From Saccharothrix violaceirubra (GTDB taxonomy: Bacteria > Actinomycetota > Actinomycetes > Mycobacteriales > Pseudonocardiaceae): a DNA stretch of 64,000 nucleotides. The notes below the pieces were generated by a model that worked only from the letters and a program-made list of their open reading frames with translations, searched no databases and was not told where the DNA came from. How positions within the stretch are numbered: the stretch's first letter is position 1; every line of letters starts with the position of its first letter. Location of the stretch: assembly GCF_014203755.1 (NCBI RefSeq), contig NZ_JACHJS010000001.1, forward strand, positions 5,890,001-5,954,000, written 5' to 3'. Below are positions 1 through 64,000 of the stretch, piece after piece. A program made the translations under genes and the position numbers.

Positions 1-240
1 CAGGCTGACGACGCGGTGTTGCACGCGATCACCAGCATCTTGACGCCGTCCTCGACGAGGCGGTCGCCGATCTCCAACGCGTGCTTGCGGGCCTGGGCGA
101 TGGGCAGCGGGCCGTACGGACCGTTCGCGGTGTCGCCGACGTAGCGCAGGCGTTCGGCGGGCAACTGGTCCATGATCGCGCGGGCGACCGTGAGACCGCC
201 CACCCCGGAGTCGAAGATCCCGATCGGCGCGTCGGCGTTC
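1..240 (-). CDS. murI: Glutamate racemase, N-terminal part (cut by window edge)
   Basis: The first 80 residues of a glutamate racemase, which converts L-glutamate to D-glutamate for peptidoglycan in the cytoplasm. The visible part shows the family start motif [11 protein letters not shown] with the catalytic-region Asp-Ser, the [11 protein letters not shown] loop, and the first catalytic cysteine in VIACNTAS just before the window edge. The start is taken as GTG at 240; the frame stays open upstream but reads arginine/glutamate-rich sequence that does not look like a leader. It lies 57 bp downstream of the rhomboid gene on the same strand, the same order as murI and the rhomboid gene in mycobacteria. 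The rest of the gene lies outside the window. Confidence 0.93.
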
Positions 241-297
241 ACGGGGTGTTCCCGAAGACGTTCACGGCGGCGTTCCCAGGGGTGTCGACGGGGGCGT

Positions 298-885
298 TCA
301 CGGGGCGACCTCAGCCCGCGAATCGCGGGCCACTCCCCACGCGGCGAGCACGCCGCCGAGTGCGCCGAACAGGTGGCCTTCCCAGGAAACACCCGGTTGG
401 CCGGGCAGCACGCCCCACAGGGCCGCGCCGTAGAGGGCGAACACCACGACGGCCACCGCGATCTGCGCGGCACTGCGGGCGAACAGGGCGCGCACCAGCA
501 GGAAGGTCAGGTAACCGAAGATCAGCACGGACGCGCCGATGTGGCTCGCGTACGCGCCGAACAACCACACGCCGAGACCGCCGGTCAGCCAGATCACGAC
601 CGTGACCTGGAAGAACTGCTTGAGCCCGCCCGAGCAGGCGAGGAAGCCGAGGAGGAGCAGCGGCACCGCGTTGCCGGTCAGGTGCGCCCAACCGGCGTGC
701 AGCAGCGGGTACCAGAGGATGTTGTCCCACTGGGAGAAGTCGCGGGGGATCACGCCGTCGTCGTCGAGTGCGCCGCCGAGCGCGGTGTCGATCGCCTCGA
801 TGACGTAGAGCAGTCCGACGAAGCTCGACACGACGAGCGCCGCCGACAACGGGCGGGGCGGGAAGATCCGGCGTACGGCGTTCAC
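298..885 (-). CDS. Rhomboid-family intramembrane serine protease
   Basis: A multi-spanning membrane protein of about 195 residues with the rhomboid signature. It has [10 protein letters not shown] (oxyanion His/Asn helix), GASVLIFG holding the nucleophilic serine, and [10 protein letters not shown] with the catalytic histidine, so it is expected to cleave substrates inside the membrane. GTG at 885 is preferred over ATG at 918 because a TAGCCT box lies exactly 7 nt upstream of it, the spacing of a leaderless actinobacterial promoter; ATG at 918 would lie upstream of that box. The serine motif reads GAS-V rather than the common GASG. It sits between murI and the cysM cluster, the same neighbourhood as the mycobacterial rhomboid. 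The substrate is unknown. Confidence 0.9.
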
Positions 886-929
886 GGAATCCAGGCTACG
901 CGGCAGGTCGGGGCACATAGGCTGACGCC
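886..929. promoter_or_regulatory. Divergent leaderless promoter pair
   Basis: Two -10 type hexamers face opposite ways in 44 bp. TAGCCT on the minus strand (893-898) ends 7 nt before the rhomboid GTG. TAGGCT on the plus strand (918-923) ends 6 nt before the SMP-30 GTG. No Shine-Dalgarno sequence precedes either start. Both transcripts should therefore be leaderless and start at or next to the start codon. Confidence 0.6.
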
Positions 930-1685
930 GTGTCGATCGAAGTGGCCGTGCCCGCGGGGGCCGGACGAAGTGGCTGTCCGGTGTGGGACGCGACCAGCGC
1001 GACGCTGCTGTGGGTGCGCGGGCACGAGGTGCACCGGTACTCGCCGGGCGGTGCCGACGCGGTGCTGGAGTTGCCGCAGCCGGTGGGTGCGGCGTTGCCC
1101 CGGCGGCGGGGGCTGGTGCTCAACCTGCGCGACGGTGTGGCGTTGATCGACGAGGACGGCGCCAAGACGTGGCTCGTGTACTGGGCGCGTGAGGGGTATG
1201 CCGCCGTCGGTGCCGGGGTGGATCCCGCCGGGCGGTTGTTGGCGGGGACGGCTCGGGGGGACGACGGGTGGTTGGCCCGGGTGCTGCCCAACGGGGACGC
1301 GAAGGTGCTGGTGGGCGGGGTGGGGGTGACCGGGTTCGATTGGGATCCGGGGTATTCGCGGTTGTTCGTGGGGTCTTCTCGTGGGGTGGACGTGTACGGG
1401 TACGACGTCTCTTCGGGGGATGTGGGTGAAAGGCGGTCGTTCCTGGAGGTGGGGGTGACCGGGGTGGCGGTGGAAGCGGGGTTCGTGTGGGTGGGGGTGG
1501 GGAGTTCGGTGCGGCGGTATACGTCCGGCGGGGTTCTCGATCTTGTGGTGGAGGTGCCGGGGGAGGTCGGGGGGTGTCAGTTCGGTGGGCGTGATCTCAC
1601 TGATCTGTACGTGACCGCCGGGGGTGGGGTGTTCGTGGTGCCCGGTGCCGGGGTGGGTCGGGTGGGTGGGGTGTTCGCGGGCTGA
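930..1685 (+). CDS. SMP-30/gluconolactonase-like beta-propeller protein
   Basis: A 251-residue protein whose repeated beta-rich segments resemble the SMP-30/gluconolaconase/LRE family. CPVWDATSATLLWV near residue 16 matches the family's N-terminal blade, and GGCQFGGRDLTDLYVT near residue 220 matches the C-terminal FGGPDL..LYVT motif. Family members hydrolyse lactones in a metal-dependent way. The usual metal-binding Glu at the extreme N-terminus and the central Asn/Asp ligands are not obvious here, and the protein is some 40 residues shorter than typical, so activity is uncertain. It is translated from a leaderless GTG. It breaks the mycobacterial order between the rhomboid gene and cysM, which suggests insertion. 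The second half is written with unusually G-rich codons. Confidence 0.6.
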   Translation: MSIEVAVPAGAGRSGCPVWDATSATLLWVRGHEVHRYSPGGADAVLELPQPVGAALPRRRGLVLNLRDGVALIDEDGAKTWLVYWAREGYAAVGAGVDPAGRLLAGTARGDDGWLARVLPNGDAKVLVGGVGVTGFDWDPGYSRLFVGSSRGVDVYGYDVSSGDVGERRSFLEVGVTGVAVEAGFVWVGVGSSVRRYTSGGVLDLVVEVPGEVGGCQFGGRDLTDLYVTAGGGVFVVPGAGVGRVGGVFAG

Positions 1686-1740
1686 GGTGCTTGGCGGGTG
1701 GCTGTCGTACCCCGCCCCATACGACCTGCCGGTGCAAACG

Positions 1741-1807
1741 CGCGAGTTACGCGTTCAGACACCGCGAAATGTGCGTTCAGACACCGCGAAATGTGCGTTC
1801 GGGCCAC
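1741..1807 (+). repeat. 22-bp tandem repeat, three units
   Basis: Three head-to-tail units of about 22 bp (1741-1762, 1763-1784, 1785-1807), each beginning CGCGA and running through GCGTTCAGACAC, the last one diverged. The same family appears as nine units at 35053-35250 and, inverted, at 42892-42957. It lies in the gap between the converging SMP-30 gene and cysM, just before a terminator hairpin. The period of 22 is not a multiple of three, so it is not a coding repeat. Confidence 0.85.
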
Positions 1808-1850
1808 GTGAGTCGGGTGTATGGCTGCACGGTGCGGGGCTGGAGGGCGG

Positions 1851-1878
1851 TGGCCCGGCCATCTTCTTGGCCGGGCCA
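1851..1878. terminator. Bidirectional hairpin terminator
   Basis: A perfect 11-bp inverted repeat, TGGCCCGGCCA and TGGCCGGGCCA, around a 6-nt loop. It lies between the convergent SMP-30 and cysM genes and 8 bp past the cysM stop. There is no long U-tract, as is usual in high-GC actinomycetes. Confidence 0.7.
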
Positions 1879-1885
1879 TCCGGTG

Positions 1886-2842
<957 letters not shown>

Positions 2843-3115
2843 TCAGCCGCCCGCGACGGCCGGCAGGATCGTCACGGTGTCGCCGTCCTTGACCTCGGCG
2901 CCGAGTCCGCCCGCGAAGCGCACGTCCTCGTCGTTGACGTAGACGTTGACGAACCGGTGCAGCGAACCATCCTTGACCAGGCGGGCCTTGAGACCGCCGT
3001 GGTTGGTCTCCAGGTCGTCGATGACCTGCTCCAGGGTCGCGCCGGACGCCTCGACGGACTTCTGACCGCCGGTGTGCGTGCGCAGGATCGTGGGGATGGA
3101 GACGGTGATGGCCAT
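2843..3115 (-). CDS. cysO: Sulfur-carrier protein CysO (MoaD/ThiS ubiquitin-like)
   Basis: A 90-residue beta-grasp protein that ends in the diglycine AVAGG, the site that becomes a thiocarboxylate. In the characterised mycobacterial pathway it donates sulfur to O-phosphoserine bound by CysM, and Mec then cuts the new cysteine off. The start ATG at 3115 has a clear GGAGG 7 nt upstream. It lies between mec and cysM on the same strand, and that order with the exposed GG end makes the assignment strong. Confidence 0.95.
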   Translation of the reverse strand: MAITVSIPTILRTHTGGQKSVEASGATLEQVIDDLETNHGGLKARLVKDGSLHRFVNVYVNDEDVRFAGGLGAEVKDGDTVTILPAVAGG

Positions 3116-3165
3116 GCGGGAACCTCCGAGGAGCGTTGGTTGACTTGCCGACGAGACCGCAGCGC

Positions 3166-3621
3166 TCAGGGACAGTCGGGCGTGTCGTCGGCGCCCGTGT
3201 GGGCGAACATGTAGGACTCGACGATCTCGACCGGCTCCTCGGTGACGACGCCGTCCACGATCCGGTAGGAGCGAAGCTCGTGCCGCTCGGGGTCCCGGGT
3301 GGAGATCAGGACGTAGTGCGCCTGCGGCTCGCTCGCGTAGGACACGTCGGTCCGCGACGGGTACGCCTCGGTCGCGGTGTGCGAGTGGTAGACGACGATC
3401 GTCTCTTCGTCGTTGGCGGTCATCTCGCGGTGGACGCGCAGCTGTTCCATCGAGTCGAACCGGTAGAACGTGGGCGAGCGCTCGGCATTGTCCATCTCGA
3501 CGAACCGCTCGGGCCGGTCGGAGCCCTCGGGGCCCGCGATGACCCCGCACGCCTCGTCGGGGTGGTCCCTCCGGGCATGGGCCACCATCGCGTCGACGAG
3601 GTCACGGCGGATCACCAGCAC
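3166..3621 (-). CDS. mec: JAMM-family CysO-cysteine peptidase Mec
   Basis: A 151-residue JAB1/MPN (JAMM) metallopeptidase. The zinc ligands are visible as YHSH (about residues 78-81) followed by SRTD, with the upstream catalytic Glu in PDEACGVIAG. In the CysO pathway it hydrolyses the CysO-cysteine adduct, releasing cysteine and regenerating the carrier. The GTG start at 3621 has TAGGAT (3628-3633, minus strand) 6 nt upstream and no Shine-Dalgarno sequence, so mec is probably the leaderless first gene of mec-cysO-cysM. The 140 bp between it and the DUF2017 gene upstream hold this promoter and no other recognisable feature. Confidence 0.93.
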   Translation of the reverse strand: MLVIRRDLVDAMVAHARRDHPDEACGVIAGPEGSDRPERFVEMDNAERSPTFYRFDSMEQLRVHREMTANDEETIVVYHSHTATEAYPSRTDVSYASEPQAHYVLISTRDPERHELRSYRIVDGVVTEEPVEIVESYMFAHTGADDTPDCP

Positions 3622-3633
3622 GGCCCCATCCTA
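3622..3633 (-). promoter_or_regulatory. Leaderless -10 box of the mec-cysO-cysM operon
   Basis: TAGGAT on the minus strand followed by six bases (GGGGCC) and then the GTG start of mec. The spacing fits transcription starting at the start codon. Confidence 0.5.
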
Positions 3634-3761
3634 CGTGGTGGGGGAAGCCGTCCCGGTGTGTGAGAACCCGCACTGCCCTTTGTCCCGGACAGCGGGAATA
3701 GTCGTCGCGGAAGCAAAGTCGGGAGCGAAGCGGGGAGCAGCCCTCGGCGGGCGGGGGGACC

Positions 3762-4319
3762 TCAGGCCGTGACGGCCTCGATCAACGTGTCCTGCACCCA
3801 GGTCAGCCAGTGGTACACGCCGAGGTGGGGCGAGCGCGGATCTTCGGGAGGCAGCTCGTCGGGCATGTCCTCCTGCACGTCCAGTGCCGTGCCCAACGCC
3901 AACCGCACGTCGTTCAACGCCGACAGCCACGCGTCGGCCTGCTCCAGCGACAACCGGATCTCCCCGCCCTGGGGCGGGCAGGTCTCCAGGACGACCGAGG
4001 CCACGCCGGTCTTCGCGTCCAGCAGCGCCGGCTCGTGCAACGACCGCAGCGCGGCCGACGAGTCCACTTCGGCCGGATCGGGGGAATCCGGGTCCAGCCG
4101 GTGGAAGTCGGGCAGCAGTCTGCCCAGGATCGGGTCGTCCGGCGCGGTCGACGGGCCGGTGCGGATGCCGGTCAGCTCGGACAGCTCGTCGCGCGGCGCC
4201 TCCTCGGAGCGGGCCAGCAGCATGTCCTGGATCTGGCTCACGAGGCCGCGCACGACCGCCGCCTCCTGCCGGTCGAGGTCGCAGAGCACGACGTCGCCGG
4301 ACCGCTTCCACCGGTTCAC
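3762..4319 (-). CDS. DUF2017 family protein
   Basis: A 185-residue protein of the actinobacterial DUF2017 family, which is found next to clpS in many actinomycetes; its function is unknown. It is acidic and mostly helical, with a C-terminal [12 protein letters not shown] helix typical of the family. The GTG start at 4319 overlaps the clpS stop by 4 bp (GTGA), so it is translationally coupled to clpS. The context (ClpS adaptor upstream, Mec protease and CysO downstream) links it by position, not by evidence, to protein turnover or sulfur-carrier handling. Confidence 0.85.
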
Positions 4320-4615
4320 GACGAACGCTGCATCGTCGCCCAGAGGCCGGCCGCGTGCAGCTTGGCCACGTCGCCCTCCACCTTGTCCTTGCTCCCCGAG
4401 GACACGATGGCCCGACCCTTGTGGTGGACGTCCAGCATCAGCTTGGTCGCCTGGTCCTTGCTGTACCCGAACAGCTTCTGGAACACGTACGTCACGTAGC
4501 CCATCAGGTTCACCGGGTCGTTCCACACCAGTGTCTGCCACGGCTTGTCCTCGGCGCCGAGTTCCGCGCCGACCGCGTCAGCCTGTGTCCACTCCTGCTC
4601 GACGGGCGTGGTCAT
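4316..4615 (-). CDS. clpS: ATP-dependent Clp protease adaptor ClpS
   Basis: A 99-residue ClpS. It has the core [11 protein letters not shown] and the helix [12 protein letters not shown], which form the hydrophobic pocket that binds N-degron residues and hands substrates to ClpC/ClpP. The family's conserved DP-N and V-H-G residues are present, and the N-terminal extension that touches the unfoldase is short. It is first of a two-gene unit with the DUF2017 gene and is divergent from pncB; the 80 bp between their starts must hold both promoters. Confidence 0.95.
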
Positions 4616-4695
4616 ACCGCCAATGGTGTCATGTTCCGGGCCGTGGCGGATGCCATAGGTCCCCTCACCCGGTCGTGAACATAGGCTCTGTGGTC

Positions 4696-5976
4696 ATGTC
4701 GACCTCAACGGCGCTGCTGACCGACCACTACGAGCTGACGATGCTCGCCGCCGCGCTACGGGACGGTACCGCCGATCGGCCCTGCGTGTTCGAGGTCTTC
4801 GCCCGTCGGCTGCCCGAGGGTCGCCGGTACGGGGTGGTCGCCGGAACGGGTCGCGTGCTCGACGCGATCGAGTCGTTCCGGTTCGGCGAGGCGGAGCTGG
4901 AGTTGTTGCGGCGCACGGCCGTGGTCGACGACGCGACGCTGGAGTGGCTGGCGGCCTACGAGTTCACCGGCGACGTGGACGGCTACCCCGAGGGGGAGCT
5001 GTACTTCCCGGGTTCGCCGATCCTGTCGGTACGGGCGCCGTTCGGCGTCGGCGTCGTGCTGGAGACGCTGGTGCTGTCGATCCTCAACCACGACAGCGCG
5101 ATCGCGTCCGCCGCCGCCCGGATGGTGGGCGCGGCCAACGGTCGCCGCATGATCGAGATGGGCTCGCGGCGCACCCACGAGGAGGCGGCGACGGCGTCCG
5201 CGCGGGCCGCATACCTGGCCGGGTTCACGGCGACGTCGAACCTGGAGGCCGCACGCCGCTTCGGCATCCCGACGACCGGCACCTGCGCGCACGCGTTCAC
5301 GCTGCTGCACGACGACGAGGAGTCGGCGTTCCGCGGCCAGGTCGAGGCGCTGGGCGTGGGCACCACGCTGCTGGTCGACACCTACGACATCACCAAGGGC
5401 ATCGACACCGCGATCGCCGTGGCGGGCCCGGGTCTGGGCGGGGTGCGGATCGACTCGGGCGACCTGGGCGTGCTCGCCCGGCAGGCCCGCGACCAGCTCG
5501 ACTCGCTGGGCGCGAAGGACACCCGGATCGTCGTGTCCGGCGACCTGGACGAGTACTCGATCGCGGCGTTGCGCGCGGAGCCGGTCGACGCGTACGGCGT
5601 CGGCACGTCGCTCGTCACGGGCTCGGGCGCACCGACCGCGGGCATGGTCTACAAGCTGGTCGATGTGGACGGCCGTCCGGTGGCCAAGCGCAGTTCGCAC
5701 AAGGAGTCCCGGGGCGGGCGCAAGAGCGCGTTGCGCCGGCACAAGGACACCGGCACGGCGTTGGAGGAGATCGTCTTCCCGGTCGACGACCGGCCGGAGG
5801 CCGCCGAGCACGACCGCGAGCTGCCCGTGCCCCTGGTGCGCGGCGGTCGCCGGGTCGAGGGGCTGGACACGTTGGCGCAGAGCCGGGAACGGCTGCGCGC
5901 GGCCCTGGTCAGCGTGCCGTGGGAGGGCTTGAAGCTGTCGCGGGGCGAGCCCGCGATCCCGACGACGTTCCGGTGA
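4696..5976 (+). CDS. pncB: Nicotinate phosphoribosyltransferase
   Basis: A 426-residue enzyme that joins nicotinate to PRPP, making nicotinate mononucleotide for NAD salvage. TDHYELTMLAAAL at the N-terminus, the phosphorylated-His region SRRTHEEAA, GVRIDSGDLG and the phosphate loop GVGTSLVTG match the family. The ATG at 4696 is preceded at 8 nt by TAGGCT (4682-4687) and no Shine-Dalgarno sequence, so it may be leaderless; an in-frame GTG at 4690 is less likely. It is followed after 7 bp by pncA, so the two steps from nicotinamide to nicotinate mononucleotide form one operon. Confidence 0.95.
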   Translation: MSTSTALLTDHYELTMLAAALRDGTADRPCVFEVFARRLPEGRRYGVVAGTGRVLDAIESFRFGEAELELLRRTAVVDDATLEWLAAYEFTGDVDGYPEGELYFPGSPILSVRAPFGVGVVLETLVLSILNHDSAIASAAARMVGAANGRRMIEMGSRRTHEEAATASARAAYLAGFTATSNLEAARRFGIPTTGTCAHAFTLLHDDEESAFRGQVEALGVGTTLLVDTYDITKGIDTAIAVAGPGLGGVRIDSGDLGVLARQARDQLDSLGAKDTRIVVSGDLDEYSIAALRAEPVDAYGVGTSLVTGSGAPTAGMVYKLVDVDGRPVAKRSSHKESRGGRKSALRRHKDTGTALEEIVFPVDDRPEAAEHDRELPVPLVRGGRRVEGLDTLAQSRERLRAALVSVPWEGLKLSRGEPAIPTTFR

Positions 5977-5983
5977 GGGAGTC

Positions 5984-6553
5984 ATGACCAAGGCACTGAT
6001 CGTGGTCGACGTGCAGAACGACTTCTGCGAGGGCGGATCGCTCGCGGTCACGGGCGGCGCGGCCGTCGCGGCGGCGATCTCCGCGCACGTGGCGGCGGGC
6101 GGGTACGACCACGTCGTGGCGACGCGGGACTACCACGTCGACCCGGGCGACCACTTCAGCGAGAACCCCGACTACGTCGACTCGTGGCCGGTGCACTGCG
6201 TGGCCGGGTCGGCGGGCGCGTCGTTCCACCCGGAGTTCGACGTGACGCCGGTCGAGGCGGTGTTCTCCAAGGGCGCCTACGCGGCGGCGTACTCGGGTTT
6301 CGAGGGCGCGTCCGGCGCGGGTGAGGCGTTGACCGACTGGCTGCGCGCGCACGGCGTCGACGAGGTGGACGTCGTGGGCATCGCGACGGACCACTGCGTG
6401 CGGGCCACGGCGGTGGACGCGGCCCGCGCGGGCTTCGCGACGCGGGTGCTGCTGGACCTGACGGCGGGTGTCGCGCGGACGACCGTGGACACCGCGCTGG
6501 AGACGTTGGGCGCGGCGGGCGTGGTGCTGGAGGGCACGCCCAGGGTCGGCTGA
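5984..6553 (+). CDS. pncA: Nicotinamidase
   Basis: A 189-residue isochorismatase-fold amidase that deamidates nicotinamide to nicotinate. Catalytic Asp is in VVDVQNDFCEGGSL, the metal ligands are in the TRDYHVDPGDHF stretch, and the nucleophilic Cys is in IATDHCVRATA. A GAGGG ribosome site in the 7-bp gap after pncB gives co-translation. The operon ends at a strong hairpin 11 bp downstream. Confidence 0.95.
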   Translation: MTKALIVVDVQNDFCEGGSLAVTGGAAVAAAISAHVAAGGYDHVVATRDYHVDPGDHFSENPDYVDSWPVHCVAGSAGASFHPEFDVTPVEAVFSKGAYAAAYSGFEGASGAGEALTDWLRAHGVDEVDVVGIATDHCVRATAVDAARAGFATRVLLDLTAGVARTTVDTALETLGAAGVVLEGTPRVG

Positions 6554-6563
6554 CCGAGGTGGT

Positions 6564-6592
6564 GCGGGGGCCGGTGCGCGGCCGGCCCCCGC
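6564..6592. terminator. Hairpin terminator between pncA and a convergent gene
   Basis: Perfect 11-bp stem, GCGGGGGCCGG (6564-6574) and CCGGCCCCCGC (6582-6592), with a 7-nt loop. It sits in the 50-bp gap between the stops of pncA and the facing secreted-protein gene, so it can serve both. Confidence 0.75.
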
Positions 6593-6603
6593 CCCCGGTC
6601 ACG

Positions 6604-7266
6604 TCACGGCGTCGGCGAGCAGGCCACGTGGCCGAGCACCACGTCGCCCGTGATGCCCGACGCCGGGGTGAAGCGGATGTGCAGCAGGTTCATGTCCAGG
6701 CTGCCGTCGTTGGGGTTGGGCAGCGTGATCTCGCTGAACGTCGCGGTCGCCAGCACCGTCGTCCCGCGCTTGATCGGCAGCACGTAGTTCGCCGGGATCT
6801 GCGCCGGCAGACCCGTGAACCCGGACAGGCCGCTGATCGACCAGCCGGCCGTGGTGCCGCCCTGGGTGGCCGAGCACGTGGACCGCCAGGACCCGACCTT
6901 GAGCCGGGGTCCGCTCTCGGACACCAGCGCGGACAGCTCGAAGAGCGTGCCGTTGGCCTCGGACCTGGTGCTGGTGGTCTCCTCTTCGGGGTCGACGACC
7001 GTGGTGGTGCAGGTGGAGTACCCCGGGCCGAACTTGACGCCGGTGTCGGACTTGCCGATGGTCGACCGGTACGTGGTGCCGTCCACCGCGCACTGCGCGA
7101 GGTCCGCGATGTACGACGTGTCGCCGTCCTCGACGAAGTTCGCCGCGCCGACCGACGCGATGCCCGGCGGGTTGTCCGCGAGCGCGGGCGTCGCCGTGGC
7201 GAGCAGTCCGGTGACGAGGGCCGCGGCGACGACCGCGGCACGTCGATGCGCTCGGTTGTGGTTCAT
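6604..7266 (-). CDS. Secreted protein related to the choice-of-anchor P group
   Basis: A 220-residue exported protein. It has a typical signal peptide with cleavage expected after ATPALA (about residue 30), then a beta-rich, threonine/serine-rich domain with four cysteines. Two stretches match the larger secreted protein encoded at 8788-9558: RSTCSATQG with ECTATQQG, and SLDMNLLHIRF...GDVVLGHVACSP with the equivalent SLTVNALHLTL...GDVVISSATCGP. The two are thus paralogues. Unlike its relative it ends right after this motif, with no membrane anchor or sorting tail. A ribosome site (AAAGG) lies before the ATG. Function unknown; the locus suggests a surface or extracellular role. Confidence 0.6.
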   Translation of the reverse strand: MNHNRAHRRAAVVAAALVTGLLATATPALADNPPGIASVGAANFVEDGDTSYIADLAQCAVDGTTYRSTIGKSDTGVKFGPGYSTCTTTVVDPEEETTSTRSEANGTLFELSALVSESGPRLKVGSWRSTCSATQGGTTAGWSISGLSGFTGLPAQIPANYVLPIKRGTTVLATATFSEITLPNPNDGSLDMNLLHIRFTPASGITGDVVLGHVACSPTP

Positions 7267-7403
7267 GGTTTCTACGACCTTTCGGAAATCGCCCCCTGCC
7301 GCGAATCATCGAACGCCGGAACCGCTCCGCTAACACCTCAAACAAAATGTCACCCAAAGGGGAATAATGCGCACCCGTTGGTGATCAACGTGACGGAATG
7401 CAA

Positions 7404-8564
7404 TCAATACGGCCCACAGGACGACGAAACAGATTCGCCTTCGACGGCCACACCGACCAGTCGTTCCAACGCTTTCCGCACACGCGACGCCGCCGCACCA
7501 TCCCCGAAGGGATTGCGCCCACGGGGAAGCCGCAACCGGGAGTCGAGCACCCAGGCGGCCTCGGCCACGATCCGGTGAGTGTCGGTGCCCACCAGCCAGG
7601 CACAGCCCGCGTCCACGGCACACATTCGCTCGGTCGTGTCCCGCAGCACGAGCACGGGCACGCCGAAGGACGGTGCCTCCTCCTGGATGCCACCCGAATC
7701 GGTGAGCACGACCGCGGCCCGACGCAATGTGCGCACGAGATCGGGGTAGTCCAGGGGTTCGGTGACCACTATCCGGTCATGGCCGCCGAGCACGTCCCGC
7801 ACAGTGGAGCGCACGGCGGGATTCGGGTGGGCGGGCACGAGCACGTGCACGTCCGCGTACCGGTCGGCGATCGCCCGCACGGCCGCGAGCACGCGTTCCA
7901 GCGGCACGCCCCACGACTCGCGCCGGTGCACGGTGACCAGCACGAGCCTGCCGCCGCGCGCGTCGAGCACCCGTTCCAGCGCGGCCAGGTCGGGGTCGCG
8001 GGCGGGCAGGTCGGCGGCGGACACCCGTTCCACCGCGTCGACGACCGTGTTGCCGGTGACCGTGATCCGGCTGTCCGGCAACGCCTCGCCGAGCAGCGCC
8101 GAGGCCGCGTCGGCGGTGGGCGCGAGGTGCAGCGCGGCGATCCGGGCGATCATCTGCCGCGTGCCCTCCTCGGGGAACGGCCCGGCCAGGTCGCCGGTGC
8201 GCAGCCCGGCTTCGAGGTGCGCCACGGGTACGCCGCGCCAGAACGCGGCCAACGCGCCGCCCAGCGCGGTGGTCGTGTCGCCCTGCACGACCACGGCCGC
8301 CGGGTCGCGTTCGCCGAACAGGTCGTCGAGCCGCACGACCAGCCCGCCGAGCAGTTCGGCCTGGCTGCCCAGGTGCCGGGGCACGCGCACGACCACGTCG
8401 GGCGCGAGGCCGAACGCGTCGAGCGCCTGCTCGACCATGCCCACGTGCTGTCCACTGTGGACGATCACGGGCCGCAGCACCGGGTGGTCGGCGAGCGCCA
8501 GGGCCACCGGTGCGATCTTCACCGCCTCGGGCCGGGTGCCCGCGAGCAGGAGGACTTCCTTCAC
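7404..8564 (-). CDS. wecB: UDP-N-acetylglucosamine 2-epimerase, non-hydrolysing
   Basis: A 386-residue GT-B fold epimerase that interconverts UDP-GlcNAc and UDP-ManNAc for cell-envelope polysaccharide. It shows the family motifs AGTRPEAVKIAP at the N-terminus, VQGDTTTALGGALAAF, HLEAGLRTGDL, VTVHRRESWG and the active-site TDSGGIQEEAPSFGVP. The GTG start at 8564 follows a GAGAGGAG ribosome site. A 30-bp perfect palindrome separates it from the sorting-signal-like peptide gene upstream on the same strand, so it may be partly uncoupled from that unit. A UDP-ManNAc source next to an exosortase and a membrane glycosyltransferase is consistent with glycan attached to sorted proteins, which is an inference. 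Confidence 0.92.
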   Translation of the reverse strand: MKEVLLLAGTRPEAVKIAPVALALADHPVLRPVIVHSGQHVGMVEQALDAFGLAPDVVVRVPRHLGSQAELLGGLVVRLDDLFGERDPAAVVVQGDTTTALGGALAAFWRGVPVAHLEAGLRTGDLAGPFPEEGTRQMIARIAALHLAPTADAASALLGEALPDSRITVTGNTVVDAVERVSAADLPARDPDLAALERVLDARGGRLVLVTVHRRESWGVPLERVLAAVRAIADRYADVHVLVPAHPNPAVRSTVRDVLGGHDRIVVTEPLDYPDLVRTLRRAAVVLTDSGGIQEEAPSFGVPVLVLRDTTERMCAVDAGCAWLVGTDTHRIVAEAAWVLDSRLRLPRGRNPFGDGAAASRVRKALERLVGVAVEGESVSSSCGPY

Positions 8565-8585
8565 CAGCTTGCTCCTCTCGGGCGG

Positions 8586-8615
8586 GGCGGGACCCGGCGC
8601 GCGCCGGGTCCCGCC
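8586..8615. terminator. 30-bp perfect palindrome, attenuator-like
   Basis: A perfect inverted repeat, GCGGGACCCGGCGC meeting its own complement with no loop, between the stop of the 55-residue gene (8619) and the wecB start (8564). As RNA it would form a long GC hairpin ending about 12 nt before the wecB ribosome site. It could terminate the upstream unit or limit readthrough into wecB. Confidence 0.6.
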
Positions 8616-8618
8616 GCG

Positions 8619-8786
8619 CTACTCGCCGTGGTCGACCCGCCGGGTGCGGGCGGCGTGCAGCAGGAACGCACCCGCCACGAGCAACGCCACCCCGAGGACG
8701 ACCCACCACGTCACGCCCGCACCGGTCGCGGCGAGGGCGCTGACGCCCGTGCCGGCCGCGATTCCGCTCCCGGGGACCTTGTACAC
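8619..8786 (-). CDS. 55-residue membrane peptide resembling a sorting signal
   Basis: A small gene: a GTG start (8786) one base after the stop of the upstream secreted-protein gene, 55 codons, then TAG. The product has a short glycine/alanine-rich head, a single membrane helix (WWVVLGVALLVAGAFLL) and a basic tail (HAARTRRVDHGE). That is the motif-helix-arginine layout of an exosortase/sortase C-terminal sorting tail, but it stands alone with no signal peptide or passenger domain. Tight coupling to the secreted-protein gene supports real translation. It could be a small partner of the exosortase, a docking peptide, or a tail separated from a larger protein. Confidence 0.55.
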   Translation of the reverse strand: MYKVPGSGIAAGTGVSALAATGAGVTWWVVLGVALLVAGAFLLHAARTRRVDHGE

Positions 8787-8787
8787 G

Positions 8788-9558
8788 TCAGACCGCCTCT
8801 GCGCGGCGCGGCCGGAGCGTGATCAACGCGGCCGGCACGGCGAACAGCGCGAGCATGCCCAGGCCCAGCCACAGCCCCGTGCCGGAGGCCATCGGGATGG
8901 GCAGCGCGGCCGGACCGCAGGTCGCGGACGAGATCACGACATCGCCGGTGCCGAGGGCGCCGAGCACATCGGCGAGCAGGGTCAGGTGCAGGGCGTTGAC
9001 GGTGAGGCTGCCGTCGGTGTTCGTGACCTGCTCGTTGAGCACGAGCTTGCCGACCACCACGTTGAGGACCTTGACGTCGATCGTGGTGTTGGGCGCGGCG
9101 TTCGCGTCGACCGGGCCGAGGGAACCGAGGTCGACGTCGGTGAGCGTGGACTTGCCGGTGATGCCCTGCTGGGTGGCCGTGCACTCGGCCGCGATCACCG
9201 ACGCCGTCACGTCGCCGACGACCGGGCCCAGGACGCCGACCTCGGCGTCGACGGTGCTCGCGCTCGCGGTCACCGCCCCGCTCTGGTCGTCCCGGGACGC
9301 CGACGCGGTGACCACGCCGGTTCTCAGCACACCCGGTTGGTCGACCGACGCGACCGACGCGCTGGTCGGCCCGTCGGAGTCCGCGACGGCCAGCGGTCCG
9401 ACCTGCACCGCGGCCTGGCCGAGCAGGGTGACGGCGACGTCGACGCCGAAGGCCGACGCGTCGCCGGGCGAGGCGGAAGCGGGGGTCGCGCCGACGAGCA
9501 GCGCCACGACGGCGGCCAGTCCGGCGACGCCGGTCCGACGGGTCATTCGCACACGCAT
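8788..9558 (-). CDS. Choice-of-anchor P-like surface protein with C-terminal sorting tail
   Basis: A 256-residue exported protein. Residues 1-30 form a signal peptide ending ATPASAS, followed by a valine/serine/threonine-rich beta domain. The C-terminus has a tripartite tail: PIPMASGTG, a hydrophobic helix, then LRPRR. This matches the layout of exosortase/archaeosortase substrates, and the divergently encoded exosortase is 266 bp away. Motifs near the end (SLTVNALHLTLL, GTGDVVISSATCGP) are shared with the shorter secreted protein at 6604-7266. ATG at 9558 has a GGAAAGGAA ribosome site; an in-frame ATG lies 12 bp later. First gene of the minus-strand unit with the 55-residue gene. Confidence 0.65.
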   Translation of the reverse strand: MRVRMTRRTGVAGLAAVVALLVGATPASASPGDASAFGVDVAVTLLGQAAVQVGPLAVADSDGPTSASVASVDQPGVLRTGVVTASASRDDQSGAVTASASTVDAEVGVLGPVVGDVTASVIAAECTATQQGITGKSTLTDVDLGSLGPVDANAAPNTTIDVKVLNVVVGKLVLNEQVTNTDGSLTVNALHLTLLADVLGALGTGDVVISSATCGPAALPIPMASGTGLWLGLGMLALFAVPAALITLRPRRAEAV

Positions 9559-9824
9559 GGAGTTCCTTTCCGAACAAGGTTGTCGAGCCGAATGCCCCTA
9601 TCGGCGTTCCTTCGGTCGGATTAAAGGTTGCTGCCCGTAAAGGGGGACGGGCGCCACCCGGACCGCGCAGTCGGCCCGACACACGGGCACACACGGTGGA
9701 TTCATCGCTCGAAAATGGGGTCATTTGTCACCCGTTCCGGCAGTACTGATCCCGAGGCCTGGCGCCGATGTCCCCTGTCGTAGCCCTATCGGGCGGCCCT
9801 CGGTCGTATGAAAGGAATCCTTTC

Positions 9825-10343
9825 GTGGCGTTTGCCGTGCCTCGTACCGCCCATCTCAACCGGGTGGTCGTCGTCGCCCTGACCGTGGTCGCCACCGGAC
9901 TGGTGCTCGCGCACCGTGCCTATCGGACGGTCGAGATCTCCCTGTCCGGCCTGCTGCTCGACGCGCTGAGCGGGTACGGCGTCGAGGTCGTCGCCGACCG
10001 GCAGACCGTCTACTTCGGACTGGGCTCGGACACGCCGCTGGGCCTGCGGATGACCCCCGAGTGCACGTCGGCGTTCCTGGTCGTGCCGCTGCTGGTCATC
10101 GGCGCGGTGATGACCGCGCTGCGGCCCCGGATCACCCGCCGCGTGCTGATCGCGCTGGGTGTCGCCGCGACGGCCGTCGTCGTGGTGAACCAGCTGCGGG
10201 TGCTGACCCTGGTCGGCCTGGTCGACTGGCTCGGCGTCGACCGGGGGTACCACTGGGGGCATACGCTGCTCGGCTCGATGGTCAGCGTGTTCGGCGGCGC
10301 GGCGGCGCTCGTGGCGTTCGTGTGGCTGGCGACCCGGCGGTGA
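9825..10343 (+). CDS. Exosortase/archaeosortase-family transpeptidase candidate
   Basis: A 172-residue membrane protein with four or five hydrophobic helices. It carries the three catalytic positions of exosortases: Cys in TPECTSAFLVVPLL, Arg in NQLRVLTLVGLV and His in YHWGHTLLGS. Such enzymes cleave C-terminal sorting tails and transfer the protein to an envelope acceptor. GTG at 9825 is chosen because AAAGGA lies 8 nt upstream; an in-frame upstream start at 9768 would add 19 residues lacking family features. Its stop overlaps the glycosyltransferase start by 4 bp. The adjacent tail-bearing secreted protein is the obvious candidate substrate. The exact exosortase subtype is not certain (possibly the actinobacterial XrtP type). 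Confidence 0.75.
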   Translation: MAFAVPRTAHLNRVVVVALTVVATGLVLAHRAYRTVEISLSGLLLDALSGYGVEVVADRQTVYFGLGSDTPLGLRMTPECTSAFLVVPLLVIGAVMTALRPRITRRVLIALGVAATAVVVVNQLRVLTLVGLVDWLGVDRGYHWGHTLLGSMVSVFGGAAALVAFVWLATRR

Positions 10344-11698
10344 ACCTCGACGTCGTCCTGGGCTTCACCCAGGCCCTCGCGTTGACGATGAGCGTCGCGT
10401 TCGTGACGTACGTGCTGCTCATCGTCGTGCCGTACCTGCGCCGCACGCCCGCGCCCACCGGGCGGGCGGCGGCGTTCGAGTGGCACTTCATGGTGCCGTG
10501 CCGCGACGAGGCGGCCGTGATCGGCGACACCATTCGCTACCTGCGCACGACGTTCGCCATCGCGCACGTGTGGGTCATCGACGACGACTCCGACGACGCG
10601 ACCGTGGGCGTGGTGCGCTCGTTCCGCGCGGACAAGCACGTCCACCTCGTGCGCCGGTACCGACCGCTGGCCCGCACCGGCAAGGGCGACGCGCTCAACG
10701 ACGCGTACCGCACGCTCAAGCAGTGGATGGGCCGGCACGCCGACCTCGACCGCGCGGTGATCGTCGTGGTGGACGCCGACGGCCGGCCCGCGCCGAACTG
10801 CCTGGACGTGTGCGCCGCCGACCACCTGTTCGGCGATCCCGGCGTCGGCGCCGTGCAGGTGGACGTGCGGATGGTCAACACCGGCGTGCGGCAGGCGGGT
10901 GTGACGTCGTGGCGCAGTCGGTTCGGCGCGTTCCTGGTGCGCATGCAGGACCTGGAGTTCCGCACGGCCATCGCCGCGATCCAGCTCTCGCGCGGTGTCA
11001 CGGGCACGATCTCCATGGGCGGCAACGGGCAGTTCACCCGGCTGTCCGCGTTGGACACCATCGCGGGGCATGCGGGGCAGCCGTGGCGCGGGTCGCTGCT
11101 GGAGGACTTCGAACTCGGCGTGCACCTGCTCACCGCGGGCTGGCGCACCGGGTTCACCCTGGACACCCACGTGCACCAGGAAGGGCTCTACAGCCTGCGC
11201 CGGTTCCTGGCGCAACGGACGCGCTGGGGCCAGGGCACGATGCAGTGCATGCGCTACATCAAGCGCATCTGGGACTCGCCGCACCTGTCCACGCTCGGCG
11301 CCGCCGAGATGCTCTACTACCTGGCCCAGCCGTGGATGCAGCTACTCGGCACCCTGATCTACCCGATCCCGATGCTGCTGCTGGCGCACCGGTTCGTGGT
11401 CGACCCCGGCGAGGTGTGGGGGTGGTTCACCGGCGGCGCGTGGGTGCTGTTCACCGTCTACGGACTGTTCGGGCTGCTGCCGTTCGTGCTGTGGGGGCCG
11501 GTCTACCGGGCGCGGTGCGAACCGGGGACCGGGTTCGTACGCGCCCTGGCGTACGGGTTCGGGTACGCGCTGTACATCTACACCTTCTACATCACGTCGT
11601 GGCGCGCGGTGACCAGGTTGGTACGTGGCCGCAACGGCTGGACGAAGACCAGGCGCAACACCGAGCGGGTCGTCGGCAAGGTGGCCCTCGACCACTGA
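10340..11698 (+). CDS. Membrane-bound family 2 glycosyltransferase
   Basis: A 452-residue processive-type GT-A glycosyltransferase. An N-terminal membrane helix is followed by the nucleotide-sugar domain with VPCRDEAAV, the DDDSDD motif, the metal-binding VVVDADGRP (DXD-type), the acceptor motif LEDFELG and the QRTRWGQG (Q..RW) signature. Several C-terminal membrane helices follow. These motifs are typical of cellulose/chitin/poly-GlcNAc-type synthases. The GTG start overlaps the exosortase stop by 4 bp, so the two proteins are made together. With wecB across the divergent gap, a role in glycosylating or building the acceptor for the sorted protein is plausible. Confidence 0.85.
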   Translation: MNLDVVLGFTQALALTMSVAFVTYVLLIVVPYLRRTPAPTGRAAAFEWHFMVPCRDEAAVIGDTIRYLRTTFAIAHVWVIDDDSDDATVGVVRSFRADKHVHLVRRYRPLARTGKGDALNDAYRTLKQWMGRHADLDRAVIVVVDADGRPAPNCLDVCAADHLFGDPGVGAVQVDVRMVNTGVRQAGVTSWRSRFGAFLVRMQDLEFRTAIAAIQLSRGVTGTISMGGNGQFTRLSALDTIAGHAGQPWRGSLLEDFELGVHLLTAGWRTGFTLDTHVHQEGLYSLRRFLAQRTRWGQGTMQCMRYIKRIWDSPHLSTLGAAEMLYYLAQPWMQLLGTLIYPIPMLLLAHRFVVDPGEVWGWFTGGAWVLFTVYGLFGLLPFVLWGPVYRARCEPGTGFVRALAYGFGYALYIYTFYITSWRAVTRLVRGRNGWTKTRRNTERVVGKVALDH

Positions 11699-11731
11699 TG
11701 CTGTCGGTGCCGGGCGGTACGGTCTCGGGTC

Positions 11732-13756
11732 GTGCCCGCCATCACCCTGCCCGACACCGCCACCCTGCTCGCCGTCGCCGTCGAGGCGGTGGGCGGCGCC
11801 GAACGCACGGGCCAGGTGGAGATGGCCAGGGCCGTCGAGCGGGCCATCCACACCGGCGAGCACCTGGCCGTGCAGGCGGGCACCGGCACCGGCAAGTCGC
11901 TGGCGTACCTGGTGCCGGCGTTGCGGCACGCGATCGCCGAGGAGTCGACCGTGGTCATCTCGACCGCGACCATCGCCCTCCAGCGCCAGCTCGTGGACCG
12001 CGACCTGCCCCGCCTGGCCAAGGCGTTGAAGCAGGTGCTGGGCCGCGAACCCCGATTCGCGATCCTCAAGGGCCGCCGCAACTACCTGTGCATGCACCGG
12101 CTGCACTCGGGTGCGCCCGAGGAGCCGGAGGAGGCGGGCCTGTTCGACCCGTTCGCCGTGTCCCGCATGGGCCGCGAGGTGAAGCGGCTGCACGAGTGGT
12201 CGTCCGACACGGAGACCGGCGACCGCGACGAACTCGTGCCGGGTGTGACCGAGCAGGCGTGGAAGCAGGTCTCGGTGACCGCCCGCGAATGCCTGGGCGT
12301 GGCCAAGTGCCCGATCGGCGTCGACTGCTTCGCCGAACGCGCCCGCGCCGAGGCCGGCCGGGCCGACGTCGTGGTGACCAACCACGCCATGCTCGCCGTG
12401 GACGCCCTGGAGGGCTACCAGGTCCTGCCCGACCACGACGTGGTCGTGATCGACGAGGCGCACGACCTGGTCGACCGGATCACCTCGGTGGCGACCGAGG
12501 AGCTGAGCGGCACGCTCGTCTCGACGGCGGCCAGGCGCTGCGGACGCCTGATCGACCAGGACGTGGCCGACCGCCTGGCCGAGGCGGGCGACGGGTTGGC
12601 GATGCTGCTGGAGGACATGCCCGCCGGTCGGCTCGACGCCCTGCCGAAGGCGCTGGCCGGCGCGTTGGCCGCGACCAGGGACGCCGCCCACGCCTGCATC
12701 TCGTCGCTGGGACCGGAACGCAAGGAGGACGTGGACGGCGCCACGTCCCGCAAACTCGCCCGTTCCCTGCTGGACGACGTGCACGACTGCGCGGTCCGCA
12801 TGCTGGAGGCGTTCGACGAGGACCACGACGTGGTGTGGGTGTCGGGCGACTTCGCCGACCGGGGCCGGGCACCGTCGCTGCGGGTGGCGCCCCTGGGCGT
12901 GGGCGGTCTGCTAGGGGAACGGCTGTTCGGCAAGCGGACGACGATCTTGACCTCCGCGACGCTGACGTTGGGCGGCACGTTCGACACGTTGGCCCGGCAG
13001 TGGGGGCTCCCGGCCACGTCGACGGCGGTCGCCACCCAGGGGATGGCGACGGCCAAGGAGGCCCCGTCCGACCTGACCCCGGTGCGGTGGACCGGGTTGG
13101 ACGTCGGGTCCCCGTTCGAACACGGCAGCAGCGGCATCCTCTACGTGGCCCGCCACCTGCCCGCACCGGGCCGCGACGGCCTGCCCCCGGCCTATCTCGA
13201 CGAGTTGGAGGGCCTGGTCAACGCCGCCGGCGGCCGGACGCTCGGCCTGTTCTCGTCCATGCGGGCGGCCAAAGCGGCGGCCGAGGCACTGCGGTCCAGG
13301 CTGGAGTACCCGGTGCTGTGCCAGGGCGACGACTCGACGGGACAGTTGGTCAAGCGCTTCGCCGAGGACACCCGCACATGCCTGTTCGGCACCTTGTCGC
13401 TGTGGCAGGGCGTGGACGTGCCGGGCCCGGCGCTGCAACTGGTGGTGATGGACCGCATCCCGTTTCCCCGCCCGGACGACCCGTTGGCGTCGGCCCGGCA
13501 GAAAGCGGTGGAATCCCGCGGCGGCAACGGCTTCCTGACCGTGGCCGCGACCCACGCCGCCCTGCTGCTCGCCCAGGGAGCCGGCCGCCTGCTCAGGTCC
13601 ATGAGCGACAAGGGCGTGGTGGCCATTCTCGACCCGCGCCTGGCGACGGCCAGGTACGGCGGCTTCCTGCGCGCGTCCCTGCCACCGTTCTGGACGACCT
13701 ACGACCCCGAAATCGTACGGGCCGCACTGAAGCGCCTGGACGCCACCGGCAAGTGA
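11732..13756 (+). CDS. DinG/XPD-family ATP-dependent DNA helicase
   Basis: A 674-residue superfamily 2 helicase. Walker A GTGTGKS is at residues 50-56, the DEAH box is in VVIDEAHDLVD, and the last helicase motif is near the C-terminus in AQGAGRLLRS. Four cysteines in the first domain (NYLCMHRL, ECLGVAKC and DCF) are placed like the iron-sulfur ligands of DinG/XPD enzymes, which unwind DNA 5' to 3' during repair. GTG at 11732 lacks a Shine-Dalgarno sequence and has TACGGT 8 nt upstream, so it may be leaderless. Its stop overlaps the start of the next gene by 4 bp. Confidence 0.92.
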   Translation: MPAITLPDTATLLAVAVEAVGGAERTGQVEMARAVERAIHTGEHLAVQAGTGTGKSLAYLVPALRHAIAEESTVVISTATIALQRQLVDRDLPRLAKALKQVLGREPRFAILKGRRNYLCMHRLHSGAPEEPEEAGLFDPFAVSRMGREVKRLHEWSSDTETGDRDELVPGVTEQAWKQVSVTARECLGVAKCPIGVDCFAERARAEAGRADVVVTNHAMLAVDALEGYQVLPDHDVVVIDEAHDLVDRITSVATEELSGTLVSTAARRCGRLIDQDVADRLAEAGDGLAMLLEDMPAGRLDALPKALAGALAATRDAAHACISSLGPERKEDVDGATSRKLARSLLDDVHDCAVRMLEAFDEDHDVVWVSGDFADRGRAPSLRVAPLGVGGLLGERLFGKRTTILTSATLTLGGTFDTLARQWGLPATSTAVATQGMATAKEAPSDLTPVRWTGLDVGSPFEHGSSGILYVARHLPAPGRDGLPPAYLDELEGLVNAAGGRTLGLFSSMRAAKAAAEALRSRLEYPVLCQGDDSTGQLVKRFAEDTRTCLFGTLSLWQGVDVPGPALQLVVMDRIPFPRPDDPLASARQKAVESRGGNGFLTVAATHAALLLAQGAGRLLRSMSDKGVVAILDPRLATARYGGFLRASLPPFWTTYDPEIVRAALKRLDATGK

Positions 13757-14248
13757 ACGACGCGATGCTGGTCGTGATGAGCGGTGCGCCCGGAGCGGGG
13801 AAGAGCGCGATCGCGAGGGGCATCGGACGGACACTGGGCGCCCCGGTGATCAGCGTCGATCCCGTCGAGGCAGCACTGTGGCGGGCCGGGATCGACCGGA
13901 CCCAGCCGACGGGCCTCGCCGCCTACACGGTGGTGGAAGCGGTGGCCGAAGAAGTGCTGACCGGCGGGCTGCCGGTCGTGGTGGACGCCGTCAACGCGGT
14001 GGAACCCGCGAGGGCCATGTGGCAGGACCTGGGCGCCAGGCACGGAATCCGGGTCGAACCGGTGAAGGTGGTGTGCTCGGACCCGGGCGTCCACCGCCGC
14101 CGACTGGAACACCGGAGCCGCGGCATCGTCGGCTTCCCGGAACCGACGTGGGAGGACGTGCTCGCGCTGGAGTACGAGCCGTGGGACGTGTTCACCGTGG
14201 ACACGGTCCGCCCGCTCGACGAGTGCGTCGAGCAGGCGGTGCGCCACC

Positions 14249-14271
<23 letters not shown>
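13753..14271 (+). CDS. Small P-loop kinase of the AAA/zeta-toxin-like type
   Basis: A 172-residue nucleotide-binding protein with Walker A GAPGAGKS near residue 11 and an LID-like arginine-rich segment (HRRRLEHRSRG). It resembles the broad family of small-molecule or nucleotide kinases annotated only as AAA family ATPase. The GTG start overlaps the helicase stop by 4 bp; an in-frame ATG 12 bp later is possible. Its last 23 bp overlap the end of the convergent Pth2-type gene, leaving no room for a terminator. The substrate cannot be told from sequence. Confidence 0.75.
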
Positions 14272-16227
<1,956 letters not shown>

Positions 16228-16232
16228 TCAGG

Positions 16233-18020
16233 CTACTTGTGGTCGCCCTCGGTCTTCTCCGAAGCTGTGCCCGATTGCACAGCGTGAGCCGCCGCCTCGA
16301 ACGGCGTCGAGTGCGCCTGCTCGTGCGGGATGGCCTTGCCGGTGAACGTCACGTGCGCCTCGGCGTGGATGCGCTCGATCATGTGCGGGTAGTGCAGCTC
16401 GAACGCCGGCCGGGCGGAGCGGATGCGGGGCAGTTCGGTGAAGTTGTGCCGCGGCGGCGGGCACGAGGTGGCCCACTCCAGCGAGTTGCCGAAGCCCCAC
16501 GGGTCGTCCACGTGCACGGTCTCGCCGTAGCGGTAGGACTTGAACACGTTCCAGATGAACGGCAGCGTGGACGCGCCGAGCACGTACGCGCCGATGGTCG
16601 AGATCGTGTTCAGCGTGGTGAAGCCGTCGGACGGCAGGTAGTCGGCGTACCGGCGGGGCATGCCCTCGTTGCCCAGCCAGTGCTGGACGAGGAACGTGCC
16701 GTGGAAGCCGAGGAACGTGGTCCAGAAGTGCAGCTTGCCCAGCGGCTCGTCGAGCATCCGGCCGGTGATCTTCGGAAACCAGAAGTAGATGCCGGCGAAC
16801 GTGGCGAACACGATCGTGCCGTAGAGCACGTAGTGGAAGTGCGCGACCACGAAGTACGTGTCCGACACGTGGAAGTCGATGGCCGGTGCCGCGAGCAGCA
16901 CGCCGGACAGACCGCCGAAGAGGAACGTCACGATGAAGCCCAGGCTGAACAGCATGGGCGTCTCGAAGGTGAGCTGCCCCTTCCACATCGTGCCGATCCA
17001 GTTGAAGAACTTGATGCCGGTCGGCACGGCGATCAGGAACGTCATGAACGCGAAGAACGGCAGAAGCACCGCACCGGTGGCGTACATGTGGTGCGCCCAC
17101 ACGGCCACGGACAGCGCCGCGATGCCCAGCGTCGCGTAGACCAGGCCGTTGTAGCCGAAGATCGGCTTGCGGCTGAACACCGGGAAGATCTCGGACACGA
17201 TGCCGAAGAACGGCAGCGCGACGATGTAGACCTCGGGGTGGCCGAAGAACCAGAACAGGTGCTGCCAGAGGATCACGCCGCCGTTGGCCGGGTCGAACAC
17301 GTGCGCGCCGAGGTGTCGGTCGGCGAGCAGGCCGAACAGGGCCGCGGTGAGGATCGGGAACGCCAGCAGCACGAGCACCGAGGTCACCAGGATGTTCCAG
17401 GTGAAGATCGGCATGCGGAACATGGTCATGCCGGGCGCGCGCAGGCAGACCACCGTGGTGATCATGTTGACCGCGCCGAGGATGGTGCCCAGACCACCGA
17501 CCGCCAGGCCCGCGATCCACAGGTCGGCACCGACGCCGGGCGAGTGGATGGCGTTGGACAGCGGGGTGTAGGCGAACCAGCCGAAGTCGGCCGCACCACC
17601 GGGGGTGAGGAACCCGCTCAGCGTGATCAGACCGCCGAACAGGTACAGCCAGTAGCTGAACGCGTTCAGGCGGGGGAACGCCACGTCGGGCGAGCCGATC
17701 TGGAGCGGCAGCACGAAGTTGGCGAAGCCGAACACGATCGGGGTCGCGTAGAGCAGCAGCATCACCGTGCCGTGCATGGTGAAGAGCTGGTTGAACTGCT
17801 CCTGGCTGAGGAACTGCATGCCCGGACGGGCCAGCTCGGTCCGCATCAACATGGCCATCGCGCCGCCGACCATGAAGAAGGCGAACGAGGTGACCAGGTA
17901 GAGGATGCCGATCTGCTTGTGGTCCGTGGTGCGGAACATCCGCAGCAGGAACGAACCCTTGACCGCCTGGCGAGTCCCGAAGGGCCGCGTTGCGATCGGC
18001 TGCGGGGCTACGGCCGTCAC
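16233..18020 (-). CDS. ctaD: Cytochrome c oxidase subunit I
   Basis: A 595-residue heme-copper oxidase subunit with twelve hydrophobic helices; it is the catalytic subunit of the terminal aa3 oxidase in the cytoplasmic membrane. [11 protein letters not shown] carries a heme ligand, [10 protein letters not shown] carries the CuB His and cross-linked Tyr, HHMYATG the other CuB ligands, and [10 protein letters not shown] the heme a/a3 histidines. GTG at 18020 is chosen for the AGGAGG 5 nt upstream; the frame extends a further 37 codons without support. The 279 bp upstream, to the decayed regulator gene, should hold its promoter; nothing else is seen there. Confidence 0.96.
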
Positions 18021-18299
18021 TCCTGCCTCCTGCGCTGTGGTGGTGCTGGCGTCGCCGGAGGCGCGCCCCGGCTCATCGGATCGTAGACCGGGCGGTCGGG
18101 GGCGGCTCGGCCGGCCCGACCGCCGGATCATGCGAGGTAGCCCAGGTCACAACCGGTCCGGGGCACGCACGACCGCCGGTCACACCGTCACCGGGCGTCT
18201 CGACCGGGAATCGTCCGAACAGCCGTCGACCTGCGAGGGACATCCGCGCTGGTCCGACAACAGTGGACGATCACACGCCGGGATACCCCTACCTCGCGG

Positions 18300-19790
18300 T
18301 CACGCCTTGTCGACCAGGTCGCGGGACTTCACCACCGCGCCGACGTGGTGACGGAAATCGGCGACTTCGGGAATCGACTCGTGCCCGGCGCCCGCGTGGA
18401 CCAGGCCGCGCAAACCCTCCGTGAGCCGGCTGGACTTGATCGTGCTCGCGCCGGCCACCGCGTCGATTCCGACTGAAACCGCCTGCGACGGATCGCCCGC
18501 TTTCATGGCCACCAAAGCGAAATCGATCTGCGCCAAGGTGCGTGAGCGCGCGTAGGCTTGACCATAGCCGTCCATCGCGATGGACAGCCTGTCCTGCGCT
18601 TCCGCCACGAACCGACCATGCGAAGCAAGGCCGATGAATACTTGCCCGACGGTGGCGGCATGCTCCGCGACATCATAATACGAGATCGCCGGCGGGTTCG
18701 TCGGGAAGTCAGAATCGGCAAATTCCCGATCGGCGACATCGATCGCCGAGACCGCTTCCGCCGTCCGACCCAGACGCGCCAGGGCGTGAGCGCGAAGGGC
18801 CGACAACATCGCACGTTCCGTCGCCACCAGGCGATCGGATCGGACCAAGGCCAGTTCGACCCGGGTCAGGCTGTTCTCGTAATCACCCAGCGCGAACTCC
18901 TGCCGTGCCATATCGGACAGGACGGCGGCACGCAAATGCCAATCGCCGGCCTCCTCGGCGCAGGACAGCGCGAACCGGAAGGTTCGACGCGCGTCATCGT
19001 GGGCACAGGCGTCGAACGCCATGAAAGCAGTGGTGTGCGCGAACCGGCACAATGCCGAGAAAAGTTCGGTCTTGACCCGCGGACCCGCGGCGCAGTTCAG
19101 CAGTTCGGCGGAGTTCCGGAGTTGTGCCACAGCGGCGTGACGCGCGACGTTCCCGCCGTGCAGGTGCTGCCAGTCGGTGATGAATTTGTCGGAGTCGAGG
19201 ATCACTTGCACATGATCCATGCCGAGTACGCGCGGCACGGGGGCGGCCCCGATCGAATTCACCAATTCCGCCAGGGGAACGGCCGCTGTCGCGCCCATTA
19301 TCTTGAGCATGTCACGCCGGTCCACGCGGTCCCCTTCCCCGATCACCACCGGAGCTTCGAGGTTCGCACCCCGATGCACCGGGGATACCGACTCAAGGCT
19401 ACCACCAAGGAATGATGAAGTCATTGTTTCGCCGTTGATCACAGCAGGCGAAACAACGCCACCGATTACTTTTTCACGACGATAACGCTGCTCGACCTTG
19501 GCCCGTTCCCGTAGCCCGACCAGAACTCCGCCGGCATTCAAACCGACGTCGAGGGCACGCACCGGTTCAGCCGACGGAAGATCTCTCTGCGGTCGTTCGG
19601 CACGCGACACGTACTGCCGCGTGTAGCCGATGATCTTCGCAAGTTGCGGTTGACTGAGGCAGGCTTCCGCTCGCAGTCGCCTTATCTCCTCGGACAGCAG
19701 GACCGCCGCATCGACCAGCCGATCATCCGGCGGATCGATGCCATGCCCCTAGTTCGGCGGTTCCTGGCCGCCCTTGGCGACGCCCGTCAT
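18300..19790 (-). pseudogene. XRE-family regulator with TPR-like C-terminus, in-frame TAG at codon 14
   Basis: The reading frame from ATG 19790, which has AAGGGAG five bases upstream, reads MTGVAKGGQEPPN, then TAG (19749-19751). It then continues in the same frame for 482 more codons to TGA at 18300. Past the stop comes an intact helix-turn-helix (LSQPQLAKIIGYTRQYVSRAE) and a long helical, TPR-like sensor region as in streptomycete XRE regulators. There is no ATG, GTG or TTG between the TAG and a GTG at 19610, which would drop most of the helix-turn-helix. The gene is therefore probably inactive or makes only a domain without DNA binding, unless the TAG is read through or is a sequence error. 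Base composition is lower in GC than the neighbours. Confidence 0.75.
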
Positions 19791-19864
19791 CTCGACTCCC
19801 TTGATCACGAAGGCGGCACAACCGGCTGCCTGATGCTCCGCGGGTCAGCGGACGCAGCCTTTGC

Positions 19865-20117
19865 CTACCGGGCATCCTGCCATCGCACACAGGTGGGACG
19901 CGCCCCGATCGACCTCGATACCCACGTCCAATCCTTGCGCGTACGGATCGCCCGACCGGTGCACCTCCATCAGGATGGGCGCCGCCGGCGGAGACTCGGC
20001 GCGAACACGGTCGATCAAGGCATCCACTTCGTCCACTGTGGATACAGTGCCCGGGGTGTCGCCGTGCTCGTACAGGTAGTGCACGTCCAGGGAACCCACT
20101 TCGAGATCCCACCCCAC
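19865..20117 (-). pseudogene. Imm1-type immunity protein gene with internal deletion
   Basis: From GTG 20117 the frame reads the N-terminal part of an Imm1-like polymorphic-toxin immunity protein (STVDEVDALIDRVRAES, then DPYAQGLDVGIEVDRG). Right after DRG the original frame turns to unrelated sequence ending at 19845. In a shifted frame, however, the family's usual C-terminal end appears as GARPTCVRWQDAR, ending at TAG 19865-19867. The central 40 or so residues between these two pieces are missing. The simplest reading is an out-of-frame internal deletion. No toxin gene is seen beside it. The match to Imm1 rests on motif memory. Confidence 0.55.
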
Positions 20118-20132
20118 TCCCGCTCGAATCCG

Positions 20133-20318
20133 TCAGGACCATTGACCGTCATCGCGTAGCCAGGCGGGACAACCGCTCAGCGTCGCCCGGCAGGCGTCCT
20201 CAGCGGTTTTCAACGCAGCGACACCATCCTCGATCAACACTCTGTGATCATATTGCGACGGCCAGTCATCCCTACTCCGCCCCCACGACGTGCACTGTCG
20301 CGGAAACCCGCAGTTCAC
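20133..20318 (-). other. Short open frame of unknown status upstream of the Imm1 remnant
   Basis: A 61-codon open frame ending 15 bp before the Imm1-like start, on the same strand. Its C-terminal half (ALKTAEDACRATLSGCPAWL) looks protein-like and its codon use is less GC-biased than the surroundings, like the two decayed genes next to it. No family recognised and no ribosome site at the ATG. It may be the tail of a lost gene, for example a toxin cognate to the Imm1 gene. Confidence 0.25.
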
Positions 20319-20394
20319 GATGGCTGCGGGTGCGCGTGGACGTGGTGCGAGTGGCGCCGCCGAATCCGATTGCGTGTCCCGGGACGATCGTCAC

Positions 20395-21120
20395 GTGACG
20401 AACGCACTGCGTGCCGCGCTGTCGGCCGCCCGGTCCGCGGGTCTGCCCACCGACGATCCGATCGTGCTCAAGAACGGCAGCAACCTGCTGGTCCACCTGC
20501 GACCGGCGCCGGTGGTGGCCCGGGTGGGTACGCGGACGGCGTTCGTGCGCGGCGACGTGACCGGCCACTTCGGTCGGGCCGACGCGATCTCGCGGTACCT
20601 GGCGGCCCGGGGCGTGCCGGTCGTGGTGCCGGCCGACGTGCCGGGGCCGGTGCGGCAGGACGGGTTCGTGGTCGCGTTCGCGTCCCATGTGGTCCACACG
20701 CCGTGGGAGGCAAACGAGGCGTCGTTCGCGGCCCTCCTGCGCGAGCTGCACGCCGAACTCGTCGACTACCCCGGCGACCTGCCCGAACGCGGCCCGCTCG
20801 ACGACCTGGACGCCACGCTGGACCTGCTCGGGCGGCCCGCCGCGCTGGTCGCCGAACGCGACGACCTGGTGGCGCGGTGGCCGTCGTCGCCCGTGCGCCC
20901 GCTGCACGGCGACGCGCACGCCCGCAACGTCCTGGCCACGACGGACGGTCCGGTGTGGAACGACTTCGAGGACGCGTGGCGCGGCCCGGCCGGGTGGGAC
21001 GTGGCGTGCGCGCACCTGTCCCCCGCCCTGTTCCCGGACGAGGACGTGGCGTTCTGGCGGGCGCTGCGCGACCTGTTCGGCCGCTGCTGGGTCGCGTCCG
21101 GCGAGCTGTACCGGCCCTGA
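20395..21120 (+). CDS. Aminoglycoside phosphotransferase-like kinase
   Basis: A 241-residue APH/choline-kinase-fold protein. The catalytic loop LHGDAHARNVL (about residue 168) and the metal-binding DFEDAW are intact; an N-terminal small lobe with an ATP-anchoring lysine is less clear. Members phosphorylate small hydroxyl compounds and most have unknown substrates. The GTG at 20395 is the first start giving a family-like N-terminus. It is followed by the HD gene, and both converge on the methionine-salvage operon. Methylthioribose kinase belongs to the same fold, so a link to that pathway is possible but only a guess. Confidence 0.75.
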   Translation: MTNALRAALSAARSAGLPTDDPIVLKNGSNLLVHLRPAPVVARVGTRTAFVRGDVTGHFGRADAISRYLAARGVPVVVPADVPGPVRQDGFVVAFASHVVHTPWEANEASFAALLRELHAELVDYPGDLPERGPLDDLDATLDLLGRPAALVAERDDLVARWPSSPVRPLHGDAHARNVLATTDGPVWNDFEDAWRGPAGWDVACAHLSPALFPDEDVAFWRALRDLFGRCWVASGELYRP

Positions 21121-21136
21121 TGGCACGATCGCGCAC

Positions 21137-21733
21137 ATGACCGATCTGGACGCGTGGTGGGACGAGGCCGTCGCGGTGCTCGGTGGCACGGTGGACGCGG
21201 GTGACCTGGCCGAACGCTATGCCGAGCCGCACCGGGGCTACCACAATGCCGATCACGTGCGGGCCGTCGTCCGGGACGTGCTCGACCTCGCGGCCGACCG
21301 CTCACGCGAAGAACGGGCCGTGCTGGTCCTGGCCGCGTTGGCGCACGACGTGGTCTACGACGGTGTGCCCGGTCAGGACGAACGCCGCAGCGCCGAGTGG
21401 GTCCGCGCACGCCTGGACGTGCCCGAGCGCGACCGGGTCGCGGAGATCGTCCTGGCCACGGTCGACCACCGGGCCGACGACGACCTGACCACGCTGCTGC
21501 TCGACGCCGACCTGGCCGTGCTGGGCGGGGACACCGAGAGCTACGAGCGCTACCGCCGGGCGGTGCGGGCCGAGTACGCGCACGTCACGGACGAGGCGTG
21601 GCGCGAAGGACGGGCGAAGGTGCTGGAGTCGCTGCTGGGCCGCGATCCGCTCTACCGGTCGGACCGGGCACGCGCCCGCTGGGAGGCGCGCGCCCGGGTC
21701 AACCTGGCGAAGGAACTCAGCGACCTGCGGTGA
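21137..21733 (+). CDS. HD-domain metal-dependent phosphohydrolase
   Basis: A 198-residue predicted HD-superfamily hydrolase. Metal ligands are visible in YHNADHV and ALAHDVVYD (the HD pair), with a later Asp in LDADLAVLG. Such proteins act on phosphoesters or nucleotides; the substrate is unknown. It starts 16 bp after the APH-like gene and its last 17 bp overlap the end of the convergent mtnD, so transcripts from the two sides overlap. Confidence 0.8.
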   Translation: MTDLDAWWDEAVAVLGGTVDAGDLAERYAEPHRGYHNADHVRAVVRDVLDLAADRSREERAVLVLAALAHDVVYDGVPGQDERRSAEWVRARLDVPERDRVAEIVLATVDHRADDDLTTLLLDADLAVLGGDTESYERYRRAVRAEYAHVTDEAWREGRAKVLESLLGRDPLYRSDRARARWEARARVNLAKELSDLR

Positions 21734-22280
21734 TCTCGTCGAAGGTCGGGAACGACTTGGCGATCTCGCTGCCGGTGAAGTTGCCGATCCAGCCGTCGTC
21801 GTCGTGGAAGAAGCGGATCGACACGTAGTCCGGGCGGGTGCCCATGTCGAACCAGTGCGTGGTGTTCTCGGGCACGCTGAGCAGGTCGCCCGCCTCGCAC
21901 AGCACGGCGTACACGCGGTCGCCCACGTGCAGGTAGAACACGCCCGAGCCACGCGCGAAGAACCGGTCCTCGTCGTCGTCGTGGGTGTGCTCGGCCAGGA
22001 ACTTCAGCCGGGCCGCCGCGGCCGTCGACAGCCACCCGGGGTCGTCGGAGGGCGTCATCTCCATGGCGTCGACCAGGACGTAGCCCTCGGTCTCGGTGAC
22101 CCGCGCGACCTGGTCGGCGTACGCCTCCAGAGCGTTCTCCCTGGTCACGCCGGGCAGCACGGGCCACTGCTCGAACCGGACGCCGAGCGCTTCCAGCTCG
22201 GCGGCGATCTCGTCCGGGTCCTCGGTGCGGACCACCACGGTGGCCGGGTCGGTGTCCGGCCACACGGTCAGCAGGGTCAT
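21717..22280 (-). CDS. mtnD: Acireductone dioxygenase
   Basis: A 187-residue cupin that oxidises the acireductone of the methionine-salvage pathway to 2-keto-4-methylthiobutyrate and formate (iron form) or off-pathway products (nickel form). The metal ligands are seen in EHTHDDDEDRF (H-x-H, then E) and in NTTHWFDMG. Its ATG overlaps the mtnB stop by 4 bp (ATGA). It is the last gene of the operon and overlaps the HD gene by 17 bp. Confidence 0.93.
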   Translation of the reverse strand: MTLLTVWPDTDPATVVVRTEDPDEIAAELEALGVRFEQWPVLPGVTRENALEAYADQVARVTETEGYVLVDAMEMTPSDDPGWLSTAAAARLKFLAEHTHDDDEDRFFARGSGVFYLHVGDRVYAVLCEAGDLLSVPENTTHWFDMGTRPDYVSIRFFHDDDGWIGNFTGSEIAKSFPTFDEITAGR

Positions 22281-22867
22281 CGGTCCCTCCTCGTCTCGAC
22301 CTTGAAGCGCAACAGCCATTCCAGGCACTCCAGGCGGTGGCGGGCGTGGTGCAGGTCGTCGCCCCACACGTACACGCCGTGCCGGGCCACGATCAGCGCC
22401 GGCACGTCCGCGCGGTGGCCCTCTTCGAACGCGTCCCCGAGCACCTTCATGTCCTGCGAGTTCGGCACGACCGGGATCACCACGACGTCGTCGTGCGCGG
22501 CCCGGCCGAAGCCCTTGAGCATCTCCAGGTCGCGCAGCTCGACCCCGCCGGGCCAGTGCTCGGCCGCGACCACGGGCGCCAAAGCGTGCACGTGGACGAC
22601 GGCTCCCGCACCGGTCACGGCCGCGATCCGGCCGTGCAACCCGGCCTCGGCGGACGGCACGCGGACCGGGTCGTCGGTGCGGCCCTCGGCGTCGATCTCC
22701 ACGACGTCGGCCGGGCCGAGTTCGCCCTTGTCCTTGCCGCTGATCGTGACGGCGAGCCGCAGCGGGTCGCGGGAGAGCACGACGGACAGGTTGCCGGACG
22801 TGCCGCGCATCCAGCCCATCGCGGTGTAGCGGGCGCACTCGGCGGCGAGCGCCGCACCGGGGGTCAC
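22277..22867 (-). CDS. mtnB: Methylthioribulose-1-phosphate dehydratase
   Basis: A 196-residue class II aldolase-fold dehydratase, the second MTR-1-P step of methionine salvage. The active-site metal His pair is in VVHVHALAPVV, the C-terminal His lies in ARHGVYVWG and HHARHRLE, and GTSGNLSV is the family's N-terminal substrate loop. GTG 22867 overlaps the mtnC stop by 4 bp, and its own stop overlaps mtnD, so expression is tightly coupled. Confidence 0.93.
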   Translation of the reverse strand: MTPGAALAAECARYTAMGWMRGTSGNLSVVLSRDPLRLAVTISGKDKGELGPADVVEIDAEGRTDDPVRVPSAEAGLHGRIAAVTGAGAVVHVHALAPVVAAEHWPGGVELRDLEMLKGFGRAAHDDVVVIPVVPNSQDMKVLGDAFEEGHRADVPALIVARHGVYVWGDDLHHARHRLECLEWLLRFKVETRRDR

Positions 22868-23529
22868 AGGGCGGCCACCGTCCGGTGCGGGGAGAAGTCG
22901 GCCTCGCCGTAGGGCTCGCCGGGCCGGGCCACGCCGACGGTCTGCCAGCCCGCTGCCGCGGCGGCGTGGAGTTCGGCGGGCACGTCCGAGTAGAACGTGA
23001 CGTCGGACGAGCCCAGCACGGCCGAGATCGCGTGGTAGGAGTCGGCCTCGCGCTTGGGACCGGCGTTGACCGTGTCGAAGTGGTGCTCGAACAGGCCGCG
23101 CAGGTCGCCGTCGGTGGTGTGGCCGAAGAACGCGACCTGCCCGGCGACCGAGCCGGACGAGAACACGGCGAGCTTCACGCCGTCCTCGTGCCACTTGCGC
23201 AGCGTGGGCACGACGTCGGGGAAGAACTCGGCCACCAGGTCGCCGACCGCGTAGCCGCGCTGCCAGATCAGGCCCTGGAGGGTCTTGAGCGGCGTGACCT
23301 TCCGGTCGGCGTCCATCCAGCCGTGCAGGACGGCGACCAGCTCGTCCGTGCCGCCGGTGACGCCGGACAGCTCGCGGACCTGCGCGACGGCCTCGGCCAC
23401 GACCGGGTCGGACGCGTGCTCGTCGATCCACGGGCCCAGGCGCGGGCGCGCGTAGTCGTACAGCACGACCAGCACCTGGTCGGTGGCGCTGAGCGTGCCC
23501 TCGATGTCGAGCACGACCCACTCAGTCAT
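22864..23529 (-). CDS. mtnC: Enolase-phosphatase E1
   Basis: A 221-residue HAD enzyme that enolises and dephosphorylates 2,3-diketo-5-methylthiopentyl-1-phosphate to the acireductone. The nucleophile motif VLDIEGTLS has Asp and Glu as in the E1 subgroup, motif II is VFSSGSV, and motif IV is TFYSDVPAELHAA. The ATG at 23529 lies inside the last codons of mtnA (8-bp overlap), and the stop overlaps mtnB. Confidence 0.93.
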   Translation of the reverse strand: MTEWVVLDIEGTLSATDQVLVVLYDYARPRLGPWIDEHASDPVVAEAVAQVRELSGVTGGTDELVAVLHGWMDADRKVTPLKTLQGLIWQRGYAVGDLVAEFFPDVVPTLRKWHEDGVKLAVFSSGSVAGQVAFFGHTTDGDLRGLFEHHFDTVNAGPKREADSYHAISAVLGSSDVTFYSDVPAELHAAAAAGWQTVGVARPGEPYGEADFSPHRTVAAL

Positions 23530-24523
23530 GTGTTCCCTCTTGGTAGTAGTCGGCGAGGCGGTCGGGGGCGAAGGCACCCCGGTCGGTGACGACGTCGGTC
23601 ACGAAGCGCGGCGGCGTCACGTCGAACGCCGGGTAGTGGCCGCGCACCCGGTCGGTCGCGGTGCGCCGGCCCAGGGTGTGCAGCACCTCCTCGCCGGGGC
23701 GGTACTCGATCGGCACGTCGGCGGCGGTCGGCGCGAGCCGGTCCGGCGCCTGCACCATGGCCAGGAAGGGCACGTCGAACGCGGACGCGGCGACCGCGAG
23801 CCCGAGCGTGCCGACCTTGTTCACCACGTGCCCGTCCATGGTGACCCGGTCGGCGGCGGTGAGCAGCACGTCGACCTCGCCCGCCGCGAGCACGGACGCG
23901 CCCATGCCGTCGGTGATCAGCGTGGTGTCCACGCCCATCTCGGCCAGGGTCTCGGCGGTGAGCCGGGCGCCCTGGAGGTAGGGCCGGGTCTCGGTGCAGA
24001 AGAACCGCAACCGCTTGCCCTGGGCGTGCGCGGCGGCCACGGTCTCGGTCAGGTACAGGTCGGCCCAGCAGTGCGTGAGCACGGCGGCGTCGTCGGGCAG
24101 GCGTTCGGCGGTGTGCACGCCCAACGCCCGGCTGCGCGCCCGGTACCGCTCGTCCCCGGCGTGCGCGCCGGCCAGCGCGCCCGCCACCGGGTCGTCGGAC
24201 GCGGCCACGTGCTCCAGCACGATCGCGACGGCTTTGCGCAGCGCGTTGTTGGTGCGCCGGGTGTCGATCAGCAGCTCGCCGGCGGCCCGGAGGTACCCGT
24301 GCGGGTCGGGCGTGCCGACGGCCTCGCGCGCGGCGAGGACCATGCCCCACAGCGTGGCGAAGTACGGGCCGGACGACTGCGTGACCATGTCCTCGATGGC
24401 CTTGGCCACCTCGGCGACCGTGCCGCAGCGCACCCATTCGCGGGTGAACGGGAAGTCGCGCCGGTCGAGGATGTGCACGCCGTCGGGTTCGAGCCGGACG
24501 CTGCGGGCCAGCACGGGTTCCAT
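23522..24523 (-). CDS. mtnA: Methylthioribose-1-phosphate isomerase
   Basis: A 333-residue eIF2B-fold isomerase that converts methylthioribose-1-phosphate to methylthioribulose-1-phosphate. The catalytic Cys is in VLTHCWADLYL and the catalytic Asp in TAADRVTMDGHVVNKVGT. DTRRTNNALRKA and ETRPYLQGARLTA are the substrate phosphate contacts. The residues after the catalytic Cys (WADLYLTE) differ from the common NTG form. ATG at 24523 shares its A with the stop of the upstream acyl-CoA-dehydrogenase-like gene (TGATG). Confidence 0.88.
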   Translation of the reverse strand: MEPVLARSVRLEPDGVHILDRRDFPFTREWVRCGTVAEVAKAIEDMVTQSSGPYFATLWGMVLAAREAVGTPDPHGYLRAAGELLIDTRRTNNALRKAVAIVLEHVAASDDPVAGALAGAHAGDERYRARSRALGVHTAERLPDDAAVLTHCWADLYLTETVAAAHAQGKRLRFFCTETRPYLQGARLTAETLAEMGVDTTLITDGMGASVLAAGEVDVLLTAADRVTMDGHVVNKVGTLGLAVAASAFDVPFLAMVQAPDRLAPTAADVPIEYRPGEEVLHTLGRRTATDRVRGHYPAFDVTPPRFVTDVVTDRGAFAPDRLADYYQEGTHD

Positions 24524-25641
24524 CAGCTGTACCCGGTGAACGGTGCGGCCTCGCCGGTCAGGTAGTGGGCGCCCAGCTCGCGGGCCTTGTAGGCGACCGG
24601 GTCGTGCAGGGTGAGCGTGCGGGCGTTGCGCCAGAACCGGTCGAAGGCGTAGCGGCCGGCGGTGGCACGGGCGCCGCACAGCTCGAACACCTTCGAGGTG
24701 GTGTGGTTGGCGACCCGGGTGGAGAAGACCTTGGCCGCGGTGATCCCGGCGGCGACCTCGGCCCGGACCTCGGCGGTCAGGTCGGCACCGCGGTCGCTCG
24801 CGTCGCGCAGCAGGTCGGACGCGCGGTCGACGAGCGCACCGGCGGCCTGCGTGTCGGCGACCAGCTCGCCGTAGGTGGCGAGGATGTACGGGTCGGCGGT
24901 CGCGGTGTCGACGCCGCTGAGGAACCACGGCCGGGTGGTCGCGCGGGTGTAGTGCGCGGCCTCGGCCAGCGCGCCCTCGGCGAGGGCGACGTGCACCTGC
25001 GACAGCACGAGCTGGAACCCGATGGCGGCCAGCGACAGGCGCGGGGTGTTGGCGTCCTGCCCGCCGAGCACCTGCTCCTCGGGCACGAACACGCGGTCGA
25101 ACACCACGCCGCCGCTGGCGGTGAGCCGTTGGCCGATGTTGTCCCAGTCGCCCGCGTAGGTGATGCCCTCGGCGCGGGCGTCGAGCGTGAACGTGAGCTT
25201 GCCTCCGGTGTCCGTGCGGGTCGCGCTGACCACGAGCCGGTCCGCGACGGCCGCGCCGGTGGCGAACGTCTTGCGGCCCGAGACCGTGTAGCCGCCGCCG
25301 ACCGGTTCCAGGTCCAGCGCGGTGTCGAGCGGGTTGCTGACGCCCGCCCAAAAAAGGTCGTCCCCGGCGTCGAACGCCGGGTTGTCGAACAGGCCCGAGC
25401 GCCACACCTGGAGGTAGTGGTACCCGAGCAGGTGACCGACGTTGGCGTCGGCGGCGGCTATCACGCGCGTCACGGCCTGCTGCGTGTCCCAGTCGGCGAT
25501 GGTCAACACGCCGGACTGCTTCAGCGCGGCCACCTCGGCGACGGGTTCGGCGCCGAGCCGGTCCCGTTGCGCCGCGTCCACCCGGAGGGCGGTGGCCACC
25601 TCCTCGGCGACGGACACCCACTTCCGCCGGTCGCTCGTCAT
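24523..25641 (-). CDS. Acyl-CoA dehydrogenase-like flavoprotein, SfnB/DszC type
   Basis: A 372-residue protein with the three-part acyl-CoA dehydrogenase fold: helical N-terminus, a central beta barrel with KTFATGA (KxFxTG) and FDRVFVPEEQVLGG, and a C-terminal helical domain with HTTSKVFELCGA. Sequences of this shape beside sulfur genes are mostly reduced-flavin monooxygenases (SfnB/DszC-like) rather than true dehydrogenases. It is the first gene of the mtn operon and overlaps mtnA by 1 bp, so it probably feeds or detoxifies a methylthio compound; the substrate is not known. It is divergent from the 25801 gene over 159 bp that should hold both promoters. Confidence 0.75.
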   Translation of the reverse strand: MTSDRRKWVSVAEEVATALRVDAAQRDRLGAEPVAEVAALKQSGVLTIADWDTQQAVTRVIAAADANVGHLLGYHYLQVWRSGLFDNPAFDAGDDLFWAGVSNPLDTALDLEPVGGGYTVSGRKTFATGAAVADRLVVSATRTDTGGKLTFTLDARAEGITYAGDWDNIGQRLTASGGVVFDRVFVPEEQVLGGQDANTPRLSLAAIGFQLVLSQVHVALAEGALAEAAHYTRATTRPWFLSGVDTATADPYILATYGELVADTQAAGALVDRASDLLRDASDRGADLTAEVRAEVAAGITAAKVFSTRVANHTTSKVFELCGARATAGRYAFDRFWRNARTLTLHDPVAYKARELGAHYLTGEAAPFTGYS

Positions 25642-25800
25642 CCAGGCTCCTCCACTCGTCGTGCCAGCTCAGGCGAGGGTAGTCGGCGCGGCAGGCGGCG
25701 GGCTGAGCGTTCCGCCACATGGGCCGGTCGGGCGCGACTCGAAACCGCGCCCGGTCGTTTACCGTGTGCGAGCCACCACCCCGGACAGGAGTTCGACGAG

Positions 25801-26586
25801 ATGGACCCGGCACCCAGACCGCACGCGGGCGGCACCACGACGCTGACGCCGGCCGCACCCGGCCGCCTCCGCCGGGGCGGGACGCCGCACCTGGTCCAGG
25901 CCCAGCGGCTGGTGGACTACCTGTCGCTGCCGGTGTGCCCGCCCGGCAACAACGTCTACAAGGAGCCCGACCAGCCGAACGTGGTGGTCTGGGGCTCGCC
26001 GGACGACGCGGCGACGTGGATCAACCGCAGCCAGTGCGCCTCGTTCCAGACGGCCGTGCTCAAGCGGGCGCACCGCTGGGCGACGTCGGCCTTCTTCACC
26101 GCGCACTTCGGGATGGCCAGCCCGTTCGCCCGCGACTACCGGGCGGTGTTCGCGGAGGACGACGTGCCGCGCTTCCGCCGCGTGCACCGGGTGGCGGACC
26201 TTCGACCGGGTGATCTGATCGCCATCGACTACCGCAACGAGCAGGACACCAACACCGGCCACATCGTGATGGTCCGGCGGACGCGCGGCGTCTACGTGGC
26301 GCCGGTGGCGAGCCTGAACTTCCCGGGCGAGGTCCAGTACGCGGTGGAGATCGTGGACTGCACGTCCGAGCCGCACGGGCAGGTCGGCGTCGGCAACTAC
26401 GCGGCGTACCCGGACAGCCGGCTCGTCGGCCGGCGCCGCGGCGAGGGCGCCGGCTACGGGCACATGATGTTCTACGCGGACGAGCGCACGGGCATGTTCA
26501 CCCGTTACCGGTGGAGCGTGAACACGGCGTCGGCCGGGGCCCACCCGATGGACCGCCGGCCGATCGCCGCGGCGCGCGTCGGCTGA
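25801..26586 (+). CDS. Uncharacterised protein with papain-like (NlpC/P60-type) features
   Basis: A 261-residue protein with no signal peptide or membrane helix. NRSQCASFQTAVL near residue 75 places a Cys at the start of a helix, and RPGDLIAIDY...TGHIVMVRR about 70 residues later supplies a GDL motif and a His, the arrangement of NlpC/P60 and related papain-fold hydrolases. This is a structural resemblance only. ATG at 25801 is preceded by AGGAG 9 nt upstream. It stands alone between the mtn operon and GH20 and ends at a hairpin terminator. Function unknown. Confidence 0.6.
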   Translation: MDPAPRPHAGGTTTLTPAAPGRLRRGGTPHLVQAQRLVDYLSLPVCPPGNNVYKEPDQPNVVVWGSPDDAATWINRSQCASFQTAVLKRAHRWATSAFFTAHFGMASPFARDYRAVFAEDDVPRFRRVHRVADLRPGDLIAIDYRNEQDTNTGHIVMVRRTRGVYVAPVASLNFPGEVQYAVEIVDCTSEPHGQVGVGNYAAYPDSRLVGRRRGEGAGYGHMMFYADERTGMFTRYRWSVNTASAGAHPMDRRPIAAARVG

Positions 26587-26588
26587 GG

Positions 26589-26623
26589 CGCGACGTCGGG
26601 ACCGGATCGGCCCCGACGTCGCG
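26589..26623. terminator. Hairpin terminator between convergent genes
   Basis: A 12-bp perfect stem, CGCGACGTCGGG and CCCGACGTCGCG, with an 11-nt spacer. It fills the 45-bp gap between the 25801 gene and GH20. Confidence 0.75.
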
Positions 26624-26631
26624 GCCCGGTG

Positions 26632-28377
26632 TCAGGCCGGTGCCCAGAGGGCCCGCGCGTTCGGCGGCTCCCAGCCCGGCAGCGACATGTGCTGCTGGAG
26701 GCACTTGTACGTGGTGCCGTTGTAGGTCACCTTGTCCTCCGCCGCGTACGAGGTGTACGCGGCCCACGCCGTCGGCGGCCGGGGGCTCGTCGTGGTCGGT
26801 CCGCCGTCCCACGGGACCTGGGTCGAGCGGTAGAACTGGATGCCCATGAAGTTCCAGCGCGCGCCCTGGGCGCCGAGACGGGCCTTGAAGGCGTTCCAGT
26901 CGTGCGTGGACCACGGGGACCAGCCGAGTTCGGCGATCGCGGGCAGGCGCGGGAACACCATGTAGTCGATGTGCTCGGGCTTGACGATCGTCTCCGTCCA
27001 CAGTGGAGCTTCGACGCCGAGCACCGACGACTCCTGCACGCCGCTCACGTGGGTGCCGGGATTCCAGTTGTAGGCGTCCTGCACCTCGATCATGCCCGCC
27101 CAGCTCAGGCCCAGCGGGGTGGACGAGTTGTACTTCATGTCCAGGTACGCCTTGTTGGCGGGCGACATCAGGATCTTGTTACCGCGCGCGGCGGCGGCCT
27201 GGACGACCGCGTTGGACGTCGTGGTGCCCCAGTACTGCGGGACGACCGTGGTGTCCTTCGTGGTCTTCACGAACTCGTGCCAACCGAAGATCTTCTTGCC
27301 GTACTTGCCGACGAGCGGCAGGACCTTGTCCATGAAGGTCTGGTAGTCGCGGTCGGACGTGGCGTTGGCCTCGTCGCCGCCGATGTGCAGGTACGGGCCG
27401 GGGGTGATCTCGGCCAGTTCCCGGATCACGTCCTCGACGAACTTGTAGGTGACGTCCTTGGAGATGCACAGCGAGCTGTAGCCGACCTCGATGTCGGTAC
27501 GCAGCGGCGGTGCGGTGCCGTTGCAGTTCAGCTCCGCGTACGACGACAGCGCGGCGTTGGTGTGGCCGGGCAGGTCGATCTCGGGGATGACGGTGATCTG
27601 CCGGGCCGCCGCGTAGGCGACGATGTCCTTGTACTCGTCCTTGGTGAAGAAGCCGCCGGGGCCGCCGCCGACCTGCGTGCTGCCGCCGTGCGTGGTCAGC
27701 CGGGGCCAGCTGTCGACCACGATCCGCCAGCCCTGGTCGTCGGACAGGTGCAGGTGGAAGAAATTGATCTTGTAGAGGGCGAGCTGGTCGAGGTAGCGCT
27801 TCACCGTCGCGACCGGGTGGAAGTGCCGCGCCACGTCGAGCATCGCGCCCCGGTACGGGAAGCGCGGGTAGTCGCTGATCTTCGCGCCGGGCACGGTCCA
27901 CGGGCCGGGCGTCTGCCACCGGTACTCGACCTTGGCCGGGAGCAGCTGGCGCAGGGTCTGCGCGCCGCTCATGAAGCCCGCGTTGGTCGAAGCGCGGATC
28001 GTGACGCTCGTCGTGCTTGTGATCAACTCGTAGCCCTGGTCGTTCCCGGGCGCCGAGGCGTTCTGCAGGATGATCCCGTCCGGCGGTGTCGGGTTCTCCA
28101 CGACGTCGAGCGGGAAGCCGGTCGACGGGCGCAGGACGCCGGCCAGGTAGTCGCCGACGGCACGGGCGCCGGGGGCGACGTAGATCTTCGTGGACATCGT
28201 GATCGTGTAGGCGGCGTCCGGCACGGCCTGCACGGAGACCGGCACCGGCACGATGCTCTTGAGCGGTTCGGCCGCCGCCGAACCGACGCCCTCCGATCCG
28301 GCGTTCCAGACGATGGTCCCTGCGACCACCGCCAAGAGGACGGCGAGGACCCTCGCCGTCCTGCTACGGAGTTTCAC
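26632..28377 (-). CDS. Secreted GH20 beta-N-acetylhexosaminidase with chitin-binding tail
   Basis: A 581-residue exported enzyme that releases GlcNAc from chito-oligosaccharides. Residues 1-36 are a signal peptide. A GH20b N-terminal domain follows, then the catalytic barrel with DVARHFHP, HLHLSDDQGWR and the catalytic Asp-Glu pair in HIGGDEANA (about residue 330). The last 50 residues (AWAAYTSYAAEDKVTYNG, then YKCLQQH) form a CBM5/12-type chitin-binding domain. GTG at 28377 has GAGGAGG 7 nt upstream. It lies 91 bp downstream of the LuxR-type regulator on the same strand, which could control it. Confidence 0.94.
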   Translation of the reverse strand: MKLRSRTARVLAVLLAVVAGTIVWNAGSEGVGSAAAEPLKSIVPVPVSVQAVPDAAYTITMSTKIYVAPGARAVGDYLAGVLRPSTGFPLDVVENPTPPDGIILQNASAPGNDQGYELITSTTSVTIRASTNAGFMSGAQTLRQLLPAKVEYRWQTPGPWTVPGAKISDYPRFPYRGAMLDVARHFHPVATVKRYLDQLALYKINFFHLHLSDDQGWRIVVDSWPRLTTHGGSTQVGGGPGGFFTKDEYKDIVAYAAARQITVIPEIDLPGHTNAALSSYAELNCNGTAPPLRTDIEVGYSSLCISKDVTYKFVEDVIRELAEITPGPYLHIGGDEANATSDRDYQTFMDKVLPLVGKYGKKIFGWHEFVKTTKDTTVVPQYWGTTTSNAVVQAAAARGNKILMSPANKAYLDMKYNSSTPLGLSWAGMIEVQDAYNWNPGTHVSGVQESSVLGVEAPLWTETIVKPEHIDYMVFPRLPAIAELGWSPWSTHDWNAFKARLGAQGARWNFMGIQFYRSTQVPWDGGPTTTSPRPPTAWAAYTSYAAEDKVTYNGTTYKCLQQHMSLPGWEPPNARALWAPA

Positions 28378-28468
28378 CGTTGTCCTCCTCGGGGCAGGCG
28401 GCGGCCGTCGGGCACCCCACCATCGGACCCGGGCGACCCGACTGTCAACGGGTCTGGACCAATCGCCG

Positions 28469-31111
28469 CTACAGCGGCACCCGTGCCAGTTCGCCCCGGG
28501 ACGCGACGCCGAGTTTCGGGTACGCCTTGTAGAGGTGGTAGCCGACCGTGCGCGGGCTGAGGAACAGCCGGTCGGCGATGTCCCGGTTGCTCAACCCCGC
28601 GGCGGCGAGCCGGACGACCTGGAGTTCCTGCGGTGTCAACGCGCCCACCGGGTCCGGGCCGGGCGCCGGGCGGCTCTCCCCCGTCGCCCGCAGTTCCTGT
28701 CGTGCGCGTTCGGCCCAGGGCGTGGCGCCGAGTCGTTCGAAGGTCTCCGCCGCCGACCGCAGCGGGACCCGCGACTCGACCCGTCGGCGTTCGCGGCGCA
28801 ACCACTCGCCGTACAGGAGTTCCGTGCGCGCCCGCTCGAACGGACGAGCGGGCGACCGGTGCCGGTCGCGGGCGGCCAGGTAGTACCGCTCCTCGTCGGT
28901 GACCAGCGCCCGGCACCGGTCCGCGACCGCCAGCGCCCAGTCGTGCCCGGTCCCGTCGGCCCACTCGGCGTACCAGTCCGCCGCCCGCTTGGCCTGCCCG
29001 ACCTCGCCGACCCGGACCGCCGCCTCGACCAGGTCCGGCAGGCTGCCGATCGCGTAGAGCCGGGCGGCCCCGACGTCGGCCAGCCGTTCGAGCACGGCCT
29101 CCGGCCGGCCGAGCCCGAGGTCGAGCAACGCCGACGCGCACATCGCCCGCACGGCCGTCGGCGGCCCGCCGGTCCCGCCCAGCGCGCCCACCAGCTCCGC
29201 GACCCGACGCTCGTCGCCCGCCAGCGCGGCCTGCTCGGCGAGCACGCACGACAGGAAACCGACGCTGAACCCCTGGCCGATGTCGGCCGCGATGCGCAAC
29301 CCCTCCTCGGCGGTCTCCCGCGCCTCCCTCGGCTGCCCCAGGTTCAGGCGTGCCCGCGCCAGGTAGGCCAACGCCCGGGGCAGCGGTCCCAGCGCGCCGC
29401 TCGCCCTGGCCCGGCGTTCCACGGTCGCGGCGTGGTCGTACGCGGCCCGGTCGTCGCCGAGCACGAGGTGCCACCACGCCCTCGTCACGTCCTCGCGCGG
29501 ATCGGCGACCAGCTCGCGCATCGCGGCCAGCGTGTCGGGGACGTCGCACTCGTCGAGGCCGATCGCCGCCCGGGCCAGCGCTTTCACGCGGTGCGCGCCG
29601 GGCAGGCCCGAAGCCTGCTCGGCGAAGCCGCGCACGGCCGTGAAGTCCCGTGCGGTCCATGCGTTCTGCGTGGCCGTGAAGAGCAGTTCGGACGCCAGGT
29701 CCGGGTCTCCGGTCGCGGCGCAGTGCGCGGCCTTGCCCAGGATCGTGGCGGCCTCGGCCGACTCGCCGCGCTCGCCCGCGAGCGTGGCCCACACCCGCGC
29801 GACCTTGGCGTACTCCAACGGGTCGCGCAGCAGGTCGGCCGCCGAGTCGGCCAGCGCCGAGGCCCGGTCGAAGTGGCCCGCCTCCACGGCCGCCGCCGCG
29901 GCGAGCGTGAGCCGTCGGCCGCGGGTCTTCGGGTCCGGCGTCAACTCGGCGGCCCGGTGGTAGGCGGCCAGGACCGCGCTGGAGCCGCCGCGTTTGCGGG
30001 CGGTCTCCGCGAGCCGTTCCAACGCGCGGGCCACGTCCTCGTCGGGCGAGGTGGTCGCGGCGGCGAGGTGCCAGGTGCGCCGGGTCTCGTCGGCGACCAC
30101 GCCCGCCAACGCCCGGTGCGCGTCGATCCGCCCGACCAGGGACGCGCCCCGGTAGGCGGCGGTGCGCACGAGCGGGTGGCGGAACGCGATGCGCCCGTCG
30201 TCGGACCGCAGGAGTTGGCGCTGTTCGGCCGGTTCCAGGTCGGCCACGGACGCGCCGAGCCGTTCGGCCGCCGGGAACACCACACCCGGGTCGCCGGTGT
30301 CGTCGGCCGCCGCGACGAGCAGCAGGGTGCGCGTCCGCTCGGGCAGCGCCGCGATCCGGTCGGCGAACATCCGCCGCACGCGGCTGTGCGCGGGCAGCGT
30401 GGCCGGCGGGTGGGCGGGTCCGGCGGTCAGGTGCCCTTCCCGTTGCGCGGCGGGCAGTTCGAGCAGGGCCAGCGGGTTGCCGGCGGCCTCGCGGGCGATG
30501 CGCTCGCGCACGTGGCGCGGCAGGTCGGCCGCGTGCTCGGCCAGCAGCGCGAACGCGTCGTCGTCGGACAACGCGGTCAGCCGCAGCTCGGGCACGCCGG
30601 GCGCGGGGAACGGCGGCGCGTGCAGGTCGCGGGCGGCGAACACCACGGCCACGGACTCGGCGCGCAGCCGGCGGGCCGCGAACAGCAGCGCGAACGCCGA
30701 CCCCTGGTCGAGCCAGTGCGCGTCGTCGACCAGGCACAGCACCGGTTGCCGCTCGGCGAGTTCGGCGAGCAGGGCCAACAGCGCGACGCCGACGTGGTAG
30801 GGGTCGGTGTCGCCGCACTCGCCGTCGCCCAGCACGATCCGCAACGTCGCCGCCTGGCGCGGCGGCAACACGTCGATCCCGTCCGACACGCAGCGCAGGA
30901 GCAGGCTCAGCCCGGCGTAGGGCACGACCGACTCGGACTCGATCGCGGTACCCCGCAGCACCCGGAAGCCCTCGGCGTCCACGGCGCCCAGCAGCGCCGA
31001 CTTGCCGATGCCGGCCTCGCCGCGCACGACGAGCACCCCGCTGTTCCCGTCCCGGGCCGAGTCGAGGACCCCGCCTAAAACCGCCGACTCGGCGGCACGC
31101 CCGTGCAGCAC
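28469..31111 (-). CDS. Large ATP-binding LuxR-family (LAL) transcriptional regulator
   Basis: An 880-residue regulator of the LAL/MalT type. An N-terminal AAA/STAND ATPase has Walker A GEAGIGKS near residue 36 and Walker B-like LCLVDDAHWLD. A long helical TPR-like sensor region follows, and the C-terminus is a LuxR helix-turn-helix (LTPQELQVVRLAAAG...SNRDIADRLFLSPRTV). GTG at 31111 gives the common family start VLHGR; in-frame GTGs at 31120 and 31150 are alternatives. It follows the quinone-oxidoreductase gene by 65 bp and precedes the GH20 gene. Targets are not visible in the sequence. Confidence 0.9.
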   Translation of the reverse strand: MLHGRAAESAVLGGVLDSARDGNSGVLVVRGEAGIGKSALLGAVDAEGFRVLRGTAIESESVVPYAGLSLLLRCVSDGIDVLPPRQAATLRIVLGDGECGDTDPYHVGVALLALLAELAERQPVLCLVDDAHWLDQGSAFALLFAARRLRAESVAVVFAARDLHAPPFPAPGVPELRLTALSDDDAFALLAEHAADLPRHVRERIAREAAGNPLALLELPAAQREGHLTAGPAHPPATLPAHSRVRRMFADRIAALPERTRTLLLVAAADDTGDPGVVFPAAERLGASVADLEPAEQRQLLRSDDGRIAFRHPLVRTAAYRGASLVGRIDAHRALAGVVADETRRTWHLAAATTSPDEDVARALERLAETARKRGGSSAVLAAYHRAAELTPDPKTRGRRLTLAAAAAVEAGHFDRASALADSAADLLRDPLEYAKVARVWATLAGERGESAEAATILGKAAHCAATGDPDLASELLFTATQNAWTARDFTAVRGFAEQASGLPGAHRVKALARAAIGLDECDVPDTLAAMRELVADPREDVTRAWWHLVLGDDRAAYDHAATVERRARASGALGPLPRALAYLARARLNLGQPREARETAEEGLRIAADIGQGFSVGFLSCVLAEQAALAGDERRVAELVGALGGTGGPPTAVRAMCASALLDLGLGRPEAVLERLADVGAARLYAIGSLPDLVEAAVRVGEVGQAKRAADWYAEWADGTGHDWALAVADRCRALVTDEERYYLAARDRHRSPARPFERARTELLYGEWLRRERRRVESRVPLRSAAETFERLGATPWAERARQELRATGESRPAPGPDPVGALTPQELQVVRLAAAGLSNRDIADRLFLSPRTVGYHLYKAYPKLGVASRGELARVPL

Positions 31112-31176
31112 AACCCCCACCCACCCGACTCGTCGAGCCGCAGCCGTCACGTCCTCAAGCGCGTTTCGGCCCGCCG

Positions 31177-32133
31177 CTATTCCGCCGGCCCCGGCACCAG
31201 GACCACCTTGCCCACGACCGTCCGCTCCTCGACGGCCTCGTGCGCCGACCCCGCCCGGGACAGCGGGAACACCCGCACGACCGGGCGCAGCCGGCCCGCC
31301 GCCACGGCCGCCAGCGCCCGTGCCTCCCCCGTCCGCACGCTGCCCCGGCGCACCGCCGCCACGGTGAGACCCCGGCCGACTATGTCCACAGTGGACAGAA
31401 GCGTCGGTGTCCCCGAGGACGCGCCGGACAGCACCACCCGGCCGCCGCACAGCAGTTCCACGGCGGTACGGCCGAGCACCCCGCCCACGCCGTCCACCAC
31501 GACGTCGACCTCGCGCCCGCACAGCGCCGCCCGCACCCGGTCGGCCCAGTCCGGGTGCCGGTGGTCGACCGCGACGGCCGCACCCGCCCGCAGCACGGCC
31601 GACCGCTTGTCCGCGTGCCCGACCACGCCGACGACGTGCGCGCCGACCCCGGCCGCGCCCTGCACCACCAGGTGCCCCACGGCGCCCGCCGCACCCGTGA
31701 CCAGGACGACGTCGTCGGGTTCGGGCGCGGCGGCGTCGAGCGCCGCCAGCGCGGCGGCTCCGGCGCCGACGGCCGCGACCGCCGCCGGGAACCCGACACC
31801 GTCGGGCACCCGGTGCACGGCCGCCGCCTCCCGTACCACCAACGACGCGTACCCGCCGCCGACCAGGCCCAGCCGCGTCACGACCCGCACGCCCAGCCAG
31901 TCGGCGGGCACGCCCGGACCGACCGCGTCGACCCGGCCCGCGACCTCGCCGCCGGGCACGTACGGCAGCGGCACCCGGTCCGCGTCGCCCCGCCGCAGCG
32001 CGGTGTCGACCGGGTGCACGCCCGCCGCCTCCACCGCGATCCGCACCCGCCCCGGGCCGGGCCTCGGGTCGGGCACCTCCTCGAAGCGCAGCCGTTCGGG
32101 CCCGCCGAACGCGTGCAGCCGGACCGCGCGCAC
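31177..32133 (-). CDS. Zinc-independent MDR quinone oxidoreductase
   Basis: A 318-residue medium-chain dehydrogenase/reductase of the NADPH:quinone reductase group. The N-terminal GroES-like domain has GVHPVDTALRRGD and PGGEVAGRVDAVG, and the cofactor domain has TGAAGAVGHLVVQ (AxGxVG). The zinc-ligand cysteines of alcohol dehydrogenases are absent. The GTG start lies one base after the stop of the FMN-reductase gene, so these two redox enzymes are an operon. The substrate is unknown. Confidence 0.88.
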   Translation of the reverse strand: MRAVRLHAFGGPERLRFEEVPDPRPGPGRVRIAVEAAGVHPVDTALRRGDADRVPLPYVPGGEVAGRVDAVGPGVPADWLGVRVVTRLGLVGGGYASLVVREAAAVHRVPDGVGFPAAVAAVGAGAAALAALDAAAPEPDDVVLVTGAAGAVGHLVVQGAAGVGAHVVGVVGHADKRSAVLRAGAAVAVDHRHPDWADRVRAALCGREVDVVVDGVGGVLGRTAVELLCGGRVVLSGASSGTPTLLSTVDIVGRGLTVAAVRRGSVRTGEARALAAVAAGRLRPVVRVFPLSRAGSAHEAVEERTVVGKVVLVPGPAE

Positions 32134-32134
32134 G

Positions 32135-32716
32135 TCAGACCTCGTACGGCCGCCGGGCGCGGGCGTCCTTGAGCGCGTCGGCCCACCAGACGACCCGGTC
32201 CAGCAGCACCTTCGCCGCGCCGCCGACGGCCTCGGCCTCGTGCGGCTCGCCGTGCTCGTCGAACCGCTCCCAGCCGCTGTGGAAGCTCACCTGGTCGCGC
32301 ACGGGCACGGCGTGCACCTCGACGAAGACCTGCCGCAACTGCTCCACCGCGCGCAGCCCGCCGCCGACGCCGCCGTAGGACACGAACCCGACCGGCTTGG
32401 CCGACCACTCCGCGTAGTACCAGTCGATCGCGGTCTTCAGCGCCGCCGGGAAGCTGTGGTTGTACTCGGGGGTGACGACCACGAACGCGTCGGCGGCGGC
32501 CAGGCGCGGGCGCACCGCCTCGACGGCCGCGGCCACGGCGGGCGCGGGCTGCTCCCCGTAGGCGGGCAGCGCGTCCGGCAGGCGCACGTCGGCCAGGTCG
32601 AGCACGTCGTGCTCGATGTCGTCGCGCAGTCCGACCTGGCGCGCGAACCAGTCGCGGACGACCGGCGCGAACCGGCCGTCCCGCGTGCTGCCGATCACGG
32701 TCACGAGCTTCACCAC
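32135..32716 (-). CDS. NAD(P)H-dependent FMN reductase
   Basis: A 193-residue flavodoxin-fold reductase. GSTRDGRFAP near the N-terminus binds the FMN phosphate and VVTPEYNHSFPAALKTAIDW is the family signature loop. It probably reduces FMN, quinones or azo compounds. GTG at 32716 is chosen for GGAGG 6 nt upstream (a second GTG follows directly). It is co-transcribed with the MDR quinone reductase. The 58-bp gap to the next gene upstream holds its ribosome site. Confidence 0.9.
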   Translation of the reverse strand: MVKLVTVIGSTRDGRFAPVVRDWFARQVGLRDDIEHDVLDLADVRLPDALPAYGEQPAPAVAAAVEAVRPRLAAADAFVVVTPEYNHSFPAALKTAIDWYYAEWSAKPVGFVSYGGVGGGLRAVEQLRQVFVEVHAVPVRDQVSFHSGWERFDEHGEPHEAEAVGGAAKVLLDRVVWWADALKDARARRPYEV

Positions 32717-32774
32717 GGTGTTCCTCCCTCGGTTCGAGGACACCGACGCTACGAACCGGACGACCGGACCGGCA

Positions 32775-33665
32775 TCAGTCACGTGACCGGTCGGGCGACC
32801 AGTGCACGCCGTACGCGAGCCCGTCGACCAGGCCCGTGAACTCCACGAGCACCTCGTGCGCGCCGTTGAGCGACAGCTCGCGGCCCACCGGGCGCCCGGC
32901 GCGGACCACGTCCCGCGACACCCCGTCGTGCCGCCACACACCGCCGGGTAAGCGCTCCGGGTCGAACCGGACCAGCAGCGTGAAGTAGCGGCACAGCCGG
33001 TGCGGCACGTACACCAGCCGCGACCGGTCGGGCGGCACCCGCCGCATCAGGCCGTAGGTGTGCCGCTCGCCCTTCTCCAGCGTGCGCGGCAGGGCCAGCC
33101 CGTCCGGGGTGAGCCGCCCGCCGAACACCACCTCGACGTCCGCTTTGGGCACGTCGACCACGTCCAGCCCCGAGCGGGTGGCCACCACGGTCCGCCGCTC
33201 CAGGGCGTGTGGCCGCGGCACGTCCAGCCGCAGCACGACGTCGAGCACGTCCACGTACCACGCCCGACCGCCGTCGCCCCGGTCGGCCGCGGCCTCCGGT
33301 CCGCGCGCGGCGCGTTCGGCCATGCGCCGGTAGGCGTCGTCCATCCGGCGCCGGACCGTGCGCTCGTCGAAGCGGAACTCCTCGGCAAGGAAGGCCATCC
33401 GGCGCCGCAGGTTGGCGTCGGGCCTGCCGGGCGGCACGTTCAGCGTGACCCGGGCGATCACCTCGCGGTCGGCGGGCAACCCCGCCATGAGACCGTCGAG
33501 GTAGTCGAACAGCTTGCGCCGCAACACCTCGCCGTGATCGGCCGGTGTGGCGAACAGCACCGCGAACTCCGGTGCGACCCGGGCGTCCACGTCGTCGGCG
33601 ACCAGCCCGCGGCCCTTGCGCAGCCTCTCCAGCGCGTCGAGCACCACCGTCCGCACGTCCCTCAC
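32775..33665 (-). CDS. Conserved actinobacterial protein of unknown function
   Basis: A 296-residue cytoplasmic protein. The N-terminal 130 residues are helical and resemble a family of actinobacterial unknowns that start LDALERLRKGRGL and carry a putative winged-helix segment (MAFLAEEFRFDERTVRRRMDDAYRRMAE). The C-terminal half is beta-rich. No catalytic motif stands out. It begins 46 bp after the TIR gene's stop on the same strand, so the two may be co-transcribed. A dyad (AGTCCACTATGGACT, 33699-33713) lies in that gap. Confidence 0.55.
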   Translation of the reverse strand: MRDVRTVVLDALERLRKGRGLVADDVDARVAPEFAVLFATPADHGEVLRRKLFDYLDGLMAGLPADREVIARVTLNVPPGRPDANLRRRMAFLAEEFRFDERTVRRRMDDAYRRMAERAARGPEAAADRGDGGRAWYVDVLDVVLRLDVPRPHALERRTVVATRSGLDVVDVPKADVEVVFGGRLTPDGLALPRTLEKGERHTYGLMRRVPPDRSRLVYVPHRLCRYFTLLVRFDPERLPGGVWRHDGVSRDVVRAGRPVGRELSLNGAHEVLVEFTGLVDGLAYGVHWSPDRSRD

Positions 33666-33711
33666 CGCGCACCACCTCCGACCGGCCAGGGTAGCGACAG
33701 TCCACTATGGA

Positions 33712-35025
33712 CTAATCGCGCCTGTGGTCGATGGTCCGCCAGCGCTCGCGCAGGGCCGTGACGTGCGCCTCCACCTCGTCGGCGACCGCGTCGCGGGTCC
33801 ACCGCTGCCGGCGGAAGGCGGCCTCGCCGACCAGCGCCGCCGCGCCGCCGACCAGGACCGCGGTGACCGGGGCGAACCGGGACGCGGTGACGACCCCCAC
33901 CGTCCACGCAACGCACACCGCCGTCCACACCGGGTGGTCGGCGAGCGCCCACACGACCCGGCGGCGACGGCTGTCCCTTCGCAACAGCCGGACGCCGAGC
34001 GTCAGGCCCAGCAACGCCTTGCGGCAGCGCAACCTCGACGTCAAGGGTAGGCGGCGGTCGTGGCCCTCGTGGCCGGCGAGGTGGCGTTCCAGTCGGGCCA
34101 GGTCCTGGCGCAGGGCGACCGGTGCGACCGGTGTCGAGAGCCGCCGGGGCCACAACCGCTCGCGTTCCTCGTGCCGGAGCCGGTCACGGCGCAGGGACAG
34201 GGTCATGTGGATCACCGCGAACAGGACGATGCCCGCCATGACGAGTACTCCCACCGGCTCCACCCCGTCGGCGAAGACCTCGGCCGCGCAGAGGCCGAGG
34301 AAGCCGAGCACGAACGGCACCCCGACGCGGGTGTAGTACTCGGTGGGCGTCATGGGTTGCAACAGCGATTCGGCCGCACGGATTCGCTTGCGCCCCAACA
34401 GGACCACGACCGACACCAGCGCCACGGCCAGGGAGACGAGCAGCAACGTGCCGACCAGCGTCGCGTCGACCGGCAGCAGCAGACCGCCCAGGCCCGCGAG
34501 GGCGCCGACAGCCGCGAGCCAGGCCCGCGCGTCGGGCGCCGAAGTGCCGGTGCGCTCGGCGTGCGCCTGGGCGAACCCGGTGTCGACCAGCAGGGTCAGT
34601 TCCTCGGCCAACGCGTCGGCGTCCGCACGCGGGTCCGACGAGCGGACCCGCCGCGCCTGGGCCAGCGCGAACTTGCGCAGCCCGCCCGACAACCTGCCCT
34701 CGTGCGGCAGCACCGCGTCGTCGACGAGCACCGGGATCACGAGCTTGCCCCGGGCCAGCGCGGTCTCCAACTCCCAGCGGACCCAGTCCTTGCCGGTCTT
34801 GGCGTCCAGGTCCGCGAGCCAGTCCTCGTGCACCAGGGCGAGGACGACCTGGGACCGGTCGAGCCCCCGGCGCAGGTCGTCGGGGTAGGCGGCACCGGCG
34901 TCGATGGATTCGCGGTCCAGGTAGACGTTGCCGACGCCGAAGATCTCCCGCAACCGCTCCCGCAGCACCAACGCCACCGCGGTGGTGGCGGGCGTGGTCC
35001 GGTAGTTGATGAAAATCCCGCCCAT
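33712..35025 (-). CDS. TIR-domain membrane protein
   Basis: A 437-residue protein. Residues 1-130 are a TIR domain: MGGIFINYRT start, YLDRESIDAGAAYPDDL, LVHEDWL and the conserved WE in DWVRWELETAL, whose Glu (E85) is the position of the NADase glutamate in bacterial TIR enzymes. At least four membrane helices follow, in pairs around residues 195-240, 265-305 and 370-410. ATG at 35025 has TACGGT 8 nt upstream and no Shine-Dalgarno sequence. It is the paralogue of the TIR protein encoded at 54122-55528. Immune or signalling function is inferred from the family; the ligand and partner are unknown. Confidence 0.8.
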   Translation of the reverse strand: MGGIFINYRTTPATTAVALVLRERLREIFGVGNVYLDRESIDAGAAYPDDLRRGLDRSQVVLALVHEDWLADLDAKTGKDWVRWELETALARGKLVIPVLVDDAVLPHEGRLSGGLRKFALAQARRVRSSDPRADADALAEELTLLVDTGFAQAHAERTGTSAPDARAWLAAVGALAGLGGLLLPVDATLVGTLLLVSLAVALVSVVVLLGRKRIRAAESLLQPMTPTEYYTRVGVPFVLGFLGLCAAEVFADGVEPVGVLVMAGIVLFAVIHMTLSLRRDRLRHEERERLWPRRLSTPVAPVALRQDLARLERHLAGHEGHDRRLPLTSRLRCRKALLGLTLGVRLLRRDSRRRRVVWALADHPVWTAVCVAWTVGVVTASRFAPVTAVLVGGAAALVGEAAFRRQRWTRDAVADEVEAHVTALRERWRTIDHRRD

Positions 35026-35052
35026 GCCGCCGGACCGTAGCGGAAGCAAACC

Positions 35053-35250
35053 CGCGAGTCGTGCACTCGGACACCGCGAGTCGTGCACTCGGACACCGCG
35101 AGTCGTGCGCTCAGACACCGCGAGTCGTGCACTCGGACACCGCGAGTCGTGCGCTCAGACACCGCGAGTCGTGCGCTCAGACACCGCGAGTCGTGCACTC
35201 GGACACCGCGAGTCGTGCACTCGGACACCGCGAGTCGTGCACTCAGACAC
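35053..35250 (+). repeat. 22-bp tandem repeat array, nine units
   Basis: Exactly nine head-to-tail units of 22 bp, each CGCGAGTCGTGC then a/g variants of ACTCGGACAC. The units differ only at two positions (A/G in CACTC versus CGCTC, and G/A in CGGAC versus CAGAC). Each unit holds a small dyad, CGAGT-CGTGC-ACTCG. A degenerate tenth unit leads into the terminator at 35265. There are no spacers, so it is not CRISPR. It lies between the terpene synthase end and the TIR gene promoter. Confidence 0.95.
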
Positions 35251-35264
35251 CCGGAACACACGTT

Positions 35265-35290
35265 CGGGCACCCCCGACCGGGGGTGCCCG
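35265..35290 (-). terminator. Hairpin terminator of the geosmin synthase gene
   Basis: Perfect 11-bp stem CGGGCACCCCC / GGGGGTGCCCG with a 4-nt loop, 20 bp past the geosmin synthase stop on the minus strand. Confidence 0.85.
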
Positions 35291-35309
35291 AGTTTCCGTG
35301 CCCTGCCGC

Positions 35310-37679
<2,370 letters not shown>

Positions 37680-37834
37680 TCAGGCGGCACAGTCCAGCCG
37701 AACGGGCGAGTCGACGCACCTGCCCGTGCACCAGAATCGACGCGGCGACCGGCGGCGGGTGGTCACGCGAACGGCACAACCACCCATGATCACCCGAATG
37801 GGCAGCGTCCCAACCACCCCGATCGGGTCAGTCC

Positions 37835-37853
37835 CGAGGTTAGGCTGGCCTTA
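37835..37853 (+). promoter_or_regulatory. Iron-box (DtxR/IdeR-like) overlapping a leaderless promoter
   Basis: CGAGGTTAGGCTGGCCTTA matches the 19-bp DtxR/IdeR consensus at about 13 positions, best in the AGGTTAG arm. Inside it, TAGGCT (37841-37846) ends 6 nt before the ABC-transporter ATG at 37853. The repressor would thus cover both the -10 box and the start site. The match is by eye. Confidence 0.5.
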
Positions 37854-38650
37854 TGACCGACACCCTGCTCGCCGGCCGGGACCTGGTCCTCGCACACCAC
37901 GGGACGGCCGTCGTCCACGGTGTGTCGCTCGACCTGCGCGCGGGCACGGTCACCGCGCTGGTCGGCCCCAACGGCTCGGGCAAGTCGACGCTGCTGCGGT
38001 CGCTGGCCCGCCTGCACCGGCCCGCCGACGGCGCGGTGCACGTCGACGGCGCGCACGCGGAGTCGTTGTCCGGCAAGGAGTTCGCCCGCGCCGTCACCCT
38101 GCTCACCCAGCAGCGGCCGACGCCGGCGGGCGTGTCCGTGCGCGACGTCGTCGGCTACGGCCGCCACCCCTACCGCGCCGGGTGGCGGGGCGTGGACGTC
38201 GACGGCGTCCGGGCGGTCGAGCGGGCCATGGCGCTGTGCGGTGTCACGGCCATGGCCGGGCGGGGCGTCGACGAGCTGTCCGGCGGGGAGCTGCAACGCG
38301 TGTGGCTCGCGTCGTGCCTGGCCCAGCACACCTCCGTGCTGCTGCTCGACGAACCGACCAACCACCTCGACCTGCGCTACCAGGTCGAGGTGCTCGACGT
38401 GGTCCGCGACCTGGCCGACGAGGGCGTGGCGATCGGCGTGGTGCTGCACGACCTCGACCACGCGGCCCTGGTCGCCGACCACGTCGTGCTGCTCAGGGAA
38501 GGCCGGGCGCTCGCCACCGGCACACCGGCCGAGGTGCTCACCGAGGCCCACCTGACCGACGCGTACGGCGTGACCGTGCGCGTGACGCACGACCCGGAGA
38601 CCGGCGCTCCGCACTGCCGCCCGGTCGGCCGGCACGCACCACGTTCCTGA
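37853..38650 (+). CDS. Iron-siderophore ABC transporter, ATP-binding protein
   Basis: A 265-residue FecE/FhuC-type ATPase. Walker A GPNGSGKST, a FecE-like VSVRDVVGYGRHPY, signature LSGGELQR, Walker B VLLLDEPTNHLDL and switch His in VVLHDLDHA are all intact. It powers uptake of ferric siderophore with the lipoprotein and permease that follow. The ATG is leaderless behind an IdeR-like box, so transcription should rise when iron is scarce. It starts the three-gene operon 30 bp ahead of the binding-protein gene. Confidence 0.94.
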   Translation: MTDTLLAGRDLVLAHHGTAVVHGVSLDLRAGTVTALVGPNGSGKSTLLRSLARLHRPADGAVHVDGAHAESLSGKEFARAVTLLTQQRPTPAGVSVRDVVGYGRHPYRAGWRGVDVDGVRAVERAMALCGVTAMAGRGVDELSGGELQRVWLASCLAQHTSVLLLDEPTNHLDLRYQVEVLDVVRDLADEGVAIGVVLHDLDHAALVADHVVLLREGRALATGTPAEVLTEAHLTDAYGVTVRVTHDPETGAPHCRPVGRHAPRS

Positions 38651-38680
38651 TCACCGACCCACGAGGGAGGAACCGGACGG

Positions 38681-39637
38681 ATGCGCATCGCCGCCATCGT
38701 CGCGGGCGCGGCACTACTGCTGACCGCCTGCGGCACGACGGAGGACACCACGACGCCCACCGGCGCGGCCGGGGACGCGCCGGTCACCGTGACCGACAGC
38801 CGCGGCAAGGAGGTCCGGCTCGACGCGCCCGCCAAGCGGGTCGTCGCGCTCGAATGGGCCGAGGCCGAGATGGTCGTGTCGCTGGGCGTCACGCCGGTCG
38901 GCGTCGCGGACACCAAGGGCTACCGCACGTGGGACACGGCCGCACCGCTGGGCGACGAGGTCGAGGACGTCGGCAAGCGCAACGAGCCCAGCGTCGACTC
39001 GATCGTGGCGCTGGACCCGGACGTGGTCGTGATGGCCGCCGGACGCGAGGCCACGCTGGCACCGCGGCTGGAGAAGTACGTGCCCGTCGTGGTGACCAAG
39101 GCCAGTGACGCGAGCCGCAACCTCGACCGGCTGCGCGAGGACTTCACGCTCGTCGCGAAAACCCTGGGCAAGACCGCCGAGGCCGACCGGATACTGTCCG
39201 AAATGGACGGCAAGCTCGACGGCGCCACCACGGCCTTGAAAGCCAAGGCGGGCACGCCGTTCCTCATGGCCGACGGCTGGCTCAAGGGCAGCACCGTCGA
39301 CATCCGACCGTTCGGCAAGGGCTCGCTCGTGTCCGACATCGCCGAACGTCTCGGGCTGCGCAACGCGTGGACCGGCCAGGTGGACGCGCGGTGGGGCCTG
39401 GGCCAGACCGACGTCGAAGGCCTGACGGCGGTGACCGACCCGGCCACCGTCCTGTTCTACAGCGCGTCCGAGGACGACGTGTTCACCACGGGCCTGGCGC
39501 AGAACCCGGTGTGGCAGCGGCTGCCCTTCGTGAGCAGTGGCAAGGTGTACAAGTTCAAGCCCGGAACGTGGACGTTCGGCGGGCCGAGGTCCGCGGTGGC
39601 CGTGGCCGACCAGATCGTGGCGGCGCTGGCGAAGTGA
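38681..39637 (+). CDS. Iron-siderophore-binding lipoprotein
   Basis: A 318-residue periplasmic-binding-fold (FecB/FepB class) protein. The signal peptide ends at a lipobox, LLTAC, so the mature protein is tethered to the outer face of the membrane by its cysteine (about residue 17). PVTVTDSRGKEVRLDAPAKR and LDPDVVVMAA are family motifs. GGAGG lies upstream of the ATG. Its stop overlaps the permease start by 4 bp. Confidence 0.93.
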   Translation: MRIAAIVAGAALLLTACGTTEDTTTPTGAAGDAPVTVTDSRGKEVRLDAPAKRVVALEWAEAEMVVSLGVTPVGVADTKGYRTWDTAAPLGDEVEDVGKRNEPSVDSIVALDPDVVVMAAGREATLAPRLEKYVPVVVTKASDASRNLDRLREDFTLVAKTLGKTAEADRILSEMDGKLDGATTALKAKAGTPFLMADGWLKGSTVDIRPFGKGSLVSDIAERLGLRNAWTGQVDARWGLGQTDVEGLTAVTDPATVLFYSASEDDVFTTGLAQNPVWQRLPFVSSGKVYKFKPGTWTFGGPRSAVAVADQIVAALAK

Positions 39638-41631
39638 GCGCACGCACCGCCGCCGTCGCCACGGCCGGCACGGCGGCGGTCGTCGTGCTCGCCGCCGTGC
39701 ACCTGACCCAGGGCACGGCGGACACGGACGTGCTGTCCGCGCTGTTCGGCGACGCGCGCTCCGCCGCCGTGCTCGCCGGGTCACGGGTGCCACGCCTGCT
39801 CACCGCCGTGCTGTTGGGCGTGGCGCTCGGCGTGGCCGGTGCGGGCATGCGATCGGTGGCGCGCAACCCGTTGGCCGCGCCGGACACGCTCGCCGTCAAC
39901 GCGGGCGCGCACCTGTCCGTCGTGACCGTCTCGGTGCTGGGCCTGGCGCTGCCCACCCTGGTCGACGGGTTGGCGGCGTTCGCGGGCGGGCTCGCGGCGG
40001 CGGTCGTCGTGCTGGGCCTGGCGGGCGGCGGGGCGGCGGGTCCGCGCCTGGTGCTGGTGGGTTCCGCGGTGGCGCTGGCGCTCCAGTCGCTGACGATCCT
40101 GCTGCTGTTGCTGTTCGAGGAGGAGACGAGCGGGCTGTTCGCGTGGGGCAGCGGGTCGTTGACCGTGGCCGACCTCGACGCCACCGCCCGGATGACGCCG
40201 GTCGTGGTGCTGAGCCTGGTGGCGCTGCTGCTGATGGCGCGGTCGCTGGACGTGCTGGCGCTGGGCGACGACCAGGCGGCCGTGCTGGGGCTGCGGGTGC
40301 GGCGGACGCGGATGGGCGCGGTGCTGCTGACCGTGGCGGCCACGGCCGCCGCCGTGACCGTGGCCGGGCCGGTCGGGTTCGTCGGCCTGTGCGCGCCGGT
40401 GATCACCGGGTTGCTGGTGCCACGCGCGCGACACCTGGCGTTCCTGCCGCTGTCCGGCCTGGTCGGTGCGGTGGTCGTGCTGGGCGCGGACGTCGGGCTG
40501 CGCGCGACCCTGGGATCGGCCAGGGCGCTGGCCGTGCCGACCGGCGTGGTGACGACCGTGCTCGGCGCGGTGGTGCTGGTGTGGTTGGCCCGCCGCGGGC
40601 GCTCCGGCGGTACGCCCGCACGGGCCCCCGTCGGCCGGGTGGCGGTGGCCGGGTCACGCCGCCGACTCGTGCTCGTCGGGGTGGCGTTGGGCGTGCTGCT
40701 GGTGGTCGTGCCGGTGGTCGGGATGCTGCTGGGCGACCGGTCGGTACTGCTCGGCGACCTGGCGAACTGGGTGCGCGGGCGGACGGGGACCGCGTTGACG
40801 TTCGTGCTCGACCAGCGACTGCCCCGCGTGCTGGCGGCCGTGGCGGCGGGCGCGGGACTGGCCGTGTCGGGCTGCGGAATCCAGTCGGTGAGCCGCAACC
40901 CGCTGGCCGAACCGGGACTGCTGGGCATCACGGCCGGTGCCGGACTGGGTGCGATCGCGTTGATCACGTGGGTGCCGATGGCGTCCGCGTGGGCCGTGGC
41001 CGGTGTCGCGGGGGCGGGCGCGGTCCTGGCGTTCGCGCTGGTCTACGGCCTGGCTTGGCGGTCGGGCCTGGAGTCGGACCGGCTGGTGGTCATCGGCATC
41101 GCGGTGTGGTCGGGCGGGTCGGGCCTGATCACGCTGCTGATCGTGACGTCGGACCCGTGGAACTCGGCCAAGGCGCTGACGTGGCTGTCCGGTTCGACCT
41201 ATGGGCGCACCTTCGAGCAGGTGCTGCCGACGCTCGCGGCGTTGGTGCTCCTCCTGCCCGTGCTGTGGCTGCGGCACCGTGAACTCGACCTGCACTGCCT
41301 GGACGACGACACGCCGCGCGTGCTGGGCGTGCGGGTGGAGCGTTCACGGCTCGTGGTGCTGGCCGCGTCGGGCGCGCTGGCGGCGACGGCCGTGTCCGCG
41401 ATCGGGGTGGTCGGCTTCGTCGGCCTGGTGGCGCCGCACCTGGCCCGTTCCCTGGTGGGCGGCCGGCACGCCCGCGTGCTGCCGGTCGCGGCGGCGCTGG
41501 GCGCGGTGCTGGTCGGCGCGGCCGACACGTTGGGCCGCACGGTGATCGCACCGGCCCAGATCCCGGCCGGTCTGGTGATCGCACTGCTGGGCACGCCGTA
41601 CTTCGTCGTGGTGCTGTGGCGCACCCGATAG
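39634..41631 (+). CDS. Iron-siderophore ABC permease, fused two-domain
   Basis: A 665-residue membrane protein made of two FecCD permease units in one chain, as in FhuB. Each half carries the family loop (GAGMRSVARNPLAAPDTLAV in the first, SGCGIQSVSRNPLAEPGLLG in the second) and the ATPase-coupling motif (GPVGFVGLCAP and GVVGFVGLVAPHLAR). Most actinobacterial relatives use two separate permeases. GTG at 39634 overlaps the binding-protein stop (GTGA). The first half's coupling loop lacks the usual HxxR (it reads APVITG). Confidence 0.93.
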   Translation: MSARTAAVATAGTAAVVVLAAVHLTQGTADTDVLSALFGDARSAAVLAGSRVPRLLTAVLLGVALGVAGAGMRSVARNPLAAPDTLAVNAGAHLSVVTVSVLGLALPTLVDGLAAFAGGLAAAVVVLGLAGGGAAGPRLVLVGSAVALALQSLTILLLLLFEEETSGLFAWGSGSLTVADLDATARMTPVVVLSLVALLLMARSLDVLALGDDQAAVLGLRVRRTRMGAVLLTVAATAAAVTVAGPVGFVGLCAPVITGLLVPRARHLAFLPLSGLVGAVVVLGADVGLRATLGSARALAVPTGVVTTVLGAVVLVWLARRGRSGGTPARAPVGRVAVAGSRRRLVLVGVALGVLLVVVPVVGMLLGDRSVLLGDLANWVRGRTGTALTFVLDQRLPRVLAAVAAGAGLAVSGCGIQSVSRNPLAEPGLLGITAGAGLGAIALITWVPMASAWAVAGVAGAGAVLAFALVYGLAWRSGLESDRLVVIGIAVWSGGSGLITLLIVTSDPWNSAKALTWLSGSTYGRTFEQVLPTLAALVLLLPVLWLRHRELDLHCLDDDTPRVLGVRVERSRLVVLAASGALAATAVSAIGVVGFVGLVAPHLARSLVGGRHARVLPVAAALGAVLVGAADTLGRTVIAPAQIPAGLVIALLGTPYFVVVLWRTR

Positions 41632-41813
41632 TCCACAGTAGACCTTCTTTCCCGGTAAAGACTTCCGGACATCAGGACGACAGGAACCACGTAGGGGCTT
41701 ACGATCCGCCCCACCCCGATGGCATGCTCGACGGCGACGACGCCCGAGTTCGTTCCGGGACAAGGAAAGTCCCGGTCCACAGCGGACGCATCCCCCGTGC
41801 CCGGAGGCGGCGC

Positions 41814-42869
41814 ATGCACGTCCTGATCGCACCCGACTCGTACAAAGGCAGCATCCCGGCCCACGACGCGGCAACGGCACTGGCCCGAGGCTGGTCCCGC
41901 ACCCGGCCCCGGGACACCGTGGCGCGGCTCCCGGTCGCGGACGGCAGCGACGGCACGGTGGACGTCCTGGCCAGGGCGGTACCGGGGGCGATCCGCGTAC
42001 CCGTGCCCGACGTGACCGGCCCGGACGGCAGACCCCTGGACGCCGAGTGGCTGCACCTCCCGGACGGCACGGCCGTGGTGGAGTTGGCCAGGGTGGGCGG
42101 CCTACCCCTGACCGCCGAACCGGACCCGTTGGGCGCGCACACGATCGGCCTGGGCGAACTGATGGCGGCGGCGTTGGCGGAGTCACCCAGCCGTCTGGTC
42201 GTGGCCGTAGGCGACGCAGCGGCAACAGACGGCGGCACCGGCGCCTTACGCGCACTGGGAGCACGTTTTCTCGACGCCTTCGGCACGGAATTGCCACCGG
42301 GCGCGGCACACCTGACCCGCCTGCACCGCGTGGAACTGGACGACCTGCCGGAATTCCCCCGGATAGACGTGCTCGTGGACGTGGACCACACGCTGAAGGA
42401 AGCCCCCACCACCGGAAACCACGCGACACCCCACGAAGCGAAACTCCTGTCCACCGCCCTGACCCGCCTGGCGGAAGCACTCCCCCACCCCCAGATCCCG
42501 GGCACCGGCGCGGCAGGCGGCACGGCATACGGACTGGCAGCCGCTCTGGACGCACGACTCACGCCGGGAGCGGACTTCGTGGGCACCCTGCTGGACCTGC
42601 CCGCCCACCTGGCCCAAGCCGACCTGGTGATCACCGGCGAAGGCGCCTACGACGCCACGTCACAACGAGGCAAGGCCGTAGGCCACATCCTCACCCTCGC
42701 CCGGACGACCCCGAAGGCCCTGGTGGCAGGCCGCCTGGACATCCCCCCACCCCCGGTACCGACCGTAACCCTCGTCTCGTTGGCGACCAGACGCGCAGCC
42801 GCCTTCACCCACCCGGTACCCCACCTGCACACCGCAGCCGCGATCCTCGCCCGCACCCTCCACCCCTGA
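41814..42869 (+). CDS. glxK: Glycerate kinase, type I
   Basis: A 351-residue GlxK/GarK-type kinase that phosphorylates D-glycerate. MHVLIAPDSYKGSIPAHDAA is the family start, GDAAATDGGTGAL the substrate loop, and DLVITGEGAYDATSQRGKAVG the C-terminal signature. GGAGG lies 6 nt before the ATG. Upstream are 182 bp after the permease stop with a GTCCACAGTAGAC dyad right at 41631. Downstream, the 357 bp to the vWA gene hold an inverted 22-bp repeat cluster and the vWA operon's promoter region. Confidence 0.92.
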   Translation: MHVLIAPDSYKGSIPAHDAATALARGWSRTRPRDTVARLPVADGSDGTVDVLARAVPGAIRVPVPDVTGPDGRPLDAEWLHLPDGTAVVELARVGGLPLTAEPDPLGAHTIGLGELMAAALAESPSRLVVAVGDAAATDGGTGALRALGARFLDAFGTELPPGAAHLTRLHRVELDDLPEFPRIDVLVDVDHTLKEAPTTGNHATPHEAKLLSTALTRLAEALPHPQIPGTGAAGGTAYGLAAALDARLTPGADFVGTLLDLPAHLAQADLVITGEGAYDATSQRGKAVGHILTLARTTPKALVAGRLDIPPPPVPTVTLVSLATRRAAAFTHPVPHLHTAAAILARTLHP

Positions 42870-42891
42870 CCGACCCAGGCGCACGCTTCAG

Positions 42892-42957
42892 AGCCCCGAA
42901 CGCATATTTCGCGGTGCCCGAACGCACAACTCGCGGTGCCTGAACGCATAACTCGCG
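42892..42957 (-). repeat. 22-bp tandem repeat, three units, inverted orientation
   Basis: Three units (42892-42913, 42914-42935, 42936-42957) that on the minus strand read CGCGAGT/CGCGAAA followed by TNTGCGTTC and GGCAC, the same family as at 1741 and 35053. They begin 23 bp after the glycerate kinase stop. Confidence 0.8.
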
Positions 42958-43226
42958 CGTTCGGGAACGCAAAGCCGCCGAAACACCGCACAAAGCTTGA
43001 AATCGCAAGCAAACAAAGGTGACCGACACTCCTGTTTGCCTCCGGCACCCACCCGGCACCACACTGCGTACCCGAGCACGAGCAACACAGTGGACACGGC
43101 GATGGACAACTTGTGGTCACTACCCGGACAGGGCCGAAAAGTCCGACCCCTCCCCACCCCCGGGCCACTAATCTGCGAGTCCGAACGCAGCGAGTCCAAG
43201 CCGCGAGCCGGCCAGGGAGAACCCCG

Positions 43227-44318
43227 GTGAAGTCCACGCTCAGCATCGTCGCCCTGCTCTTACTCCTGGCACCGGCGCCCGCCAAAGCCGACGTGCCCAA
43301 TCCCGCGTGGCCCTCCCGCTGCCCCCTCAAACTCGGCCTCCTGATCGACCAGTCGTACTCGATGTCGTCGAGGTTCGTCGAAGTCCGCGAAGCCGCGTCC
43401 AACGTCATCGACGCCCTGCGCGACAAGAAGTCCGAGATCACGATCATCGGCTTCGGCGGCGTCGCGACCACGATCGACAGCGCCGTGGACGTCTCGGACG
43501 ACGACGACCGCCGCGCGCTCAAGGAGACCGTCAAGCGCATCGACACCGGCGACAGCGGCGAGGGCACCAACTGGGAGGCCGCGCTGACCGACATCGCCCC
43601 GCTGGACCTCGACGTGGCGGTGGTGATCACCGACGGCCAACCGAACACCGCCGCGGGCGGCGACACCACCGACCCGGTCGCCGCGGCGGTGGTGGCGGCG
43701 GACCGCCTCAAGGCCGACGGCACCCGCCTGGTCGGCATCGGCATCGACCTGCCCCCGGAGGGCGCCGTCAACCTGGCCGCGATCACCGGCCCGGTACCGG
43801 GCCAGGACTACTACGCCGACGACACGGTCACGCTCCTGCGCCGCCTCTACGACATCGTGGCCAACTCGTGCGGCGTCCCGATCGACGCCCTGCCCCGGCC
43901 GGAACCCGCGACGTTCCCCTGGCGCGAGGTGCTGCTCGGCGCGGGCGCCCTGCTGCTCCTGCTCGGCCTGGTCGCGTTCGGCCTGCACCGCAAGCGCCGC
44001 GCACCGGTCACGGTCACGCCGACCCGCCGCAAGACCAGGATCGAGACCCCGACGATCGAACACGGCACGGTGGCCGAACGACTCCGCACGCAGGCCGCCG
44101 AGGAACAGACACGACGCGACCAGGCAGCACGGGACCAGGCAGACGCGAAACAGGCACACGAACAACAACCGACACCCGACCAGACCCAGCGGGACCAGGT
44201 GGCGGAACAGCCCGGACACGAGGCCGTCCGTCAAGAAGACACCGGGCGCCCACAGCGACGCTCGATGTCGATCGACTTCCTGAACCGTGAACCACCGACG
44301 AAAAAGGACAACCCATGA
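43227..44318 (+). CDS. Exported, membrane-anchored von Willebrand factor A protein
   Basis: A 363-residue type I membrane protein. Signal peptide at residues 1-21 (ending PAKA), then an extracytoplasmic vWA domain with a complete MIDAS: DQSYS (D41, S43, S45), Thr in GEGTNWE and Asp in ITDGQPN. One membrane helix (about 233-255) and a 100-residue cytoplasmic tail rich in Gln, Arg and Glu follow. GTG at 43227 has GGAGA 6 nt upstream. It is first of a seven-gene coupled operon and its stop overlaps the Hsp70 ATG by 4 bp. It probably senses or binds a ligand outside and signals through the tail; this is inference. Confidence 0.85.
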   Translation: MKSTLSIVALLLLLAPAPAKADVPNPAWPSRCPLKLGLLIDQSYSMSSRFVEVREAASNVIDALRDKKSEITIIGFGGVATTIDSAVDVSDDDDRRALKETVKRIDTGDSGEGTNWEAALTDIAPLDLDVAVVITDGQPNTAAGGDTTDPVAAAVVAADRLKADGTRLVGIGIDLPPEGAVNLAAITGPVPGQDYYADDTVTLLRRLYDIVANSCGVPIDALPRPEPATFPWREVLLGAGALLLLLGLVAFGLHRKRRAPVTVTPTRRKTRIETPTIEHGTVAERLRTQAAEEQTRRDQAARDQADAKQAHEQQPTPDQTQRDQVAEQPGHEAVRQEDTGRPQRRSMSIDFLNREPPTKKDNP

Positions 44319-45910
44319 CCCGTCGCCCTGTTCTCGGCATCGACCTGGGAACGACCTACTCCTGCGTCGCGTCGCTGGACGAGAACCAGCGGGTGTCGGT
44401 CCTGCCCAACCAGGAGAACGAGCTGACCACCCCCTCGGTGGTCTTCTTCGAGGAGTCCGGCAACGTCACGGTCGGCAAGTTCGCCAAGAACGAGCTGAGG
44501 AGCGAGCCCGGCCGCGTCGTCTCGCTGATCAAGCGGCACATGGGCGAGGACGGCTACACCGTCGACATCGACGGCAAGCGGTTCTTCCCCCAGCAGGTCT
44601 CGGCGATCATCCTCAAGCAGGTCGTCGAGGACGCGTTGGGCGTGCTCGGCGTCGACCCGCCCGCCGACGGCCCCATGGCCGACGTGGTGATCACCGTGCC
44701 CGCGTACTTCGGTGCGGCCGAACGCCAGGCCACGCGCGACGCGGGCGAGATGGCCGGCCTCGAAGTCCTCAACATCATCAACGAGCCCACGGCGGCGGCC
44801 ATCGCCTACGGCCTGACCTCCGCCACCGCCACCGAGCGCAGCGTCCTCGTCTACGACCTGGGCGGCGGCACGTTCGACGTCACGATCATCAAGGTCTCGA
44901 AGGACGAGATCCGCGTCGTCGCCACCGGCGGCAACCACCAGCTCGGCGGCGCCGACTGGGACACCCGCGTGGTGGAGCTGATCTGCGAGAAGTTCACCGA
45001 GCAGCACGCCGGTTCGGACCCGCGCACGGACCTCGACGCGTCGGGCACGATCGAACTGCTCGCCGAGGAGGCGAAGAAGGCGCTGTCCCGGCGTGACGCC
45101 TACCCGACGACGGTCACCGCGAACGGCGAGCGCGCCAAGATCGAGCTGACCCGCGCCGAGTACGAGTCCGCGACCGCCGACCTGATCGGCAACACGCTGG
45201 ACTTCACGCGCGACGTGCTGGGCAAGGCCCGGGAGAAGGGCGTCGACCACATCGACGACCTGCTGCTGGTCGGCGGCATGTCGCACTCGCCCGCGGTGAA
45301 GGAGGCGCTGGTCCGCGAGTTCCCGGACCTGCCCACGCCGCAGCTCGCGGACCCGGACCAGATCGTGGCCAAGGGCGCGGCCCTGTTCGCGGCCAGTTCG
45401 GTGGCCGAGAAGGACGGGTCCGGGAGCGACGGGTCCGGCACCTCGTCCCCGCGCGGCCTGCCCGGCGGCACCGCGCTGCCCAAGATCGTCAACGTCACGT
45501 CCAAGGGTTACGGCATCGCCGTGGTCCGCGACCCGAAGAAGCCCGACGGCGACCTGGTCGTGGCGTGGCTGATCCACCCCAACGACGAGATCCCGGCCCG
45601 GCCCAGCGACGTGTTCCGGACCGTCTCGGACAACCAGACCGGGGTCGACGTCGCGGTGTACGAGTCCACGACGGACGTCCTGAGCGAGGAGCTGTACGAC
45701 AACCTGGAGCTGGTCAAGGGCACGCTGAAGGACATCCCCCGCGCGCCCGCCGGCCAGCCGTTCGACGTGTCGTTCAACCTGGAGGCGGACGGCATCCTGC
45801 ACGTCAAGGCGGTCGCGTCCAACGGCCGCGAGCTGAAGCTGGAGGCCAAGATCAGCGGCCTGGTGCCGGAGGAGGTCAAGCGGGCACCGCTGCCGGCGAT
45901 CCAGCGGTGA
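44315..45910 (+). CDS. Lidless Hsp70 (DnaK-like) protein
   Basis: A 531-residue Hsp70. The ATPase domain is complete: GIDLGTTYSC (residues 8-17), INEPTAAAIAYG, VYDLGGGTFDV, and LLVGGMSHSP. A beta substrate-binding-like domain follows (about 395-525, with FNLEADGILHVKA), but the 100-residue helical lid and the C-terminal tail of DnaK are missing. A Gly/Ser/Asp-rich linker (about 370-390) replaces the usual hydrophobic DLLLLDV linker. It cannot be the housekeeping DnaK and is probably a dedicated switch within this operon. Coupled by 4-bp overlaps to the genes on both sides; a grpE-like gene lies at the end of the cluster. Confidence 0.9.
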   Translation: MTRRPVLGIDLGTTYSCVASLDENQRVSVLPNQENELTTPSVVFFEESGNVTVGKFAKNELRSEPGRVVSLIKRHMGEDGYTVDIDGKRFFPQQVSAIILKQVVEDALGVLGVDPPADGPMADVVITVPAYFGAAERQATRDAGEMAGLEVLNIINEPTAAAIAYGLTSATATERSVLVYDLGGGTFDVTIIKVSKDEIRVVATGGNHQLGGADWDTRVVELICEKFTEQHAGSDPRTDLDASGTIELLAEEAKKALSRRDAYPTTVTANGERAKIELTRAEYESATADLIGNTLDFTRDVLGKAREKGVDHIDDLLLVGGMSHSPAVKEALVREFPDLPTPQLADPDQIVAKGAALFAASSVAEKDGSGSDGSGTSSPRGLPGGTALPKIVNVTSKGYGIAVVRDPKKPDGDLVVAWLIHPNDEIPARPSDVFRTVSDNQTGVDVAVYESTTDVLSEELYDNLELVKGTLKDIPRAPAGQPFDVSFNLEADGILHVKAVASNGRELKLEAKISGLVPEEVKRAPLPAIQR

Positions 45911-48435
45911 CCGGCCAGTTCGACACCGCCCGGTTCATCGACGAGGTCCTCAAACCGATCCAGGACGGGTGGCGCCCGGACGAGGACCTGTTCCGGGTGT
46001 ACCTGTTGCGCACCGACGTGACCGACGACCGGACGATCTCGGCCGCCCTGGAGGAGGTCGCCCGGCAGCTCACCAAGCAGCAGTACCGGATGTTCCGGCG
46101 GGCGACCGAGATCCTGCGCGGCCTCCAGAAGACCGGCGGCGAGGTGTTGCTGGACCCGGCCCGCCGGGAGAAGCACCGCAAGCAGGTCGAGGCCGCGCGC
46201 GGCCGACTGGCGAGCACGGTGAAGCTGCGGCTCAACGGCGCGCCCGCGCTGCCACCCGCCGAGGTGGCCGCGCAGGCGCGCACGCTCAAGGTGCCGCGCA
46301 GCGCGATCCTGGCCGCGTTGCGCGACGCGCGCGGCGACGTCCGCGAGCCCGCCGAGCTGCCGCCGACCGCCGAACCCCGCCAGTGGGCGGAGGCACGCGG
46401 GCATCTCACCCAGCTCCGGCAGTCCTCGCTGTGGGACTACGTGACCGACCTGGGCGGCGTGGACACGACCGTCGCGCACCTGTCCGCCCGGCGCGAGAAG
46501 CTGCGGGTGGCGCGCAACGCGGACAGCGCGGCGGAGACCACGCTGCTGCAGCTGATCAGGGGCTGGATCGAGAACGGCGGCCTGGCGCCCGTGCTGCGGT
46601 ACGAGCTGCTGACCGACCTGGCGGACCGGTCCGCGTACGGCTACGACGAGGCGCTGAGCGCGGCCAAGGCCGCGTCCGGACGGCTGCGGAAGGTCGGCGT
46701 CACCGCCGATCCGGCGGCGATCGCGTACGCGGTGTGGTGCGGTCGCGCGTTCACCGCCGCCGAGCCGACGCCGAGCTGGCAGGAGCCCTACCAGCAGGCC
46801 ATCGGCGAGCTGCGGCTGCGGGCCGCGCTCACCGTGTTGCGGCAGCAGCCGAACCTGCCGGAGACCTGGGTCGCCCAGCGCACGGAGCTGGAGGGCCGGC
46901 TCGCCGCGCTGGACGCCGAACTCGAACGCTGCGAGGCGTTGGAGCGCGCGGACGTCGAGGCGGCCGTCACCGGCTACCTCAAGGTGCGCCAGGAGCTGGT
47001 CGACGACCGGATCGACGCGGCGCTGGAGCGCTGCCGGCCCGCGCCGCCCGCGTCCGCCACCGCCACCATCCACAATGGACAGATCACGGTCGCGTGGCCG
47101 CCGAGCCCGGCCAGGGCGGGCCGGATCACCTACCGGGTGTCGCGCGCGGGCACCGTGCTCGACGAGGGCGGCGGCCGGGAGTACACCGACCGGGAGCCGC
47201 CGTCGGGCACGCCGCTGGTCTACGCCGTGCACGCGTTGCGCGACGGCACGCCGTCCGCCGAACCCGCGCGCACGGCACCGGTCGTGGTCCTCGGCGAGGT
47301 GCTCGACCTGGACGTGCGCGGCGGACCCGACGCGGTCACCGGCCGCTGGCGGCTGCCGCCGGGCGCGGCCGGCGCCGAGGTCACCCGGTCCGGCCGACCG
47401 GTCGCCGACGCGCACTCGACCACGTTCACCGATCCGGACCTCCCACCCGGCCGCACCGAGGACTACCTGGTCCGCGTCCGGTACCGGCTGCCGGACGGCA
47501 CGATCGCGCTCAGCACCGGCCTGCACCGCTCGGCGAGCCGCCAGGAGACGCCGGTCGCGGTGACCGACCTGTCCGCCCGGTTCGAGGACCGCGACCTGGT
47601 CGCGGAGTGGACGCCGCCGCCGCGCGGCGAGGTCGAGGTCCTCGAACTGCCCGACGGCCGCACGCCGCCGGAGCCCGACGTGGTCCCGGTCGACCGCGCC
47701 CGCCGGTACGGCACCGTGATCCCGGCGCGCGGCGCCTCCGGACGCGGCCGGTTGCGCGCCACGCTGTCGTCGGTGGGCCGCCGCCAGGTGCTGCTGCCGA
47801 TCACGGTGCTGGGCGAACTGGCCGCGATCGGCACGGCGTTCACCCTGGACGCCCGGCAGAGCCCGGTGTCCGGGCTGCGCGCCGACCGGCTCGGCACGGC
47901 CGTGCAGCTGACCTGGGAGTGGCCGCCCGGGTCGACGTCGGCCCGCGTGGTGTGGCGTCCGGGCGTGAAGCCCACCGGGCCCGAGGACCCGAAGGCGTCC
48001 GCCGTGGACCTGACCCGGGTGTCCTACGACGGTCGGGGGTTCTCCGTGACCGTGCCGGAGGGCGACCACTGGTTCGGCGTGTGCACGTCGGTGTCCACCG
48101 ACGACGTGCGCGCGTTCGGGCCGCTGTCGCTGACCCGCGAGAGCACGGTCGGCACGGTGTCGTACCAGGTCGTGCCCGGTCCCTGGTACGCGCGCAAGCG
48201 TCGGAAGCTGATCGTCGGGGGCACGGTCCCGGTCGTGCTCGTGGCCCGGTCCGGCGTGCGCCCGATGAACCCCTCCGACGGCGAGGTGCTCGTCCGCGCC
48301 GAGAGCGGCGGCAGCACGGAGTTCGAGGTGCCCGCCGGCCTGCGCCGCCCGGTGCACCTGCGCGCGTTCTCCCGGGACGACCGGGTCGTCCTGGTGCCCA
48401 CGCGTCCCGACCAGCTCATCGTGCGAGGAGCGTGA
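45907..48435 (+). CDS. Large protein with helical N-terminus and FN3-like repeats
   Basis: An 842-residue protein without signal peptide or membrane helix. Residues 1-370 are helical and charged, possibly coiled-coil, and include an invariant-looking basic stretch (RREKHRKQVEAARGRLAS). From about 375 to 840 come five or six beta-sandwich-like segments, each with the Trp/Tyr spacing of fibronectin type III domains (for example ITVAWPPSP...ITYRVSRAG, and VQLTWEWPPGSTSARVVWR). The family was not recognised. It lies between the Hsp70 and the first GTPase with overlapping starts, so it is likely a scaffold or adaptor of the same system. Confidence 0.7.
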   Translation: MTGQFDTARFIDEVLKPIQDGWRPDEDLFRVYLLRTDVTDDRTISAALEEVARQLTKQQYRMFRRATEILRGLQKTGGEVLLDPARREKHRKQVEAARGRLASTVKLRLNGAPALPPAEVAAQARTLKVPRSAILAALRDARGDVREPAELPPTAEPRQWAEARGHLTQLRQSSLWDYVTDLGGVDTTVAHLSARREKLRVARNADSAAETTLLQLIRGWIENGGLAPVLRYELLTDLADRSAYGYDEALSAAKAASGRLRKVGVTADPAAIAYAVWCGRAFTAAEPTPSWQEPYQQAIGELRLRAALTVLRQQPNLPETWVAQRTELEGRLAALDAELERCEALERADVEAAVTGYLKVRQELVDDRIDAALERCRPAPPASATATIHNGQITVAWPPSPARAGRITYRVSRAGTVLDEGGGREYTDREPPSGTPLVYAVHALRDGTPSAEPARTAPVVVLGEVLDLDVRGGPDAVTGRWRLPPGAAGAEVTRSGRPVADAHSTTFTDPDLPPGRTEDYLVRVRYRLPDGTIALSTGLHRSASRQETPVAVTDLSARFEDRDLVAEWTPPPRGEVEVLELPDGRTPPEPDVVPVDRARRYGTVIPARGASGRGRLRATLSSVGRRQVLLPITVLGELAAIGTAFTLDARQSPVSGLRADRLGTAVQLTWEWPPGSTSARVVWRPGVKPTGPEDPKASAVDLTRVSYDGRGFSVTVPEGDHWFGVCTSVSTDDVRAFGPLSLTRESTVGTVSYQVVPGPWYARKRRKLIVGGTVPVVLVARSGVRPMNPSDGEVLVRAESGGSTEFEVPAGLRRPVHLRAFSRDDRVVLVPTRPDQLIVRGA

Positions 48436-49544
48436 TGGCCACCATCAACTGTCCGTACTGCTGGACGCCGCACCGCCGGGGCGACCTGCACCTGCGGTGC
48501 GGCGAGCGCTGCGGCGCGGACCGGGGCACGACGTTCCCGGAACGGCAGGCCAAGAAGGGCCGCTGCCCGCACGGCAACCTGCCCGCCACCCGCCGGGTGT
48601 GCCCGGACTGCGGCAAGGACCTGCTGCGTGAGTACGTCGACAGCGGCGGGCGCAACATCGCGGTGATCGGCTCGTCGGACTCGGGCAAGAGCACGTGGGT
48701 CGGCGTGCTGGTGCACGAGTTCCAGCGCGGCCAGGTGCACCAGCGGTTCGACGGCATGTCGCTGGACCTGCTCGGCGAGTCCTCGCGCGACCGCTACCGC
48801 GACCACTTCGCCGTGCCGCTGTTCGAGCAGGGCCGCCCGGTCGACAGCACCCGGTCGGCACTGGTCGTCACGCCCGAGCCGCTGATCTTCAGCCTGCGCT
48901 TCCGACAGGCCCGGCGGTTCGGCGGCACCGGCGTCGCGCCCGTCGTGACCGTCTTCTACGACACCGCGGGCGAGGACGTGGCCCGCGCGCAGCGGATGGA
49001 CGAGCTGATCAGCTACCTGGACGCGGCCGAGGGTGTGATCCTGCTGCTCGACCCGCTCCAGATGCCGCGCGTGCGCGAACTCGTCGGCACCAACCACGAG
49101 AAGACCAAGTACACCGAGCAGCTCCACGTGGTGAACCGGCTCGGCGAACTGCTGCGGGAACGCCGCAAGGGCTCGGCGGGCAAGAAGCTCAAGACCCCGC
49201 TGGCGATCGCGTTGACCAAGGTCGACCTGCTGCGCGAGATGTTCGGCCCGGAGTCGCCGCTGCGCCGCCCGTCCGGGCACGACGGCGTGTACGACGAGGC
49301 CGACGGGCTCGACGTGCACGAGGAGGTCCGCGGCTGGCTGGACCAGTGGTACGACCCCGCGTTCGACCGCACGATCGCCAACACGTTCCAGCACTACCGG
49401 TACTTCGGCCTGAGCGCGCTGGGCGCGCCGCCGGTCAGCGGCACCGAGCTGTCCCGCTCCGGAGTGCACCCCTACCGCCTGGAGGACCCGATGCTGTGGC
49501 TGCTCGCCAGGTTCGGGGCGATCAAGATGAAGGGCAAGCGATGA
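48435..49544 (+). CDS. Zinc-ribbon P-loop GTPase
   Basis: A 369-residue cytoplasmic protein. Residues 1-62 hold two CxxC-type zinc ribbons (CPYC, RCGERC, CPHG, CPDC). A GTPase-like domain follows with P-loop GSSDSGKST (79-87), switch motif YDTAGE (175-180) and specificity motif LTKVD (260-264). The TAG motif and TKxD make GTP the probable ligand. It resembles the double-GTPase (DO-GTPase) families predicted in bacterial conflict systems, a match made from memory of the motifs. ATG shares one base with the upstream stop and its own stop overlaps the GAP1-like gene. Confidence 0.8.
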   Translation: MATINCPYCWTPHRRGDLHLRCGERCGADRGTTFPERQAKKGRCPHGNLPATRRVCPDCGKDLLREYVDSGGRNIAVIGSSDSGKSTWVGVLVHEFQRGQVHQRFDGMSLDLLGESSRDRYRDHFAVPLFEQGRPVDSTRSALVVTPEPLIFSLRFRQARRFGGTGVAPVVTVFYDTAGEDVARAQRMDELISYLDAAEGVILLLDPLQMPRVRELVGTNHEKTKYTEQLHVVNRLGELLRERRKGSAGKKLKTPLAIALTKVDLLREMFGPESPLRRPSGHDGVYDEADGLDVHEEVRGWLDQWYDPAFDRTIANTFQHYRYFGLSALGAPPVSGTELSRSGVHPYRLEDPMLWLLARFGAIKMKGKR

Positions 49545-51814
49545 CGGTCCGCCAACTGCATTACACGTCCTGCGAGGACGGTCTGGAAGGTATCCAGGGA
49601 TTCCAGGTCAGCGCGATGACGCCGGGCGTGCCCAAGCCGTTGTCGGAACTGGCCGTGCGGGCGAGCGTCTACGAGGCCGGGCCGAGCTTCGTGGCCCGGC
49701 TGCGCGACGGCGACCTCGACGAGTTCCCGGTCGCGTTCGGCTACGTGCCGCAGGGCCGGTCGGGCGTGCTGTTCCAGAGCCGGTACGCGGGCGCGGACTT
49801 CACCGGCCGCCTGGGCAACTACTTCGCGCACGCCCTGCTGGTCGACGACGTGGCGGCGGAACTCGGCGACGTGCTGCCGATCGACCTGTGGCGTTCCCCG
49901 GCGTGGGTGCACGGCCGCCTGGACGGGACGTCGCTGCCGGAACTGACCGGCCTGCCCGCCGGCACGGCCGTGACCCCGGACCGCGTGCGCGCGCTCGTCA
50001 CGGCCGGCGGCACCGGCAACCTCGAACGCGTCCTCGGTGCGGTGCAACGACTTCTCGCCGCCGGACGTGGCCGGCTCGTGCTCGTGGTGCGCGACGACGA
50101 GACGGCCGCGCGGTGGCTGGCGGCGGCCTGCCGGTCGCTGCCGCGCGAGCTGGGCCTGCGGATCTCGTTCGTCACCTACACCTCGCGGCCCGAGGAGGCG
50201 CCGGTCCTGGTCTGCGGCACGACGCCGGACGTGCGGCTGCCCGCGTACGGCGACTTCACGACGGTCTCCCTGCTCGAACCGGCACCGCGCGACCCCGACG
50301 GCACCCGCTACGCCTCGGCGTTGGCCCAGCTCTGGGAGCGCGACCAGGTCGACACCGCGCTCGCGCTGGCCGCGCAGGCGAGTCCCGCGTTGACCGCGCC
50401 CGAGCTGGACGCGTTCGCCGTGCTGCTGGAACTCGCGCTCGACCTGGCCGCCGCCGCACCGCCGGACGAGTCCACGCTGCTCACCGCGTTGCGGCTGGGC
50501 GTGGACCGGATGCCCCGCGGGCTGCCCGCGGCGGCCTGGCAGCGGGTCGCCGACCAGGTGCTCGACGCGGGCGGGCCCCAGGACGTCGCCGCGTGGGCGG
50601 AACTGCTGCGGGCCGCGCACGGCAACGGCGAACCCGTGCCGTCGACCCTGTACGGCACGTACTTCGTGGCCTCGCTCACCGCACCGCAGCGGCACTGGCA
50701 GCCCACCCTGGCCCAGGCCGACCTCACGGACGTCGCCGAGAACGTGGTGCTGCCCGCGCTGCTCGACGGCCGCTCCCCCGCGTTGGTCGAACGGCTCGTC
50801 GACCACCGCGACCTGGTCCGGTTCACCGCCGACGCGCTCGACCGGCGCCTGGCCGACCAGCGGGAGACCCGGCACCTGGCCACCACGCTCAAGCCCGAGG
50901 TCGTCCGGCTGCTGGTCGCCAACAGCCGGTCGGGTCGCGTCCGGCTGCTCGCCGACCTGGTGCTGGCGCGCAGCGGCGAACTCGACCCGGTCAAGGTGAT
51001 GGCCGAGGCGACCCGGTTCGACTCCGTGGAGTGGCAGCACCTGGGGCCGGTGCTGTGGCCGCAGGACCCGTCCACCGAGGAGTCGGTGCGGCTGCTGCGG
51101 GACGTGCCCACGCGCGTGCTGGTCGAGAGCCGGCTCGGCCAGCGGATCGTGGCGCGGGCGTTGGAACACTCGGCGCGGCCGGACCTCAAGCCCGAGGAGG
51201 GCCGGCTGATCGAGGAGGTGCTGCGCTCGCCCGTCGCCGCCGACCTGGGCGAACGCGACCAGGCCGGACTCAACGCCGCCCGCCGGATCGCCCACTTCGC
51301 CACCGCGAAACCCGGTCGCGGCGCGGCGCGCGAAGTGCTGACCGCGTTGGACGACCTGTCCGGTCTGACGCCCGAGCAGTCCGACCGGCTGCGGACCGCG
51401 CTCGCCGGGTACGTGCTGCGCGCCGACGCGGGACCGCACCTGGAACTGCTGGGCGACGTGCTCGCGCTGCACGCGCGGCCGTTCCTGCCCGCGTACCGCA
51501 ACGCCGTGCGCGAAGAGCTGGCCAAGGCGCCGTACCAGAAGGTCGCCGAGGCGATCGTGGTGTGGTGGGGGCTGGAGCAGGAGCACGTCCGGCGCACGCT
51601 CGTCGACGAGACGTTGCCGCTGGCGTTGCGCCGACGTCGGCGCCGCTACCTGGACAAGGTCGGCGGCCAGCTCCAGGTGACGGCCAAGCGGCTCGGGGTC
51701 GACCCGCCCCGGCCGAGCTGGCCCGGCTGGTGGCAGAACTGGCGGGCGCGCAAGGAGAAGCGCGGCTTCTTCGGCTTCGCCTTCGACCTGTTGCGCGGCA
51801 AGAAGGAGAAGTAG
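49541..51814 (+). CDS. GAP1-like GTPase-associated protein
   Basis: A 757-residue protein whose N-terminus (LHYTSCEDGLEGIQGFQVSA, then MTPGVP) matches the predicted GTPase-associated protein 1 (GAP1) N-terminal domain found beside double-GTPases. The rest is helical with many leucine/arginine repeats and ends in a basic region (RKEKRGFFGF). No enzymatic motif is evident. It starts inside the stop of the first GTPase (ATGA) and is followed after 2 bp by the membrane GTPase, so all three are made together. A regulatory or effector-coupling role is inferred from that context. Confidence 0.72.
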   Translation: MTVRQLHYTSCEDGLEGIQGFQVSAMTPGVPKPLSELAVRASVYEAGPSFVARLRDGDLDEFPVAFGYVPQGRSGVLFQSRYAGADFTGRLGNYFAHALLVDDVAAELGDVLPIDLWRSPAWVHGRLDGTSLPELTGLPAGTAVTPDRVRALVTAGGTGNLERVLGAVQRLLAAGRGRLVLVVRDDETAARWLAAACRSLPRELGLRISFVTYTSRPEEAPVLVCGTTPDVRLPAYGDFTTVSLLEPAPRDPDGTRYASALAQLWERDQVDTALALAAQASPALTAPELDAFAVLLELALDLAAAAPPDESTLLTALRLGVDRMPRGLPAAAWQRVADQVLDAGGPQDVAAWAELLRAAHGNGEPVPSTLYGTYFVASLTAPQRHWQPTLAQADLTDVAENVVLPALLDGRSPALVERLVDHRDLVRFTADALDRRLADQRETRHLATTLKPEVVRLLVANSRSGRVRLLADLVLARSGELDPVKVMAEATRFDSVEWQHLGPVLWPQDPSTEESVRLLRDVPTRVLVESRLGQRIVARALEHSARPDLKPEEGRLIEEVLRSPVAADLGERDQAGLNAARRIAHFATAKPGRGAAREVLTALDDLSGLTPEQSDRLRTALAGYVLRADAGPHLELLGDVLALHARPFLPAYRNAVREELAKAPYQKVAEAIVVWWGLEQEHVRRTLVDETLPLALRRRRRRYLDKVGGQLQVTAKRLGVDPPRPSWPGWWQNWRARKEKRGFFGFAFDLLRGKKEK

Positions 51815-51816
51815 TC

Positions 51817-53418
51817 GTGCACCCCATCGTCTTCCTGTTCTTACTGGCGCTGCTGTGCTTCGTGGGCCCCTACGCGCTCAGCGCCATCCTCCTGGCGGGC
51901 GGCGCGACCGCCGTCGTCATCGGCGTGGTCGAGTACGGCACGGCCGTGTTCGCCGGGTTCACCCCGTACGGGGCGATCAAGCACCTGAAGATCACGCCGC
52001 CGGAGGAGAGCGACTCCGGCCCGGACCCCGCGTACCGCAGCTACTACGCCGGCCCCGTGCTGCTGGACTACCAGCAGGTGCTCGGCCACACGTTCACGCG
52101 GGTGTGGGCACGCGTCGTGGCGGGCAAACCCGACGAGTACGGCAACGTGTCCCGGTCCCAGGTCGACCGCGTGTGGCGGTGGTCCAAGACCACCGCGACG
52201 CCGAAGATGCTGGCGTGGCCCGCCGCCGCCGCCGCGACCGTCGGGCTCGTGCTCGGCGTGTGCACGGCGATCGCGTTCGTCACCGTCACGTCGCTGATCT
52301 TCCTGGCGTTCCTGATCGTCCTCGTCGTCGGCGCGCTGATCACGGCCGGCGTGTCGCGCGTGCTGGAACTGGGCCTGCTGTTCCTGCGCGGCATCACCAT
52401 CGAGTGCCCGACGTGCCACGACAAGGTGACCCGGCCGATCTACCGCTGCCCGGAGTGCGGCGCGGCGCACCGCAAACTGGTGCCGGGCCGGACCGGGGTG
52501 CTGCACCGGACGTGCCGCTGCCAGGAACGGCTGCCCACGCTGCTGGCGTTGGGCAAGGCGAACCTGCGCGCCCAGTGCGCCCAAGGCCACCCGTTGCCGC
52601 TCAAGGGACTCCAGGCACCGACCGCGCACATCCCGGTGATCGCCGGACCGCAGGCGGGCAAGTCGGTGTTCATGCACAGCGCGGTGTCCCGGCTGATGCA
52701 GCGCGGCGGCGGGTTCGAGTTCGCCGACGAGCGGGCCAAGGACGAGTTCGAGACCAACGTGCAGCTCAAGGTGCACCTGGACCCCTCGTCGGCGCGCAAG
52801 ACCGTGATCGCCCGGCCGCGCGCGTACAACGTGTACGTCGGCGCGCAGGGCAGCCGGTCGCGCCGGTTGCTGTACCTGTACGACGCGGCGGGCGAGCTGC
52901 TGGTCAACGTGGACGGGCTCGCCGACTCGCAGTTCCTCGCCCACACCAAGGGGGTCGTGTTCATCGTCGACCCGTTCTCCATGCGCCAGGTGCGCTCGGG
53001 CACGGACCGGTCGACGCTGGGCCGGGTCAAGGCGTCCAACGAGGCGCCGGGCGAGGTGCTGGGCCGGTTCGTCGAGGCGTTGCGGGAACGCGGGGTGCGC
53101 AAACGCGGCAACCGCATCGACCTGCCGGTGGCCGTGGTGCTGACCAAGACCGACGGCCTGCGCGGGCCGACCGACGCGGGCCACCCGTACCGCGCCATGG
53201 GCAGCCGGTCGCGCGAGGCACGGGACACGGCCGTGCGCACGTGGTTGGAGGAGGTCGGGCAGGGCGACCTGACGTCCTCCCTGGACAACAACTTCACGAC
53301 GGTGTCGTACTTCGCGGTGAGCTACGAGGACGCGGTCACGGTCGCCGAGCACGAGTCGGTCGTGAACGACGACCCGGCCGTGCCGCTGCTGTGGCTGCTC
53401 GACCGGAAGGCGGTGTGA
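51817..53418 (+). CDS. Membrane-anchored zinc-ribbon P-loop GTPase
   Basis: A 533-residue protein. Two N-terminal membrane helices (residues 1-40) and a helical pair at about 140-190 are followed by a zinc ribbon (CPTC...CPECG, about 197-214) and further Cys/His. A GTPase-like domain follows with P-loop GPQAGKS (277-283), a YDAAGE switch and LTKTD. It is built like the soluble GTPase upstream with added membrane anchors, so the operon has one soluble and one membrane GTPase. GTG at 51817 has AAGGAGA 7 nt upstream. Its stop shares a base with the next ATG. Confidence 0.8.
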   Translation: MHPIVFLFLLALLCFVGPYALSAILLAGGATAVVIGVVEYGTAVFAGFTPYGAIKHLKITPPEESDSGPDPAYRSYYAGPVLLDYQQVLGHTFTRVWARVVAGKPDEYGNVSRSQVDRVWRWSKTTATPKMLAWPAAAAATVGLVLGVCTAIAFVTVTSLIFLAFLIVLVVGALITAGVSRVLELGLLFLRGITIECPTCHDKVTRPIYRCPECGAAHRKLVPGRTGVLHRTCRCQERLPTLLALGKANLRAQCAQGHPLPLKGLQAPTAHIPVIAGPQAGKSVFMHSAVSRLMQRGGGFEFADERAKDEFETNVQLKVHLDPSSARKTVIARPRAYNVYVGAQGSRSRRLLYLYDAAGELLVNVDGLADSQFLAHTKGVVFIVDPFSMRQVRSGTDRSTLGRVKASNEAPGEVLGRFVEALRERGVRKRGNRIDLPVAVVLTKTDGLRGPTDAGHPYRAMGSRSREARDTAVRTWLEEVGQGDLTSSLDNNFTTVSYFAVSYEDAVTVAEHESVVNDDPAVPLLWLLDRKAV

Positions 53419-53555
53419 TGACCGACGAGATCCCCAGGTCGATCGCGACCGGGCGGCGGGTGGCGCTGGTGCTGCTCGTCGTCGCCATGGTCGTCACGGT
53501 CCTGCTGGCGGTGGTGCTGATCGCCGCCGACGTCACGAAGCCGGTGGAGGTGTGA
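53418..53555 (+). CDS. 45-residue single-pass membrane peptide
   Basis: A small gene whose ATG overlaps the stop of the membrane GTPase (TGATG). The product has an N-terminal charged head, one long hydrophobic helix (about residues 15-37) and a short tail. It ends the operon, and its last 23 bp overlap the convergent grpE-like gene. Tight coupling argues that it is translated. It may be a small membrane subunit of the GTPase complex. No homologue recognised. Confidence 0.6.
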   Translation: MTDEIPRSIATGRRVALVLLVVAMVVTVLLAVVLIAADVTKPVEV

Positions 53556-54018
53556 ACTTGCGGACGAGGACCTCGGCGAACCGGACGACGCGGGCGTCCA
53601 CCCGGTACCCGGGCTTGCGCACGGCCGCGACCAGGCCGTCGAGCGCGGCGTCGTCGGTCGGCGTGGTGCCCACGGCACGCTGCTCGTGCCGGTCGAACGC
53701 GGTGCCCTCGGCGGCGGTGAACTCCTCGACGCCTTGGCGGTCGAGCAGCAGCGTCACGTCCTCCACGACCTCCTCGCACAGGCGGGCCTGCGCCGGGTCC
53801 TTGTCGGCGAGCGCCGTGCCGCGGGCCCGCCAGTCGTCGGCGAGCTTGACCAGCTCGCGCAGGGCCGGTTGCAGGACGCGTTGCGCCTCGGCGTTGCGCA
53901 GGCGTTCGTTCTCCGCGTGCAGCCGGTCCATGACGCCGTTGAGGAACCGGTTCTGCTCGTGCAGTCCGGCGAGTTCGTCCTTGATTTCGCCGAGTGCCTT
54001 CCCGATGATGTCGTCCAC
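53533..54018 (-). CDS. GrpE-like nucleotide-exchange factor
   Basis: A 161-residue GrpE-type protein with a long N-terminal coiled coil (LAGLHEQNRFLNGVMDRLHA...) and the C-terminal beta domain, a size similar to a short GrpE. It is probably the exchange factor for the lidless Hsp70, though it lies convergent to that operon rather than in it. Start GTG 54018 is chosen because TATTCT on the minus strand (54025-54030) ends 6 nt upstream, a leaderless promoter; GTG at 54039 would put the start before the -10 box. It is divergent from the second TIR gene over 103 bp. Confidence 0.8.
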   Translation of the reverse strand: MDDIIGKALGEIKDELAGLHEQNRFLNGVMDRLHAENERLRNAEAQRVLQPALRELVKLADDWRARGTALADKDPAQARLCEEVVEDVTLLLDRQGVEEFTAAEGTAFDRHEQRAVGTTPTDDAALDGLVAAVRKPGYRVDARVVRFAEVLVRKFTPPPAS

Positions 54019-54030
54019 AAATCGAGAATA
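54019..54030 (-). promoter_or_regulatory. Leaderless -10 box of the grpE-like gene
   Basis: TATTCT followed by CGATTT and the GTG start. It is the strongest leaderless -10 match in the window. Confidence 0.55.
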
Positions 54031-54121
54031 GGCCGGCACCCGGATCGGTACAAGAATTTTCTCCAGGGAGTCGACATTCGGTCGACCCCGATTCCGGCAT
54101 TCATTGCGAGGGGAGCGGGAA

Positions 54122-55528
54122 ATGCCCGGCGCATTCGTGAACTACCGCAGCGGACCGCACGCCGAGGCGGTCGCCGCGATCGCGGAGTCGTTGCGCCGGC
54201 ATTTCGGCGCCGACCGGGTGTTCGTGGACCACCAGATGCGCAAGGGCAGCCGGTACCCCGACGAGCTGCGTGCCGCGCTGCGGGACGCGGAGGTCGTGGT
54301 CGCGGTCGTGCACCAGGACTGGGTCGCCCGGTTCGGCAACGAGGTCGACTGGGTCCTGTGGGAGCTGAGAGAGGCCCTGGACCTGGGCATACCCGTCGTC
54401 CCGGTGCTGCTGGGCGACACGCCGCCGCCGACCAGCGCGGAACTCCCGGCGGAGATCGGGGAGTTCGCCCACCGCCAGGCGAGCCGGTTGCGCGCCGTGT
54501 CGCTCACCGAGGACATGGCGTCGTTGCTGCACGAACTGGAAAAGCACATCACCCAGCCGATCGCCGTGCGGGAACGACCGGAACCGAAACGGGTGGCGTT
54601 CTGGCCGCGCGTCCTGGGGTGGACGGTGGGAACGGCCGCCTATCCGGCGCTCATCGCCGTGTTGCTGGGCGCGGAGGCGATCAATTTCGCCACGGCCGCG
54701 TTGTCCTCGACCTTCATCCTGGCGGTCTCCCTGCTGGCGCACGTGGCCCAACTGCTGACCGTCCGCCAGAACACGAGACTGGAACGCCGACTCGGCGTGC
54801 TGCCGGTGCGCGCCTATGTGCGCAAGATCTGGTTCTACCCGCTCGTGGCGATGGTGGTCCTCCTGGCGATGATGGCCGACAACCTCCCGCTCACCGGCGT
54901 GTGGTGGTTCGCCGTCGTGGGCCTGATCGCCCTGGGCCTGTGGTTCTACGGGCAGCGCCTGTTCGACGCCCGCGACGAGAAGGAGAAGGAGTGGCCGCCG
55001 ACCCCGTCGCTGGAGCCGTACCTGTACCGGCGCGCGGCGGCGCACCTGCACGAGCGGCTGACCACGTGGCCGGAGTGGCGGTGGCCGCGGTCGCGCCTGC
55101 ACCAGGGCGAGGCCGTGGCGGTCTACCTCGACCTCACCGAGACGAAACTGGCCCTGGAGTCCCGGACGAGGATCCGGCTGGGCGCGTGGCTGCGCCAGGA
55201 GCGGTGCGGCTTCTCCCGCGCCCACCTGGGGTGGGGGGCGGGCATCGTGGCGATGTACGTCGTGGCCGCACTGGTCCTGCGGCCGGAGCAGCTCGTCCGT
55301 GACGACGGGACCCTGCCGACGCGGGCGCAACTCGTGGTGCTGACCCTGTTCTTCGGCGTGGCGGCACTGGTCGCCGCGGCCCTCACCTTCGTGACGCTCC
55401 TCGTCGAGGTCCGGATCGGCCGCAAGAGCGACCGGCTGCTCGTGGCGGAACTGGAGGAGTGGCAGTCCCTCCTCGGCCCCTTGGTCTTCGTGCGCCCGGA
55501 GGACACCCGCGCGTTCAGGTCGACATGA
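54122..55528 (+). CDS. TIR-domain membrane protein
   Basis: A 468-residue protein. Residues 1-140 are a TIR domain (MPGAFVNYRS start, VVHQDWV, and VDWVLWELREAL with E81 at the NADase Glu position). Two pairs of membrane helices follow (about 160-215 and 245-290) and a third pair near 375-430. This is the same plan as the TIR protein encoded at 33712-35025, so they are paralogues. ATG at 54122 has GGGGAG 6 nt upstream. It is divergent from the grpE-like gene and next to a Nudix hydrolase. It is probably an NAD-consuming or signalling effector tied to the GTPase operon, which is inference. Confidence 0.8.
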   Translation: MPGAFVNYRSGPHAEAVAAIAESLRRHFGADRVFVDHQMRKGSRYPDELRAALRDAEVVVAVVHQDWVARFGNEVDWVLWELREALDLGIPVVPVLLGDTPPPTSAELPAEIGEFAHRQASRLRAVSLTEDMASLLHELEKHITQPIAVRERPEPKRVAFWPRVLGWTVGTAAYPALIAVLLGAEAINFATAALSSTFILAVSLLAHVAQLLTVRQNTRLERRLGVLPVRAYVRKIWFYPLVAMVVLLAMMADNLPLTGVWWFAVVGLIALGLWFYGQRLFDARDEKEKEWPPTPSLEPYLYRRAAAHLHERLTTWPEWRWPRSRLHQGEAVAVYLDLTETKLALESRTRIRLGAWLRQERCGFSRAHLGWGAGIVAMYVVAALVLRPEQLVRDDGTLPTRAQLVVLTLFFGVAALVAAALTFVTLLVEVRIGRKSDRLLVAELEEWQSLLGPLVFVRPEDTRAFRST

Positions 55529-55560
55529 CAATTGGCTCAACCCCAAGGCGAACCACTTGA

Positions 55561-55592
55561 TGTCAGAGTGACACTAACTTAGCCTGACAGTC
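55561..55592 (+). promoter_or_regulatory. Promoter of the Nudix gene with short dyad
   Basis: TGTCA-gag-TGACA (55561-55573) is a 5-bp inverted repeat. TAGCCT (55580-55585) ends 7 nt before the ATG, with no Shine-Dalgarno sequence, so the gene appears leaderless and the dyad could be an operator. Confidence 0.45.
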
Positions 55593-56087
55593 ATGACCGC
55601 CCTGACCGCAGACGTCGTGCTGTTCACCAGACGACGCGGAGTCCTGTCCGTGCTCACGATCACCCGGGGCAAGCCGCCGTACGAGGGCGCCCTGGCCCTG
55701 CCCGGCGGCTTCGTGGAACAGGACGAGCGCCCCTTGGAGGCCGCGGTCCGGGAACTGGCCGAGGAGACCGGCCTGCACCTGCCGAAGTCCCGCCTGCGCC
55801 GCGTCGGCAGCTACGACACCCCCGGCCGCGACCCCCGGGGTGCGGTGGCAAGCACCGCGTTCCACGCCTACGTCATCGGCGCACCCGACGTCCGCGGCGG
55901 AAGCGACGCCGCCACCGCCACCTGGACCCCGTTGGCGACCCTGCTGTCCCCCACGACCCCCACGGCCTTCGACCACCGCCGGATCGTGCGGGACGCCGTT
56001 CACCGTCGGTTCGGCCGAGCGAAGGCGCTCCCGTGCCGCGCGATCCGAGGCCACCGACCCGCGCAGGGCGGCCTCCGCCCCCGCTGA
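55593..56087 (+). CDS. Nudix hydrolase
   Basis: A 164-residue Nudix protein. The Nudix box is complete: GGFVEQDERPLEAAVRELAE followed by ETGL, with the metal-binding glutamates in place. The VLTITRGKPPYEG start and the FDHRRIV end resemble ADP-ribose or NAD-pathway Nudix proteins, but the winged-helix part of NrtR regulators is missing. It follows the TIR gene by 64 bp. ADP-ribose is a TIR NADase product, so cleavage of that product is a reasonable guess. It is followed by a long non-coding gap. Confidence 0.85.
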   Translation: MTALTADVVLFTRRRGVLSVLTITRGKPPYEGALALPGGFVEQDERPLEAAVRELAEETGLHLPKSRLRRVGSYDTPGRDPRGAVASTAFHAYVIGAPDVRGGSDAATATWTPLATLLSPTTPTAFDHRRIVRDAVHRRFGRAKALPCRAIRGHRPAQGGLRPR

Positions 56088-56702
56088 GCGACACGGCCAC
56101 GGACCTTCCCACACCGGACGAAGGCGCCTGAAATTTTAGCCCGTTCGGGCACAATATCGATCGAATAGGAGGATTTCTCATCCGCCATTCGGTTGACAGC
56201 ACCCCGCAAGAAGTACACCCGAAGGCCGTAGAACACCATTCCGAACACCAGTCATGATCAACGAGCGGATCGGCTCGAATGCGCCGATCAATGTCATGAC
56301 GACGCATCGCCGCCACGGCGGCGATGCGGCACGAATCCGCATTGTGCGTTCTCATTTCGCGACGTTGGGTGACCACGACGCCGAGTACCGCACGGCCGCG
56401 TGTCGTTCATCCGGGGTTTCGTGTTGCCACGCCGTATGGGCTACGGTCGCCGCCGCGCGACGACCACTCTCAACGGTGCGCACGACTCGGACGAGGGATC
56501 TCATCCACATGCATCAGGTAGTAGGCCAATATGGCGCAGCACGCTGTCTCGCCACGTTCCCGATCGCTTCGAATCGATCGCGATCTGTAGCGCCATGAGG
56601 CGCTCGCGCGATACCTCGCGGGGGCGACACCACGGATCGCGGAAAACCCAGGCGGCGCCACCCGTGTCACGGTATCGGCCGAACGGGGGAACGGTTCCGA
56701 TC
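56088..56702. other. 615-bp region without a clear gene, hairpin-rich
   Basis: This stretch is less GC-rich than the surroundings and shows no convincing coding frame. It holds a 12-bp near-perfect stem with a 2-nt loop (56303-56328, arms CGCATCGCCGCC and GGCGGCGATGCG) and a smaller AGCGCC/GGCGCT hairpin (56588-56603). It could carry a small RNA, a degraded gene, or the control region of the downstream XRE gene. Confidence 0.4.
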
Positions 56703-57347
56703 ATGTCGAACGACGGGGACCTGGCACCACCGAATCCGACCGCCGAGAACTCGGTCGACACCTTGTTCGCCTACCGGACGACCTTCGGTCGACATCTGGC
56801 CGGATTGCGCGAAGGACGCGGTTACTCCGAGGACGACGCGGCGAAACTGATCGGCATCGCCCCGGAAACCCTGCGACAGTACGAGAAGGCCGAACGCCGG
56901 CCGTCCATGCTCCGCCTGCTCCGACTGGCCCGGATCTACGACACGCCACCGCTCGTGATACTCGAAGACGTGGCACGCGCGGTCCGGCCGCCGCCCGACC
57001 CGACCCGGGCCTACACGGTCGAGGCGCTCCTCTTCTTCACCGGCGTCACCCCGGAACAGGTGGCCCCCGACCGGTTCCCGAGCACCGGGAGATCCGACCC
57101 GCCCGAAGGCACGCCGTCGCCGGGCCCGGCGGACGAGCCGCTCGGCGAGGCCGTCAAGTACCTGCGCAACGACGACCCGCTCCGGGTCAGGGGCGGCCTG
57201 CTCCTGCGGAAGGAGTACGAGGACGGCGCGACCATCCGCGAACTGGGCCTGCGGCACAAACTCTCGTTCGGCACCATCCGGACGCTGCTCGTCGAGGCCG
57301 GCACGCGGTTCCGCGCCCGCGGCAACCCCCGCCCCGGTGGCACTTGA
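56703..57347 (+). CDS. XRE-family transcriptional regulator
   Basis: A 214-residue protein with an N-terminal helix-turn-helix (about 25-70, with GYSEDDAAKLIGIAPETLRQ then YEKAERRPS) of the XRE type. A second HTH-like segment lies near the C-terminus (DGATIRELGLRHKLSFGTIR), seen in actinobacterial developmental regulators. A proline-rich linker joins the two. ATG at 56703 is the start that begins the conserved part. It lies 89 bp ahead of the NB-ARC gene and could control it or the TIR/Nudix genes. Ligand unknown. Confidence 0.75.
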   Translation: MSNDGDLAPPNPTAENSVDTLFAYRTTFGRHLAGLREGRGYSEDDAAKLIGIAPETLRQYEKAERRPSMLRLLRLARIYDTPPLVILEDVARAVRPPPDPTRAYTVEALLFFTGVTPEQVAPDRFPSTGRSDPPEGTPSPGPADEPLGEAVKYLRNDDPLRVRGGLLLRKEYEDGATIRELGLRHKLSFGTIRTLLVEAGTRFRARGNPRPGGT

Positions 57348-57436
57348 CGTGCGACACAATCCGGTGAGCACGCCGCCGGCGGCCCGCGCGGACCGTACGG
57401 TCGGACCACAGGAACGCGTCGACTCGGGGGTGGGAC

Positions 57437-59590
57437 GTGACCGGTGCTGACGCACGCGAACCGGCCGGGCGGCCGACGAAGGTGCGCAACGACCTCTCGG
57501 GCGGTGTCGTCGGTGCCAGCGTCCAGAGCGGTTCGATCGAGGGCGGCGTCCACGTCCACCTCGACCGGGACGGCGTGGTCCCGGTGCCCCGCCAGCTGCC
57601 CGCCCCGCCGGCCTGGTTCACCGGACGCGACCGCGAACTCGACCGGTTGGAGGAGGTCCGGCGCCGGCGTGACCCGGACCGGCCGACGGTGGTGGTGCTG
57701 ACCGGGCCCGGCGGGGTCGGCAAGACCGCCCTGTCGTTGCGCTGGGCCAACTCCCTGGCACCGCACTACGCCGACGGGCAGTTGTTCGTCGACCTCAACG
57801 GGTTCAGCGACGACACACCCACCGACCCCGGCGAGGCGGCCAGCTCGTTCCTCCGCGCCTTGGGCGTGCCGGCGACGGCGGTCCCGGCGCACTTGGCCGA
57901 GCAGACCGCCCTCTACCGGACGGTGACGGCTGACCGGTCGCTGATCGTGGTGCTGGACAACGCCTTGTCCGCCGCACAGGTCAAGGTGCTCGTGCCATCG
58001 TCGCCCGCCGGCCTGGTGGTGGTCACCAGTCGCAGCAAGCTCACCGGGCTGCTCGGCGAGGGTGCGCACATCGTCGAGGTGGGCCCGCTGGCGCCCTCGT
58101 CCGCGTTCACGCTGCTCGCCCGCAGCGTCGGCGAGGACCGGGTCACCCGGGAACGCGACCGCGCCGAGGAACTGGTCTCCCTGTGCGGAGGTCTGCCGAT
58201 CGCGGTCCGGGTCGCGGCGGCCCGGCTCCTGGTGCGGTCGCGCTGGTCGGTCGGCCGGGTGCACGACGAACTCGTCGACGAGCAGTCCCGGCTGAACCGG
58301 CTGTCCCCCGACGGCGAACTGTCCGTGCGGGCCACCTTCGACCTGTCCTACCGCATGCTCGAACCCCGTGCCGCCACGCTGTACCGCCGGTTGAGCCTGC
58401 ACCCGCACGGCGACTTCGGACCGGAGGTCGCCTCGTCCGTGCTCGACGACGGGCAGGACACCGAACCGCTGCTGGACGCGCTGCTGGACGCGAGCCTGAT
58501 CGAGGAACGCGCCGAGAACCGCTATGTCCTGCACGACCTGCTGCGCCTACACGCCCGACACCGGCTGGACGAGGACGAGCCGCCCGGCGAACCCGGACGG
58601 GTGCTGCGCCGGATCGCCGAGTGGTACCTCGCGACCGCGATGCGGGCCGACAAGCTGCTCACCCCGCACCGCCGCCGGCTGCCCTACGGATTCGCCACGC
58701 CGGCCCCGTCGGTCCGTTCCTTCGCCGACCGGGCGGAGGCGCTGGAGTGGTTGGAGGACGAGCGGGTCAACCTGATGGCGGCCGGACGCATCGCCCTGGA
58801 GCACGACCTCGCCGAGCTCTCCTGGCACCTGTCGGACGTGCTGTGGCCGTTGTTCCTCCTGCGCAAGCACCACCGGGACCGGCTCGAAGCCGACCGGCGC
58901 GGTGTCGTCGCGGCACGCCGGTGGGGCAACACGTTCGCCGAGGCGGACATGCTCAGGAGGCTGGGACGCGCCTTGACGACGGCTCGCGACCACCACGAGG
59001 CCGAACGCTGTCTGGACAGGGCGATCGACTTGTGGCGCGGACTGGACGACGACCACGGCGTGAGCACCACTCGCGAACTCCTCGGCCTGCTCTACCGTGA
59101 CACCGGACGGCTCGACGAGGCGCACGACCAGTTCACGGCGGTCGTCGAGGCGAGCGAGGCGCTCGACGCGCCCCGCCCCGTCGGCTTGGCGCTGATCAAC
59201 CTCGCCCTGGTCCTGATCGACCTGGGCCGCGCGGCCGACGCCCTACCGCACCTGGACCGCGCGGCACGGCTGTTCGCCACGCTCGACCCGCCGGACCCGT
59301 ACAACGCCGCGCGGGTGACGGTCACGTCGGCGGCGGCACAACTCGGCGCGGGCGATCCCGTCACCGCGTCGGACACGGCCCGGAAAGCCTCGGCGCAAAT
59401 GGACGCCCTCGGTTCGGTGCCGGGTCTCGCCGAGGCACACCGCGTCCTCGGCGAAGCGGTTCTGCGGACCGGGGGTCCCGCGGCGGCGCACGACCACCTC
59501 GCCGCCGCGGAACGGCTGTTCCGGTCAATCGGTTCGGTCGCGGCCGACGCCGTCCGCGAGCGGTTGGACGCGCTCGGCCCGACCGGCTGA
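57437..59590 (+). CDS. NB-ARC/TPR protein with amyloid-like N-terminal motif
   Basis: A 717-residue STAND protein. Residues 17-41 read NDLSGGVVGASVQSGSIEGG and a following VHVHL, which fits the RHIM-like bacterial amyloid signalling motif (BASS3 class) at the N-terminus of actinobacterial NLR-like proteins. An NB-ARC ATPase follows with Walker A GPGGVGKT (90-97), Walker B-like RSLIVVLDN and CGGLPIAVRVAA, then a winged-helix region and a TPR array to the end. No DNA-binding domain is seen. Such proteins likely nucleate signalling with partners that carry the same motif. Its last 66 bp overlap the convergent 59525 gene. Confidence 0.85.
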   Translation: MTGADAREPAGRPTKVRNDLSGGVVGASVQSGSIEGGVHVHLDRDGVVPVPRQLPAPPAWFTGRDRELDRLEEVRRRRDPDRPTVVVLTGPGGVGKTALSLRWANSLAPHYADGQLFVDLNGFSDDTPTDPGEAASSFLRALGVPATAVPAHLAEQTALYRTVTADRSLIVVLDNALSAAQVKVLVPSSPAGLVVVTSRSKLTGLLGEGAHIVEVGPLAPSSAFTLLARSVGEDRVTRERDRAEELVSLCGGLPIAVRVAAARLLVRSRWSVGRVHDELVDEQSRLNRLSPDGELSVRATFDLSYRMLEPRAATLYRRLSLHPHGDFGPEVASSVLDDGQDTEPLLDALLDASLIEERAENRYVLHDLLRLHARHRLDEDEPPGEPGRVLRRIAEWYLATAMRADKLLTPHRRRLPYGFATPAPSVRSFADRAEALEWLEDERVNLMAAGRIALEHDLAELSWHLSDVLWPLFLLRKHHRDRLEADRRGVVAARRWGNTFAEADMLRRLGRALTTARDHHEAERCLDRAIDLWRGLDDDHGVSTTRELLGLLYRDTGRLDEAHDQFTAVVEASEALDAPRPVGLALINLALVLIDLGRAADALPHLDRAARLFATLDPPDPYNAARVTVTSAAAQLGAGDPVTASDTARKASAQMDALGSVPGLAEAHRVLGEAVLRTGGPAAAHDHLAAAERLFRSIGSVAADAVRERLDALGPTG

Positions 59591-59884
59591 CGCCCGGCCG
59601 GCGGCCCAGGCGGCGTAGTACTCCGACAGCAGTCCCGGCCGTTCGTCGGCGACGCGCACGCTCCGGTCGGCGGCGACCAGCGCGACCCGGCGGCGCGGGA
59701 GGTCGACGGCGACCAGCGACAGCCCCGGCAGCCGGGCGAACGCCGCCGCGGCCCAGGCGACACCGGACTCCACCGTGTCCGCCGTCGTGCGCAGCACGTC
59801 GGCGAGCAGGACGGGCCGTGCCCGGACATCGATGTCGTCGTCGACGACGACCACCACGGGTTCGAGACTCAAGACCGGTACCAC
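59525..59884 (-). CDS. Small protein of unknown function
   Basis: A 119-residue protein with no recognised family. It begins with a run of valines (VVVVVDDDID), has a central helical part (VLRTTADTVESGVAWAAAAFARL) and a beta-rich second half, and ends in a charged tail that overlaps the NB-ARC gene end by 66 bp. GTG at 59884 overlaps the end of the upstream glycosyltransferase-like gene by 16 bp; a TTG at 59872 would give a 4-bp TTGA overlap. The tight overlap suggests it works with that protein. Confidence 0.45.
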   Translation of the reverse strand: MVPVLSLEPVVVVVDDDIDVRARPVLLADVLRTTADTVESGVAWAAAAFARLPGLSLVAVDLPRRRVALVAADRSVRVADERPGLLSEYYAAWAAGRASAGRAERVQPLADGVGRDRTD

Positions 59885-61068
59885 CTCGGTGGGACGGGAA
59901 CGGGGGCCGGCGCGCGATGGGCGCCGGGCTCGGCGAGGCCGAGTATCCCGTACAGCGACCGGCGCAGGGTGACGGTGGCCAGACCCGGACGCGACGTCAG
60001 CGCGGCCCGGATCTCCGCCCCGAAACCGGGATCCGCCGCCGCGTCCCGCAACTGGTCGACCACCGGCACGTCGGACCGCAGCCGTCGCGCGACCGCGCCC
60101 AACCTCGCCTGCGGGCTGTTCTCGACGATGCTCAGCCGGGCGGGCGGTTCCACCCTCAGCACGGTCCGGCCGAGCGCGGCGGCGTAGGCCGTGGTCGAGC
60201 CGTGGTCGCCGATCACGTGGTCGGCCGCCACGATCGCGGCCCGCCAGTCGACGTCGGGAGCCAGCAACAGCAGTCCGGCCTCGACGCAGTCGGACAGCCA
60301 CGCCCTGACCTGTCGTGGGCCGTGCCCGAACCAGACGGCCGGGTGCACCAGCGTCGCGACCCGGAACCGGGACGGCGGCAGCTCGTCGAGCAACCTCGGG
60401 ATGAGGTCGAAGTGCATCCCGAACAGCGAACCGCTCCCCCAGGTGGATGCGAGCACGACGAGTTCGCGGTCGTCCACGCCCAACGCGGCGCGGTACGCGT
60501 CCCGGAAAGGCTCGCTCGCGACCAACCGGTCGTAGGAGAGGTCCCCGACGACCTCGGCGACGTCGACCGCCTCCGGGCACTGGTCGCGCAGCACGTCGAG
60601 TTGGTCGTCGTGCGAGAGCGCGACCAGCCGGGCGACGGGTTCGCCGTCACGCACCAGTCGCTGCCGGTCCAGCCCGTACACCTGCGTCCCGCCCGTCGCG
60701 GTCGGGAAGCCCTTGGCGTACCCGGCGCCGTGCGGCATCAGCACCAGCGGCGCGTGCACCCGGTGGACCGAACCGTAGGCCGCGGCCAGTGCGAGCCGGA
60801 ACGGTTCCCGGATCGCCTGCTCCCACGGCAGCACGACGCCGCCGGCTGCCCGGAACAGTTCTTCGACACCGCCGCCGAAGACGTCCGGCGCCCGCGTGAA
60901 CGCGATTTGTATCCGCCGATCCGACTCGATCAGCGCCAGTGCGTCGAACAAATGTTCACAGCTCGCCGCGGTGTGCCCCACCACCAACACGTCGTGCAGG
61001 CCGCGTCTTGTCACCCAGCGCTGCGCGTCGCGGCCGACGGGCACCTCTCCCCACTCCGAAGTTCCCAC
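59869..61068 (-). CDS. Glycosyltransferase-like protein of unknown substrate
   Basis: A 399-residue cytoplasmic protein with a GT-B-like fold: two Rossmann-like halves, with HTAASCEHLFDAL, LMPHGAGYAKG, VASTWGSGSLFG and GDHGSTTAYAAALG resembling glycosyl- or glycerophosphotransferases. Close relatives in actinomycetes are often labelled translation initiation factor 2, which the motifs do not support. GTG at 61068 has a purine-rich GGGGGAGA directly upstream; an internal GTG at 61044 is possible. It forms a coupled pair with the small gene 59525-59884 and is divergent from the SARP gene. Confidence 0.5.
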   Translation of the reverse strand: MGTSEWGEVPVGRDAQRWVTRRGLHDVLVVGHTAASCEHLFDALALIESDRRIQIAFTRAPDVFGGGVEELFRAAGGVVLPWEQAIREPFRLALAAAYGSVHRVHAPLVLMPHGAGYAKGFPTATGGTQVYGLDRQRLVRDGEPVARLVALSHDDQLDVLRDQCPEAVDVAEVVGDLSYDRLVASEPFRDAYRAALGVDDRELVVLASTWGSGSLFGMHFDLIPRLLDELPPSRFRVATLVHPAVWFGHGPRQVRAWLSDCVEAGLLLLAPDVDWRAAIVAADHVIGDHGSTTAYAAALGRTVLRVEPPARLSIVENSPQARLGAVARRLRSDVPVVDQLRDAAADPGFGAEIRAALTSRPGLATVTLRRSLYGILGLAEPGAHRAPAPVPVPPRWYRS

Positions 61069-61271
61069 TCTCCCCCGCCTCTTTCCATATCAAGAGGAAA
61101 CCGACTTCGAAAGCAAGCATCCGGGTGGTGCCGTCAACCGGCCTGCAATCCGGCTGCAGAAACACGCCTGAACGACGGCAGCGGGCGTTACCCTGGCGGC
61201 ACGGGAAGAAACGAAACGGGCCGAGTGCGCGTACGCGTGGGGCACCCGGTACCACCGAGGGGGTGGCGCTG

Positions 61272-64000
61272 GTGGAGTTCACGATCCTGGGACTGACATC
61301 GTTGCGGATCGGCGTGATCCGTCACCATCTAGGGGCTCGGAAGCAAAGGGCGCTGCTGGCCCTGCTGCTGCTGCACGCCAAGCGCTCCGTACCGGTGGAG
61401 ACCATGATCGGAATTCTGTGGCCCGATCATGACCCGGACCGGCACCGGGGCAATCTCCAGTCGTTGGTGAGCCGGATTCGAAGAGTGCTCGGCAATGCGG
61501 GCGTCGACTTCGCCCTGTCGAATGAGGGCGACGCCTACCGACTCGACCTCGACCTGCGACTGGTCGACTACCACCGCTTCCTGAAAATGGCGGATTCCGG
61601 TCGGGCGGAAGCAGCCGCCGGCAATCACCCGGAAGCGAAGCGGGTGCTGACCGAGGCGATCGGGCTGTGGCGCGGACGCCCGCTGGCGGACCTGCCCGGG
61701 GAATGGGCCGCAAAACGGCGGGACTTCATGGAGGAGAACGACCTGCTCCATGCGTACCACGCATTGTTCCAAACCGGGATCCACCTGCGCGAGTACGCGG
61801 AGGTGCTGCGGGAGCTGCGACCACTGCTGGATCGGCACCCTTACGACGACGCGCTCGCCGGGCTCTGGATGACCGCGCTCGACGGCCTGGGCGACCGCCA
61901 CGCGGCGATCGCGTTCTACTCGCAGTTCCGCCGGCGATTAACCGGCGAGTTCGGCACGGACCCGTCCACCGAACTCGACCGGCTCCACCAACGGCTGCTG
62001 ACCAAGTACACCGTCGACCCGGGACCGACGTCGCGGCCCGCACCCGACACGCGCACCTACCGCTTTCCCCGTGAGGTCTCCGCGTTCGCGGGCCGGTCGG
62101 CGCAACTCGACCGGCTCGACTCGTTCCTCGCGGCATCGCACGCGCCGCAGGGCATGCCGCTGGTCACGCTGCACGGCATGCCCGGCGTCGGCAAGACCGA
62201 ATTGGCCGTCCACTGGGCACATCGGCGGCGGGCCGACTTCCCGGACGGCATGGTGCTGTTGGACATGGGCGGTCACGGCGGCGGCGAGCCGGTGACCCCG
62301 GACAACGCGATCTCGTTGCTGCTGGGCCGCCTGGGCATCCCGCCGCACCGGATACCCGCCGAACCCGACCGCCGGGCGGCCGTGCTCGGCCGGGTGCTCG
62401 CCGACCGTCGGACCCTGCTCGTGCTGGACAACGTGCGCGACGCCGGCCAGGTCCGTCCGCTGCTGGATTCGACCTCGGCCGCGTTCATGTTGCTGACCAG
62501 CCGGGACCGGCTGCGTTCCCTGGCGATAAGGGACGGTGCGCACACCGTCGCGGTCCCCGAGCTGACCACCGACGAGAGCCTCGACCTGCTCCGCTCGACC
62601 ATCAAGGACGAACGGTCGCCGCGCGACGACGCGGGCCTGCTGGAACTGGCACGCCTGTGCGGCGGCCTGCCGCTGGCGCTGAAGATCACCGGCAGGCACG
62701 TCGCGGACCGTCCCCGCGAGACACCGGGACAGCTCGCCGACCAACTCAAGGCCCATCGCGATCTCCTGTTCCGGCACGAGGACGACGAGTCGATCAGCCT
62801 GCGCTCCGTGTTCTCCTGGTCCTACCAGGCGCTGTCGACCGACACCGCGCGCGTGTTCCGCACGCTCGGTCTCCTGCCCGGAACGCGACTGGGCAGCGAG
62901 GCCGTCGCCGCGCTCACCGGGCTGACGTCGACGGTCGCCACCAAACACCTCGACGCGCTGGCACACGTGAACCTCCTCGACCACGACGTCGTCGACCGCT
63001 ACCGGATGCACGACCTGCTGCACGACTACGCCGCGACGTGCGCCGCGGAGACCGACCCGGACGAGGAGCGGAACGTCGCCGTCGAGCGCCTGTTGACCTG
63101 GTACGCCGTCACCTGCTCGGCGGTCAGCCGGCAGTTGTCGCCGCAGAGCCCACCCGTACCGGAACTGCCGGACGTGGGGGTGTCCCCGTTGTCGTTCGCA
63201 TCGGACCAGGCGGCGATGGAGTGGTGCGCGCAGGAACGGGCGAACCTGGTGGCCGCGACGAAGCTGGCTTCCGCCAACGGTTTCCACGACCAGGCGTGGC
63301 GCATCCCGGCGGGCGTGCAGGAGGTGTTCGAGCGCTCGGGCTACCACGACGACCTGCTCGCGAGCCACGAGTGGGCCCTGGAGTCGGCCCACGCCGTCGG
63401 TGACGTCGAAGCCCGCCTGGGCACGCTGAACAACCTGGGCGTCATGTACCTCAACGTCCAGCGCCTGGACGACGCGCTCCGACACCTGCGACAGGGTTTG
63501 GACCTCGCGCGGTCGTGGGGCCACGAGGAAGGCGAGGCGGTCTGTCTGCACAACGTGGGTCGAGCCCACTTCGGACGTGGAGAGATCGACGTCGCACTTG
63601 AGTACTACCGACAGGCCCTGGCGATCAACAAGCGACTCGGCGGCGGCGAGGGCGAGGCGTTCGGCCACCACGGGATCGGCTTGGCTCACCTCAGCCTGGG
63701 CAACCTGGCCGAGGCCAAAGCGAACTTCGCCGAGGCGCTGCGCCTGCGCGTGGAGATCAACCACGTGCGCGGCCAGGGCACGACCCTGACCGCGCTGGCC
63801 GAACTCCACCACGACAACGGCGAACTGGACGAGGCCCTCGACTACTGCCGCCGCGCGTTGGACGCACATCGGGAGTCCGGCGACCGCAAGGAGACTTGCC
63901 ACGCGCTGGCTGTCCTCGCCAGGATCGAGTTCGACCTCGGTGACTTCCGCGGCGCGTACGAGCGGGCAAGCCACGCGGCCGAGCTGGCCCATGAGCTCAA
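61272..64000 (+). CDS. AfsR/SARP-type regulator with NB-ARC and TPR domains (cut by window end)
   Basis: At least 909 residues with no stop before the window ends. An N-terminal winged-helix OmpR-like DNA-binding domain (VEFTILGLTSLRIG... about 1-90) and the bacterial transcriptional activator domain (90-250, with YAEVLRELRPLLDRHPYDD) are followed by an NB-ARC ATPase with Walker A GMPGVGKT near residue 310. A winged-helix domain and a TPR array with repeats GNLAEAKANFAEALRL and GELDEALDYCRRAL come next. This is the AfsR layout, which usually activates secondary metabolism or development. GTG at 61272 follows GAGGGGG. The C-terminus is missing. Confidence 0.92.
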   Translation, partial: MEFTILGLTSLRIGVIRHHLGARKQRALLALLLLHAKRSVPVETMIGILWPDHDPDRHRGNLQSLVSRIRRVLGNAGVDFALSNEGDAYRLDLDLRLVDYHRFLKMADSGRAEAAAGNHPEAKRVLTEAIGLWRGRPLADLPGEWAAKRRDFMEENDLLHAYHALFQTGIHLREYAEVLRELRPLLDRHPYDDALAGLWMTALDGLGDRHAAIAFYSQFRRRLTGEFGTDPSTELDRLHQRLLTKYTVDPGPTSRPAPDTRTYRFPREVSAFAGRSAQLDRLDSFLAASHAPQGMPLVTLHGMPGVGKTELAVHWAHRRRADFPDGMVLLDMGGHGGGEPVTPDNAISLLLGRLGIPPHRIPAEPDRRAAVLGRVLADRRTLLVLDNVRDAGQVRPLLDSTSAAFMLLTSRDRLRSLAIRDGAHTVAVPELTTDESLDLLRSTIKDERSPRDDAGLLELARLCGGLPLALKITGRHVADRPRETPGQLADQLKAHRDLLFRHEDDESISLRSVFSWSYQALSTDTARVFRTLGLLPGTRLGSEAVAALTGLTSTVATKHLDALAHVNLLDHDVVDRYRMHDLLHDYAATCAAETDPDEERNVAVERLLTWYAVTCSAVSRQLSPQSPPVPELPDVGVSPLSFASDQAAMEWCAQERANLVAATKLASANGFHDQAWRIPAGVQEVFERSGYHDDLLASHEWALESAHAVGDVEARLGTLNNLGVMYLNVQRLDDALRHLRQGLDLARSWGHEEGEAVCLHNVGRAHFGRGEIDVALEYYRQALAINKRLGGGEGEAFGHHGIGLAHLSLGNLAEAKANFAEALRLRVEINHVRGQGTTLTALAELHHDNGELDEALDYCRRALDAHRESGDRKETCHALAVLARIEFDLGDFRGAYERASHAAELAHEL

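Follow-up and report, generated by a model that had tools for sequence, protein, structure and literature searches.

The closest described relatives of the locus studied here are the GAP1-N2 GTPase-centric systems predicted by Kaur et al. 2020 (PMC7159879). According to the accessible parts of that paper, their usual components are zinc-ribbon (ZnR) GTPases, one of a pair lying in the membrane, together with an FNIII protein, and HSP70 with GrpE makes up one of three themes. The DO-GTPases carry one or two N-terminal zinc ribbons and a conserved Walker B glutamate; where they are paired, one has four TM helices at its N-terminus and a further TM at its C-terminus. The FNIII protein of the HSP70/GrpE theme is typically, though not necessarily, fused to DnaJ or TPR. 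In the literature that we searched, whose coverage left out most subscription journals, no experimental study of GAP1/DO-GTPase systems was found. The operon described here is a GAP1-N2 system of the HSP70/GrpE theme, so its kind is already known; to these systems, predicted in 2020, the locus adds a receptor, a likely effector and a small membrane subunit that had been overlooked.

A GAP1-N2 operon headed by a vWA receptor

Within the window (the whole stretch of 64,000 nucleotides that was analysed), seven plus-strand genes located between 43227 and 53555 encode, in this order, a vWA protein, Hsp70, an FN3 protein, GTPase-1, GAP1, GTPase-2 and a 45-aa peptide (Table 1). Successive genes are spaced by -4, -4, -1, -4, +2 and -1 bp. 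The grpE gene, for which a GTG at 54018 is an alternative start, converges on the operon end and shares 23 bp with the peptide gene. A TIR gene lies directly beyond grpE and is divergent from it. The original prediction had described a tight seven-gene run faced by a grpE-like gene, encoding a lidless Hsp70, a large FN3-like scaffold, a GAP1-like protein and two zinc-ribbon P-loop GTPases, one soluble and one membrane-bound, and it had pointed to conservation of gene order as a check. It was borne out in these respects by the coordinates given above and by the evidence presented below; the TIR gene had not been part of it. Neither of the outcomes that it had named as fatal, a lack of GAP1/DO-GTPase profile matches or a scattering of the genes in relatives, came about.

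Table 1. Positions of the features in the window
Feature	Position	Strand	Basis
vWA receptor	43227..44318	+	Pfam VWA, hydropathy, orthologue alignment
Tail-peptide DNA match (vWA receptor)	44262..44281	+	alignment; back-translated pattern
Hsp70, NBD and beta substrate domain, without lid and DVLLLD linker	44315..45910	+	Pfam, alignment
FN3 scaffold	45907..48435	+	AlphaFold model; Foldseek/VIA matches to fibronectin
GTPase-1, soluble DO-GTPase2 with N-terminal zinc-ribbon cysteines	48435..49544	+	Pfam; P-loop, DTAGE, TKVD
GAP1 (N2, M, C domains)	49541..51814	+	Pfam; structure model; Foldseek, VIA
GAP1 Arg90 codon, candidate arginine finger	49808..49810	+	conservation; DSSP loop position
GTPase-2, membrane DO-GTPase2	51817..53418	+	Pfam, hydropathy, motifs
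45-aa one-TM peptide	53418..53555	+	recurrence beside membrane-GTPase genes
GrpE-like nucleotide exchange factor	53533..54039	-	Pfam; 1dkg_A GrpE match
TIR domain with C-terminal membrane segments, likely effector	54122..55528	+	Pfam TIR_2; SARM1 likeness; type B recurrence
TIR Glu81 codon	54362..54364	+	aligned with SARM1 catalytic Glu
NUDIX hydrolase, possible accessory, adjoining the TIR gene	55593..56087	+	Pfam

GAP1 matched the Pfam profiles GAP1-N2 (E 2.5e-33), GAP1-M (7.2e-21) and GAP1-C (1.1e-9), and both GTPases matched DO-GTPase2 (E 1e-8 and 7.1e-11), all of them above cut-off. GTPase-1 contains GSSDSGKS as its P-loop, DTAGE and TKVD; GTPase-2 contains DAAGE, TKTD and AGPQAGKS, a P-loop read by eye that a stricter scripted pattern missed. 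Both proteins bear the Cys pairs of N-terminal zinc ribbons as well as the Walker B Glu (in DTAGE and DAAGE, respectively). GTPase-2 is hydrophobic around residues 4-48 and 130-190, ahead of its zinc ribbons and GTPase domain; this hydropathy profile is compatible with about four TMs in the N-terminal part, and there is no C-terminal TM. The one-TM helix is instead encoded by the separate 45-aa gene, which is present in 9/9 type B loci (see below), and a small one-TM peptide gene follows 37 of the 43 membrane-GTPase genes. The peptide therefore accompanies the membrane GTPase widely and is not a local oddity.

The window shares with the HSP70/GrpE systems, as far as the accessible text of Kaur et al. 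describes them, GAP1-N2/M/C, two ZnR DO-GTPases (one in the membrane), FNIII, HSP70 and GrpE. It differs from that text in the extracellular vWA receptor at the operon head, in grpE being placed at the far end on the opposite strand, in an FN3 protein without a DnaJ match, in the separate 45-aa gene and in the adjoining TIR-TM gene, as TIR is mentioned there for GAP1-N1 and MoxR systems and not in the GAP1-N2 section (PMC7159879). The original prediction regarded both an extracellular vWA and a dedicated chaperone as unusual. The latter part is not supported, HSP70 with GrpE being a stated theme; as to the former, the same text assigns vWA genes to the tubulin and kinase themes, which makes vWA paired with HSP70 the less expected feature of the operon. 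The locus belongs to a sub-lineage with such a receptor at its head, "type B", of which nine loci were found, the window's among them, and the order vWA-Hsp70-FN3-GTPase-GAP1-GTPase-peptide-grpE is kept in eight of them.

The receptor (Pfam VWA, E 2.5e-9) consists, by Pfam and hydropathy, of a signal peptide, an extracellular vWA domain, one TM (residues ~235-253) and a cytoplasmic tail. In an alignment of seven orthologues, window included, the MIDAS motif DxSxS can be seen in the five whose gene call includes the complete N-terminus, and the tail contains a conserved peptide (RRSMSIDFL in the window, consensus RRSMSLDFL) whose back-translated pattern occurs a single time in this genome.

GAP1 and its candidate arginine finger

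The structure model of GAP1 (pLDDT 94.5) appears, by Foldseek and VIA, to be longin-DENN-like over its N-terminal ~320 residues and is of helical-repeat type in its C-terminal part. Arg90 is kept in 51/51 GTPase-linked GAP1 proteins and lies between model strands 74-85 and 91-101 (DSSP), which is the beta4-beta5 loop if the N-terminal domain is read as longin-like. In its predicted longin-DENN-like topology and its Arg between beta4 and beta5, GAP1 resembles the DENN GAPs of the Avl9 family (preprint PMC12803157) and the longin GAPs FLCN-FNIP and SMCR8-C9orf72 (PMC8213707, PMC8336837), as the accessible parts of these papers describe them. No sequence relationship between these proteins and GAP1 was detected, and GAP1 differs from them in being bacterial, in being associated with DO-GTPases rather than Arf, Rab or Rag, in the long helical repeat that follows, and in that its GAP activity is a candidate one. 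Tentatively, and at rather less than even odds, we consider GAP1 of these conflict systems to be a longin-DENN-type GAP with Arg90 as its finger, a bacterial counterpart of Avl9, FLCN and SMCR8 that would stand between an extracellular vWA receptor, its tail bound by Hsp70, and an effector of the TIR NADase type.

On the other hand, there is a real, if minority, chance that GAP1 acts as an exchange factor (GEF) of the DENN type or simply as a scaffold, in which Arg90 shapes the loop or contacts the GTPase without catalysis. Two DENND1 structures, which are Rab GEF domains, are within the top three matches of the GAP1 model, and GTPase-less GAP1s have lost the whole loop G84..R90xGN and not Arg90 alone, for which binding alone would be a sufficient explanation; however, the position of Arg90 is the one named, in the accessible literature, for DENN GAPs and not for GEFs. 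The GAP reading makes the enzymatic hypothesis for GAP1 concrete enough to be tested by a single point mutation. Were it true, a regulator fold familiar above all from membrane traffic and mTORC1 control in eukaryotes would gain a bacterial immune-like relative, which would bear on the origin of that GTPase-regulator fold.

Two bacterial proteins may be compared with GAP1. TagF of type VI secretion (PDB 9t0n) differs in its genomic setting, and it is not known to have a GTPase partner. MglB is a small roadblock dimer, unlike GAP1, which is a large single chain. Together with MglA it represents, like the system proposed here, a bacterial GTPase with a GAP, and the accessible part of PMC8336837 regards its roadblock domain as a relative of longin/uDENN.

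A proposed mechanism and the question of defence

Our main reading, to which we give a probability of roughly 0.4, is that the locus is a GAP1-N2 conflict system of the HSP70/GrpE theme, from a receptor-headed sub-lineage, working from vWA through Hsp70/FN3 and the GTPases to TIR. Directly observed are the parts with their identities, order and conservation, along with the tail peptide, the companion peptide, the association with TIR and the pattern of Arg90. The connections between the parts, as well as the ligand and the GAP, NADase and defence functions, are what we infer; the working order suggested originally (ligand, Hsp70, GTPase, effector) is plausible. In this scenario, the vWA domain outside the membrane would bind a ligand through its metal site, and the lidless Hsp70, controlled by GrpE, would either hold the conserved tail peptide or let it go, with the FN3 protein as the scaffold of the complex. 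At rest, GAP1, acting as a longin-DENN-like GAP with Arg90 as arginine finger, would keep both zinc-ribbon GTPases (the soluble one, and the membrane one with its small TM partner) GDP-bound. Disturbance of the receptor or scaffold would lift GAP1-driven GTP hydrolysis, the two GTPases would pair in the GTP-bound state at the membrane, and this might trigger NAD+ cleavage by the adjacent TIR membrane protein, which would stop the infected or damaged hyphal compartment.

It is rather unlikely, in our view, that the operon is instead a housekeeping or developmental relay passing cell wall or envelope status to the cytoplasm. An extracellular vWA combined with a membrane GTPase would suit such a role, as would the cell-wall-binding domains noted in relatives in the accessible text of PMC7159879, and the operon gave no match to the PADLOC defence models. 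Yet the presence of GAP1-N2 is patchy (it occurs in 50 of the 297 genomes examined for the family and in 8 of a sample of 396 from across the phylum; both counts include the window's genome), and a TIR gene stands beside grpE at six of the nine type B loci, with TIR genes at seven further loci among the 53.

The chaperone pair, the TIR gene and a NUDIX neighbour

Hsp70 (Pfam HSP70, E 2.2e-104) can be aligned with DnaK through its nucleotide-binding and beta substrate domains and ends where the lid would start; of the elements of full allostery, NBD and SBD-beta are present, and the hydrophobic linker and helical lid absent. A DVLLLD-type linker was absent from residues 331-430 in 70/70 called Hsp70-like genes (67 of them of at least 450 aa), while two DnaK genes of this genome have it. 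The GrpE-like protein matches Pfam GrpE (E 3.8e-12) and the GrpE structure 1dkg_A (E=0.0012). The FN3 protein gave no Pfam match at E 0.1, DnaJ and TPR included, and hhalign against the genome's five J domains returned a probability of 0.6%; in its AlphaFold model, residues 1-375 are helical and FN3-like sandwiches follow from ~376, with residues ~376-750 matching fibronectin type III structures (Foldseek/VIA). It seems improbable that Hsp70/GrpE serves the FN3-GTPase complex as a dedicated chaperone of its assembly and takes no part in signalling: both layouts place the Hsp70 gene beside that of the FN3 protein, itself a large and divergent one, but the missing linkers and the missing lid make classical folding allostery doubtful.

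The TIR protein (Pfam TIR_2, E 1.7e-10) has SARM1 as its closest solved relatives by alignment (E 4.4e-11), and its Glu81 aligns with the catalytic Glu of SARM1, E642. Unlike SARM1, which contains ARM and SAM parts, it is joined to bacterial membrane segments, and such parts were not seen in it. Judged by its sequence, it is likely an NADase and the probable effector of the operon. In most type B relatives the gene is part of the neighbourhood that is conserved, and TIR-TM relatives at the same place in divergent hosts are 33-44% identical to it. Among the database matches listed, which are incomplete as copies found at other type B loci are missing, there are six near-full-length relatives besides itself; the two that are named come from Lentzea aerocolonigenes and Saccharothrix sp. 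6-C, each of which also possesses FN3 and GAP1 relatives of type B. This recurrence argues against the TIR gene being an incidental neighbour, with the membrane GTPase and its small TM partner forming the output as a pore or assembly, an explanation that we hold to be unlikely even though three of the nine type B loci have no TIR gene beside grpE, the gene lies beyond the converging grpE, and TIR genes are common in these genomes. NUDIX genes are also found near two other type B loci, L061 (by profile label) and L065 (by Pfam).

Gene content and parts of the operon

Gene calls bore out the seven tightly spaced genes of the original prediction, and the grpE gene was found to converge on the peptide gene with an overlap of 23 bp. 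The core was identified by Pfam as two DO-GTPase2 proteins and a GAP1 protein with N2, M and C domains, and this naming is without doubt. Kaur et al. 2020 (PMC7159879) describe GTPase-centric GAP1-N2 systems in which FNIII proteins accompany zinc-ribbon GTPases; where the GTPases are paired, one of the pair is a membrane protein. They put the HSP70/GrpE theme at about 14% of GAP1-N2 systems. Their text places vWA genes with the tubulin and kinase themes, and its GAP1-N2 section makes no mention of TIR. The gene set of the window fits this description. We consider it about 95% probable that the operon is a GAP1-N2 system of the HSP70 theme, and this kind of system, already described in 2020, is not a new one.

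The window's Hsp70 aligns to DnaK through the ATPase domain and into the substrate domain, of which it has the beta part before the chain ends. At the 53 loci of the family set described below, the window included, 70 Hsp70-like genes were called (67 of them at least 450 aa long); none shows a DVLLLD-type linker within the scanned residues 331-430, whereas two DnaK genes of the window's own genome do. The FN3 protein gave no Pfam match; its model (pLDDT 84.7, lowest in the first ~60 residues) is predicted to be helical up to residue 375, with the remainder matching fibronectin. A relative of this protein, P0030 (1290 aa), has a DO-GTPase2 match on its C-terminal side that scores 20.7 bits and so does not reach the curated cut-off of 27. 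That GAP1 is a longin-DENN GAP remains a tentative and somewhat doubtful assignment. The ordered model of the mechanism has slightly less than even odds of holding in outline, its GAP step possibly being wrong in detail.

Distribution and layouts of related loci

Within the family, 50 of 297 genomes carry GAP1-N2; for genomes sampled across the phylum the figure is 8 of 396, the window's genome being counted in both. The family set comprised 53 loci, namely the window and all 52 other GAP1-N2 places with 15-20 kb around each, and their ORFs were labelled using profiles made from the window's proteins. HSP70-like ORFs occur at 41 of these loci (window included) and GrpE-like ORFs likewise at 41, the common layout among the relatives being grpE-Hsp70-FN3-GTPase-GAP1-GTPase. 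The window's own layout (type B), with the vWA receptor gene at the head and the peptide gene and converging grpE at the end, was found at eight of the 53 (L061, L065, L068, L069, L070, L071, L075 and the window). A ninth, L090 of Solihabitans fulvus, was added by a scan of named genomes (9 loci returned in all), which also named as hosts Saccharothrix deserti, Lentzea aerocolonigenes, Goodfellowiella coeruleoviolacea, Actinophytocola oryzae and Nocardia sp. NRRL S-836, and the host titled Nocardia sp. places within the window's own family. None of seven loci examined from other families of the phylum has this layout. The full gene order is kept in 8/9 type B loci, the exception being L068, which has no vWA gene and a first GTPase called in two pieces. 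In the GAP1 tree, the nine type B GAP1s and two orphan GAP1s form one supported group of 11. The surroundings of the orphan GAP1 genes at L066 and L067 resemble, judged by eye, what we take to be an aryl-polyene-type biosynthetic cluster.

Features of the window and of related loci (positions within the window or within the named locus)
Feature	Locus	Position	Strand	Remarks
Second TIR gene	window	33712-35037	-	length similar to TIR protein beside grpE; 27% identity to it
22-bp tandem repeat	window	35052-35251		9.1 copies; 5' side of second TIR gene
Diverged repeat copies	window	42895-42957		upstream of vWA gene; 2.9 copies, period 22 bp, as in the preceding repeat
RES-TIR fusion gene	L037	1531-2610		upstream of grpE
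TIR gene	L055	1482-2297		upstream; non-type-B layout
Second Hsp70 gene	L055	13903-15435		downstream
Small vWA gene	L055	15432-16046		downstream
CHAT protease gene	L055	16039-19898		downstream
Orphan GAP1 gene	L066	7900-10158		56% identity to window GAP1; locus without GTPase
Orphan GAP1 gene	L067	7882-10140		56% identity to window GAP1; locus without GTPase
Operon copy	L068	10108-15325		possibly decaying
Membrane GTPase-like gene	L108	11621-13894		divergent; no recognisable P-loop

The vWA tail and the small membrane gene

A vWA core and one TM are common to the seven vWA orthologues (window's included), along with a cytoplasmic linker that varies between them. Six of them carry a conserved C-terminal peptide with the consensus RRSMSLDFL (HRSMSLDFL in two), followed by a PPTTKDNP-like end, and the L071 protein retains this end only. 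The back-translated tail pattern gave one match each in 6 of 8 genomes searched, always inside the vWA gene; across 297 genomes it gave 12 matches, six of them in vWA receptor genes, while its reversed control matched in 8 genomes of the 297. An Hsp70 substrate domain binds hydrophobic peptides with basic flanks, and the conserved tail would be a peptide of this kind.

A small TM ORF (30-75 codons, starting -30 to +60 from the stop of the preceding gene) lies behind 37 of 43 membrane-GTPase genes versus 0 of 301 other labelled ORFs; it is present in all nine type B loci, and among the six membrane-GTPase genes that lack it, those of L048 and L050 are followed at -4 by a 41-aa ORF that falls slightly below the hydropathy limit. 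In other families, L105 has a 48-aa one-TM gene behind the membrane GTPase, with kinase-, PP2C- and vWA-like neighbours as judged by eye, and at L108 a C-terminal TM with a similar GRRV sequence lies within the same chain as the membrane GTPase-like protein, and a long stretch that is probably extracellular comes after it. The 45-aa peptide may represent the C-terminal helix of the membrane GTPase in detached form; the evidence for this is moderate, as the L108 protein is divergent and has no recognisable P-loop.

TIR genes beside the operon

A TIR protein with membrane segments is encoded directly past grpE at six of the nine type B loci (window, L061, L065, L070, L071 and L075), and no TIR gene stands just past grpE at L068, L069 and L090. 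One might suppose that such a neighbour arose by chance; this is unlikely, as only 116 TIR_2 matches occur in the roughly 76 Mb of the eight genomes that carry the first eight type B loci, and six of nine loci have the gene, it being understood that these loci share descent. The TIR protein is probably part of the system. Among solved structures, SARM1 TIR domains are closest to it, and the putative catalytic Glu aligns with that of SARM1, which we take to be E642. A protein-database search returned at least 8 proteins, the window's included, which is no census since copies at other type B loci were absent from it.

Six loci of non-type-B layout have a TIR gene of different architecture upstream of grpE. 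Of two such proteins run against Pfam, one also carries a RES domain; RES domains act on NAD, and the L037 fusion unites two NAD-related domains in a single chain. At L032, a TIR gene stands immediately behind the membrane GTPase.
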